Source: Sipunculus nudus | Lineage: Eukaryota; Annelida; Sipuncula; Golfingiida; Sipunculidae | Reading direction: 5' to 3' | Assembly (NCBI GenBank): GCA_026874595.1 | Contig: CM049307.1 | Coordinates: forward strand, 36,996,862-37,060,861 | DNA: 64,000 nt | In this document: piece by piece, positions 1-64,000 of the stretch | Numbering within the stretch: the stretch's first letter is position 1 | Layout: the number at the start of each line of letters is the position of its first letter | Notes under the pieces: model-generated | Told to the model about the DNA's origin: nothing | Seen by the model: only the letters and a program-made list of their open reading frames with translations | Databases searched by the model: none | Position numbers and translations under genes: made by a program

Positions 1-320
1 TCCACTCAGCTAAACTAAATACACAATTTTCTATATGACTAACATACAAACAGTTAATAACAACAAGAAACACAGTTACGCTTATTAAAGTTACGCTTAT
101 TTTTTTTTTATATTTCACTGTTACTCGCTCAGTCTTACTCGGAAAGGGTTCCATGATCACGTGCATGACAGGCTAGAAGATACCGCTGTCCGCTCGGTAG
201 ATGGCGCTTTGTTGTTATTTCACCCGTATTATTGTTCAGGGAAAATCCACCGCTACCACCAAGCAGTGAGTATATCACAGAATTAACGGCTGAAAAAATA
301 CAATACATGAGTAAAAAAAA
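1..320 (-). other. Intron 16 continuation, no recognised content
   Basis: AT-rich sequence on the far side of the minisatellite. I see no open exon or repeat unit here; the next coding exon must be left of the window. Confidence 0.5.
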
Positions 321-1936
321 AGAAATATTTAGTTTTGTTAAACGAGTTATAATGGCACTGGAAACTTTTTAAACATTCAATGGAAAAAAAGGGCATTTAT
401 CATGTACATCTACATTCGTACATGTATCAGCGTCTGTGGCGGAGACCGCTGTGAAGGTGGAGTGTGGAGGTACGTACATGTATCAGCGTCTTTGGCTGAG
501 ACCGCTGTGAAGGTGGAATGTGGAGGTAGGTACATGTATCAGCGTCTTTGGCCGAGACCGCTGTGACGGTGGAGTGTGGAGGTACGTACTTGTGTCAGGG
601 TCTGTTGCGGAGACCGCTGTGACGGTGGAGTGTGGAGGTACGTACATGTATCAGCGTCTGTTGCGGAGACCGCTGTGAAAGTGGAGTGTGGAGGCACGTA
701 CATGTATCAGCGTCTGTTGCTGCTCATGAGACCGCTGTGACGGTGGAGTGGTGAGGTACGTACTTGTATCAGTATCTGTGGCGGAGACCGCAGTGACGGT
801 TGAGTGTGGAGGTACGGACATGTATCAGCGTCTGTTGCTGATAAAAGAAATATTTAGTTTTGTTAAACGAGTTATAATGGCACTGGAAACTTTTTAAATA
901 TTCAATGGAAAAAAGGGCATTTATCATGTACATCTACATTCGTACATGTATCAGCGTCTGTGGCGGAGACCGCTGTGAAGGTGGAGTGTTGAGGTACGTA
1001 CATGTATCAGCGTCTTTGGCTGAGACCGCTGTGAAGGTGGAATGTGGAGGTAGGTACATGTATCAGCGTCTTTGGCCGAGACCGCTGTGACGGTGGAGTG
1101 TGGAGGTACGTACTTGTGTCAGGGTCTGTTGCGGAGACCGCTGTGACGGTGGAGTGTGGAGGTACGTACATGTATCAGCGTCTGTTGCGGAGACCGCTGT
1201 GAAGGTGGAGTGTGGAGGCACGTACATGTATCAGCGTCTGTTGCTGCTCATGAGACCGCTGTGACGGTGGAGTGGTGAGGTACGTACTTGTATCAGTATC
1301 TGTGGCGGAGACCGCAGTGACGGTTGAGTGTGGAGGTACGGACATGTATCAGCGTCTGTTGCTGATAAAAGAAATATTTAGTTTTGTTAAACGAGTTATA
1401 ATGGCACTGGAAACTTTTTAAATACTCAATGGAAAAAAGGGCATTCATCATGTACATCTACATTCGTACATGTATCAGCGTCTGTGGCGAAGACCGCTGT
1501 GACGGTGGAGTGTGGAGGTACGTACATGTATCAGGGTCTGATGCGGAGACCGCTGTGACGGTGGAGTGTAGAGGTACGTACATGCATCAGCGTCTTTGGC
1601 TGAGACCGCTGTGAAGGTGGAATGTGGAGGTAGGTACATGTATCAGCGTCTGATGCGGAGACCGCTGTGAAGGTGGAGTGTGCAGGCACGTACATGTATC
1701 AGCGTCTGTTGCCGCTCATGAGACCGCTGTGACGGTAGAGTGGTGAGGTACGTACTTGTATCAGTATCTGTGGCGGAGACCGCGGTGACGGTGGAGTGTG
1801 GAGGTACGGACATGTATCAGCGTCTGTTGCTGAGAAAGAAATATTTAGTTTTGTTAAACGAGTTATAATGGCACTGGAAACTTTTTGAATATTCAATGGA
1901 AAAAAGGGCATTTATCATGTATATCTACATTCGTAC
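321..1936. repeat. Higher-order repeat of about 525 bp with shared intronic spacer
   Basis: A spacer of about 110 bp (AGAAATATTTAGTTTTG, then GGCACTGGAAAC, then AAAAGGGCATT) recurs with starts near 321, 846, 1370 and 1836. Each of the first three copies is followed by seven or eight minisatellite units. The first two periods are about 525 bp and the third about 467 bp, one 56-bp unit shorter. The block was therefore amplified as a composite after the 56-bp array had formed. Confidence 0.85.
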
Positions 1937-2555
1937 ATGTATCAGCGTCTGTGGCGAAGACCGCTGTGACGGTGGAGTGTGGAGGTACGTACATGTATCA
2001 GGGTCTGATGTGGAGACCGCTGTGACGGTGGAGTCTAGAGGTACGTACACGTATCAGCGTCTTTGGCCGAGACCGCTGTGACGGTGGAGTGTGGAGGTAC
2101 GTACTTATGTCAGGGTCTGTTGCGAAGACCGCTGTGACCATGGAGTGTGGAGGTAGGTACATGTATCAGCGTCTGTTGCGGAGACCGCTGTGAAGGTGGA
2201 GTGTAGAGGCACCTACTTGTATCAGCGTCTGTTGCTGCTCATGAGACCGCTGTGACGGTGGAGTGGTGAGGTACGTACTTGTATCAGTATCTGTGGCGGA
2301 GACCGCAGTGACGGTGGAGTGTGGAGGAACGTACTTGTATCAGCGTCTGTGGCGGAGACCGCTGTGACAGGGGAGTGTGGAGGTACGTACATGTGTCAGC
2401 GTCTTTGGCTGAGACCGCTGTGAAGGTGGAGTGTAGAGGTACTTACATGTATCACGGTCTGTTGCGGAGACCGCTGTGACGGTGGAGTGTGGAGGTACGT
2501 ACATGTATCAGCGTCTGTTGCGGAGACCGCTGTGACGGTGGAGTGTGGAGGTAAG
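427..2555 (-). repeat. 56-bp minisatellite built from an exon 3' end plus its splice donor (about 34 copies)
   Basis: On the plus strand the unit reads GTACGTACATGTATCAGCGT, then TTGCGGAGACCGCTGTG, then ACGGTGGAGTGTGGAG. On the gene strand it is the coding sequence for PHSTVTAVSATDADT followed by the donor GTACGT. The rightmost unit (2500-2555) is the real exon end. Spacing is 56 bp (GTTGCGGAGA at 2461 and 2517), not a multiple of three. Copies vary by point changes and a few 8-10 bp insertions (GCTCATGAG variants). Confidence 0.9.
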
Positions 2556-2758
2556 TTTGACGGTATTTCTATGTTGTAGATGTGCTTGGTAAACTTAGGC
2601 CGGTTGTCATTGACGTCTTCTACTTTAACGCACACTTCCATGAACCCACTGAGAGAGGGCTGTCCTAAATCGGTCGCCACCAACCAAAATCTTATTTCTG
2701 TAAACTGCTCATAATCGACGGGATGCTGAACACGTAGCTCTCCACTGTCCGCATCAAG
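2503..2758 (-). CDS. Exon 16: end of cadherin repeat 5, start of repeat 6; last exon in the window
   Basis: Following CTTTCTTTCAG, the exon encodes LDADSGELRVQHPVDYEQ, FWLVATDLGQP, VCVKVEDVNDNRPKF and then IEIPSNLPPHSTVTAVSAT-DADT. All EC5 calcium motifs are present. The most likely donor is ACAT|GTACGT at 2502-2501, but the exon end and this donor are repeated dozens of times to the left, so the end used in vivo is uncertain. Reading straight through stops at about 2396. The next exon lies left of base 1. Confidence 0.85.
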
Positions 2759-5700
2759 CTGAAAGAAAGTGGTCTTTCAGTTAATCTGTTAACATTAACT
2801 TAAAATAATTTGGGATAGTTATAATATTGAATGATAATGATTTTAATAAGGATATACTTTAAATATGAAAATATTATCTCTTTAATTTTTTTATGTTTGG
2901 TATCCCTACTCCCGGGGAGCACTCCTAGAGAGTTCATCTCACGCAGGGGGCTATTTGCACTGCCTGCCTTAAAACGATGACTCAACGTTTGGTAAATTAT
3001 ACGGCTTCTCTTACATTAGATTATTAAAATTCTCCTAGAATATTCTTATTCTATTTTGATAGTTCAACTCACATTAAAGAGCTATATTGTGAAAAGAACT
3101 GAAAGGACATTGGACGTTAATATTCCGTTGTTTCCACTGTTAACAGCGAAATATTACGATTAACAGATCGACTAGCTGGTACTTATAAGATTTATATTTT
3201 GCAATGTGACCAATTCATACAGGGAAAAGACGACAAACTAGGAAATCACACTGCCTTGACTTGGCCTGCTCTATTTTAAACTCAATAGCCTGTCAGAAGA
3301 CTAAGATCAAAGCTTGTCAGGGCAGTACACGATTATATCGTATTACCCATTTTGCCATGATCAAGGAATACAAAAGAATATCCGAGTAATAAACACTGGG
3401 AAGAGAGTGACGTTTCGTCCTTTAATGTGGTATTGATCTGAGGAACTCCAAGACAAAACTATCTGCTACCTCATTAGTCATCAGACCCGAAGCCGCAGAA
3501 CTGTGTGATTGACAGAATAAGCTGTGAGCTGGTGTAATATCTGCGCTCTCTTGGCGCGCGATAAGCGGATTGCGGTAGCAGAACGCGGCATGCGGAATGC
3601 GGTATAAAATCGAGTTGGGCATTTAGTTAGCGGGCTTTTAAACACAAGGGTATGGAACTGGTGATGTCAAAACCCGCTAGCTCACCCTGCGTCAGATTCG
3701 TACGTCAAATACATGATAACCAGGTCCCGTGATTGCTATACGGATGCGTATCCAATTCTCCACTAAGAGTTCAATTTTATATTGCGTGTCTCATACTGCA
3801 TTATGCATACATACTGCGACAAATGGTCCTAGCCGTCCCACATTCCTCAACTGGAAGAGACTTATTTTGAGTAGAATTATAAAGAATTTCGCCTTCTTGG
3901 CAATACAGTAATTACATAGCGGGACAATAATTAAGCTGTTGACGAAGCTAATTTATTAAAAGGGGTTTTTTCACGTGTTTATAGTATTGTCACTGCAAAA
4001 GCTTAAATCAGTTTGGCAATGGTACATTTTGATATGCTATATTTTGGTATAAGACAATTTCAAAGGTATTCTAGGCATATTTGATTAAAGACAATAAAAA
4101 AACACACTTTTTTCGTGAGACTAAAACGAACCACAATCCATGTAATGTTGGTCTTGTTTGTCCATTTGGTTCCTTATGCATGAAAGACGGAATATAATTT
4201 ATTGATATCTGAGATGTTATTTGAACCTTCTCTTGCAGCTATATTCTTTTTTCTGCCAAGACTCCCTGCAACAGGGGTATACATATAGGTAATCTCTTAC
4301 TGTGAAAAAATAATCTCCCCTGGCTCCCGTGGCGTTGTTACGTATTGAGTAGACCACCCGGGCGTTGTCACCCCAGTCCTGATCTGTTGCCGTAAACGTT
4401 CCCAACACATGCGTGAAATTTGTGTTTTCTGAAAAGACAGTTTTTAATTTATTGTTACATTTTTCATGCAATACAAACAATACTTTCTCATCCAATATTT
4501 CCGGAGCTTTTACTTTCCTTGCTGATACATTACGATAAATTGATGCATTATTAATGCTTCTGATAAATCAAGGTAGTTAACGGAGGCTGAATGATTTGCT
4601 TGATGTAACGGAGATATTGTGCGATAATGATTGGCAAAAGCTATTTTTTCCTTTGTTCTTTTCCAAGTAATAGCTCACAAATATTGCAACCGTAAATAAC
4701 TTCGCACTGTGTAATAACGAAGAAAAACTGTTTGCCTCAGTTTAAATCACAGCTTTCTTTAAAGCAAGCAGATATTTGTTACTTAAGCTACGATTCCTTT
4801 TACGCGGTTGTGGTTGCGCAGAAGCGGATCCAGGGGGGAGTGTGCACGGGGTCCGGATCTCCCCCCCCCCTTTCATCAGAAACGTTTTTTAAGGGCTTCA
4901 GACAAAATTTTGCCGCCTGGACCCCCCCCCCCCCCTTTTCAGACCTGAGGAACTTTTTTTAGGGTTTTCATTTGTCCTCCTTTGTTGGATCCCCCTTTTC
5001 CTAAATCCTGGATCCGCGAGGACAATATTAAGATTGCAAATAATGTTGAATTCAAAGAATTCCAACACCGTAAAGTGTGATGAAAATAAAAATGTTCATG
5101 TATATACGGCAGGTTTTGGTTTTATTGTAATATGTTATTAATTTAGCATCGATTTAGCCACTAAACTGTTGTCACGGAACTCCCCTGTCGCTACACCTCT
5201 GAAATGCGGGTTAGTGAACCTGACGTGTCCCCAAGGATGCCATGAGTGTCCTTAGGGTATCTTTCCTCATGCTTTTACATATATCCTGAGGAATTTGGCA
5301 TTAATTTGGAAAATTCGCGAAAGGTCTATCGTGGCGCCATCTATCAGAAACTGCATCAGTGCTTTTATCATGCGGGTACATTCGATGCATGAAAAACACT
5401 ACCGAACGATTCCGCCCATGGCCAATCTGTCCCGGTCAAACGAACCTGTCCCAATGCAATAACGGATAGTATGCTAGTAGATATAATGACAATTTTGTCA
5501 AATTTTGCCCGAATATATATAAAAGTGTGTCTTGAATCGAGATATATGGTCTGAGATTTCATAATATGGGGCGATCTATTCAACCTATATATTTAGTTTG
5601 CATAGAATTAATAAATGTTATGTAGGGTTTGATTCTTTGGGATGGCTATGGCGAGAAATATCACAAGTTTTATTTTATTTTGGAAACGTCATTTGTGAAG

Positions 5701-8700
5701 TGGCAGTGTGGTTTACAACAGATCACGTTATTAAAGAACTGAAAATCACAAACCGCAGTTGCAAATTAATTTTACCCTACAGCATAGCTGGGATTTACTT
5801 CGGCACTCTCATGTGATCAAAAGATTTCTTGCCAGTCATTAATTTAATAAAAAAAAGAGAGCGTTACGTGTCTAATTAAAACGAGGATGTGTCCCGCGGT
5901 TCTCTGAGCGGCTCGCAATCAAATTAAAAGGGTGTTAGTAACAAATGTCTCTTCAATCTAACTACGAGCGATCTAAATTCACGGCACGACGTGGATGTGA
6001 CAGGGTACTGAATCTCGAATGTTTCAAAGTGACACCACAACACAGGCCTTTAATATCAGAAAATCAGTCAATGTGAAAATAAAGAAGAGACGAGAACATA
6101 CGGAACAATTGTAACTGCATGGAAAGTGGACTCAAGTTTCAATTCTACTGACGCAGAGATGCGGTTTAGCTTTGTCACTTTCTAGAATCTGCTCCGCCAT
6201 TTCCGACGAACATTTATATTATCTTATAACGTTGCCACTGCCGCCCCTGGAGCTTCATGAATTGGCTTGGCTAGCCATAGCTTATATATACTATAATGAC
6301 TTAACAAATGGATTGTCCCGACGGGGCAGTTTTTTGGTACGTGTATAGAAACCCCACGTGCACGTGTTTCCAAGCTATTCTAAGTGGCTGCGTATTTCTA
6401 CAAATCCTACAAACTGATCATCTCAACCAGTCTGAGGTAAAAGCTTGTCTGGCCAAGCCATACAGTGAGCAGTGGGTGTATTATTGTCAGGCTAATCTGC
6501 CAGCTGACATTTTTTTTTATAATGAAACGGGTTTTCATGTAAAAAAAATTTTCGTTGAAAAATTACTGAGAGTTTAGCATTGTATCTTCCAGGTACAGAC
6601 GATAACGCGGAATCACTGATGGCGATTTAAACGGCCTTTGGTTGTATTGTATGTGATTATCGTGGCAGTAATCGTGAGGTGCAAGCTTTTTTTAATCAGA
6701 CATATCGCTTACAGCGCAGATGCCAAAAAAAAAGCACCAATATACCAGAGGGTTTTTATCCCTGAATATTTTATCACACTGCAGCCTCCTCATACGGGAC
6801 AATATTGCTCAGGCGTCAGACCATCAATTACCACGGAGAGCACCTGTCTGGTCTCAAAATCCTAATCCAATCGAACCTTGACAACTATGGGTGCAGGTTA
6901 TCGTGAAGCCCAGCAAATACTTTCAACGATGGATGATGAATCATGTAATGACAGACACATAAAGCAGAAAACTTTATGACGCTGCATGTATTCCAGATAA
7001 TACTGATGATGATATTGGGGTAACATAGACAGATTTTTTTTAGAAATCTGTTCATGTCCTATGTTGATGGCATTCGATTATGGGTCGAGTAAAAATGCTT
7101 CCATAAGGCAATAGAAGATCGTCATAATTATTCTTCTAAATTCAAGCTTTTCTAAAAATATTAAGCAAAAACAGCTGTCAAAGCATTACAGCCAGTGCAA
7201 CTGTTACTATTTACCCTTCATTTAACCTTCATACCCAAGAGTCCCAATATACAAGGATAATGCGGTCCCTGTCTGGTCTACAGTATCCTGATAATAAAAT
7301 TATGTTATCATGGGCATCCTCCAAAACACTGCAAGTGGGATATTCCTGTTTACAGGTGCGGACACAGAATTTGAAAATAGGGGGCGCAGAGGGGGAAGTT
7401 TTCTAGGTGCAAGGCTGAGAATTACACACCCTGGCTCCTGGGGGGGGGGGAGGGGGGGTCACATAGTGTAGTAACCAGAAGCGGATCCAGGGGGAGGGTC
7501 GAGGGGGTCCGGACCCCACCCCCCTTTCCATGCAGCCGCGGCAACCTTTTTTTAAGGGTTTCAGACCAATTTTTGCGGCTTGGACCCCCCTTTTTCGGAC
7601 ATGTGGACCCTTTTTTTTCATAAGTACTCCAGGCTTGGACGCAACCTTTTCCTAAATCTTGGATCCGCCCCTGGTAACATTTTGAACATAGAGGCTCTTA
7701 TGGCACTGTTTAGGGTTGTTTAAAATGCATCATGATGCACAATCTGACTCTGTTTTATCCATAATTAGCGCTTATTTTTCTAGAAGTTAACTTTGAGTCC
7801 GCCTTTCCTTTGGCAACGCTGACGCGGTTTTTTCTGCAATGCGATGGCTGTGTGTAGGCGTTGCGGTGGCGGGTAGAAGGAATCTCGTGTTTTGTCAATT
7901 GAAGCGGGTTTCTCTGTGGGTTTCGTGTACCGCGGAGAAAATCGCGCATGTGGCGACATCCGCGAAACGCTTTCAACTCTCCGCTGGGGAAACTTCGCCA
8001 GGCAATGCAACGGCACCGAACCGCAGAAATCTCGCTTTAATGGAAAGGCCACCGTAAGCTCCAAAATTAACTCACCCGGAATGGAAGACGTGAAGCTTGT
8101 TTGTTTAAAACAGGGAGCATTATCATTAACATCCATGACATGTATGGACACCGGTATTGTTCCGTAATTTTTGTGGTATTCTCCGGCGGCGTCAAGCACA
8201 CGTACGTGAAATTCTACCGTAACACTGGACCTGTAAGGATCTATGTTCATGCGCCGGCTGATGTACAACTTGTCACTATTTCGTTTAGTGTAAAAGTGTT
8301 GTGAATACCGGCTTTGTTGTATACTCAACGTAAAGGTATCCCCAAGTGGTAAATCCCGGTCATACACATGTAGCTTTATGGACGGGACTTCTGTATATAC
8401 AGGCTAAAATGAAAAACAAACATAAAGAATATGAGAACAATGTTCCACCTGAAGCACGGGATTACGTGCTATTTATCATTGTGTATATATAGCAGCAGTG
8501 TAGTGGTCGTTGATTTTAAATTTCTCTTTTTAATCCGGAAATAAAAAAAAATGAACTTATCTTTAAGCTCTGAAGCTCAATGGAATGCCGATACCGCTAG
8601 GGTGAACCAAAGTTTCTTATTTTAAACAGTGGATGTAGGCACATACCAGCTCCTCGGGTATGGAGAAATTTACAGCCAGCGGCCTGGCTGTGAAGTACGG

Positions 8701-9460
8701 AGGCTGGTTGACTCTGACGATCTGGACTGTCAGGTTAGCTCTGTCTACGTAATTCATCTGTCGGTCCCTCACCGTCACCTCCACCTGGTACTCCGGAATT
8801 CGGGTGTAGTCCAACGCCGGGCTCATGCCGCGAGGGTTTACGAAATGTATCGAAAACTTCCTCCCTGGAATACAAACACATATTGTCCTCGTGAGCTTCT
8901 CAGATTTAGAGACACGGGAAGTTGCCTTTTTTTACGAGACAGTGGCACCGTGTAAATAAATGCACTTTTTTGTATAATTCTATACACACTATTTCCATTA
9001 AATCAGTGTCTACACAGAATCCTCCGGTAATTTGAGGATTTGGGCGTGGTCCAAAAGAGCGTTATTCCGCTCTTTACTTTGCCGATACACGTCCCCTTTT
9101 CAAACTCTCTCAGCAGATGGATACTCTCAAAGTACTATTGTGTCGCATCCTTGCGCCTTTATCGAACCCTGACAGGTTTATATCTCGCAGTTTCTCGAAA
9201 CCATTCTTGGGGTTGTCATTTTGTGTACACACTAAACCTAGGTACAAAAAAGTACCAGAGACCAAACTATAATGTGGCCTTCAGAAAGTTTCTATATGAT
9301 TTTATAAACAATCCAACTTAAGGGTAGTGTTTAGTGAACACAAAAATTTTACGAGATCTAATGTGGAAGCAATCTGTCCTGAAAACAGAAGAGAAAGCAT
9401 TTTCCCCTCAAAGATGGTTTATATGGGTCCTGGTATAAGTACCCATGTTTAAATTCCAGG

Positions 9461-9521
<61 letters not shown>

Positions 9522-12500
9522 TTTTTCCAGTGTTATCGGACAGATCATGACAGAGAACATAACTCAGGGGCGTATCCAGGATTTAGGAAAAGGTGGGTTC
9601 CAACCCAGGGTAACTAATGACAAAAACTTAAAATATGCCCAGTCCCGACAATAGGGTGTCCCGGCGCAAAAATTGGTCCGGGCCCCATTCCCTCTGGATC
9701 CGCTTCTGTGACTCTAGTCTATTATTATTACTAAAATACACGTGTATTTAGTCCGATGGAATGGTCTTGATTACATTTATGGAAATATCGAATGACCGCG
9801 GTCTGTCTAAAGGAACATTCATTCAACAGCACAACAGATGTACGCTGATCAATATGACCGACTATTTAGAATGCATTTTCATTTTAATAATAATAAAAAA
9901 AGTGTTTCTTAAGTTTGGTGACCTTTTTCATTGACTGGCCGATAATTCACTCGGTATGAAAAAAATTAATGAAAAAAAAAAAAATACATAAAATAATTTG
10001 TTTGTGAATTTGAAATGCAGTAGCAAATTGAGTTAAAATATTACAAGTAGTTAAAAAAATTCCATGATTTCATGCACCACTCAAAGAGCAAATATATCCA
10101 AAAAACTTCCTTTGTTGTGTTTTTAAATTATTCCAAAACATTCTCCCAGATGTCAGCTCAACTATCTATGCACCAGCATTTCGTCCTTAATTAATCCTAA
10201 ATTTTTTGGATGGTTGTCGCCTAAAAAATATTTTTTTTAAATGTGTGAAACTTTCATCTTGAAAACTGAATTTTTCAAACCTAAAAAATTTTACTTAAGT
10301 TACCTAAAATTACTCTTACTTACCTCTCTTGACCAGTTTAAACAGCGCCGCCTCGCTCCTTGGATACTGGGTTATTGAGTATTCGTATTCGTCCGCCGAG
10401 TCCGTCACTGGATCCAGACTGGCGCTTACCTACGAAGGACAGAACACAATATTATACAGTTAAAGTACATTTTTTCTAAATGTTAATGGATGATTTTTAC
10501 GGTTTTCGTAGCACTTTGTATTTATTCGTCTGCTCCCGGAACCGGAAGAACCTTTGAAAAACACCATTGTTTCATAGTATCTAGAAAATAATGAATTATT
10601 TGTTATTTTTTTAATTAATGATGAAAATAAAATTATTAATGTAATCCTCAAAGACTAGAACATTATTTCCGTTGCGTATCAGTACAGTGGTAATCAAACA
10701 TGTATAAGGGACCGCAACTTGATATTTTAGATTTATTATTTACATTAATGCCGTTAATGCAGAACTCCTGAAACGTAGAAATTACACATGAGTTACATGC
10801 ATGATCAGATCTTCAAAATGTTATTTTTTATTCTTGATAACCTTATTAATTAATGCAAGACAGAAAACAGATTAACACGGTTAATGTATTATTTATGATA
10901 ATAATGTGTTATTCCGTCCTTCATGACTTTATACTTACATTACATATCTCCCTTCCCTTGACTTGGTTCTCTCTCATTGACACTGTGGCAGGAGGCCGCG
11001 TCAGTACAGGGGGACGACGTAAGTTGATAATGTTTACTCTTAACGTCTCTGGCTCCGTCCCGTACTGGTCATCCACTGATGTGAGGTTCACTTCGTAGTA
11101 CGTTGGTCCCTTCCAGAAACGTAAGTCACGGGTACACACTACACGACCTGATCCAAATAGTCAAAATACATATAGTCATACCTCACAGGAACGCAGTAAC
11201 AGTCGCAAGTTAAATATCCTGCTGTATATAGAGTTGTATAGACTCAGAATACGTGTGAAATTGTGTTCCAAGCAAAATATGTAGATTGACTCAATCAAAA
11301 GATCAAAATATCGAAATACTAGTTTGTTTATGACAAGAATTTATTACTTAAAAGAAAAAAAAACACCAGCCAAATGTTGTCAATTATTCTCTTTGCTTTA
11401 TTTACAATTCCTTTAAACCTTCCTCTCCAAACCCATATGTGTAAGAGTAGATGTTATCCTTATAGATAAAATAAGCCTGGAAAACTCATCTGCTACAAAT
11501 CTGCTTAATAAAACAGCTGCCCGTACCGTCGTTTCTGAGAGGGCCGATCCTTTCCACTTTGAATATGCCGGCGTCAGGGAAAGCTCCAACAATGTGAAAC
11601 GTCTTGGAAGTGACCGCACTCAGTGGCCCATACTCGTCAACACTGTCATTTACTTCGAAACGTTTAATCTGTTGAAAACACGATCGTTTGTTTGGTGTTA
11701 TTAATATACGTCTATATATTCGTGTATATGTGTATGTGTGTGTGGGTGCTGTTAAACTTGGTCGATGTGACCTCAAGCGAGAGTTTGGGATGATGGACTT
11801 TCGTGAAGGACCTGTGCTGGACTCTTTATATACCCACATACTTTTGCATGGTGATGTTACAATTTGATAAATGTGAACCCATGCAGCAATAAAAGTATAA
11901 CAAAATGAATGCCGGCAAATGAATGCATGCTCTATATTAGAGTTTTAGTGTCATACTCCGTACATTCCATTATTATTTTGACAATGAGCTGACAGTACAG
12001 TGCTGACATAACTTATATGATATTTTGCTGGTCTATATGAAATGTATATGTTGAGTAGGTAGTGCCCTTTTTTTGGGTTTTTACAGTGTAGTTTTATATA
12101 GATTTTTAGGAATGAAACTGAAGTTGATTGGCATATCAGCTGCTTATAAGTGCTTATGAGAAAAACAATGGGGAATGTGTGAAAGCACAAACAACTCATG
12201 GTCTTATCAAAGGATTTGCAGATTGTTTAAATAAAGGTAATCAAGTGTGAAGCATTACATCTGTTAATACACTAGTGTGGTTATAAGCAAACTAATTATT
12301 AGTGTGTGAAAACAAACAACTCAGGAGATGTAAAATAAATAGTCCAAGGATCAGCTTATTACTTGATCAAAGATAATAAAAAAAAAATCTTACACCACCT
12401 CCAAATAAAACTGTTGAGCCTATTGTGTTGTGAGATGATGAAAGAAATATCCACACCAAATGGTAATTCTTACAAGTTATATAGACCAGCAAAATATCCG

Positions 12501-15500
12501 ATTTGGTAAGTCAGCACTAGTCTATTTTGTCAGCTCATTTTCAAAATAATAATGGAATGTAATGAGCCTTCAAATAGAGCATGCATTCATTTCCCAGCAC
12601 CCTGCCGACTGTTTAGCCACTTCCAAAACAGTATTCATAATGTAGGTAATTAAGAGGGTAACAGATCCAAAAAGGACCACAAAACGTCCTTATGACTCGC
12701 GCAAAGTAACAAACCTTGAAAACTGATAAAAAAAGTATAGTCTCTGTTACACAATCTCCTCCTCCAGATCAGAAGGTTTGTGATGCATTAGAAGAATAAT
12801 AAAAATACAACCCTCCGGAAACGGTTGCGAGTAATGACGGAACTGATGTGTATGCGCCGTGATTTATATAATAAGTGCTAGAAGGTTGAGGTGGGCAGTA
12901 TCCTTAACAACATAGGCTATACCGCCAGGTACCGCTAGTCTAGTCAGATGATATTTTGACATATATAGTGATAATGCATAATTTAATTTTGGCCCTGGAG
13001 GCAATTTTCAGTCCAAGTTCTTTTGCCATATTCCTATTTATAGATGAGACAAAACTCTGCTCACGGCATGAAACCGGGCCAATGTACAGGCTTAATCTCA
13101 CCGATCGCACTTCCCATACAGAACATCTCCAAAAGGGGGACCTGGCTCACTCCCGTACACGAGTCTACGCATTCCCTGGCGTGGCATATCAATAGATTAC
13201 AGGAATAAGCATAAATAAAGCATGGGAGGAACTACGTGGATCCAAGCAGAACAGTTGAGCTGATAATTTCACATTTCCGGTACTCATTATCCCGCATGTT
13301 AATTAATGGAAAATGGAAATATATCGGTATTCTCAATTATACTCATAGTAAATCACCAATTCTAACATATTTACTCAATGGATTTATACATGACATTCCC
13401 GAAAGGAGGGTATTTACAGTACAGTGATTGAGAGTGAACTTTGTGTACGGTTATGATCCTTTGTTTTAGGCGTGTGTTTTAGATAAATTTCGTTCAACAT
13501 GGTTCCCTCTATAGCGACAGTTTACAACCTAATCGTCTATGAATATCTACTGGAGCGGCTGGTCCACCAGTTCTTGAAAATAAATAAAAATAAAAAAAAA
13601 CACTGCTAGTTATATGTTTTCACGGATAGGTCCCCTCTTGACAACTCGAGTGATTTAACCTTAAGACATAAAAGTGACAGTTCGTAAAATTGACCATAGA
13701 GGTGATTTATCCTGTCTGTGCCAGCCGTGTCGCGCCTCCAGTATACGAAACCAGAGGTAGTAATTGCGGTTACCATCCCGGGAACTTACGGAAGCGTATT
13801 TAGGACATTGGTGAGAAAAATTTTAATCCGCCCGGGCAGATTATTATTTCGTCTAAGCGGACTACAATTTCGTCCCGGCGGAATACTATTTCGCCGGGCG
13901 GATTACTATTTCGCCTGAGTGGATTACTATTTCGCCCGGGCGGATTACTATTTCACCTGAGTGGATAACTATTTCGCCCGGGCGAAATAATAATATACAC
14001 AGAACTAACAATTGCAGTTCCTCTTCAATAAACAAAGCAACTACCAATGTATCAATTAGTCCTTTTCTTTGATATATACCAAGTTTATTTAATAGTCTGC
14101 GCAGATGTCTCTGACTAATGATTATTCTGTGGTTGAGTGCTAAACATAAAAGTTTTTATTTTGAGTGAATTCCAGATTAAAATATAGACGAATAATTTCC
14201 AATCGATCCATTTTACAAGTCAGAAACGTTAGTAAAACGTGTAGTGTGCCGTTGAGTCCTGGGAGGGTCGCTTAGTTATGCAGATCTTTTTGAGATATAT
14301 AGGCCTAGAGGACTTTTCTTCTCCTGGACACTTTGTTATTTCGTTGGGTGAAAAAGTAATCTGCCTGAGCTAATTAGTAATCCGCCTGGGCAAAATATTA
14401 ATCTTCCCGGGCGAAATAATTATTAATTATATATATAAATTAATAATAATTATATTCGTACGGAGATACCATGTATCACTATAGATATGTATTTGCTCCG
14501 TTTCTCCCCGTATCCCCTGAAATAGGGATTTGATCGACTGTGGTCCGAGCTCAAAACACAAGGGATACAGGATTCAACGTTAAATCCGTGTTTTCAGTTT
14601 TTGCGTATCTTGAGGGACAGCAACATAATGCAATTTTATTAAATAATTGTTTTTAAATACATTTTGTTGTGACACAAAGCATATCAATTTCGCCTGCAAC
14701 TAAAAATCATATACTCAATAATGGCAAATATTGCTTTTCAAATACGTATAACATTCATTTATTTTCTTACTTTTGACCTCTAATTTCCTGCTTACAAATA
14801 ACCTCATATATCCACCACACTGACTGCCTTGCCATGTTTAAAAAATATAGACAAATCCAGACTAATACAGACGTGGCGAGGTCGGCCACACAAATACCTT
14901 TAAGTTTTATATGTGAACTCACCTGGAAATTCGTTGTGTCGAAGGATGCCTCGATCGTCGTGCTGGATGGGAAATCAGTCCGGCGGAAGCTATGAGGACG
15001 GTTTACGGGGGTTATTAACACTGTAATGTTTCCTTTAGACATCCGACCGTCGCTCGTCCCGGCGCTGATCGTCAGGTTACATCGCCGACTGGCTGGGTAA
15101 AGAGACTTCTTGCTCAAAGCCTGAGTGGTTACTAAGCTACCTTTAAGTTAAAAAAAATTTAATCGTCTGTAATATGTCTTATTTGTTTTAACTATAGAGA
15201 GATGATGTTTAAATTGATTTTTTTTTCAAATTTAAAAAAGTGTGTCTTGGGCTCTGTGTGAAAAGCTGAAATTCAATACAGTCGAACCCTTTTAATCCGG
15301 CATTTGATAATCCGACATTCGGCCGCCCCGAACCATCCTACATTGGTCTCCCTTCTTGTGAACCAGCCGGATACTGCCGGATTATCCCGAGTTGTGGCTC
15401 ATCTGCCAATCGAAGAAAAACCACTGACCGCGCAAGAATATCTCACCGTAGATGCCTCGGTTCCCACAGGTGACATGCAGAGTGACACGGACATTTTGGA

Positions 15501-18500
15501 TTTTAAATTAGCCGGAAAAAAGAAGATCCGGATGATGACGATATGTATGACCTGACCGCAGACGAAAAGAAACCGCCTTTGGCTAAAATCGCGAGACAGG
15601 GTCTGCGCGAAGTTGAGGATTTCGGCGACCGCGATTTGTTGTTTCTCCAGGACATGTTTTCTACACACAATCACAGGCCCTTGAAATCACTATTGAAACA
15701 CGTCCAAACGACCCCTATATAGCCTCATGCTACAAATAGTAATATAAAGACACAAGGTATGAAACGACTGACGGAGGACCCCGAGTGACCTGCTGTATAA
15801 ACTATCCATATCTAACCTACCGACGGCGTGGCACGAACTTATCTCTTGAATGCAAATAAAATAATACCAAATGGTTCCGTCTGACATAAAACTAACTCGC
15901 GTTACGGTTCCAGGCCGCGTATAATTAACTGATTATTCAGGTTGAGCGGACTGGTGTTTGGCGGTCTTCCTCTCCATGCAAGTCGTCACGGCCCCAGCGG
16001 CTTCCGAGCACCATCGTTAGATTCGATTGTTTATTATATCCGACCAATGACAGCGTCGCCGATCTGAACCAATACCATATGCCCGACGAATATATTCAGA
16101 ATCATTAATGACCGGCTTCGCCATTTCATTGCGTACCGACAATTAAAGAAGCTTCCCTAAATACAAACCCACCATTTGTATCTCCTATAGCAAACAAGCT
16201 CATACAGGTTTGGTGATCTGCATGGCTGATCCTGTAATGCACTTCGTGTGGAATAGATGGTGCCCACGTCATCCGTGGTACTGCTCTCACGGTGTAGAAG
16301 AAGGTGCCTGCAGGGGAATCCTCCTGAACAAGGAGTGTTCGGTGTGGTTCAAGGTTCGTAAATGAGGGGGCACCATCTATAGGGGAAAATATTTAGTAAA
16401 ATATATTTGGTAGTTGCTATTTCTTTCGTAAGTATTTTTTCTAATCTGTCACATATTTTAATCAAGACGTTTAAATACCTGTAATCACTCATAAATCTCA
16501 AAGCTCCGGAAATAAATGACCCGGATTACTTCACATTTTAATATTATTGACCATTGCCCAGGTACTCTCTTGATTTGATAATAAAAACTTTACCAATTAC
16601 TTCCTAATGGACGTACCACCGGACAAATCACGGTCCAATGATTTTATAGTCTATTGATGCCAACACAAAATGTTGGCATCATTAGTTGTACGACTTAACT
16701 ATGTATCTGGCTTCGTGCAGATCGTTCAGTACGGAGGTGCGAGTTCTTAGTTCCAAAGGGCTCTATCATTCCATCGTTCTCCAGACTAATTTAACAGAAT
16801 GATAAATCACGTGACTGTGGCTGTCTGCAACATTCCTCGAGATACAGGAATACAGAGGAACACGACAAACGGTGTTGACATCAGATGATAAATTATAACT
16901 TTCTTTGGCAGACGTCTGGAGCAAGAATTACCGCTGTTTAGTGGGTCCATTTGATAATGATAGATCCGAAAACACGATGACATTATGCCCACATGAAGTA
17001 ACAAAGAGAGGAAGTGGATTAGCAAAGTCATGGCACCTCGTGCATGTAGACAATAATATAATGAACAAACTATTGTTATATCTACCTTACAGTATCCGTC
17101 CCATGATTTACCAACATATCTAGCTTAATCTTTTGCAGATTTTTTTTTTTTACAGAGCAATATTAAAAATTAGGCCCGAAATGGATAATACATATTTCAA
17201 TGAACAGCAGTATAAAGGGAATGCGCTCAAGTGGTGTGTCGTTCCAAATGTTTCAGATGAAGACATCAGGAAAACAATTATGAGCTCGAAAACCACAAGT
17301 TGTGATTTAGATCATTTTCCAACTTGGTTACTTAAGCAAAATGTTGATATACTTTAGCCCATTGTGACAAGGATTATAAATATTTCTTTATCTACCAGAT
17401 CATTTCCTACAGAATGAAAAAAGGCATTGCTTATTCCCATTTTGAAAAAAAGACTTGGCTTGAAATTGACTATAAACACTTCAGACCTTTGAATAATCTC
17501 CCTTACCTGTGTCCTTCAGGATAAAATTTAAAATTTGCGTGTTAGTTGTTTATAACTTAGCATTTGATAACCTGGTTCCATCCTATATTATAGATATGCC
17601 TAGAGTCAGATAAAACACCTATTCCTTGCGATCTGGGGCTCATGGCAGATTTTATTCAGTTGCACCGAGAACTTGCAGGAAAACTTTCGGTGATCGAAGT
17701 TTCTATGCCTGCGCACCTAAATTCTGGAACCAACTTTCCATAAACTTTAGACTGCAGACTTTAAGGACTACTTTAAAAAAATCCTTGAAGATTTTCTACT
17801 TCCGTCAGGTTTTAAATGAATTAAACATTAACGAGGAAAGCTCTATTGGTTGATCATTTCACTTGCATTTTTACTATTTTAATGTGTATGAGATAACTGA
17901 CACTATGTACTCATATTGATGATTTTCATGTACATTTTATGTTCTTTTATGTGCAGCGTTTTAGAACAATTATATATTACTATAAAGCTTTATAAAACTA
18001 ATAGATGTAAATGTAACTATTATTTGTAATTTTTTATGATAATTCCTTTAACTGGGTTTAGTCTGTTCTTCGTTCTGGAGTTTACACACAATAATTCTTT
18101 GCAATTTCTCCTCAATTAGGGGAACACACATGCATTGCAAACATTGCAAACTACTGTTTTTCATATTTCACACAGGGGTCTACTGTCTGTGACTTAAATC
18201 CAATTCCCCGCAGTTGGACGTGCGAGTGGGAACTTCCATAAAGTTGGCCCCTCTTTATATTTGACATGTTTTTATAGTCCCGTTTCTAATCCTCCTTATA
18301 ACTTATACGTTGCTGTTATTATCGCTATACAGTTGGCACTGCTGTAAAGGGGATATATTAAAATTAGTCCATTATCGTAAAGGTTGCCCGCAAGATAGGG
18401 GTATTAATAACAAAGCTAAGGTTTCACCATACAAATTACTGACAAAAAAAAATTGGTCCTTTTGATTTTTTTTTATATCAGACCTAAAATTCCGGCCATA

Positions 18501-21500
18501 ATGTCTCATGTCCGTCAAGATTGAAGGCTTATTATTCACGGAATACTGTATCACACAAATCTAAGGCAGCACAGACGGGCTAATAAAAATCGAAAAGGAA
18601 AATGGTTTAGTGCAAAGAAGTACCAGCTTCGATGTCCGCTGCCACGGAGTAGTTTCTCCTGCAGAACCGTGAGAAGTTGCATGATCGGTTCACCTCGGCT
18701 ACACAATTGTCACTTCTAAGTATTAGTCCGCAGTGACTCGAACCATCCAAACACTCTTCATAATATAACCCGTGACGACGTGTGAGTGATGAACGCCTGT
18801 AAGAAATATGCTAATCACATTTATCATGGTACCGTTCCATTTTTAAGACACTCGGAAGCAATATTGATAAATAGCAATATAAAGTTTTTGGAAATCTGCC
18901 TGAAAAGACGACACAAATAGTAATATAATTCTCCTACGACTTTCTTCGCTTTTATCTTCAAACTTTATTCCTTAAATGTAGATATTCTTTACAAAAATTA
19001 CTATTTCGCATTTCCATTCACTGTCGAGAGAAAAAAAAATATTTCGTCAGACCGATTTGACCAGCGTATTTATTTATCCAAATCTTCATTGAACGTGTTG
19101 CCTGTTTACTCCTGAGAGATGTGCGGGTAGAAAATATCGTCACTGTTTGCAAGCTTGTTTCTCATTAGTCCAGAACTGCATGGACGCCGACGGGCCTGAC
19201 AACCTCTCACCATATCCCGTCAGCGTCCAGCAGAAAAGTGACACATCAGGTTCTGCCGGCCGTCAAATTGTCCCGCTAAATGATCGAAACCCAGTCGCAC
19301 CAATGGTAAATTCTACCTCAAAATTATGATATACACCATGCTTTACCTTCCAAGAGCGATATCATGCCAGCCCCTCGAAAACTTTCCGATAATCCCTAAA
19401 ATTGTGCATGAAAGCAATGCTAACATTGCCGCTCATTTTTTAATGTATGTACCGGTCCGCTGTTCATGTACAATTCTGGGGATTCCTTAATATTTAATTG
19501 AGGGAAAAGCATGATATTGTTGCCATAAGATAAAACGAGTTCATAATACCGACGTACAATTGCTGGTGGGACTGAGATTTGAGTATATATTAAAAGATTT
19601 ATTACCGGGACAAGCCTTCACGCCTGATCTAACGGCTGGAAGAACGGAGTGTTTCACAGCCGGACGCTGACGACCCGGGCTTGTGAGGTCATTAGTTCTG
19701 CTCTAGTTATTCATGTGTAATCATTTCGTTGTAATTGGAACTATATATAAACTATATATGACTCCCCCCCCCCCCCCCCCCGGATCCATTCAGGTTTCGG
19801 ACAACTAGATTTTGGCACATACTCGATAAACCAGGAGTGAGACACTCTGCGGGTCCTGTGCGTGTTATTCCCTTTGTTGGGTCACAACCCCCGAAAGGCG
19901 CACTCGTTTTCACTGGAACACGACTGTTTGGCCCGTCTTAATCAAAGCCTGTAGATCGCTCACCCTGGATGGGGGCCTACCGGGAAAATCTCATCGCTCC
20001 GCGACTTAGATTCGAACTCACGAACTCCCGGCTTTGAGATCTGTGCTCTATCCTTAGACCACAGAAGCCGGTAATAATATTATCTTACCAACCGATCATG
20101 TCTCCTTTTCTGACGGAGATGCTATCCAAATCCGCAACATCAAGCTCAAAAGCGTTACCTGTGGATACAAAACTTCATTTCTTTATTAGACAGTGGCCTG
20201 GTTTAGTAGAGAACTGTTGTATATAACTAACCCATCGTTGCTTGATAATTCTGATTAAAAGTTAATATATATATTGAATATAATTAAATCAATTTGTGTT
20301 ATTCATAACCACTTTACCCAAATTATACACAGAAAGGTTTCAATTTATCGATAGCATGTTAATCACATGTATTATTCACTTATTATTATATCATTGCGTG
20401 TGGGATCAGCGTATATATATTTATATTGCCATTCAAAGTTTATACGATTAATTAACTATATAAGAAGTTGCGTTATATGGCAGGGCCTAACAGGAGTACT
20501 AAAGGTGAATGACCGAAAAAGAGTAAGTCCTCTGGAAAATATAGTGTCAATTCCCTTTTTTTATCACAGACTGAACAAAAATGTGCTTCGCATACCAAAA
20601 ATGTGTGTATATATATATTTATAATACTCAAAGTCAGAAACATACATGGTGTACATCCGCCTGTATGAAGAGAAGGCATTACCATATGTTGTGACATTTG
20701 CTTGACATTTGCACACATATAAATTGCGAAAGGTCCCGTTCTTGGGCTAACTGGACTATAAAGGCAGGAGAGAAATATTTTATATCTGAATTCTTCCACT
20801 ATATAAAGAAAGGAAAAAAAGAGTACTGCTGAAAAGAAAGCGAAAAAAAAGTAATTAGCGTCATTTTCAGGGTAACTTAAAAAATAGATTGACTCTTAAA
20901 AAAGGATGATTTCCAAGCATGCCTAATAAAATTAAGTCCGATTAAATCGGACTGTATAAGAACTATTCTGATTATCAACTCGTATACAAATGAATGTGAT
21001 TATATATGAATGGATCTTCATGATTTATGCATACTGGTTGTAGGTATGCAGATTGAAAGTGAGTTTTATATGTTAACTTGAAGCATCTATTATTATTTAT
21101 TTATTCATTCTCTTTCATTTACTTTGTACTTTAAGACTTATTGTTAGTTGATTTGTATTTAAATTTATATTATTTACAGTTGTGATCTTACCATTTCATT
21201 TAATATTAAAGACTTATGAATTGTGTTTTATTGAAGGAACTTGGGGCCTGTGGCCTCTTTCCAGAATAAATTTTCTTTCTTTCTTCTTATTCTTCTTCTT
21301 AATAAGAAGTTGTGTCGAAAGTTATCTTGTAATGAGTAGTACCTCCATTAATAGTCTTCCAAGTGCTTAACGGCGTGGAGTTCTCGCCAACTAAAAGGTA
21401 GGTTCCGTCCGCCAGAGGGCGCCATACCTGCAGGTCAAGTTGTCCAGCTGGAACAGTTGTTGAGCTCACATACCATTTCTGTGTAGGTAAGAAAATCAAA

Positions 21501-21795
21501 TTATTAATGTCCAGCAACAATGTATATCGTTAATTTAAAAATATCAAATTTCTAACTCCCTAGCCTTGTTGATATATCCATAATGGATCTCCCTTGACCC
21601 GGATTCAATGAGACGTTTACATTCCGTGCTTTGTTCGCACGTAAAATTCCTCCTATGTTTTCACTTTAAACGAAGTTTGTAGGGGGGACGGATTTCCTCA
21701 ATGATATACTGGTTATAATACATTGCGGAAGAGGCGGTTGCATGGGCCTAAATCTTTACTAGTCCACAGACCCCAAAACGTTAACCCTTTGTTAA

Positions 21796-21845
<50 letters not shown>

Positions 21846-24800
21846 TGAACGGAGCCTTAATCCATCATAGATATTTAAGGATAAGTCTACGGCCTGTGGA
21901 TGAAAGTGACCATAATGTAAGAATTATATGTTCTTATCTGTAAACCTTCTGGATTTAGGTTTCATATGCATGGGACTCGGAATAAACAAGAAATCCAAAA
22001 ACAGAAATCGAAACAGAACGAAATTCCAAATTTATTTTGAGGCATCAGCGAAGTTTGAATCGGAACGTTAACCACCAATGGTATTATTTGATGAAACGTT
22101 ATAGTTAAAGAAATGTGTATATGTTGCAAACATTTCGCTCCACTGTCATGGTATGACCTACCGTGATTTTTCCAGAGCACTGAATCTGGCCATTTTCGGC
22201 GGCCAATATCATGCCCGCTGATTCTAGGATGGTGTTCCTGCGCTGTGGTCCCACAATGCCTCTTGGTACTCGCTGTGACGTGCATTCTGGTGAAGAGAAA
22301 TAGTCGGTACCGGTGATTCAACGGATAATCGGTTAGCGGTACTTCTGTCACTCATATCACATAATGAGCTGACGGATACTGATACATCAAAATGGTAGTC
22401 GGAATTGGTAATGAGACTTATTCTTCACCTATAATAGTGCTTGTCCAAAAAAAAACCACTTCTAACATTCTTGATGAAGATCTACAATGGCTAATAAAAA
22501 AGGATATCTTTTTAGTCAGTGTGTGTTTAAAATTTATTAAACGGAGGTTTTGTCCAACATGAAAAGCATTGAAAAAGCTGTATCGAAGATTAAGGACAGA
22601 AAACGAACTCTTCCTAATAATTATTTGTACAACGATTCGGCGATTTCACATAGCTTGAACGCCGGCAAGAATGCCTTCGTTTGCTTCCATTAACCACTGA
22701 CCTACCGTAAAAAGTCACCGGGAAAACTGTATGATCGACATGCAGATGGGAATTAAATCGCGCGCACTGTATAATCACATATAAATTAAGAATAATGGGG
22801 CTGGTTCTCAAGAAAAAATATATGTATCGATTAAATGGCGACAAATTTTCGATATAATATGGACATCTTTAGAACATTAATTGTAAAATTCTGAATACAT
22901 GTATATCATGACCACATTTGGCAAATTATAAATATTCGAAATACTCTAATGACTGTAATAACAAAATAGGAGAAAATAACTAGTCACCTTTAATGTTAGT
23001 AACACGTAGTAATATGTGTTTAAATTATTTTTTTTTTAAATCCGAACTGTTAGAGCTGATAAATCATTTAAAATCAATAATTAAAATAAAATTGAGAATC
23101 CGGTCTTTATAAAAAAATTGTACTTACATTATTTTATCGATTCCTGATTTAGGTTTGAATGAATATTAGCCATTATTAAGGACTTGGTTCATCGTACCTG
23201 CTTCCGCATGCAGGAATACCTTAAATTGGAAATTCCGGCGTTACCGCTGCATGCTAAGGCACGGTTGAGGAATTGGAAGTCTTGAACCACTAGTTCCGAA
23301 AGATTTTCCCTAAATTTCCAATCCTTTCTAAATAGCCTCGTGTCCTCTTGTTTTTTTTTATATCAGAGCTTTTACAATAACACGGTAAATTATATGAAGA
23401 GACGGTAACTATTATGTCATAATGAAATAAAAGTCACCACTGCTATGACCTTTGCATGGGCAAGATTTAACCAGTTCATTATCATATTAACATACGAAGA
23501 GAATGGCATCAACGATCTGCAATTGATTCATTAAACATTTGAAATACAGGGGACAAGCGTAATTTGGTGAACCATTGGAATGTTATGTGTTTATATAAAG
23601 AATCGAAATAGCTGTTTATTTATATGTTATTATTAAATATAGATTGGCAGGTAAATAAGGGGGAAAAAAAACTTTTAAACCATCAAAGACTGCCGTTCGT
23701 GCTCTGTGATCGGGGAGCCGTAATTATAGTTAGTGACAGTTAGCACTTTGTTATGGTGAATGTGTGATGAAGACTCTCTTTCAAATAAATAATCATGCTG
23801 TCCGGATGCTGTCAATAATTAATCTTCAGTATGCCTGGTGCAACCATCCATGAACTGCCGCTTGCTTAGAAGATGAGGCATGTAACGTCAAAGGGAAACT
23901 GCCAAGATTAGTTTGCGAGGCCTAGATGATGTTTGTCTTCATTTTATTTTTTAATTGTTATATTTTTTAAATTGCAAGTGCATATATAAGCTATTTTGAA
24001 AATGATTTTAATCAAATTTATGTAGCTTATTTTAAATTAGTCGAAAACATAGGATATCAGAAACATTCAATGACGAATTGATGCAATATGCCAAACTCCT
24101 CTAAACAGGACAACTCACTAATACTGCCAAAATCCTCCAGTCCCTTGAGTGTCCGGCTTAGGGGAGTTTCACTGTATTAATACATTTATATGAGCACGTC
24201 CATTACATGGTACATTAGTAACTTAAGCAGTGCATGGGTATAATTGTGTCGACTAAATGGCTTGCTCAGTGACGCACCTGTTCGTTCAGGTGGTACGGAG
24301 ATAAAACAGTGGTATGGATAGAAACACTATACACGTGAATAATTTATAAACGCCTGCGTCTTCAAAGTAAATCTACAGATTGATAACGCATGCGTAACAG
24401 AAGTGTCACACGATCTAATAACAGGATAACGACTTTCAAGTAAAATCACAACCCTGTCTCGGCGTGACCCACGTATTTTATAGCCTGGAGAGACACATAA
24501 TTCCCGGGTTAGGTTACCTTCCAGGTATTGAACGGAACATGAGAAGATTTTCCGCCCTTCATATCTGGGACGCTGTCCACTGGGATGCCGTCGACGATCT
24601 GGCCGCCATCGTAGCACGTGAAACGAGGATTGGCTAAGTGTATCTTAATTCATGAGACCCATAAGATAAAATATCAAAATGCTGGTTTGAGACAAACGTC
24701 ATAGGTTTTGATGCACAAGAAAAAGATAATAGGTATAAAATAAGCTTATATAAAACATGTAAACGTCAGATTTACAAATATCTATTTGAACTGCTTGATT

Positions 24801-25649
24801 TACTTTATCCTTGATAAAGATCTGTTTACAATTTTGTGCCACTGTACATGCTCTTTTTCTGACTGTATTTTCCATACAGCCGCATCAAGACACCAGTGAT
24901 TCTTCAGATTTGTCTGGTTCACGTAATAATCTCACCAAACACCCATGATTTTACTTTATCATCACAATAATGTTAAACGCAACCGACAGATGACGAAGTA
25001 GGGAAGAAATTTGAATAGTTCCACCAGAGTTCACCAACAATACCAATATAATTTATATATTTTTTTAGAGACACAGCAGAATATGTACTTTGGTCCAGGA
25101 TGATTTAATCACTTTAACTCTAAAAGCGTTACCCTGTAAAGCGATATTAAGAATGTTTGAAAAGACAGAGTTGAAAAATATGCCCTCTCTCGCAATGGAA
25201 AGAAACTTTAAACATAACACTTATTATGATATCCTCAGATGGTCATTGAATTATCCCATTGACGTCACCTTAACCCTCCACAAAATTTATAAACATCCTT
25301 TTGGAGTAAATCTGATGACCCAGTCAAAATTAAAATCCGCTACTTGACGGAAGTATAAAAATATCTTTACTCATAAGTTCTGTGATCGGTTCCTTGTGAT
25401 CAAATGACAGTAAAATTGAGAAGTCTAATGGATTTTACGGGTGTATTAAAAGAGAAATCCTTAACTACAGAGGAAAGACCATGTTGTAAAATTTAGATAT
25501 AACAAACTTAAACTGAGACAAGTAGATATAAGTTTATATCTCTTCACATCAACAAATAATCTTATTGCTTTACCTTGCGGCATTTGCCCCGAGACGATTC
25601 CAATTGCACCTGCCAAAAATATTCCAAAACATGAGCGTCTGAATGTCAT
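2503..25649 (-). CDS. Cadherin-repeat protein with an N-terminal jelly-roll-like module, 3' end outside the window (16-exon model)
   Basis: Gene-level entry; exons follow separately. The model joins 16 exons on the minus strand into about 838 open codons, and each split codon restores a sensible residue. Residues 1-21 are a signal peptide, about 27-182 an N-terminal module (LQVWRP, LVGEN, GDMIGW), 183-240 a five-cysteine linker, 241-355 EC1, 356-472 EC2, 473-586 EC3, 587-700 EC4, 701-809 EC5, and 810 onward the start of EC6. Cadherin repeats normally mediate calcium-dependent contacts outside the cell; a membrane segment would be expected left of base 1 but is not seen. I do not recognise a named orthologue (not a classical cadherin, Fat, Dachsous or Flamingo layout). 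The cadherin assignment is firm, the exact family is not. Confidence 0.88.
2759..4300 (-). other. Intron 15, no recognised element
   Basis: About 1.5 kb between exons 15 and 16. Short GCGG-rich iterations occur near 3555-3605, but there is no clear transposon or exon. Confidence 0.6.
4301..4428 (-). CDS. Exon 15: first half of cadherin repeat 5
   Basis: The acceptor is CTGTCTTTTCAG and the donor ACA|GTAAGA; it enters in phase 2 and leaves in phase 0. With the split Glu it reads IPENTNFTHVLGTFTATDQD, then WGDNARVVYSI and RGDYFFT. This is a textbook cadherin start: PEN, G-T and ATDxD. The phase matches exon 16 exactly. Confidence 0.92.
4824..5017. mobile_element. Short MITE, GCGGATCCAGG family, copy 1
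   Basis: The element starts GCGGATCCAGG (4824-4834) and ends CCTGGATCCGC (5007-5017), perfect 11-bp terminal inverted repeats. It has long C runs inside. With no coding capacity it is a non-autonomous DNA transposon or similar foldback. Confidence 0.7.
7481..7674. mobile_element. Short MITE, GCGGATCCAGG family, copy 2
   Basis: It begins GCGGATCCAGG and ends CTTGGATCCGCCCCTGG. The interior shares AAGGGTTTCAGAC and TTGGACCCCCC with copy 1. It lies in the same intron and orientation as copy 1. Confidence 0.7.
8076..8403 (-). CDS. Exon 14: bulk of cadherin repeat 4, first canonical DVNDN
   Basis: The largest exon (328 nt) runs from a TTTCATTTTAG acceptor to a CCGG|GTGAGT donor. It encodes KLHVYDRDLPLGDTFTLSI, VTVEFHVRVLDAAGEY and VSIHVMDVNDNAPCF, then TSSIPG/E for repeat 5. 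This is the first linker with the full calcium-binding signature, and DRD occupies the DxD position. Acceptor choice was fixed by the phase-0 donor of exon 13, which gives IPEEL-PVYTEVPS. Confidence 0.92.
8647..8864 (-). CDS. Exon 13: end of cadherin repeat 3 and start of repeat 4
   Basis: The acceptor is TGTTTGTATTCCAG and the donor CTG|GTATGT. It encodes RKFSIHFVNPRGMSPALDY, then YQVEVTVRDRQ, then LTVQIVRVNQPPYF, then NFSIPEEL. The LDY and VRDRQ positions match LDYE and A-x-D-x-G of a typical repeat. The linker VNQPPYF again lacks the acidic calcium ligands. Confidence 0.88.
9465..9515. repeat. (TA)n microsatellite
   Basis: About 25 uninterrupted TA dinucleotides. Confidence 0.95.
9567..9707. 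mobile_element. Short MITE, GGATCC family, copy 3
   Basis: The left end is GGGGCGTATCCAGGATTTAG and the right end CTCTGGATCCGCTTCT. It is shorter and more diverged than copies 1 and 2 but has the same ends. Confidence 0.6.
10324..10429 (-). CDS. Exon 12: middle of cadherin repeat 3
   Basis: This 106-nt exon follows CCTTCGTAG and ends at GAGAG|GTAAGT. Its 35 codons start VSASLDPVTDSADEYEYSI and end ALFKLVKR. It is supported by splice sites, phase and continuity: the split codon G|GG (Gly) joins KFSIHFVNPRG of exon 13. Its first bases, GTAAGC, themselves resemble a donor site. Confidence 0.78.
10430..10938 (-). other. Intron 11, nothing recognised
   Basis: About 0.5 kb, AT-rich, bounded by AAT|GTAAGT and CCTTCGTAG. 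Confidence 0.6.
10939..11147 (-). CDS. Exon 11: end of cadherin repeat 2 and start of repeat 3
   Basis: The acceptor is TTTGGATCAG in phase 2, and the donor AAT|GTAAGT in phase 0, with 69 codons. It encodes RVVCTRDLRFWKGPTYYEV, the strand LRVNIINLRRPPVL and the next repeat start TVSMRENQVKGREICN. The linker NLRRPPVL keeps the prolines but loses the acidic residues of DxNDN. An E in MRENQ is retained. Confidence 0.85.
11148..11526 (-). other. Intron 10, nothing recognised
   Basis: About 0.38 kb, bounded by GACG|GTACGG and TTTGGATCAG. Confidence 0.6.
11527..11668 (-). CDS. Exon 10: middle of cadherin repeat 2
   Basis: The acceptor is TTTTCAACAG and the donor GACG|GTACGG. The 47 codons run IKRFEVNDSVDEYGPLS to AGIFKVERIGPLRND. 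The split codon G|GT (Gly) gives RIGPLRNDGRVVCTRDL, close to the cadherin F-x-I-x-x-x-G-x-L pattern. The expected DxD and DxNDN calcium motifs are not present in this repeat. Confidence 0.82.
11904..12602. mobile_element. Foldback element with arms of about 130-145 bp
   Basis: The left arm (11904-12048) and right arm (12470-12602) are inverted copies. Shared tracts include AATGAATGCATGCTCTAT, ACATTCCATTATTATTTTG, AATGAGCTGACA and ATATTTTGCTGGTCTATAT. The spacer of about 420 bp has no ORF. It lies in intron 9 of the cadherin gene and could form a long hairpin in the pre-mRNA. Confidence 0.75.
12603..13823 (-). other. Middle of intron 9, nothing recognised
   Basis: This stretch separates two foldback elements in a 3.25-kb intron. 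No exon with matching phase or clear repeat was found. Confidence 0.5.
13824..14432. mobile_element. Foldback element with 21-bp CCCGGG-containing subrepeats in its arms
   Basis: The left arm (about 13824-13993) is about seven tandem 21-bp units of the form GGATTACTATTTCGCCCGGGC, alternating with a CCTGAGT variant, and ends in the palindrome around TTTCGCCCGGGCGAAA. The right arm (about 14336-14432) holds the reverse complement in degenerate form (AGTAATCCGCCTGGGC, CCCGGGCGAAAT). The spacer is AT-rich. It lies in intron 9. Confidence 0.7.
14923..15120 (-). CDS. Exon 9: end of cadherin repeat 1 and start of repeat 2
   Basis: The exon has an AACCACTCAG acceptor and a canonical CAG|GTGAGT donor, exactly 66 codons, phase 0 at both ends. 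It encodes KKSLYPASRRCNLTISAG and NITVLITPVNRPHSF, the last two strands of EC1. The linker is VNRPHSF instead of DxNDNxPxF, so the calcium ligands are missing. Repeat 2 starts RRTDFPSSTTIEASF. Confidence 0.82.
15121..16164 (-). other. Intron 8 with a Tigger/pogo remnant
   Basis: About 1.04 kb. Half is occupied by the transposon remnant at 15277-15722; the rest has no recognised content. Confidence 0.6.
15277..15722 (+). pseudogene. Tigger/pogo-type DNA transposon remnant
   Basis: The left end, TACAGTCGAACCCTTTTAAT followed by CCGGCATT and a second AATCCGACATT, has the look of a pogo/Tigger terminal repeat at a TA target. Downstream on the plus strand is coding-like sequence (LPIEEKPLTAQEYLTVDAS, then after a frame change DDDMYDLTADEKKPPLAKI and DRDLLFLQDMF, stop at about 15722) resembling an acidic C-terminal tail of such transposases. 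The DDE core is absent. Placement in the superfamily is from memory of motif style. Confidence 0.5.
16165..16376 (-). CDS. Exon 8: cadherin repeat 1, first part
   Basis: The acceptor is TTTTCCCCTATAG and the donor a weak GTATTT; 70 codons are open. The sequence begins GAPSFTN, has LLVQEDSPAGTFFYTVRA (the usual E-x-x-x-x-G-T-x-x-x-x-V strand) and ends FAIGDTNGGF. Joined to exon 9 it reads DTNGGFALSKKSL, matching the cadherin pattern x-x-x-G-x-L-x-x-x-x-x-L. The donor was chosen by phase, because no other GT nearby gives phase 0. Confidence 0.78.
16377..18623 (-). other. Intron 7 with a LINE remnant
   Basis: About 2.25 kb. The plus-strand LINE fragment at about 17133-17853 is the only recognised content. 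Confidence 0.6.
17133..17853 (+). pseudogene. Non-LTR retrotransposon (LINE) remnant, internally deleted
   Basis: The first part encodes VSDEDIRKTIMSSKTTSCDLD, FPTWLLKQNVDIL, a stop, then IINISLSTRSFP and KKALLIPILKK. This is the start of a LINE reverse transcriptase (pattern K-x-x-S-C-x-L-D-x-x-P). After a frame break the sequence jumps to the usual C-terminal end: LRSGAHGRFYSVAPR, FGDRSFYACAPKFWNQL, TLKKSLKIFYF. The catalytic middle, including the DD motif, is missing. Jockey/CR1-like is my guess. Confidence 0.72.
18624..18796 (-). CDS. Exon 7: five-cysteine linker before the cadherin repeats
   Basis: The exon has an ATTTCTTACAG acceptor and a GTACTT donor, with 57 complete codons. Five cysteines occur in YYEECLDG, SHCG, DNCV, RSCN and RFCR, with N-glycosylation sequons NRS and NFS among them. 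The exon ends SVAADIEA; the split codon G|AT (Asp) gives ...IEADGAPSF, resembling the acidic linker that precedes a cadherin repeat. I recognise no named domain for the cysteine pattern. Confidence 0.75.
18797..20088 (-). other. Intron 6 with a SINE and a poly-C tract
   Basis: About 1.29 kb. It contains the tRNA-derived SINE (about 19782-20072) and a run of about 19 C (19763-19781). Confidence 0.6.
19782..20072 (-). mobile_element. tRNA-derived SINE
   Basis: On the minus strand the head reads GGCTTCTGTGGTCTAAGGAT (A-box TGGTCTAAGG) and, about 30 nt on, GTGAGTTCGAATC (B-box GTTCGAATC). A body with GGAGCGATGAGATTTTCCCG follows. The spacing and boxes fit a RNA polymerase III internal promoter. 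The acceptor and anticodon arms do not form a clean tRNA, so it is a SINE head. The 3' end near the C run is approximate. Confidence 0.7.
20089..20158 (-). CDS. Exon 6: end of the N-terminal module (RKGDMIGW)
   Basis: This short 70-nt exon lies between a GTATCCACAG acceptor and a GTAAGA donor, entering and leaving in phase 2. It encodes NAFELDVADLDSISV and RKGDMIG; the split codon TG|G adds the Trp. A GD-x-I-G-W ending is characteristic of the module begun in exon 4. The phases agree with exons 5 and 7. Confidence 0.78.
20159..21342 (-). other. Intron 5, nothing recognised
   Basis: About 1.18 kb, very AT-rich. No exon with compatible phase. Confidence 0.6.
21343..21478 (-). CDS. Exon 5: N-terminal module core (LQVWRP ... 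LVGEN)
   Basis: The acceptor is TTACCTACACAG, entered in phase 0; the donor GTACTA leaves in phase 1. Its 45 codons include KWYVSSTTVPAG, LDLQVWRPLADGTYLLVGEN and STPLSTW. The LQVWRP and LVGEN signatures are the best diagnostics of the jelly-roll-like module. The split codon G|GT (Gly) joins NAFELDV in exon 6. Confidence 0.8.
21479..22161 (-). other. Intron 4 with a (GA)n tract
   Basis: About 0.68 kb. The only notable feature is (GA)21 at 21801-21842. Confidence 0.6.
21801..21842. repeat. (GA)n microsatellite
   Basis: About 21 GA dinucleotides, the only long GA tract in the window. Confidence 0.95.
22162..22286 (-). CDS. Exon 4: N-terminal module
   Basis: The exon has a strong acceptor (TTTCTCTTCACCAG) and a GTAGGT donor; it enters in phase 2 and leaves in phase 0. 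Its 41 codons run CTSQRVPRG ... NTILESAGMILAAENGQ ... CSGKIT. The end continues directly into KWYVSS of exon 5, giving a G-x-I-x-x-W-Y strand that I associate with a recurrent uncharacterised beta-sandwich module of marine invertebrate extracellular proteins. It holds two cysteines (CTSQ and IQCSG). Confidence 0.72.
22287..23197 (-). other. Intron 3, nothing recognised
   Basis: About 0.91 kb between the candidate microexon and exon 4. A segment near 22612-22690 is open in one frame but has incompatible phases. Confidence 0.5.
23198..23219 (-). CDS. Exon 3: candidate 22-nt microexon
   Basis: Exon 2 ends in phase 0 and exon 4 begins in phase 2, so something must lie between them. A 22-nt segment bounded by an AATTTAAG acceptor and a GTACGA donor gives VFLHAEA plus one base, and the split codon G|AA (Glu) joins exon 4. 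The result, NTWK-VFLHAEAE-CTSQ, looks like a beta strand. The acceptor has only a weak pyrimidine tract. This is the least certain exon of the model. Confidence 0.55.
23220..24517 (-). other. Intron 2 with a transposon end
   Basis: About 1.3 kb. Contains a solo pogo-like terminus at 24110-24178 and otherwise AT-rich sequence. Confidence 0.5.
24110..24178 (-). mobile_element. Solo pogo-like transposon terminus
   Basis: On the minus strand TACAGTGAAACTCCCCTAAG precedes CCGGACACTC, the form of a pogo/Tigger terminal repeat. No matching opposite end was found nearby, so this is a fragment. Confidence 0.4.
24518..24633 (-). CDS. Exon 2: N-terminal cysteine segment
   Basis: The exon follows a CACTTAG acceptor, enters in phase 2 and leaves in phase 0 at GTAACC. 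Its 38 codons start NPRFTCYDGG, continue through VPDMKGGKSS and end in FNTWK. This frame is chosen over a longer competing frame because only it accepts the phase-1 signal-peptide exon and because the other is arginine-rich and unlike a secreted domain. It is probably the first strand of the N-terminal module. Confidence 0.7.
24634..25573 (-). other. Intron 1, nothing recognised
   Basis: About 0.94 kb. A plus-strand open stretch at 25090-25347 has no recognisable domain and lies antisense inside the intron. Confidence 0.5.
25574..25649 (-). CDS. Exon 1: start codon and signal peptide of the cadherin-repeat gene
   Basis: The ATG at 25649-25647 is preceded by ACC (A at -3) and by an in-frame TAA 18 nt upstream, so it is the first possible in-frame start. 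It encodes 25 codons: MTFRRS, then a hydrophobic run CFGIFLAGAIGIVSG, then QMPQ, a good signal peptide with likely cleavage after SG. The exon ends in phase 1 at a GTAAAG donor. The split codon G|CC (Ala) joins exon 2. The transcription start and 5' UTR length cannot be seen. Confidence 0.75.
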
Positions 25650-26457
25650 GGTTATCAGCGGCGTTTACTGATTTGAAATATTGACTCGCAGCAGTGGCCT
25701 GGTCAAACAATTCCGAAAAAAACGGAGGTGCTGCCAAATGAGTCGATAACATGTGTCGATATACCACACAAGTAAGTCAAATTCGATAGTTCTGCTAAAC
25801 TGGTGAGTCGAACATGCTGCCTTTGAAATGTAACTTCAGAAAATCCCAAAACGTCCATGCAAGTTGATGGCGTCAGTAAAATACAATAACCTGGTCAATG
25901 AAGTACAGTTTTACGACAAAAACCAGTAAAGAACAATGGCTTTCTGAGTCTGACGGTTCTGGAAAATACCACCGAGCACTATCACACGCGTCAGTTAAAC
26001 ACAAAAGCTTGGTCGAACGAGAAAAAAAAAGTTATTAACTGGGCTCATTCATAGACAAGAGACCGCAAAGAGTGCGAGGAGTTGACGAGTCTCTGGCACA
26101 TATTAGCATTACCATTTTTTGCCTCTTCCATGTTGTTAAAACTTGTCACGAACATGTGGCAAAGGGAACCAGCCGTCTTCACTATTATCCAGGGAACTGT
26201 TAGTACACATTTTATTACGTACTCTGTGATTTAATTAATTACATTATGCGGTTTGCCTTGTTGAACGTAGGATCATATTACAGATTACCTGTGGTGTTAC
26301 CGTGTGTGTTCACATTTACTGTTAACTTTGAAAAAAAGAAAGAGCATAACATATTCCTTCAAAAGAGCTACAGTTTATTGATCATTTATACCCCTGGCGT
26401 ATGTTTATACCTCCTCATGTCATAAGACATCTCTATATGCAGACTGCATTTGTAGAC

Positions 26458-26459
<2 letters not shown>

Positions 26460-26527
<68 letters not shown>
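26460..26527. repeat. (TA)n microsatellite
   Basis: About 34 uninterrupted TA dinucleotides. Confidence 0.95.
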
Positions 26528-26529
<2 letters not shown>

Positions 26530-27654
26530 TTACTAGTACCAGTGTTCCGAGACATTATACAGAATTATTTCATAATTATAGTATGATATCGAATGAATAG
26601 TGTATTATGGTATGGTATTCGATGATCAGCGCTTGATGTGTACAAAAAAAAATGTAAAAAAAAATCATCCGAAAGTTCAGAAAAGATAAACCCGTGATTT
26701 TGATTAATTCCATATTTATTTATTTATATTAGTGTACGGTGTGTAGTTTAACTATATAAACACGAGTAAAATGTAAAAAAAAAACCACCATAATTTAAAT
26801 AGCTATGACCACGCAATCTCACATACAGTTTAACGCGATATGTCCAACTCGCTTTAGATAAATATTACTCTTTGGTCAAAGCCAAAAGTTCTAACTAGTC
26901 TCTGCAAAGTTTAGAAATGTTATTTTCTGTATCAGTAGACAAATCAGTGGATATATGTCCGTGCCTATAATATGTATATATAAATAGGAAAGGCATTTTA
27001 ACAGAACGATTGTGTATAAGTGCCAGCTTAATCAGTGGCACTAAAACATACTCGGATAAAAATGACAAAGTAATTCGAAAAAGCTGTGGAACTGATATGG
27101 TTTATACGACACAAAATGCATGGCTTCCATATGGAAAGAATTGATACAGGAAAATTTGATTGGGTCTACCGGATTAGTTTTGTTTGCTCAGCTTGATTTC
27201 GAACAGCTGTTTGTTGATAAAGAATTGGATGCATGGCATATGGTAGTCAGAATGTATCGTACGGTCATACATTAAGGCCTGTTATTATATGTTTTATCGG
27301 CTATTATAAGCTCCTTTGTAATACAGCACATACTTAACAAACTGGCCAACCCCTGCACTTATCTGTACAAATGGGTATTTTGTGTTAGTGAGCTTATATT
27401 ATAGTGGGCCTCTGAATTAGAAGTCATTGGGCGGTGGCACATGTTTAGTAATTTAATATCACAAAAAAATAAACAAAAGACGCCTATATATTCGAGGAAG
27501 CGTAGTATAAATCTTACAAATGTCATATAAAACACGTACTTCTGACAGCCACAAATTGATATTACCTATGCCCAGGCGTGAACTTTTTAAATCCAGTTTT
27601 AAGTTATGTTGGAACTTCTCTAAGGTATCAACTGCCTTATACTTAAAAGTCTGT

Positions 27655-27660
27655 CACACA

Positions 27661-27745
<85 letters not shown>
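27655..27745. repeat. Compound (CA)n-(TA)n microsatellite
   Basis: About 27 CA units with one TA interruption pass directly into about 18 TA units. It produces false open frames on both strands. Confidence 0.95.
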
Positions 27746-27748
<3 letters not shown>

Positions 27749-29250
27749 CCAAGCTGTAAACACAAAGGAAGATGGTTGTGAAATATGAACAAGTCGCTTG
27801 TTGCGAAACGCCATATGCAAACCTCTGGTTCGTTTGACGCCACGCCCCATAACATGTTATGATCAGTTGGATATAAACAAAACGAACAACCGAATCACTG
27901 TGGGATCAGTGTTTTCTGGCCTATTTATATTAAAGGTTCAAGGAGTTATATTTAGTTAATAAACGTCAAATACCGGAATAGGCCCCTTTAAAGATGAAGA
28001 GGGTGTATAACTGTATATAGAATCTGATTTGGCTTTGGTATGTAAACCAACCATTGAAAAGTCAAGTTAAAGAAATGAGAGCTACAGGTATGGAATATAA
28101 GAAAATGTGCATATTTAAAGTGCTGAAGCCAAATCGTGTTGATGCATGGCATATTTGTCTGATTAGGGGCAATGAAAGGTAAAAGAAGAATGTAACTTGC
28201 AGATGTAGACGTTATGGTGTTATGAATATTCATAAGTATGAAAATATTAAAAAAAAAATAGAAATAAGATAAGTTTGTTTTTTGAGTAATGTGTATTTTC
28301 ACCAGAATAAATTTTAAGCTGAAGGAGGTTATATTTGAAGGAGATGACAATGGCCAAATGGCTTGCCTACTTCTTACAGGTTTCACAGCGCTTGCATTCT
28401 TCCTACATATTTCAAAGGGCATGCATACTTCTTACATGTTTCACAGGCGTGCATACTTTTTATACAGGTTTCAGAAGTATCCAGCCATTAGCATTCAAAA
28501 ATTTGTTCAAAGGTACAATAACGTCGCAAAAATATTTGTTAATTTTTTATGCATACAATAGTCACACATAATTAACTCCGATTCCACTGTGTAATACGTT
28601 GTTGTGGCTTTGTGTGTGAGCAATCACATCCCAAGTGTGTCTGTTAACCATAAACAGAGGTTCTGAACATGCGCATTTTCGACAAACAAGGAGAGGACCG
28701 ATTTGAAGCTCTTGTTAATTTCTTGATTTGCGCAGTACACCAAACATGAGGTGTACGAGTCCGCTATGCATACACGTGTATGGTTTGCGCCATGAATCGC
28801 GCCCCATGCAAGTTTCATTCCACTTATGTACAGGAATAAGGAAACGGATTTAGAACGAAATATAGGCGCCATAATATTGTATGGAGAAAAGATTTTATCT
28901 CATTTGAAGCTAACACATCTGATATATAGATGTATGAATAGCCATGCTGACTTATAGTATATAGGAGATACCCGACTTTTCTGTGTATCCATGTACTATA
29001 CCTGGTATGGGAATTTGACCCTTTAGGAGAGCTTCGTGTTTCAACACACTGACAAAGCTTAGAAAGTGACGTTGTAGGAGGATAGATACCGGCCCTTCGA
29101 GTGTGTGTGTTAAATGGAACTGCATTTCGTTAAGATGGCTCACTGTAGATATTTTCCAGGAGAACTATACTTTGTAGTGTGGAAAGTTCGGAGAGGAGAA
29201 AACAGTGTGATTAGTGTCATAATGAAGACCCTATACGTGTAAACTTAATT

Positions 29251-30724
29251 GTATCCGCCAAAACAGAGTTTTGCGGATACTATGTTTTCAGCTGCACGCC
29301 GCCGCCGCCGCGGGAACATATCTCGGGAACCGTTTGACCGATCAGGAAAATTTTTTTACACAAATGTAGCCCTTGGAGAGCTTTATAACATACACAAAAA
29401 ATGGTGGCGCCACCTGCAACCATGTTTGCACAGTGTCCATCTGTTCGTCTGCCTTGGGTTAAAATCACTCATATCTCTGCAGTGACTAGACTAATTCACC
29501 TGAAATTCGGCATGCGTAAACATCCTGGATAGCTTTTCTGATTTTATGACAGGTGGCGCCACCTACATTCACGTTTACGCTGCAGACATCCAAGCTCATA
29601 TCTCGGGAACCGTTTGACCGATCAGGAAAATTTTTTTGCACAAATGTAGCCCTTGGAGAGCTTTATAACATACACAACGATGGTGGCGCCACCTGCAACC
29701 ATGTTTGCACAGTGTCCATCTGTTTGTCTGCCTTGGGTTAAAATCACTCATATCTCTGCAGTGACTTGACTATTTCACCTGAAATTCGGCATGCGTACAC
29801 ATCCTGGATAGCTTTTCTGATTTTATGACAGGTGGCGCCACCTACATTCACGTTTACGCTGCAGACATCCAAGCTCATATCTCGGGAACCGTTTGACCGA
29901 TCAGGAAAATTTTTTTGCACAAATGTAGCCCTTGGAGAGCTTTATAACATACACAAAAAAATGGTGGCGCCACATGCAACCATGTTTGCACAGTGTCCAT
30001 CTGTTCGTCTGCCTTGGGTTAAAATCACTCATATCTCTGCAGTGACTAGACTAATTCACCTGAAATTCGGCATGCGTAAACATCCTGGATAGCTTTTCTG
30101 ATTTTATGACAGGTGGCGCCACCTACATTCACGTTTACACTGCAGACATCCAAGCTCATATCTCGGGAACCGTTTGACCGATTGTGCATGTATATAAAAT
30201 TTTGCATGTGTATAGATTTCACATAGCTCTTCATCATACGCAAAACTGGTGGCGCCACCTGCAGCCATTTTTGCACAGCTCCTGTCTGTTTGTCTGCCAT
30301 GGGATAAACTCACTCATATCTCGGCAGTGGTTTGACATATCTGCCTAAAATTGTGCAGACATCCAAGCTCATATCTTGGGAACCGTTTGACCGATTGGGC
30401 CAAAGTTTTGCATGTGTATAGTTCTCACATAGCTCTTTATCATACGCAAAACTGGTGGCGTCACCTGCAACCATTTTTGCTCAGCGTCCATCTGTTTGTC
30501 TGCCACGGGCTTAAATCACTCATATACATGTAGTGGTTTGACTTATCTGCCTTAAATTTTGCATATGTATACAACTTGGACGGCTTTCTGGATTTTGTGG
30601 TATGGGGGGCAACCTACATACACAATTTGGCTGCAGACATCCGTGCTAATATGCAACACTCAATTCCCCTTGCCACTCAATCCACGCCTCACTTCACCCG
30701 TTCCATTCTGATTTAGGCGGATAC
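29251..30724. mobile_element. 1.5-kb element of tandem ~280-bp units with GGTGGCGCCACC palindromes
   Basis: The ends are GTATCCGCC (29251-29259) and GGCGGATAC (30716-30724). The left end also folds on itself (GTATCCGCCAAAAC / GTTTTGCGGATAC). Units restart at ATCTCGGGAACCGTTTGACC near 29320, 29598, 29876 and 30156, with a diverged copy at about 30375. Each unit carries one or two GGTGGCGCCACC sites and CATCTGTTCGTCTGCC. ORFs on both strands are by-products of the repeat. A non-autonomous DNA transposon is the likeliest identity. Confidence 0.75.
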
Positions 30725-31977
30725 ACGTAGTCGCTTGTCGACTACCCGTATTCTAGTTATGACTTGTAGTCACTCGATCATAAGATTATATAATCTTATC
30801 AGCCAGTATCGACTCGAACAGGTGCCACTTCCATGTTCAATTAAATGTTTACATGGGAAAATCAAATAAACTGGTTTCATATATATATAACTAAGCCATC
30901 TTGCAAATTAATAAACCTTGATTGAAGGATTAATATATTAAACATTAAATATCATTAAAATTCATTAAAAGAACAGGTGGATCATGTTCAATGCAAGTTT
31001 TGATCGGACAGGAGAATTTTCACAATCACAATGTCAAGGCCAATATATTTATAAAATTAGTATGACTTACAAATGTGGATGGATCCTGAAATTCTATCTC
31101 TTAAACCCAACCCAACCCAACCCCCCCCCCCCCCCCATATATTTCTGATAATCACGTGAGACAACTAGTAGCCGCTTGGTGGAGGGGCGTGGGTCTGTTA
31201 ATGTCGCCTAATAAACTGTTTATATTCGTGATGCTTATTTATAAATTTCCAATTTTAGTCACGAACGGTCGTAAGCAGCTTGGTTGGGATTACAACAAAC
31301 CGGATACCTCCTACACACAAAATACCACCAACTATATACACCTGAGGATAAACCGCAAGCTGGTCCCGTGAACCGCAGTCTCATCAGGTAACCAATGATT
31401 TGAATAGGCAAGGTCTTCGGAGATGTAATGCTCACGGAATTCGCAGAATTGCTTATTTCACAGGCGGCTTATATGCCACGTTTATATCAGAAGGACAGAA
31501 ACCGCAGATGTAACAATCCTCCACCTGTTAAAATAATGATATATTGAAACGTGAATGTTTAATATTTTAAACATTAATGTCACCAAATGGTCCATGCCGT
31601 TTCCAAGCGCGAGTCAGTTATTTACCAAAAAAAACATAGACTTCAGTTGTCCAGTATTCTTCTTTTGGGCATTGACCTGTAAATATATAAAATATAAAAG
31701 CATGTCTAGATGTCATCTTTTAATAAGTATAGTATTATATATCCATTATTATCTTTAACTGAAATATGCAGCCAAAATTAAAAAGGAATGTGATTTCATA
31801 ACACGAAGCACACGTCGTCTAGGAGACGGGAGCCGGTTTTGTGTTCTTCAGATTTCTAGTTTGCTGTCTTGACGGACAAGAACTATTGGATGACATGTAG
31901 CATTTGTGATATTCCAGTATCAACAAGATTTGGTTTCACCAAACGTGTCTCAAGAAGTGTCTGCGGTACAGTAGAGT

Positions 31978-32002
31978 CCCCCCCCCCCCCCCCCCCCCCC
32001 CC
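31978..32002. repeat. Poly-C tract
   Basis: About 25 consecutive C, the longest of several C/G homopolymers (also 19763, 31121, 42121, 45952). Confidence 0.9.
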
Positions 32003-35000
32003 GTCGTCTTTTCTTGCAGTCTATTCAGTCATAGGCGACAGTCCTTAACATCAAAAGTAATCTAAAATGATTTATATCTACTTCGAAAGATAACAAAGGG
32101 TCATGGCGAGCTATTTTCTGAGTGCCACAGGCAATATTAAATGTTTGGACTTCATAAGGTCAGTTTTTATTAATGTTCAAGATTTTTTAAAGAATATCTT
32201 GCTTTTGATGGAAACCAACGCGTATTTAAATATACAGTATTACGGGAATTTATGACACAGCCATTTGAGTTTCCTCAAAATGAAATCCACAACAGAATAT
32301 ACGTTGGAATTGCGCTGAATTACCGCCTGGTTTAACTCTAGTATTTGCCCGCTTGTCACAGAACTCTCACTGTGCTCTCAATCTGGGTTCTTTCACACCA
32401 CTTCAAATAAAGCAGACAAGCTAGGGATTCCAACATAACGGCTTTAATTCAGTAATTTCAAAGTTCATATAGAAGACTACTTCATGGCTCAGAATTTGTG
32501 TAACAGCTAATTCTGTGACACTGTTGACTGGTTAACAGTCACTTATTCTACACTTCTCGCCGACTAACGAATCCACGTCCACAATTCTCCAGACCGTCTC
32601 TTACTGGATATAGTAAACATACAAAGCTTCTGAATATCGCTGTCAATAAATTATCCTTTTGATTTATAAATTAGCTTTTTTTTTTATAAATGACAAACAC
32701 AGCTAGATAATTCTACTCTTTCTTGATTGTTCAGCATGTTTTCGACATGTGACTTATGGCAAGAATATATCAGATTAAATATATATGATTCGTGAAAAAA
32801 AAACTAATTTTCTGGTTCTTTCTGGAAAGTTTAGCCTGTATATTTACACGTTGCAGCATCTTGAACAATCTATAAGACATCCATGCAAAACGACAAATTC
32901 CAATCAGGATTGCCTTACTTATTTTGAACAAACCGCCCACATGGCATATCTATGTCATTTCATCAAATCACAACACAATGACCTTCATTACTCTAAATCC
33001 TAGGTGTAACAGAACTTCAGCATCTGTGTCACCTCTCTAGGCAAAATATAGTCCGATTCATACGGACTCAATGTTATTAGGCCCTGCCATATATTGAGTC
33101 CGATATCCGATAAGGTGAGAGTTTCTACAATATAAGCGTCAGACTACACACTAATCAATGCCCTTATAACCAAAATGAACAGGTGTTATCCCAATAGTCC
33201 CGTGCTAGCCCATCACCCTTCGAAGTTGGCTTGTTTAAACAAGTGTAAAAAAACTGGCTTTCAGTCCCTGGAGTCAGTGAGGCTCACAGTGAGGTATTCA
33301 ACTGCCTTTACTACCATGTTCTTCACTGTCCCCACTAAACTTTGTGATATTTCTGTGGTGAAAAGATCATTAAAAGTTTAAAACTGATAATCATAGTTGC
33401 ATGTTCCGTGATTCGCGCTAGGCAATTACCTTGTTTCTACCTGTCTGTTAAAACCTTAAATGACTCAACCTATCACATTTTAATATTCTACAGTTAATCA
33501 TTGCATGAATACATGAACTGATTTATGAAGTGTGAATACAACACCTACAAGTCTTTGATACGCTGGTTGTGCCTTTAAGTAACAAACTGGCTGAATAAAT
33601 GTCACAGAACACAATTAAGGAACTCTGTGAATGGTAAACCAAAATCAGCTGGAGAAATGCCTGGCTAAGAATAATTCCTACAGTATCACGAAAACGACTT
33701 TACCATATTATAACAAACATTTCTATATTTAACTTAGTGGCTATGCTGCCGTTACAGATGAAATAGCCCACCTGATACATATAAGATCGCCCAGCAAAAT
33801 ATATTACCTGCAAAGTATACATCAAACCACACATATATAGATAAAAAGTGTACAATCGTTTTATTGAATTTGAGAACGTAAAGGTTACATATACAATATC
33901 AAATTAATCAACTTAACATAATATTCATGATACTAAAAACATAAGGAGCCGCATATGTTTGGAGCTCTCTTCTTTGCAGTGCCAATAGTTCATGAATAAT
34001 TCTGGCACCAGAGATCAATTTTCTATGTTTCATCAGTTTTTCATCCAGTTTCTCACAAGAATTAAACACATCTCCTTCACTGATCATGCCTGCTGTAGCA
34101 GCATTACCAGGCTCAGGATAGAGCTACTTCTTACTGCTGAACAAGTTGAGCAATCCTAAATATAAAAAGAACAAATAAAAGACAGAATGTGACGCATGTT
34201 TTTATTTTCAGTTATACTCCCTGGAGCCCTGCAAGTACTTTGAGGTCCTGCCTCCTAGAAAATGACGTGATTTTCACAACTTTTAGAGTCAGTAGCGAGT
34301 TGGGGTAGCTAGGTGTCACACCACTAGAGAAGTGTACGCCAAGGTTCTTTTAACTGTTAAACCAACTGGCTGATATTAATGCATACGAACACTCCAAAAG
34401 ATAAATAAGGCATGATTTAACAAATAACAAATCAATATATTAAACAAAACATTCACTTACTTTTCTCTGGAGAGGCGCTCCATACATATAAGCACTGATA
34501 ATCATAAAAGTGCGTTAACCACAATATACAGAGTAGTCCCTTGTTTACACTTCTCCTGAACACATGACACACATGACATCGGAATGTTGCGTTGCACAAC
34601 TCATTGTTTGTTCGCGGTGTGTTTAGAGTATGATCAGTCCATCTTTAGATACACGGAGCTCCGACCACCAACAGTCCTTCGTTTGTGCCCGGGTATAACT
34701 CTCAAGACACAGTTCACGCAATACTCACTAATCAGCGCACAGACGATTCTACTGGTACATGCAGCTGTTATATGAATTGCAGTTTAGAATATGAAGTAAA
34801 TACCTTTCTGATAATATCAATACAATAATTATTTACATGCCTTTTACCAGGAATAAATCCGCCTCTCTTTGTGGAAGCAAAAGAGAACAGGAATTCTGCA
34901 TTCTAAGGAATGCAAGCATCTGCCATGTGGGAGGACCTTATTATGGGATGCTCCCACTTACCCGGCCCATAGTTCCAGGTTTATTCGTGCACAAGTAACT

Positions 35001-35139
35001 TTACATTTGTGAATATTCCTTAATGACATTCCTGATTCCACACCAACCCCTAATCGATTCTTCATTTTCCCATTCCCGAAATGCCGTGAAAATATCATCA
35101 GAATTCGTTAATGATTGCGTGAGTTACAATTTGAACAAA

Positions 35140-35215
35140 TTCACAAACATACACGCACGAATGAAAGGGGATGAACGCATACCCTCCTAGAGGAGGGAAT
35201 GTTGAAATGAATCAT
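35140..35215. repeat. Dispersed repeat, copy 1 (GATGAACGCAT ... CCTCC)
   Basis: GGGGATGAACGCATACCCTC followed by CTAGAGGAGGGAAT matches, in reverse orientation, CCGGGAGGGAATGCGTTCAT at about 55398-55450. The two copies share flanking ACATAC/ACACACAAACAT sequence, so they are members of one unnamed repeat family. Confidence 0.6.
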
Positions 35216-35664
35216 CACAATCATATTTATTATATAGTTATGTAAATTTATCTGCTTTGCATTTGCGTGTGTCACTTTTCGCCAATTAAGCAATATTGAA
35301 AAACACTACCAGTGTCAGTAATATATGGTAATCGCGATATTTTCGAGACAACGATATATTTATTTCCACATCTCGAAATGATAATCCGGAGTCTTCAAAA
35401 TAACATTTCATGATCCCTCAATTAAAAAAAGTCCCTATCAAAGTCCCTATCACACATCAATCACCCCACATTTTGCCTAGAAAAAATATGCATATACAGG
35501 TTTAGTTGGAGGATGTCTGGAAATTTATCCCAAAGATCACATTTCGCAGTAATCACTTCAAAAGAGTGCCCTGCTTTCAGAAATGAAAATTATGAATTTG
35601 GAATTATTTACTGTCGGGACAATTTCGATGGTCTTGGATTTTCGGGAGTCATTTGAAACTCACT

Positions 35665-35669
<5 letters not shown>

Positions 35670-35734
<65 letters not shown>
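35670..35734. repeat. (TA)n microsatellite
   Basis: About 32 TA dinucleotides. Confidence 0.95.
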
Positions 35735-35737
<3 letters not shown>

Positions 35738-36296
35738 AGGTGAAGGCAGATCGATCGTGTGTTGCTTCCGCAGGAGACGGTTCTGGACAACCAAAGCTTT
35801 GAACGTACCAGACAACCACACACAAGGGTTTAAGATACGCCCAAGAGTCTGGTTTCTTTAATATAATATACATTATATGACAACCCGTATGTATTGCTTG
35901 TGTAACAGGGGATTAAAAGATCCTCGCAACGGTTCCTAGACAGATGACTGTCTATATCCTGCTGTCTAAATTACATATGTCTGGTGAAATCACCGTGTTC
36001 TTTGAATCAATAAATCTGACTTCTAAGCGGAAGATTTGTGTATGCTGGTATACACCTTTTTCTAAGTATTGCGTTCCTTGGAGTGAAGTAATGGATTTTC
36101 TTTCAGCAACCATGTAAACAAGCTTTCAAATACGAGCCTCAAAGGACACTAAAATGAACTGCAGATGTAATCAAGGATATGACAATGTAGGAAAATTCTT
36201 CCCTTGAGGGCGTGGTGGCGCCGCCTAGGTATTTTGACCAATCAGCTTTCTGCAGGTGGGAAAAATTAGTGAACTGATTCAGTGAATGGATTCAGC

Positions 36297-36376
36297 AATC
36301 AGACATCCCCGCCATCCATGGATGACAGAGACTAACAATCAGACATCCCCGCCATCCATGGATGACAGAGACTAAC
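36297..36376 (+). repeat. 40-bp tandem duplication (two perfect copies)
   Basis: AATCAGACATCCCCGCCATC followed by CATGGATGACAGAGACTAAC is present twice, head to tail, with no mismatch, which implies a recent duplication. Confidence 0.92.
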
Positions 36377-36797
36377 AGCCTGGCAGAAGAACCCAAGGTT
36401 AAAGGTCACACCCAAACCAGACTTGCAGGGAATGATTACAAGACCGATAAGTCAGACCTCAGGTATTCCATTCTCCTGAAATGTAACTTGACATTTTTAT
36501 TATTTTTGATCGCAGGATGTATGTGGCTTATAGGTATCTCTGTCAATTGAGTGAGAATGATGATAAAATCATAAATTTACATGATACGCCCTGGAAGTAA
36601 ATTCCTGTCTTCAAGTAATACTTTAGAAAAAAATTAGTTAGGACAATGCGAATCTGCCGGCATTTCACTTCTTCTGCGTTTCTCATTTTCGGCCCAAATA
36701 TACGGAAAATATAATAATATACGCTTAATACCAGACTTTGTGCCATTTTCTTCCCAAATTCTGCCTGAGAGAGTTATGTATAAAGTCTACCAGAACG

Positions 36798-36925
36798 TAG
36801 GACGTAGCCTAATGATGTAGGTGTAGCCTAGTGACTAAGGACGTAGCCTAGTCACGTATGACGTAGTACGTAGCCTAGGCACGTAGGACGTAGCCTAGTT
36901 AGGTAGGACGCAGCCTAGTGGTTAA
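36798..36925 (+). repeat. Minisatellite of GACGTAGCCTAGT units upstream of a SINE head
   Basis: About six units of roughly 19-21 bp (ACGTAGCCTAGTGACTAAGG, ACGTAGCCTAGTCACGTATG and variants) lead directly into GACGCAGCCTAGTGGTTAAG, the A-box region of the SINE head. The unit is evidently a copy of the start of that head. Confidence 0.7.
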
Positions 36926-36990
36926 GGCGTTGGACTTTAGAGCTGAAGGTCCCCGGTTTGAATCCCGCCGGTGCCTCAATGTCATAATGG
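36908..36990 (+). mobile_element. tRNA-derived SINE head or tRNA pseudogene
   Basis: GCAGCCTAGTGGTTAAGGCG contains an A-box and CCCCGGTTTGAATCCCGC a B-box (GGTTTGAATCC), spaced as in a tRNA. The T-stem has two mismatched pairs, so it is not a functional tRNA. A possible body follows to about 37080. Confidence 0.6.
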
Positions 36991-36999
36991 TTAAATCTC

Positions 37000-39581
37000 G
37001 CTTGAACCTCAGAGATTCGCTCTAATGTTATGACTTCTGGATTATTCCTAACCCGTGCTTTAAGAACCTGAAATCCAGCAGGCTTAATAATAACATATCA
37101 TCCTCATCATGAGGATACCTTCATCCTCATTCAGTAGACAGTGCCACCAACAGGCCATCCTTTAAAAACAGTTTATAGGCACTCATTTGTTCACCCGTGC
37201 AAATGTTTTGAGCCCAATATTACTAACATCCTGTATCCGCCAATGCCATGGCACTGATTATTTAATGTAAAATCTGCTCCGACGCTTCCAAATATTAATA
37301 TATATTTACAAACGAAATACGGGACTCTCTTTTGTTCCAATAGCGTTTTACTAACCTCATTACTAATCATTATAGTAAAGGCTGCATGAGAGTAGCAAGA
37401 GGTAGACAGTCTCATTGAAATAAAACGTGAATTATTCAAAAGTCAGTTGTTTAAAAAAAACGAAGAAGTTTATTTCAGCATCACTAAGGACATTTGTCAA
37501 GGTATTTTTGGTTGCTGATCTGATCAGTCAAGGTTTGTGTAAAAAACTTGAAGATTGATAAAGGAACTATAATAACATACGCTTTCGTGCTCATCGTTGG
37601 TCATAAATACTTGTGCAGCATGGTTGCTGATTCAACTTAATTTGTTTTTGGCATTTGCTTTGGCATTATATGTTTTCTAATAATTGAGTATACCATCTGA
37701 GGTACATTGGTTTTCTCGGCCCATACATGAAAGTCTGCAAAAAAGCATTGATTAAAGCCAAAAATAAAACATAATAATTTATCCCTGTATACATGTCACC
37801 AAATTTGATAGAAGGGTATATTTTTATTTATGATAATAATCATTATTCTTGTAGAAGACATATATTCATATGCGGCTAATATTGTGCAACAGTTATAGGA
37901 ATCGAGGTCGGCAGAGACGTTAAGCATCAGTTTTATAATGAGATGAATTCGTTGTGATGATCTTGGACCATCGTATTATTGTGTAATTAATTCATCCACA
38001 AAACTCAGGCTAGAAAAAAAATTTATCAATTAAGTCCGAAGACTTGGAGCAAAAGATCGATTTTCTTTACCTTGAATAGATGGCCCTTTCCTGGTTCCAG
38101 ACATGGAATATCAGATTCATCATCAATCATTGACATATATGCTGGAATTCTGTGTTAAATTATGGACATTTTAGACTATTCCGGATTTATGTTGTAACAA
38201 ATTTATATAAAAATAGAGTATACGGATGTAAAATTTATGCGGGGAATTATTAATATTTTGAATACTCGAACTGAACCTGTATGGCCTACTGCCAATTCCC
38301 TAGGACTGTATAAGCCTATAGCTGTCCCTGATTCCTGCCCGCATGGACGATGTTGTTTTCCTGTGTATCACAGGTTATAGACTCGGTGACATGAATAATA
38401 TAATATTGTCTCTTCATGTATTAATATATGCCTTCTGGGGTAATACTACAAGACTAGTTCTTAGACTATCGGCAGCATGTGTGACCTCAACACGGAGATA
38501 TTATACTACGGCAGAGTTGGAAACAGAACACCATCATATAAAGATGTTTTGTTCTGAATGATATTACATATATCCGCTATATCCCGTACTAAAACACCGG
38601 AACATGACACGGACTGTATGCAACGTCATTAAATCAGCTTCTTATCAACTCCCATTATCACCAAATGAGACCCGCATTTGCGTGTAATTACCATACCATG
38701 TCTCTTATAACTAAGTTACGTTAAATTTACATAGTCTAAGGACGGACCCTAGTTTTTGTGTGGTGCAAGAACAAACTGATGGATTAGCTATTGGATTAGT
38801 ATTAATAAACGTGACATTATGAAGCGGGAAACCATCATTACAGGTACCTAAGGTAAGAATGTATTATTTATTAATTTATCTGTTTATTTATTTCAAATTT
38901 ATTTAATAACGAAAACCTATTCAGGTCAGTGCTGTTCTGCAGTGTTCCCCTGATGGTTGTGCATATGTACAATAAAAGTAAATTACAAACATGGTAAAAA
39001 ATGATATATCTTAATTACTCATTGTTAGATGTGACCCACAACAACGTAAGATTAAAATCAGAGTTATACAAGACATGCATAACAATTAGATTTCAGGGAA
39101 ACATAAACGTACAAGATCATATGAAAAATGTATGCGAATGTATGAAATGCACATTATTCATTCTATGCAATCACATATGAAGTATACATAAAAGCATGGT
39201 GATTAAAATATGCAGATGATTAAATCTTGAAACTCAGAGACGAATGCTTCAATTGTCATTTGTATGTTTAGATGTTTATAATCCTCAATATATATTTTTT
39301 AAAAAGTATACAAAAGTAACGGTTATCCTGTTGCTTTGACCGATAAGGTCTGCTGATTATTTATGATTTTTTTTGTAACTCCCCGATCCTCTCTGCTGTG
39401 AAAAACTTCTATGTGTGACACGCGCCATACTTACCCAATGCATGTGCATATACAATAACCGACGTGACTTTGTATTGGGGAATTAATGATGATCGCTTAA
39501 GAGCATAAGGCCGACTGCGGTACGAATTTGTTGAAGCAATATAAAACCTTGGTTGAAGCAATATAAAACCTTGGTCTAGGG

Positions 39582-39630
<49 letters not shown>

Positions 39631-40758
39631 TGAAATTTTTAACAGAACTATTAGCTGTTCATTTAAATCATGTCAGATATCAAAGAAATCACTGAAATAT
39701 TCCTCGTTTTCTAAGACTATAATTGGATGAATCTTGCATCTTTGGTTCATGAATTATTCCTTTGATCATTCGACTTGAGTCAAAATATATCCCAGCAAAA
39801 TTCCGTCTCCAGCCTTCACAGCTAAATGTGTCCTTTTTATGTTGGAATGATTAAGCTCGATCGAGGACTTGCATTAATTTAAAGTGAAGATTGTTCATTA
39901 TGCATAGACAAGGTAAATAATAACAATGTCAAAAAATTTAAAAAAAGGAACTGTATCTTCGATGCAATGAGAAATGCCACAAAAATGACATGAGGGAATA
40001 CGCTTGAAGATGAATGTTTGTTCTATCTGCTTTGACATTAAAGAGTCTGGAACACTGGGTCTGGAATATTGAGTGAGTAAGTCTTAGAGTGATACAATGA
40101 TGATTAAATTGCCATGTTTATTGAATCGAGGTCCTGTAGCTTGTATTAATAAATGTAGTTATTTATTTAATTGCATTAGCGATTACTTCCTACACATGAA
40201 TTTCTGAATGTTTACCCAGACTTATGTAGACATATATTAATCATGTATAGATCTTAAATGACTTACCAGTTGGCAGGGATTGCAAAAATCGCAACATCAG
40301 TGTTTAAATTTGTATTTTACCTTGATTTTGCGTACACTGTTTTGACTGTAGTTAAGACTTTGATACATTGCCTCAAACTATTTTGAATTACGAGTCGCTG
40401 TAAGTTGACCAGAATGATATTATACCAACAGGATATCAATGATTCAAAAATGCTCTAACTTAGTTTCATGAGAAAATATTTTGTTTACAGAGTTATGCCC
40501 AAACAAAGAAAATAACGATAGAAAAGGATACAATTTAACTTTGCTTATTAGTGATACTGTTATACATGAGCCATGAAAATATATTCATAAATAAAACATG
40601 AAATGTTAATAAAATGTAAAAATGTGTAGAATTAGTTTATCATGAGCAGATAAGGGAAGATAATTTTTAAATTTTTAATTGGTTTTCAAAAGATGAATCA
40701 TATTGATTAAATATTAATTAAAAATATTAATTTAAACAAGTGACCCATGGGTCATGAC
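37000..40758. other. Intergenic, no supported gene
   Basis: AT-rich. Contains a perfect 22-bp duplication (39531-39574) and a (TA)n tract (39582-39627). No coding signal seen. Confidence 0.5.
39531..39627. repeat. 22-bp duplication followed by (TA)n
   Basis: TTGAAGCAATATAAAACCTT plus GG occurs twice without mismatch (39531-39552, 39553-39574), followed closely by about 23 TA dinucleotides. Confidence 0.9.
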
Positions 40759-41943
40759 GCTCAGCTGACTGGGAAGAGATTCATAAAAGGAAATTTTATC
40801 ATCTGAATGGTAGTATATACCCATTCAACTGAAGCATCAAACAGATTAACCAACAGGCCAAGATTGTATCTGTATTTATATATCTCAAAAATAGAGAAAA
40901 AATGCATAAAAAATACAGGTGGCTCCAGCAGTCTGCAGAAACTAATAAAAAGACTTAATGGTCAATATGCAGGCAAAGAATCATGGTGATCTCTGCATTA
41001 GTTGTTCAGATACTTCAGCTTTTGTATCAAATTTTCCATTATTCTTAGGAATACTTCTGAGTCCTATAGCTTGAAGCATATGGATAACAGAGACCTAATT
41101 TCAGATTTCCACAGACACTCTTCATGGGCCTCCTTGCATGACAAGAATGAAGATTCTAGGTCCAGTTGTTACAATTTATGCCATGTAAACAGATGACAGC
41201 ATCCTTAAAGGTCTCAAAAATAGAGAAAAAAATTCGAAAAATTGAATAAAATATAGGTGGCACCTCTAGTCTGTAGAAACTGATGAAACACTCCATAATC
41301 AATATCCATGCAAAGAATCATGGTGATCTCTGCATCAGTTGTTCAGATACTTCAGCTTTTGTATCAAATTTTTCATTATTCTGAGGGATACTTCAGAGTC
41401 CTATAGCTTGAAGGATATGGGAAACAGAGACCTAATTTCAGGTTTCCACAGACACTTTTCATGGGCCTCCTTGCATGACAAGAATAAAGATTCTAGGTCC
41501 AGTTGTTACGATTTGTACCCTTTTGACTGATAACCACATCTTTAAAGGTCTCAAAAATAGAGAAAAAAATTCGTAAAAATTTGAAAAAAATAGAGGTGGC
41601 GCATCCAGTCTGCAGAAACTGATGGAACACCTCATGATCAATATGTATGCCAAAAATCATGACCATTAGTGTTGTAGTTAATGAGATTTTGAAGTTTTTT
41701 TTATCAAATTTTCCATTATTCAGGGGGGTAATTGGGAGCCCCACAGCTCAAAGGATATGGGTAACAGAGACCTAATTTCAGGTTTCCATGGAGATTTTTT
41801 ATCGACCTCTCATAATGTCAAGTTACAAGATTCTAAGTCCAGCGGTTACGATTTATGCCAGGTTAACGGACAGACGGACAGACAGACGGAAGGCGGACAA
41901 AGAGTGATCGCTATAGCTCAGCATGACTGAAAGTCAGCTGAGC
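40759..41943. mobile_element. 1.2-kb element with GCTCAGCTGACT inverted ends and tandem ~337-bp units
   Basis: The left end is GCTCAGCTGACT (40759-40770) and the right end AGTCAGCTGAGC (41932-41943), a perfect 12-bp inverted repeat. Inside, units of about 337 bp restart at GTTGTTCAGATACTTCAGC (near 41000 and 41338), with a third diverged unit from about 41680. The right end carries GGACAGACGGACAGACAGAC and GTGATCGCTATAGCTCAG. Related right-end sequence recurs at about 51840-51935 and, inverted, at 45020-45075. Confidence 0.72.
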
Positions 41944-42548
41944 TAAAAAACGAATACCATATGTAATAATACCATGGCGTGGATTTAATTTAATTTTTCG
42001 AGCATTACAAATAGGTTTTTTTTAAATATTTACCTTACCTACCAACCGACCAACTCTTTCCAAATGAGATAAACAGTCAAAAAACTGTAAGTGAATACTG
42101 AATGCCGATACCTATCCTACCCCCCCCCCCCCCCCGGAAAACAAATGATTACCGACCTTTCATTTTTATTGAAATACTGATTAAAAATATATTTTGAAAT
42201 AGATGAATGTTAGAAATTAACTTTCAAACTTATGATCAGTCGAGGCGATTTCGTTGAGGCGGTTGCTGGAAGAGTATATATGACAATTATTTTTATGGAA
42301 TATAATAATTTATTAATAATACAGTTACAACCAAATTAGAGGTTATGACTGTCAGCGTGATTAAATGACGTCATCAAAGGGGATCTGATAAGGGGAAAGC
42401 ATACAGATTACAGGTTCAGAGTACACTGCATGCTTCTGGCAATAAAAAAATTGAATTATTGTATGAAAATTGCTTATTGGTTTTACAGATGCAAGCACTG
42501 TTTTGCAGTAAGACTGAAACTGGATCTTTGATAACAAGTAAAAAATCA

Positions 42549-42666
<118 letters not shown>

Positions 42667-42908
42667 ACAGATCTTTAGCATGCATGCATGCACTTGTGTG
42701 TTAAAAAACATGACGTCAAGCCCAGTCTGGATTGGAAAGGTTCCGATTTTTTTCTGGCGTGTACGGTACTGGTATTTATTGTCATGTTCTACATATTATT
42801 AAAAAAATCTTTAATAATTTTATGACTAAATCTGAGAGTTGAAAAAAGTTCATAACTAGAGCAGAGAGAGTACGTAATTTGTACTAATGCTAGGCATGCT
42901 AGCCACCC

Positions 42909-43116
42909 AGGGGCGGATCCAGAATTTAGGAAAAGGAGGCGTCCAACCGAGGCGGACTACTTTTGGCCGCAATATTTTGTCTGAAACCCTTCATAAAAGC
43001 TTGCATGATGCTCAAGCATATAAAACAAAATTTTTAAAAGGTCAAAAGTCATCAACCTTACGGTGTGACGTCTCCCTCACTGTCCCCCCCCCCTTCAGAA
43101 CCCAATGTATCCGCCC
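42909..43116. mobile_element. Short MITE, GGATCC family, copy 4
   Basis: The left end is CAGGGGCGGATCCAGAATTT and the right end AATGTATCCGCCCATG. The interior shares the AGGAAAAGG start with copy 3. Confidence 0.6.
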
Positions 43117-43851
43117 ATGAAATCCTTGCAGCGTAGACTGATTTTAATGGAACGCTTTTTGTTCATCTTTAATGTTCTGGCGGCTCGTACGTAAAAGCAG
43201 CCAGTGTATGGGTTCATTTTCAGTTGGAAAACGGCTGACAGCCTTACAAGAACTCCATGGAGCTGCCGGTGGAATGTCCTCCGCAGCAGAGATTTCTTTT
43301 CACCTGTTATCAACGTAATATCAAACATATCAGATGGCAACCACATTTTGTTAACTAATTAAGGACAACCATTGTTATTTCTGTTGTTAACCTTTACAGT
43401 ACTATGATTGTTTCCGTTGGTAACCTTCACAACACCCGCAGTAATAAGCCCGCTTCACTGGAACCATATCCCCAACCAAAAAACCGTGTCACATATTTTT
43501 AAAGCCCCATTACCTAATTGTGCTGAGATATGGCGTGTCTTGGGTTCCCTGGGGAACGATGATATACCTCGTTTCTAGACACATGAAACCTGTCATGTAA
43601 GCAAATGTGAAAACACAGAAAGCATTAGATCTAAGGATGGCTTGGGTTTCATAGTAAATATAGGCCGTGTGGTGGAAAGTATTGCATGCATGATGCCAGC
43701 TTCAGCGACTAGATGATAAAACACTACAACCAGAATCTGGAATATAAAAAATAGTCAATCATTTTGCACGCCATTGATCGTAATTAACCTGGGCCAACAT
43801 TTTACGTGATGCTTGCAATCAGTGGCTGGCCTTCACCGTGCAATTTCTCTG

Positions 43852-43912
43852 ATGACGTCACTTCCGCTAATGGCCCATTGTGCACGCCGGAAGTCAATAT
43901 GTTAATCTTATT
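43852..43912. promoter_or_regulatory. Promoter-like cluster: CRE plus two ETS-type sites
   Basis: A full TGACGTCA (CRE/ATF palindrome) is followed at once by CACTTCCGC, and CCGGAAGTC occurs about 30 bp later in the other orientation. Such clusters are common at animal housekeeping promoters. No adjoining gene is visible, so this is a hint only. Confidence 0.35.
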
Positions 43913-46900
43913 CACCACAGTAAGAGAGGGGTGGCAATGTGGCTTCCCGCTGTCAATCTCTTCCTGCAACCAGTAGCCTTAAAGTGTATTTGGAAATTCC
44001 CTTTTCTATGATGAGCGATGCTGAATTTTTCGTACTCATAATTTTTTTTTCAGGCCGTGAAGTATTGTTAATTTAATGCAGACACTACTATGGATATAAC
44101 TTTCAATCTCCTTTGGTGCAAAGATGCAAAGAACATTGAAAATAAATGGCATCCATTTTATATTTTGCAGAAAATCGGTTTTAGAAATTTTTAAATTTGA
44201 GTGATCCATGTCCAGTGATGTCGATGTGATCATGTTGCGGTCATATTGACAGGTGACAATTCTTTTGATATTTGATGGAAACAGCCATTCCTCTAAAAAT
44301 GTTTACCGAATGTTTTACTTATTCTGTAACTATTAATTGTTGATATTTCAGTCCAATATTTGATATTTATAAAGTAAGACAGTTATCTCTAGGCATTCCG
44401 GCTACTAGGATTGCACTAGTTCATTTTTTTTAAATGCACGCCTTGACGGACGGTACTGAGACGCCATTATTATATTTTTTTTTGTTGACTGTGTATATAT
44501 TTGATGCCAAGGTTCATTCTTCGACAGTCAAACCTGATTTTTTTTCGTTTGTGGTCGGCGTCAAAGCCGTCGATCCTTGTTCCTGCCACATCATTAGAGC
44601 TCTCGTGAATTATTCAAATAGTCTGCAAGGTACTGGTTTATTGTACTTAAAAAATCACCCACTACATGGTTAATAAATTTAATGATATGGTTAGTAAATT
44701 GCAAGATATATTTTCATAAGAATAACATTTGTAAGAAAATGCCTCAATACTGATGTGCACCACTGGATGGAACGGAATATAAAATAAAAGAGGGTGTATG
44801 TTCAATGCAGTTTTTTTTTATCCCGTTCAAATTCCATATTAATAAAGAAACTAATCAATCTAACCAATTCTTCACTCCTTGATTCATGGCACATGTCATA
44901 AAACATTGTCTTTAACATATATAAATATCTTGCTAGGGAAAAGGCATAACGCCAGACATAACTAGTGGACTACATGCGTTTCCTAGCAAAATATATATAA
45001 CTTAAATCCAGTCATACTTAGCTTCAGCGATCACCATTTGTCGGTCTTCCGTCCGGGCTTCAGTCCGTTAACAAGGCACAAGTCATAATAATAACGCCTG
45101 GAAAGTTCTAACTTAAAACCTATTCACGTGGTCCTTGAAAACGTGGAAATGTTTGGGCATCCCCAGAAATACTTTATAAAATGATACAAAACTCCTGTAC
45201 CGTAGTAATTATATATACATGTATTTGGCCATGAATCTTGAATATTAGTCAATGCTTGTTTCATCAATACATGAAAACTGGTGGCGCCTTTAGTATTTCA
45301 TTTAGTTTTTACGCATTTTCCCTGTATTTTTTAGACTGTTAATGACAGCACTTGTATATCAGTTTCTCTGTTGTTCTTTTGAACTAATGCCTGAAACCTC
45401 ATATGATCATTGATCATGACTAGTTTTATCAGATGCTCCATGATGACAGGCAATCAAACACCTTCATGTCATCATCGGGTCAATACAACTTGGGCATTTA
45501 TAGCCGAGAAAAATTAGCTCACACCAGATCCTAAACACTGAACAAAGGATCTTCTCAACAAAAGTCCTGGAACAGATTCCACCTGTCGTCGTGGCACCAA
45601 GCTGCGCGATAAGGAAACGATAATAACGGTACGACATTAGTTGTAATTCAGTCAACCGATGAACCGAAAACTAAGGTAAAGTAATTAATATATAATTATG
45701 TAATTAATATATGAATAATATAAAATTGAACAATGGGTTATTACTGAAGGGTTGATAATATTACATTAGACTTGCTTCCTACATCTTTGGGAACATAAGT
45801 ACTATATTCCTGGTGTTTAGAACTACCACAATGGCTTTTTGGTCCTTCATGGCCACGTAGGAAAGGGAAGACCCCTGAACTCTTACATTCGCATAAACAG
45901 CATTGACAATATAACGTACACAAAGCAAATGGTATCAATATAAAATGGAATGGGGGGGGGGGGGGGTTGGTTTAATTGACAAATAAACGAACCATAACGT
46001 AATTATCATTAATGGTCTTCGAAATCGTAAACATTCACCATAAGATGTATATCATACAATTCCATAGAGCCAAAAATTGTTTTAGAAAATTAAATAAGCC
46101 AAACGGAGTACCTGAAATGTAATAGAGTTGTTAGCAAACCAGTTGTTAACAAAATACCATCAGGGATAAACAACCTTCAGTTTATCTGCGCGTTTCTGTT
46201 TCAGCGAATTACTTGCCTTGTACCAGTTATCCGCATGCCAGCTTGGAATGATTGACCGCCCGTAAACAGACCCACATAACATAAATATCGAAGAGAATGT
46301 CGCTCAATCACATCATCATGATGTCTGAAAAACCTCAGGCGAATGCTGTGACGGTAACAGATCTCGCTGTCAGTCATTGTCATAGCAAAGAAGTATCACC
46401 TCGGAGTTCAAGAGCTGGTAGCGCTCGTTTTGGCTTCCGAAAACCCAACAGCTTTTTCTTAAAGCTGCCCATTCACCTGCCTTTTAAAAAAGAATTTATG
46501 TGATTTCTGGCTTCCTTCCTCTGTGTATATATTAATGATCTAAGGGAAATTTTCGGTTGTGAAAAGTTCTTATAAGGCCTTCTTGAAGGATGTATGGACT
46601 TGTTTATCAGCAACATGTTTGTAAACACAGCAATGTTAACAACTGGGAAAAAATGTGACCTAAGGAAGTAGGTTGAATATTTTCGGAGGTAGAAAAGTCA
46701 GTTGTTGCAAAACGCCATTTGCAGAGCTCTAGCGTATCTGACTTGCCGCTAGTTGTCCTTGTTAAATATAATTATTTTGGCAAGCCCCCACATATCATTA
46801 ACACGTTGAAAAAAAAAACAAACAAAAAAACAGGCAGCCTGTGTGAGTTGATATCTTAGTTTTCTGGCCTATTTTTATAGCTCCAAGGGATTACCTTTAG

Positions 46901-47385
46901 TTTATAAAGGTCAGATAGGTGATTGGACCCCTTTGAACAATGTCCAAACTTCGGTTCTCATGAAAGGGCACGAGGCTTTGCCTAAAAAAAAACTTCAAAT
47001 TGTACATTTTATCCGGAAATTTACTGATAATTATTTTAAATTGCTCTTCTGGAACATTGGCCATGCATCGCCCAGTCACCGATCCATATTAGCGGAGGTG
47101 AGGCCCATAAGATAAAAACAGATCCATATTAAACTTAATAAGCACGTGGCACATTAACGTAAATGTTACAGAGATACACGCTGCTACATGAATATATCAC
47201 CGATACTCAGCTAGAATATGTACAATCGACAAGTATCCCCAAATCACAGAGGGATGAATGGAGTGAGGCTTGGAATGTCTCCAGACGTGACAGCCCTCCA
47301 AATTTATGTGATTATTCCGAGAAAATAAAATGTCTTGGTTAAAAATTGGTCTAAAAAAGACTGGAGGTTGAGAGCAGACTTTAAA

Positions 47386-47620
47386 ACAGGGTGTTTTCTA
47401 ATAAACATGTTACAGTGTTTATTTGTAAACAGGGTGTTTTCGAATAAGAACGTGGTGTTTATATTACATGGTGATGAAAAATAAACACTGGTGTTTTAAC
47501 ATCAACACCTGAACGCGTTTTCTAGCTTGAGCCAAGTTTAAAACGCCAAATGCCATTTATCCCTGAAGTGACGTTTATTTTTCAACACCTGGTGGTTTTA
47601 ACATTAGGGCGTTAACTTGA
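47386..47620. mobile_element. Possible MITE rich in GGTGTT / AACACC
   Basis: Alternating AACAGGGTGTTTTC, ATAAACACTGGTGTTTTAAC and TTTTCAACACCTGGTGG give a locally symmetrical element. A related sequence ending TTTTTTACAGTGTA lies at about 53590-53802, and a similar end occurs at about 12075-12092. Confidence 0.4.
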
Positions 47621-48917
47621 GTCAATCTCTTTTCAATGTTAATGCTATCTGGAACCATATCACAATACATTGTGCTATATATCAGGAATCAAATAATGTA
47701 TTATAGTAAGGACTGCATGAAAGTATCTAATCCATATCATGCGGCTGTATTTTCATCTGAAACACTGAAAACTAATAAAAAAGCACTAACATAGATGTGA
47801 ACCTTTTATTATAATATTCGCATATAATTTATCCAGTTAATGAGCAAATAGAATTCAGTCCTTGTTCGTATTGAATAGAGAGACATGGGTCTCGAATGAT
47901 GTTTTCCTGTAGTATGCAGTCCAAGAATCTGAAAATAGCACACCAGATTACAACGAAACCAAGTGATATATATCCTATAGTATACAGAGAAATGGGGTAT
48001 ATATATATGTAGAGTGCATGCCTGCCGAAATGTCATAATATAAGGTATATAAGTTAAAGAGTCTGCAATAATTATGCACTTAGCTACTGTCGCTCCCTGC
48101 ATGTGATCACCAGCAATCTTTGGACAGCCTCATTCCGCTTCTTTTCCTGAAGAGCATAAAAGCTCGGGCAGGCTTAAGTCCTATAAAATAAGAAAAAGGA
48201 AAGTATAAGAAAACCACAGCAAAAAGGCATGAAATATTGTTCAGTTGTATTAGCATTCCATGTGATGAATCCTCTGATAATATCATTTAGAAACAAAATA
48301 TGAACGTGCAGTTGGTTTCCACAATAGTTTAACAACTGTGTTTACCTGTTTCAACAAAAAACGGTTCCCGTCTTATCCTACTTCCTCTGGAGAAGTCCCA
48401 AGAACTGGAAAAAGCTGTTGTCAGTTAAACTCACCTTGAAAAAAGTATTAGATTTCTTTTAATAAATAATATTAATTCTATTATATTATTATATTTATTA
48501 TAGTAATTTTCAATTTTAGCTGTGGTGACTTGTATTTAACTGAGCTAACAAATGTTTAGATGAACAAATCTCTCTAAATATTTTTAACATTAATATTGTT
48601 AACCCTTTTTTGGATAACAGAGAAAAGAACAATAGTCACATTAAATATAAATTACTCAATCTTGTTAATAAGCTTGTTAGTTAAAACTGGTTAGTACATG
48701 TGGATAATATAGTCTATAAAATAGAAACAGAATCAAGAGTAAACAATTTTTTTAAAATTCTAGACATATATGCTAGTCTTAATTATAACATTTACCTGAA
48801 ATTGGAAATTGATGTGTTAACAAAATGATGCTATTGATCATTCAAACTTTTATGTTTGCATCTAAACCAAATTTTATATATAATACAAGAATACAAAATG
48901 TTTTCCATATCAATGGA

Positions 48918-48977
<60 letters not shown>

Positions 48978-51900
48978 CATATTTACATGACACAAAAACA
49001 CCTGTATATAAATATGTTAGTGTAAAAATATCAGATAACAGTCATACAAACCTACTGGGGGGGGGGGGCACTTGTAGCTAAGTCATACCCCACCATACAA
49101 ATTATTACCTTTAAGTTTGCCCAGCTTTGGCCATGGCACATTATTTTCCTCTAAGCACTGTTGATTTTATTTACACTTGATTTACAATTTAAGTGTTGAG
49201 CTTTCATAACATAAAATTTGAAAGCACTTGTGAAATATTAAGCTTGTATAGAGTTATGGAAGCCCAAGTGTGCTTTACAAGCCAGTCCAGTGCACAGAGC
49301 CATATAGGCCAGAAAGGCTCAGTAATAATTTTAGGAGCTGCAATAGCAGGAAAAATCTGAAAATTAGAGCAGTGATAAAAACTGCATCTCTTCTCTAAGT
49401 TTTTGAAGAACATATCATATATACCTGTTATCATCAAGCTTTTTTGTTATCAAATATATCCCATCATATAACTCTGAGCCCATCACCTTTTTCCCCTTAT
49501 TCATGATTGGTTTCAGGCCACTATTTTCATATAGTATAGAGTGAAATATATACTTTAATATCAAATTAAGTTCATGATAATTTAAAAATGTAAAATGTCA
49601 ATTTTTTACAGCATTAAATTTTAGTTAATAAATGAAAACTATTATTTTTACAGGTTATCTCTACTTTCTTCCTTATTTATATTTACATGGTCTCATATAT
49701 CCCAAGTGGGTATTTAAAACACCTATTACGGTCACATAGTAGAAATACTGAAAATTTTACAAATGTTTGACCTCTTAACTTTTCAAATGCTAAAATATAA
49801 AAAATGGGAATAAGTACATTTTCCATTTGCTAAACTTAACAATTTACAGTTGGGTGAGTGGACCTATGCTATGGGTCCCTTATTGTAGTGTGCCAACTTG
49901 ATCTTTGTTATGTATATTAATTAATAAATTGTTTAAATATATGTATGCAAATATCTTGTTTATGCATGTATTTAATGTATTCTAAGACTTCCAATATATT
50001 TCTCTAGTAATTAAACTTCAGAGCTCTCCTCTTCTTGCAGAATCTCTGTATTGTATTAACTTGAATTAATATATTACACCTCATTTGTGAGATAAGATTG
50101 AGTAATCTGTTTTTTTTTTCAGTCATCACAAACATTGCAATATCAACTTGCATCTCTTGTTATATGCAAGTACTTGTAGTAACTTGAGAAAGATAAGTAC
50201 TGATCAAATATTTGCAAGTTATCTCAACTTGAAATACTGAGGCATCATTGCTGCATTTTATTTAAGTTGAGACAACTTATCAGGTTTTAGTGTATTACCT
50301 TCTTTTCTGCCACCATGACAAGCTTCTCTTCTTATGGTTAGAGGGAGTTCAAGTGCAAGTTCAAACACTTCCTGATATATTATAAGATATATATATAATC
50401 ATTTTAACATTTATACAGGTTTGTATGGATTAAAATGGTAGTCTTTGGTTTAGACTTTATTTATTCATAATAAGTTCCCATTGCTACATCAATCATATAT
50501 ATATATATATATATGTATATATGAATTGATTTATCTTATTTATTTATTGGCAGTATGTCTGTCTGCCTTGTAAGTACATTTTTATTACCACTAAACATGA
50601 ATTATTATTTTATTTCCAAGAAGGTGCCAAATTCTAAAACCACACTTGAAATATGTGTATTAATATTTTTTTATAAAAGTCCAATCCATGTTGCGTTGCT
50701 CAAAATTAAATTCTAGACAAACTATGAACCAATTTACTAATTTTCTGGCCCTTACCTAAATGTGCCCTGAGGAACACATTATTAAAATTACATTGATAAA
50801 TTAGGATAATGTGTTTTCTACCTGGATAGTCAATACCAACCTCAATGATATAATAAAGGACACACCTATAACTGGTAGTAACCTTGAATTTCCTGCATCT
50901 GGCGTGTTTGGTGTACTTGACCAATCGTGTGTTGCAGCAATTTATGTAGATTTTTTTGGAAGTTAACTTCACTTCAACCTGCTTTTGCATCCTAGCTTCA
51001 GGAATCTGCTAAACAGAACAAAGACAGCACCACTTCATATTCCTGCTTTTTGAACTTATACTAATTTTACCCAAACTTTTACATAGCCTCAGACACTGAA
51101 TGACCTCATCTAAAAAATGAATGAGCCTTAGTATTACAATATGCTTGAAGACAGATTAAATATGTAAATTATCTACATATTTCAGGTACCAGTATACCAA
51201 AATATTGAAATTTATCAACAGTTACTTAGATTGCTGCTATTTTAGAATTTTCGCAAATGTGTCCACAGCAGGTTAGAGGAATGATGCACATGCCTGAAGG
51301 ATGCATGTTCTTTCAATTTGTGCTTCACAAGGAAAAACTTGTTTCTAAGCTGGATTGATATTGTGACATTTCAACCCTGCTTTTTTGTTTGAAAACATAT
51401 CATTAAAAATGCATAAAAATAAAGACAATGTAAATGTTGATCATGGTCACACGAATTTTGCACAACTGAAAGGGCTTTCCGCGATGCATATATTAAAACA
51501 ATAAGAAAAATCAATACAATTAAAAGCGAAATATCTGATGAATGAATTTCCTACAGCAACAGCACAAAATGTTACTAATTTGCGATTGTGTCAGCAACAG
51601 TTCTAAAGAACTGGCGGGGCTAATGAGTCCTAATATTTGGTATGGATATATGTGTGCAGATAATTCACAACCATGCATTCATTTTGAGATGAATGCAAAA
51701 TTGTTGTTTATAAAGCCTTATTTAAGTACTCAAAACACATAGAAGCACATAACTTGCAGATTATAGGTTACAATGACTTAATTTGGTATGTGATTTACCA
51801 AAGACCTACCATGATGTTACGTTATTATTTGCAGGTCAAATATTTTGGATTTGTGCCCTGTTAACAGAAAACATTATACAATGGACAAAGGTTGATCACT

Positions 51901-52463
51901 ATATCTCAGGTGACCTACAGTATGCTGAGCTAATAATTAACTTATATTAACCTTTCAAATCAGGTTAAAGAAATATTTATAATGTATTTACAGATAAGCA
52001 TCTATCATCAAGGCCTTATGTTGACATTACACTTTACATTATCATTATTACTGTGCTGCCACTGGGTTTATTTTGGAAAAATTATAAATCTTACAAGACA
52101 AAAGAAGAAAACTGTCTGAAAAATGTATAAATAAAGTACAAATCAATGCCAGATAGCGCAATTTTTGTACAATTTTAAAGCATACGATACGTCCAAACAA
52201 GCTTAAGATATTAAAATGTATATATATTCCAGTATTCCATAAATAAAGTGATTCTATAAAATATTAGCAAGATTGCAGAAAAAAATTATCACTAATTAAA
52301 TGGACAATATGATGAAATAATGACAGAGCATGTCTGCTGCATTCAGTTTGTTCAGGTAAACGGCCTATAATCACCACCTGAAGATGATGATTTTAGAAAA
52401 AAAAAGGATAAAAAAGTATTAATCCCTAAAAAGTATTAAAAGTAAAAAAGAATGAAACTTACT
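47620..52463. other. Intergenic, AT-rich, no supported gene
   Basis: Contains (TA)n tracts (48919-48974, 50499-50523) and the right-end fragment of the GCTCAGCTGAC element family (about 51840-51935). A minus-strand open stretch at 50706-50999 after a TTTAGCAG acceptor could be an exon but is unsupported. Confidence 0.5.
48919..48974. repeat. (TA)n microsatellite
   Basis: About 28 TA dinucleotides. Confidence 0.95.
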
Positions 52464-52764
52464 TTATTTCCTACTTATTGAGGTTACCCAGGTGGTATCC
52501 AATTCTTCTTTGTGTGCCATTTTGTTGTTGGGGCTATAGGATGCTGCCTTGATAATTTTTTTCTGCAACCTGTCCCAGGATCTGGCTTTGCCTAATCTGC
52601 ATCCAACTATCAGGTCGTCTATATGTCTCTGCATGTTCTTATTTATCAGAGCCAGTTCCTGATGTAATAAAAAGAGCCACTGGTACCTGTTGCATGAAGT
52701 AGCAATGCTGTACTAATATTGAGATTGGAGAGTCCCCAACCGGAAATGACGCTAATGCCGCCAT
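52464..52764 (-). CDS. Candidate small gene: two exons separated by a 28-nt intron-like gap
   Basis: The ATG at 52764 lies in the context AAGATGGCGGC. Exon 1 (52687-52764) gives 26 codons beginning MAALASFPVGDSPISI and ending MQQ. A 28-nt stretch (52659-52686) starts GTACCA and ends CATCAG with a pyrimidine tract. Exon 2 (52464-52658) follows in phase 0 with 64 codons (ELALINKNMQRHIDDLIVG ... KARSWDRLQKKIIKAAS ... TTWVTSISRK) and a stop overlapping AATAAA. Without splicing it stops after 41 codons. No family recognised. Either a real gene with an ultra-short intron, a gene with a small insertion, or chance. Confidence 0.4.
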
Positions 52765-52790
52765 CTTCAGTTCCCCATTCAGAACTGGTG
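52735..52790 (-). promoter_or_regulatory. Promoter-like GC patch with YY1-type and ETS-type motifs
   Basis: On the minus strand AAGATGGCGGC is a classic YY1-type site often placed just after transcription starts, and CATTTCCGGTT is ETS-like. The patch is distinctly GC-richer than its surroundings and coincides with the start of the candidate gene. Confidence 0.4.
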
Positions 52791-55721
52791 AGTTTGAAAA
52801 ACCAATCCATCTAAATCTTTATTTATTGAAGCAATCTAAGAAAATGCCAATGGGAAATTTGAAATAATATGTTTCTGACATCCTTTTTCCGTGTATACTC
52901 GTGAAATAAAAAGCAGAACAAATCAAGATCGGCAAGGTCCAGTGGGAGATATGTTGGGCCCGCACCACTTGTTTATAATATAAGGCACGGGAGTAAACTG
53001 TCTTGAATCGCAATTGCCAATGATAACAACCTGCTACCAACATTGGCATTGTTCAAGAACAATTCATATTTCATTCAATACTCACCAGAATACTTGGTAC
53101 TGACGTAAAACGGCTTCTGCAACACTTGTAGACAACACGCGTTCTTTCTCTCGTCTGCTTTGTGCTGCGCGCGGCTTGTATCATGTGACAATGACACGTG
53201 ACGACTGTAGGTATAGACGTCTGGCGGCAATAGCGCGTAAAATAATTTTATAAGAAAGGGTTTATTAACGCCTTGTGTTAAAAAATATTCGTCAGATAAT
53301 AACGCTCTGTGTAGAAAAAGCCGTTCCATCGAAAGCGTTGATCAATATTACGATATAAGGTTTCATCACTATTTTAAGTGTAATTAAAGTTTGCTTAAAA
53401 GATAGACAAATTTGATTAAATAGCCTATGCACCCATTTCAAAACAATACACGCATATAAAAATCCCTAAAAGAACGTTTTATATTGTATTCCTGTGCTTT
53501 ATTCCCCTACAATGAAAAAAGGCCTTATTTTTATCATTTATTTATTATTTCAGCGATGCTTCCTGTGATTTCTGAACCGTTTGAACACTTACAAAGAACA
53601 TTAAAACGTGATATTAAAGAATGTATTGTGAAATATATCAGCAACACTTGCCAATCAACACCGTGTTGGAAAATAAACGCACATATGTGTTTTCTGATAA
53701 ACGCTTTGTGTTTTAAGAAAAATGCCTGGTGTTGAAATGTTAACATCCCGAACGCCAAAAACGCCAAATGAACACCTGGATTTTTTACAGTGTATTTTTA
53801 CAAAAAAACCCACACACACACACTGATGTACATAACGCAAAAAGGATCGTAGGTGGCGCCACCAACTTTTGATGGGCACCAGTTAAGACCTGACCCTATA
53901 ATTACACCAGTTATAAAAGAACCGTCCATGCAGGGGTTTCAAAAGGGTAAGCCGGAAACGAACGCGGTGGCGGCGGGACCCGCGTGAAAACACAATATCC
54001 GCAAAAATACGTTTCGGTGGATACATTTTTAGAAATACATTACTACGCTACTAATCAGGCATAATCCAATTTAGGACAAACAGATAAGCAAGCATATGAT
54101 TTGGTTAGGTGATGAGTAATCTGGAGCAGGATAGCATTAGGCTCCCTCATGCATGAGGCTCCCAAGGACAGACTGATGGACTATTAACAGACATTTCTGT
54201 TTAATTAAGAACAAGGTTAAATATATGACTGGTAAGTTTATAAATAGACAGAGCACTGAGAGATCTTCTTGAACTTCCTGCGGTTGATCTATTAATGCGT
54301 TAGGCCGTCTGAAATGTTTTATTGATAGATGTGTTTCCGAGAATCTCGACACAGCTAGAGCGTACTCACTGCACTTTTAACATACGTCTTCTTGTTATGC
54401 AGTTTCTGTAAATGAAATGGGCAATCATCGCGGGAGAAAACTCCAAACGGGCCACGTTATACCTAGAACAGCACGTGTCGATCGCATACCAAAATAGACG
54501 TGTTCCAGACTCAATATCCTGCTGGTACAATAGGTAGGTCTTGTATAGGTTCATATTACTCATTTATAAGCATATACCCTTCCACGTGTATAAATACGAT
54601 TTTCCACAGCCCCGCTAGTTGAGTACCATGATACGTGTCTAGAATCCTCACAGATCTGCATAATCTTCGAAGGTAGGCCTGCGCTTTACTTTTATCTTAA
54701 ACGAGCACTCTTTTCTTATTCTTTGCGCCATTACGTTTATATGATCCAAGTATATTGTGTTATATCCATGCATGCATCCAAAACTAATGAAAAGACGAGT
54801 AGAATTATTTTTTTTCGGTAATTTAATCAATTTGTCTATTAATCTACGGTATTATTAATTGGGTTTTATAAACAGTGACTGGGTTTCATAAACAAGCTTG
54901 TGTTTCATTAACCTTTCTAAGCTGATTTATTTTTGTAATATTGTATTATATAACAACGACTACACCCAAAAGCAATTGTTAAATCATCGCGAACTAACAC
55001 ATGTTTATAGTAAACCGTCCTTTATGTCTGAGCCACATTATAATATTAATATATTGAGCATGGTAATACTGGCTGGCTTTAACCCGTCTGCATGAGACAG
55101 CAGAAAGGTAAATTTGGCTAATGATCGATTATTTTATATACTTTCTGGCTCTCCGTAAAATTTACTGTCCCAGTGGGCATTCCGTAAAGAGTTTATACAT
55201 ATAGTTTATCGGAGTAATCGTACGCTTCGTGAGGTGTGCTCCGGTACGCGGTGTGGGTGATACCTACACAAAAAAAAAGCATATTTTCTACGACGATAGA
55301 AGGTAAAGGAACACGCCAGGTTTTTACTCCAGTTTGTTCACAACGTTTCAGTGCTGTTCGCTAATTCATTTCACTCATGATAGAATTAGAACTTTATTGC
55401 CTCCGCCGGGAGGGAATGCGTTCATCCCCGTTCATATATATGTTTGTGTGTTTGTTCACAACATAAATCAATCAGGAAAGGAATAAAAAATATAAGAAAA
55501 AAAATGACTTTCATGCTTAGAAATGCCTAAGATATAGCCCTTCCACTTTTTTTGGCTAAAATGGGCAGGGTATGCCAATGGTATTATAATTCCCTCAGTT
55601 ATATTAAAAGATACATAATATATTTGCAGTGATCAATCTTTTCATACTGGTATATACCAGCCCATAAGCAGTTTAAAAATACCCATGAGCTGTTAACTAT
55701 TTGTTGCTTGTGTTGGAATGA

Positions 55722-55723
<2 letters not shown>
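52791..55723. other. Intergenic, with a possible MITE and an unexplained GC-richer segment
   Basis: 53075-53340 is less AT-rich, open on the minus strand and ends at a strong CTG|GTGAGT donor-like site, but has no recognisable domain. 53590-53802 is a possible MITE ending TTTTTTACAGTGTA. 53852-53863 is an isolated GGTGGCGCCACC palindrome. The rest is AT-rich. Confidence 0.45.
55398..55450. repeat. Dispersed repeat, copy 2 (inverted relative to 35140)
   Basis: CCGGGAGGGAATGCGTTCAT and CCCCGTTCATATATATGTTT are the reverse complement of the copy near 35150-35200. Confidence 0.55.

Positions 55724-55790
<67 letters not shown>
55724..55790. repeat. (TA)n microsatellite flanking the Penelope-like element, left
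   Basis: About 33 TA dinucleotides. A shorter TA tract (about 55846-55857) abuts the inverted repeat itself. Confidence 0.93.
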
Positions 55791-55794
<4 letters not shown>

Positions 55795-55857
55795 AGGTGT
55801 GTGTTAAACTACACAACGATAAAGTGTTCAACTGACAGGAGCTGTTATATATATATA

Positions 55858-56619
55858 GTTCAAGACTTTTACCTACATGGGTTTTACAACGTTGTTTCGT
55901 AAGGGCCGTAGGTCCTCACCCTACGGAAACCCATCATGAAATGGGCCAGGTATTAAGATTTTTTAATGTTTGATCTGGCGCATGCGTAGTTAGCCAGGAG
56001 GTGTTTCGCCCTGTGTCTGCATGTGCTCGCGACTTCGTTTCTTTTGTTTAGTGTTGACAATAGGGGTCTGTATATTATGAAGAATTTCTCTTCCAGGCAG
56101 AGATAACAGGATTTTTTAGTCGTGGAGTATGGTTTTGCTTTGCTTAGGCCTATAATCTTCCATTGTATTGAGTGTTGCACATGGTTGGCTTTCAGTCTCC
56201 AAATGTATTCGCTGAGAGTTGTACTGTTACGTTTGTTTACATTCCTGAAGCTTGAGACGTGGGCATTGTACCGCGTTTTAAAAGTATTTTCTGTCAGTCC
56301 TATATGTACGTTTCTGGTCTCAGGTTGTCCTTGCGTATCACAGTAGCCTGGTATACTATATTACTGATGAGACAGTTTCCTTGTAGCGGACATTGTTGTC
56401 TATTTCTGCAGTTACAGTTGTTCTGTTCAATTTGCTGTAATTTATGTTTATTCAATACAGACTTGTTGTGCGCTGATATGATCTGGCCCATGTTTTGCAT
56501 GCTGCTGTAACTTAGTTTAACATTAAACAAGATAAGAAATTCATGATGGGTTTCCGAAAAGTGAGGACCTACGGCCCTTCCGAAACAACGTTGTAAAACC
56601 CATGTAGGTTAAAGTCTTG

Positions 56620-56625
<6 letters not shown>
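55858..56625 (-). mobile_element. Penelope-like element fragment between inverted repeats of about 80 bp
   Basis: The left repeat (55858-55939) starts GTTCAAGACTTTTACCTACA and the right (56543-56625) is its reverse complement (AACCCATGTAGG ... TTAAAGTCTTGAAC) with a few mismatches. Both include CAACGTTGTTTCG and a GGGCCGTAGGTCCTCAC segment. Between them, on the minus strand, lies the C-terminal part of a Penelope-type protein. (TA)n tracts border both ends. The reverse transcriptase core is missing. Confidence 0.78.
55953..56545 (-). pseudogene. Penelope-type C-terminal region: cysteine motif and GIY-YIG nuclease, frameshifted
   Basis: The first frame (to about 56300) has KLSYSSMQNMGQIISAHNK, then the hallmark CNCRNRQQCPLQGNC, then NIVYQATV and the start of the nuclease signature (ETYI). 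An extra TA in that signature puts a TAG in frame; the continuing frame has FKTRYNAH, then KSCYLCLEEKFFI and LLSTLNKRNEVASTCRH. GIY-YIG nucleases nick the target during Penelope retrotransposition; this copy is dead. Confidence 0.82.

Positions 56626-56701
<76 letters not shown>
56625..56701. repeat. (TA)n microsatellite flanking the Penelope-like element, right
   Basis: About 38 TA dinucleotides directly adjoining the inverted repeat. Confidence 0.93.
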
Positions 56702-56705
<4 letters not shown>

Positions 56706-58016
56706 TTTGACCATTTATATATGTGTCGATAAACATTTTATATGATCAGAGAAAAGCATTAAAATAACAATATTTTATGGTTAAATAGGTAAAGCACTAC
56801 ATCGAAAAAAGGAAATCTGGTCAAAATTGTATTATTTTAACTTCTTGCAAGATATAAAACAAATTATTTTTTTATGCGGAGGGATAAAATTGACGCGGGC
56901 GGTGCCTAAGAAGCATACCGTTTATTTTTTGGCCTCAGACCTTTTTTTCCCCAAAACATTTATATTTTTTATCTCTGCCACATTTATACCAATGCCTGAG
57001 ATCAAATGTCATAGCCTCGTCTGAGCCTCGACAATGCTCTCTGTTAATGCAGGGTCTGAGTATCGTCAAAATACTTAGCTTCAAATTTAGTTTTAGAGTA
57101 TATTTTTTCAAATATCTTTTAGCTTGTATGATTTATTCACATTTTGAATCCTCCGAGTATCTTCTATTTACGCTCCCGAGGCAGCGGAAATCTTACGCTT
57201 CTAAAGAAGCAACTGATTTTCACGCTGCCAGCTTTGACGGTTTATGATATATTTAGACACCAGATGGCGGTTCGTTGTCCGCTAAAAAACACGTGCGTAT
57301 GATGTGACAAGCAGCCAAACAGATGCCAATAAACAACCACTCGACAGGCATCCTTTTTCCGCCCATAGCTGTGCTTCAAGCGCCGTTTGAAGACAGTTAA
57401 CGGTCGAATTTTAATTGCTCCCTCTGCATTCTCGCATCATCGACCGATTCGATTCTGACAGTATGACTGTGTTAGCGTAGCCATGTATCTGCTGTCTGCA
57501 GAACTGAAACCAGCCAGCGAGGTGTGAACGCAGCCGTTGTTGTTAAGTTTCGTTTGAATTACAGCTCACCGGCCGGGCATCCTATGTGCCTAAGGCCCTA
57601 AGCAAACCACGTCTGCGGCAATTCTCTCCGAGCCCGTGGCCTGTTCAGACGGTTACCGGGACGATGAGCTGTCACTCAAAACGAAATGAACATGATTGGC
57701 TCCGTGTATTCCTTGCTTGGCCGTGTCTTCAGCGCAAGGTCTCATCTGATTGGACAAAAATACATTGCTCCCCTCTGGTGTAGCATTTCAGGATACGAGG
57801 TCATAACAAACAGCGCTTACCATATAGGCAGAAGGCCTATAGTTAAAGCGCTGTGTAAAGAGCGTACTTCTGTTATGAATATAAATAAAGATTTTATTAC
57901 TGGTTTAATATTTCAAAATTTAAAGCAAATTTCAGGTCTTACAAAACACGCGATATATCTGACAGCAAACATCAAGTGCACATGTGCATTTAACAGTAAC
58001 ATAATCTTTAAATACA

Positions 58017-58019
<3 letters not shown>

Positions 58020-58068
<49 letters not shown>
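58020..58068. repeat. (TA)n microsatellite
   Basis: About 24 TA dinucleotides. Confidence 0.95.
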
Positions 58069-58071
<3 letters not shown>

Positions 58072-58469
58072 ACATATTCTTATATCCATATATGTCCATA
58101 TGTTTTAAAAGGTATCATGTTTCCATCTTCTTTAATTTTAAATATATTTTGGATGATCGAACAAATGAGTTTTATTGATAAGATTACGTGATAAACTTTT
58201 TAATAAGATATAGAGAAAGGGAGTGTTAGATTACATATTTCAATGTTTAAATAATTTCAGTCATCATTCCATGGAAATTTGCTTAATTATCCTGATACGT
58301 GGTCCGCTTTTGATCTTGTTCCGTAGCCTATGATTATATAATGCAATTGAAAGCAGGTGAATTTGGTAATTCATGCACGATGACTGCGAATTCAAAATTC
58401 AAAGGAATTCCAAAATCGTCAGGAAACCACAGAAATAGCCTAGAGAATTTATTTCATTTTAACTGAACG

Positions 58470-58506
<37 letters not shown>

Positions 58507-60537
58507 AACTCTTGCCATGTATATATATATGAACAGTTTTATTTCAGCCGCTCGGTGCATTTAATTCTTTTACATTTTCAGATTAATGTTCATCAGCTTT
58601 ACTACTGTGTATGATTATAGACATAGAATATGTGACCAGGCGTGCATGTGCTAATTTGATGGAATGTCGATAAACTGATCCCGATCGTCTATATTAAGCA
58701 TTAATAAGTTAATAATAACGTCCATGCATGGATTATTTACATTCAGTACCGGAGCCCTTATAATTACACAAGCCAATTATTAATGGATATTGTTTCATTT
58801 TTTTAAATTTTTGTTTCCAAGGATAGTATATTAATATATATAGTGTTAATGAATATATGCATATATATGTGCAAGTTTTTCATGTTTTGTGGTCTTAGTG
58901 TACATACACGCACGGTACCTGGTGAACATTTATAGCTATATTGCTCACTGTTTGCAGACACTAATTGGGATAATAAAATGTGTTAATATATGTAATATAC
59001 ATATATATAGAACTTCCCTTTATAACAACTGATATCATAGACAACTAAAGAAGGGTGCTGACATATATTATGAAAAGTGTTTGGTGAACGTCAGGTGACT
59101 CTTAAACGAATGTTTAATCATAAATATATATATATTATATACAGGGGTCGTTATAACGCCTTTTTGCCTGTCTCAGGCAAACACTTTTACGGAAATAATT
59201 AATTGGAAAGGAGAACACCTAGATGTTTTCCACATAATATATAGCAGCTGATAAGTATATAACGAACAGGACACAAAAACGAAATATTTTACGGGTGGTG
59301 TTCCACCGACCCCCTATATTTCCTAAATTTTTCTATAAAATGGTCTATAATTTCTGACGCTTTCCGGTATTGAGGCCCTCATCTCCTTTATTTTCCTGGT
59401 TTTTTTTTTCACTGCACAATGTTGTTTCTGATAATATAAGTGTTACTACTGAAAACATTAAGTTCTTTTCGCATGCAAATGTGCATGTATAGGATGGCAT
59501 GTAAGATGGCAGGACCAGGTTTACACCGAGGGGAGTGTGACTTAAAGTTTGATTTGATGTCAGGATGCATTGTTAGCGGAAAGGCAAATTTTCTGTTGAA
59601 AGGCAAACCTGTATTAATGCTTTTCCGTTGAAAAAATGAAAAATTCAAAGCATTACGGTCCCTGATATGAATGGCAATAAAACAACATAGGCCTAGGAGG
59701 AATCAGAACGGATTCATATAGAAGGCATATTTCACAAGATTGTAATTTTTAAATTTAACATAATTTTTCACATCAAATGCTTTCAAAAATGACTTGCTAT
59801 TTTTTTTAGCAAGTGGTCAAAAAAGCTTGATAGGCCTATGTATAGCGTTTCAAAAAGTCTTCTATTTATGTAATCCAAATATTGCTGTCGTACCCGTATG
59901 TTATTGTTTCATTTTGTGCTATTATACAGGCCTATATACGTAAATATCTACACAGAAACGAGGCAGTTTTGTTTGTGCCTATATTTATAGAAAACTCTTG
60001 AAAATTTAGTGAATTCAGGATTTCAGGAGTCCTAATATTTGCGACGAAACTTGACCTTGTATGCACTTTAATTAGGATAAGACTTTTTTTATGTTTTTTT
60101 GTTTCCCCATAGCCTACCTATCCTCTTCATTTAACAAAATCATTTAAAAAGCTGCATGTAAAAGCCATAGATTTCATTTTCATGTACATAAAGATTCTTA
60201 TATTTACATTTTATTCATGAAAACCTGGTGAATATCAATATATATATATATATATATTATAATATTTCTATATGTGTGTAGGTCTGAGCCACCATTTCCA
60301 CACGCGATGCAATTCGTCCTATGTGTACAGACCTGCATGCATGCATGAACATCGTTCATGGATCAATTTATCCCTCGATCATTAATTTACTTTATTATTA
60401 TTGTTTTTGCTGTGGCATAACAGAGTACCTACACTTGTATCAGATCCATTTTCATGACTATTGTTCATTAATTTTTCCATGACCTCAAACAAAAATTTAT
60501 TACGCTTCCCTCTACGACTTGGCATTTCAATTCGACC

Positions 60538-60620
60538 CAGGGGCGTAGCCAGGATTGAGGGAGGGGAGGGTGCCATGATCAGTGGCGGATCCAGAATTTC
60601 GAAAACGGGGGGGGGGGCAT
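60538..60620. mobile_element. GGATCC-family MITE ends, two nested fragments
   Basis: AGGGGCGTAGCCAGGATTGA at 60538 is followed within 45 bp by AGTGGCGGATCCAGAATTT. The two left ends in the same orientation suggest one copy inserted into another, or a truncated copy. Confidence 0.5.
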
Positions 60621-61506
60621 TAAAATGCATGTATGGGTACTATGAAAACTTATATATATATATACGTGTATATGTATATATATATATTTATTATTATTAT
60701 TATTATTATTACTATATGTTATATATTTTAGTGTATGAAAATATATATTTTTTTCAAATATGATCCATATAGTTTATTAAGGTTAGTTTTAGGTACATGT
60801 GGAGGGTATGGGAGGGGGTACCCCTATATTCGGAAATATTTTGAATATGAAATGTAATGAGGACATTTTTTGGCAATTTTTACAAAAAAATGAGGATATC
60901 CTGTTCCCGTAAAAAACTGTTCCCTCATGTCTTTGCGTAAGTAGTCAAACTGTACAGAGGTTCAATATTTAATATTTATATTTCTTCAAAATTAGGATAT
61001 AAAATTTCAATCGTTTTCAACATGTTAAAGACTATGGCGCAAAGGCGCATTTACGTTTATAACTAGCAAAATATTATCTTTTAAATGTAATCTGGGAGTG
61101 AAAAAAAGTTGATATCTTATGTTAAATTTTGTTAAACTAAATTTTAACGGGATCCTTGGTCTCGACAGCACACAGGACTCATAAGAGCACAGATCGCGAG
61201 TAAGGTATCAACAGAGGATCGAGCTATGATATTGTCCACGGTCAACCCCAACAAGGGCCTGGTGCTCTGCAGTTGTTCATAAATATCCTCATACTCAACT
61301 AATGAATTTGTAGAGTAATAAACTGCAGATAACTTAAATAAAATTAAATTGCTAATTGATAAAAAGAAATATGAAAAACGAAAACCACGAAAATTGGGAA
61401 ATGGATAAAATGAGAGATACTGCAGCTCAACAGGGGGCCACGCGCCGAAGGCGCCCTCTCTGGATCCCCTTCTGATAGCAAAGTCAAATTAATGCATATA
61501 TATAAA

Positions 61507-61542
<36 letters not shown>

Positions 61543-62019
61543 GATTAAGTGAAATTCCGAAAGGACGGCGAGTACTGGATGCAACCTGGGTTGGGGGGGG
61601 GGGGGGGGGGCCCTCTGCGGCCACTCTCGATCTGGCTATACTCTCCTGCCGACCTATTGTTGCCGCATTTCATTGAATCATTACCACTCTGCAGAAAGAA
61701 ACCATGGACATTTTTAGACCACCATGCAAATAAAATTTAATTAAAATATTCCAAAAATGCATAAATTTAAAATTTCAGAACTTTTTCAGGACATTGTGGA
61801 AAATGATTTGGCCTATAAATCAGTATCTATCTCATAAAATTGAAATAATAATTCATGCTATAACGGTTAACGGTATATTGAACAAATAAAATCCACATAG
61901 GGATTGGTCAGCGTCTTATTTCTTATTAATCATTTTTACTTTTTGTGTTAATAACACTTGTGATACCTGTGTGCATGGTGAAAGTTACTGCAGGTGAAAT
62001 TAGCGCCCTCTTGAGGGAT

Positions 62020-62620
62020 TTCAAAGTATCCGCCAAAACGGCAAAACACGCCTCTGTTTATATTGGTAGTAACACCAGCAGCGGGTCACACAGGTAGGTT
62101 TGCCTCGTGTATAACAGTAGCAGCAACTTCCTGTCCCTTGCATGTGAAAGCATGTCTGCTGAGACTGTAACAGCCAGTCCTGCCTAGCAGCAGGAAGGAC
62201 GCGTTAGGGCATGCATATGTCCAGGCTGGTCAGGGGCTGTTCGTTGTCGCAGACGACATTAAAGGTGGGCGTGTCTGCCCGCCTGGAACATGACAGCGCT
62301 GTGTAGAAGCAGTGAGAGCTTATTGACAGATCCTTGCTGGGCTTGCCTCAGCTGCGCCTTGCGGTTTACCAGCTTATAAATAACTCAGTGTTTTACAAAT
62401 TACAGCATGTCGTAGCAATACTCATTGTTGTACGGCATCAGCACAGAGTGGTACGCGCACGTTAGGATCGAATGCATGTGTGAATGGTGCACGTCATGCT
62501 CTAGCAGGTTCAATCTGGTCCGTTAACAATGAGATGTTAACCCTGCCAGCTGCTGTAAGAGATGACATGACAGCTGGCTCCATGAGCACTGTTTACTTGT
62601 AATAGGTACATTCACACCAG
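62020..62620 (+). promoter_or_regulatory. Less AT-rich regulatory-looking segment with a TATA box candidate
   Basis: The segment stands out in composition. It includes GTGGGCGTGTCTGCCCGCC (KLF/SP-like), CAGCTTATAAATAACTC (TATA box candidate at about 62375), a symmetric GTTAACAATGAGATGTTAAC (62522-62541) and two CAGCTG E-boxes (about 62551, 62570). Its left edge has GTATCCGCCAAAAC (about 62027), the same end as the 29251 element. No transcript is evident. Confidence 0.3.
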
Positions 62621-63329
62621 GAATAAGTAATGACGCATTTGGTCTATACCAGTATGATAAGACATTGCTCCCCATAGAAAAAAAATACAGCAGTATTCAG
62701 GTATATAATACATGTTCATCAGTATGCTCATTAATTTTTTTGTTACTCCAAAGTATTTTTTACAAAGTCTGTTATATTAAAACATGATTGCCTGATATTA
62801 ATTAGTCAGGTTCTCTTGCAGTTATTTATAAAAAAACATTCCAGGAAAAGAACCTGAGTAAATGAATTGTATCAGAGCAAAAGATCTTGTTTTATCACTA
62901 TATGTAGAATAAAGTAAGGATGTCAAGGACACCTTGTGAGTGTGGTGAAGAGGCTCTTGATACCTTAAAACATTTGTCCGGAATATAGTAAGTGTCTTGC
63001 AGTGCTGTTTCATCATGAAGAAGTGTCCAGATAATTGACAACAGTTAAAAGTGAGAGGTTGAAATAAATATTTCACTCTGAATCATGGGGATGATACTGA
63101 TAGTGGTTTGTCTCTGTCATATCTCGTAAACAGAAATACTTGTATTACAGTATTAACATTTCATCCCTCCATTCTTTTTCACCAATGCCTTTTTGAAATC
63201 AATGGACTCATCATTTTAAGCATGAAATAGGGGAGGAAATTGATATTTTACTTGCATTTCAATTTGTGTGTTTTAGACATGAAAACTTTCTGATGTGCTG
63301 TGTAATCTCTTATGGTACTTTCTTATTTC

Positions 63330-64000
63330 AAAACCAAGTTTTGCAGACACTATTATTCAGCCGTACACTGCTGCCGCCGAATAGGTTCAAAGATAACTCC
63401 TCCGTAACCACTCGACAGAAATTTATGAAACTGAGAATTATGAGCGGGTCACATGTGAACTACTGCGCCCTCATTTTGGGTTGACTTCTGACCTTTCCTG
63501 TAATTCCATCTGTTCGTCTGTTTTCACACAAAAAACCAACATATCTTAGGACTCATTCAACCAACTGGGCTGAAATTTTGCATTAGTGTAGCTTTTAGTA
63601 GTTTTAAGCATGCAAAAAATTTATTTTACCTCCTGCACTACCACCATCTTTGCATAGTGACCATCTGTGAGTGTGCATGGGGTTAAATCGATCCTATCTA
63701 TGCATGGGTTGGACTTTTATTGATGAAATTTTGCATGTGTATACATCTCGGAAAAACTCGTTTATATGACAGGTGGCGCCACCTACAATCATGTTTAACC
63801 TGCAGACACCCATGCTTATATCATAGGACTTGTTTGACATATCAGCCTGACAATTTGCATGTGTAAAGATCTTACATAGCTCTTTATCATACATAAAACT
63901 GGTAGGGCCACATGCAACTTTTTTTGCATGGTGTCCGTCTGGTTTTCTCTGTAGGGTAAAAATCACTTGTTTCTCAGCAGTGGTTGGACTTTCACACCTG
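63330..64000. mobile_element. Second copy of the 29251-type element, running off the window
   Basis: AAAACCAAGTTTTGCAGACA and CTGCTGCCGCCG correspond to the left end at 29260-29310. Then CATCTGTTCGTCTG, GACAGGTGGCGCCACCTACA (63770-63789) and CTGCAGACACCCATGCTTAT follow the same order as in the first element, more diverged. The right end is beyond base 64000. Confidence 0.7.

Follow-up and report, generated by a model that had tools for sequence, protein, structure and literature searches.

A cadherin exon end and its 5′ splice site repeated through the following intron: a likely neutral minisatellite of the mirage type

The 64,000-nucleotide stretch of DNA analysed here (the window) comes from an animal, judging by gene content, and a cadherin gene on its minus strand carries in one intron a minisatellite that repeats the end of the preceding exon together with its 5′ splice site. 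Wrap-around alignment delimits a 56-bp tandem array at 417-2553 of the minus strand, and of the 2,213 bp of the intron 2,086 bp (94%) lie between 2502 and 417; the same intron minus the array would measure about 132 bp. On the evidence of sequence, frame and domain content, the locus is likely to be a minisatellite of the mirage type, neutral and of recent growth, that derives from the cadherin exon and leaves one productive donor.

The exons flanking the array are recognizable by reading frame, splice signals and cadherin content (Table 1). The upstream exon at 4301..4428 is an open frame with cadherin residues that continues in frame into the next exon; its acceptor, CTTTTCAG, scores 1.1, and the longer open frame at this position gives a Pfam cadherin match of 20.9 bits, below the cut-off of 28.8. 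The exon with the amplified end has the acceptor TTTCTTTCAG/C and the 3′ end ...GATACAT/GTACGT, and together with one further residue it reaches 41.4 bits for PF00028. The following coding exon, 289-139, lies inside the window on the 3′ side of the array and of TATTTTTTCAG; it had been absent from the original prediction, which likewise did not mention the three spacers of about 100 bp or the higher-order blocks described below. Conceptual joining of the two exons at 2502/289 reads ...SATDADT-SVNSVIYSLLGGSGGFSLNNNTGEITTKRHLPSGQRYLLACHARDHGTLS, and PF00028 gives the joined exons 71.3 bits, both together, and the domain crossing the junction 45.7 bits, while the start of that domain read through to the second donor (50 residues) gives 16.1 bits, below the cut-off of 28.8. 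In a PDB sequence search the best relatives include CELSR1, protocadherins and cadherin-23. Judged by frame and domain, the cell would normally join donor 2502, whose position had been given correctly, to acceptor 289. A further exon probably continues the frame outside the window from a start at window coordinate -526, which is preferred for its pyrimidine-rich lead and cadherin-like sequence; four of the eight AG starts tried in one stretch beyond the window leave the frame open, and the PDB search gave the exon at -526 no confirmation past its first residues.

Table 1. Features of the cadherin locus in window coordinates (a slash marks a splice boundary; scores are from generic matrices)
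Feature	Coordinates	Strand	Details
Upstream cadherin exon (exon 15 in the earlier numbering)	4301..4428	-	donor ACA/GTAAGA at 4300
Cadherin exon with amplified end (exon 16 in the earlier numbering)	2503..2758	-	256 nt, phase 0 to phase 1
Unit 1, the genuine exon end	2498..2553	-	51 exonic nt and GTACG of the intron, by wrap-around alignment
Putative productive 5′ splice site CAT/GTACGT	2497..2502	-	2503 joined to 289 gives an in-frame cadherin domain
Remaining minisatellite	417..2497	-	30 full and 3 truncated copies, 3 spacers
Decoy donor of unit 2, CAT/GTAAGT	2441..2446	-	matrix 8.8, U1 -6.9 kcal/mol; best-scoring in the array
TGA in the retained reading frame	2396..2398	-	ahead of donor 3 and every later donor
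Second strong decoy donor, CAA/GTAGGT	2211..2216	-	matrix 7.1, U1 -6.4 kcal/mol
Spacer 1, intron-tail copy	1830..1931	-	ends in acceptor-like ATATTTCTTTCTCAG/C, score 4.2
Spacer 2, intron-tail copy	1362..1464	-	ends in acceptor-like TATTTCTTTTATCAG/C, score 4.3
Spacer 3, intron-tail copy	838..940	-	ends in acceptor-like TATTTCTTTTATCAG/C, score 4.3
Distal 524-bp higher-order block	417..940	-	near-identical duplicate of 941-1464
Original downstream intron part with genuine acceptor TATTTTTTCAG	290..416	-	source of the three spacers
Next coding exon (exon 17 in the earlier numbering)	139..289	-	phase 1 to phase 2, donor CGA/GTAAGA at 138

With the exon as its sole query, a BLAST search of the minus strand between 20000 and -3000 recovered the exon itself and 33 copies, the best at E values of about 1e-19 to 1e-20, which excludes a chance likeness of exon and array. 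The original prediction of an array that multiplies the end of an exon along with the 5′ splice site is upheld, and the homology of exon and array is present on realignment by BLAST and by wrap-around alignment alike. The unit had rightly been put at 56 bp, although its proposed composition of 15 codons plus GTACGT adds up to 51 and not 56, the actual unit being 51 exonic nt followed by GTACG; where about 34 copies had been thought to follow the exon end, 33 do so, 30 of them full and three truncated. Among the 30 full distal copies, four have a length of 62 bp instead of 56, and 25 of the 31 full units have distinct sequences. The array is interrupted by three spacers of about 100 nt that copy the tail of the intron (416 to about 313), and the resulting higher-order blocks measure 467, 524 and 524 bp from spacer start to spacer start. 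Blocks 941-1464 and 417-940 show 4 mismatches and no gaps over 524 bp, while the 467-bp block, aligned with these two, shows 27 and 25 mismatches and 57 gap columns; identical units recur between the blocks. When the 1.43-Gb assembly was searched with 2770-2380 (the exon and the first units), all 14 matches fell at the cadherin locus, in a procedure whose first pass kept one candidate place and skips common words and which leaves uniqueness unproven; no second-haplotype copy appeared in this search of one assembly. Six of six other exon stretches of the gene lack copies in 23 kb, some of these queries ending at open-frame ends or off by a base.

The exon copy is probably ancestral and the source of the array, because it is central among the units and has cadherin coding sense: at 55 of its 56 positions it has the base that prevails among the 30 full distal units, from which it is 4.1 differences away on average, against 6.3 over all pairs, and the stretch of exon that became repeated codes for a standard piece of cadherin, PPHSTVTAVSATDADT, that falls within PF00028. 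Because the distal ends of all four unit runs read GTACGAAT and then pass into AATGTAG of the spacer or tail, the intron is likely to have started with GTACGAATG before the array arose, in which case donor 1 would have changed from GTACGA to GTACGT. Slippage at a TACCTCC microhomology, the origin originally proposed, was rejected: TACCTCC follows the donor only as the start of the next unit, which makes the argument circular, the distal flank reads GTACG-AATGTAG, and the primary breakpoint deduced from this flank has no shared base on either side and no microhomology. The pre-array intron would have been short (about 130 bp), with GTACGA at its start and TTTTTTCAG at its end. A 56-bp segment made of the last 51 nt of the exon and the first 5 nt of the intron was probably duplicated in tandem, followed by duplication of whole blocks comprising several units and about 100 nt of intron tail, and the intron would thereby have reached 2,213 bp from an initial length of about 132 bp. 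The structure suggests that the 56-bp units came first and the larger blocks later, the last block being either recent or homogenised afterwards, and since one block pair is nearly identical the number of blocks has probably changed recently. Slippage and unequal exchange would let the length of the array drift, and the array itself would serve no function.

All 33 distal donor positions carry GT, with the hexamers GTACGT in 20, GTACCT and GTACGA in four each, GTCCGT in three, and GTAAGT and GTAGGT in one each. Most units had been said to keep the octamer GTACGTAC; at 16 of 33 it falls just short of a majority, which the hexamer GTACGT does attain. An invariant GT is unremarkable because 28 of the 56 unit positions are invariant across the 30 full distal units, and selection for kept donors was considered and rejected, half of the unit being as invariant as the donor bases. 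The splice-site matrices used for donors and acceptors are generic ones, not derived from the host species, and on this scale donor 2502 scores 6.3, with U1 pairing at -2.7 kcal/mol. Elsewhere in the partial gene model, five donors range from 5.1 to 12.8 by matrix and from -4.5 to -12.2 kcal/mol in U1 pairing, leaving 2502 with the weakest U1 pairing of the six and third weakest by matrix, a position that counts against a neutral reading. Among 3,165 same-strand GTs in 2800-60000, 3.5% reach donor 2502 by matrix and 33% by pairing energy, so that pairing energy alone separates poorly; donor 2446 is reached by 0.8% and 3%, respectively. In support of the original prediction, 20 of the 33 distal donors are level with donor 1 or better by matrix and 19 by U1 pairing. 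The donors at 2446 and 2216 are clearly stronger than 2502 on both measures, which also counts against neutrality. GTACGTAC is palindromic, and two donors can pair with each other at -11.3 kcal/mol; local folding openness was 0.126 for donor 1 versus a distal median of 0.027, and 0.012 versus 0.009 under the other folding-window setting.

At the end of each spacer the pyrimidine tract of the intron is joined to the CAG of a unit. The resulting acceptor-like sites, at 4.2-4.3, score above the acceptors of the exon at 2758 (4.0) and the exon at 289 (3.0) and take the first three ranks among the 122 AG sites for which a score was computed in 2800-280. Apart from the genuine 2758, the other ten of the top 14 are unit-internal CACAG sites, and because these reach 3.7-4.0 the edge of the spacer acceptors by score is small. 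Both the spacer acceptors and many of the unit-internal CACAG sites outscore the genuine acceptor 289, a further observation that counts against a neutral reading.

When joined to the next exon, all 33 distal unit donors lead to a premature stop in the frame analysis. The second donor, at 2446, adds 56 nt and shifts the frame into a TGA at 277, with 136 nt of exon 289-139 still to come, and from the third donor onwards the TGA at 2398-2396 lies ahead of each of them. Each distal unit donor thus yields a stop, so neither the restoration of frame at every third unit nor the variation in protein length that had been attributed to these donors holds. Just one GT with a score above 0 stays open, the off-register 2442 (+60 nt, matrix 0.5). 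Cryptic exons were enumerated with starts only at the three spacer acceptors, in combination with three upstream donors and at lengths of up to 500 nt, and six of the 72 combinations stay open, all via an 18-nt piece before a weak GTCCGT. The array is hardly expected to vary protein length through its donors, and if it is active at all its effect would more likely be a lowered output.

Repeats are abundant around the locus. In the 273,000 bp that contain and surround the cadherin array, arrays of period 10 or more make up 28,271 bp, and this frequency of minisatellites was counted in favour of the neutral reading. A tandem repeat of about 279 bp (period 278-280), in which CTCATATCTCGGGAACCGTTTGACCGATC or something like GGTGGCGCCACCTGC is present, occurs at 29317-30563 of the window and outside it at about -16279 to -15469 and 70383 to 72835; it may be a satellite family that has dispersed. 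Arrays with a period of 145 bp lie outside the window at about 81759-82290, 112222-112781, 132239-132942 and 138651-139480, some of them having AATAGGTCTGGAGCCCTCATAGGTACCAATCATCCCTG or a close variant in common. A 43-bp repeat about 55.4-54.9 kb to the left of the window start has 12 copies of a unit with GAGGTAAGT, a consensus 5′ splice site; by a rough estimate the presence of GTAAGT in this unit is about at chance level. By eye, an open frame at 55953-56360 (minus strand) resembles the GIY-YIG end of a Penelope-like element, for which Pfam gave nothing above a cut-off, and another at about -81205 to -80867 (plus strand) resembles the C-terminal end of PAPS synthase and perhaps belongs to a neighbouring gene.

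With neutral growth, the extra donors and acceptor-like sites would be tolerated as splicing noise and the products of distal sites destroyed by nonsense-mediated decay. A function of the array as a splice tuner is possible and not favoured, and the splice sink put forward in the original prediction stays a conjecture. In one such reading, which we regard as unlikely, the array is an unproductive-splicing device that competes with 2502, unit number setting the cadherin level via degraded transcripts and splicing being diverted to donor 2446 or into pseudo-exons with an array acceptor at their start. The 8.8 and -6.9 kcal/mol of donor 2446 against 6.3 and -2.7 for 2502 would suit such competition, and the stop of the 2446 product, 136 nt before the exon end, is far enough for decay by the 50-nt rule of nonsense-mediated decay; the three spacer acceptors score above the genuine acceptor, and the near-identical block pair points to a block number that probably changed recently. 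The donors, however, show no conservation signal, predicted accessibility gave the distal ones no advantage over donor 1, and published mirages are reported not to disturb splicing (PMC3087553, PMC3902484). It is unlikely that the array acts as a copy-number-dependent brake on cadherin, in which a changing share of transcripts would go into stop-containing products with 2446 as the main competitor of 2502; the brake would employ cassettes of an intron-tail acceptor, an exon fragment and several donors, repeated by higher-order duplication.

Inflation of the copy number by an assembly error, above all through the duplicate 941-1464 / 417-940, is improbable; two 524-bp blocks with 4 differences are a hard case for assembly, yet even if one block is such an error, most of the array can hardly be accounted for in this way, because 27 and 25 mismatches and 57 gap columns set the 467-bp block apart from the longer two and 25 of the 31 full units are distinct. 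It is very improbable that the array generates isoforms through in-frame arrangements that lengthen the cadherin domain. The open frames of 2442 (+60 nt) and of six of the 72 cryptic-exon combinations would allow this, 18-nt micro-exons after spacer acceptors adding STDADT, but 2442, with a matrix score of 0.5, is a weak donor that the stronger 2446 overlaps, the GTCCGT donor of the 18-nt exon has a matrix score of 2.8 and pairs at -0.9 kcal/mol, and the remaining 66 combinations are closed. The reverse direction, in which a pre-existing intronic or genomic satellite donated sequence to the exon, would fit the frequency of minisatellites nearby but is very improbable: the repeated exon part is PPHSTVTAVSATDADT, a standard stretch of cadherin inside PF00028, the exon copy has the central place among the units, and no copies were found elsewhere in the assembly search, which kept one candidate place and skips common words. 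The neutral mirage-type minisatellite remains the preferred explanation.

Mirages in amphioxus are reportedly the subject of a paper by Canestro from 2002. They are described in Adh3, the globins BflGb6 and BflGb9, PGBD5 and troponin C (PMC3087553, PMC3902484), the last two being further cases (PMC3902484). According to the globin account, BflGb6 has six and three units in two haplotypes and BflGb9 one duplicate, mirages are unstable in length and at Adh3 also somatically, and the Adh3 data together with globin RT-PCR suggest that regular splicing is undisturbed by them (PMC3087553). As in the amphioxus mirages so described, the cadherin locus has a minisatellite-like tandem duplication across an exon-intron boundary, many copies with splice signals (GT in 33 of 33 and GTACGT in 20 of 33), and homogenisation within the cluster, here 4 differences in 524 bp between blocks, a likeness that recent duplication would produce as well. 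Unlike BflGb6 and BflGb9 in the globin account, it has 33 extra copies of the 5′ boundary, and unlike the amphioxus mirages so described its higher-order blocks also copy the intron tail, making acceptor-like sites. In the literature covered, which leaves most subscription papers outside, none of the matches listed combines a 5′ boundary array with higher-order intron-tail copies. The cadherin array looks like a large case of an already described mirage kind; its features of specialist note are the decoy donors that outscore the genuine one and the block duplications that build decoy acceptors.

A minisatellite with multiple splice donors in human IFI6 (6-16) was reportedly described by Turri, Cuin and Porter in 1995; the IFI6 units are 12 bp long and keep the frame. 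Two downstream units are used as donors there (PMC4526556). The likeness to IFI6 is a minisatellite at an exon end that repeats a splice donor. The cadherin unit differs in being 56 bp long, in taking in coding exon and in that every distal unit donor leads to a premature stop; no distal unit donor gives an open in-frame transcript of the IFI6 type, only the off-register 2442 being open. In human duplicated genes, variable minisatellites at boundaries can form novel introns via cryptic splice sites (PMC2812944), and in the Rogers model introns are gained by tandem duplication around proto-splice sites in which the duplication brings the splice signals (PMC3087553). Unlike the boundary repeats of the human genes so described, the cadherin array enlarged an existing intron, and unlike intron gain under the Rogers model that intron grew in length only, with no new position seen between the copies; the flanking exons join in phase as one cadherin domain. 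Taken together, the locus suggests that an intron may grow about 17-fold from its own exon end with the protein unchanged, and if the host is not a lancelet, mirage-type exon-boundary minisatellites are no lancelet peculiarity. With 34 donors in one intron, 20 of the 33 copies reaching the matrix score of the real donor and one productive by frame, it offers a natural test of splicing choice, in which one 5′ splice site stands among dozens of near-identical ones.
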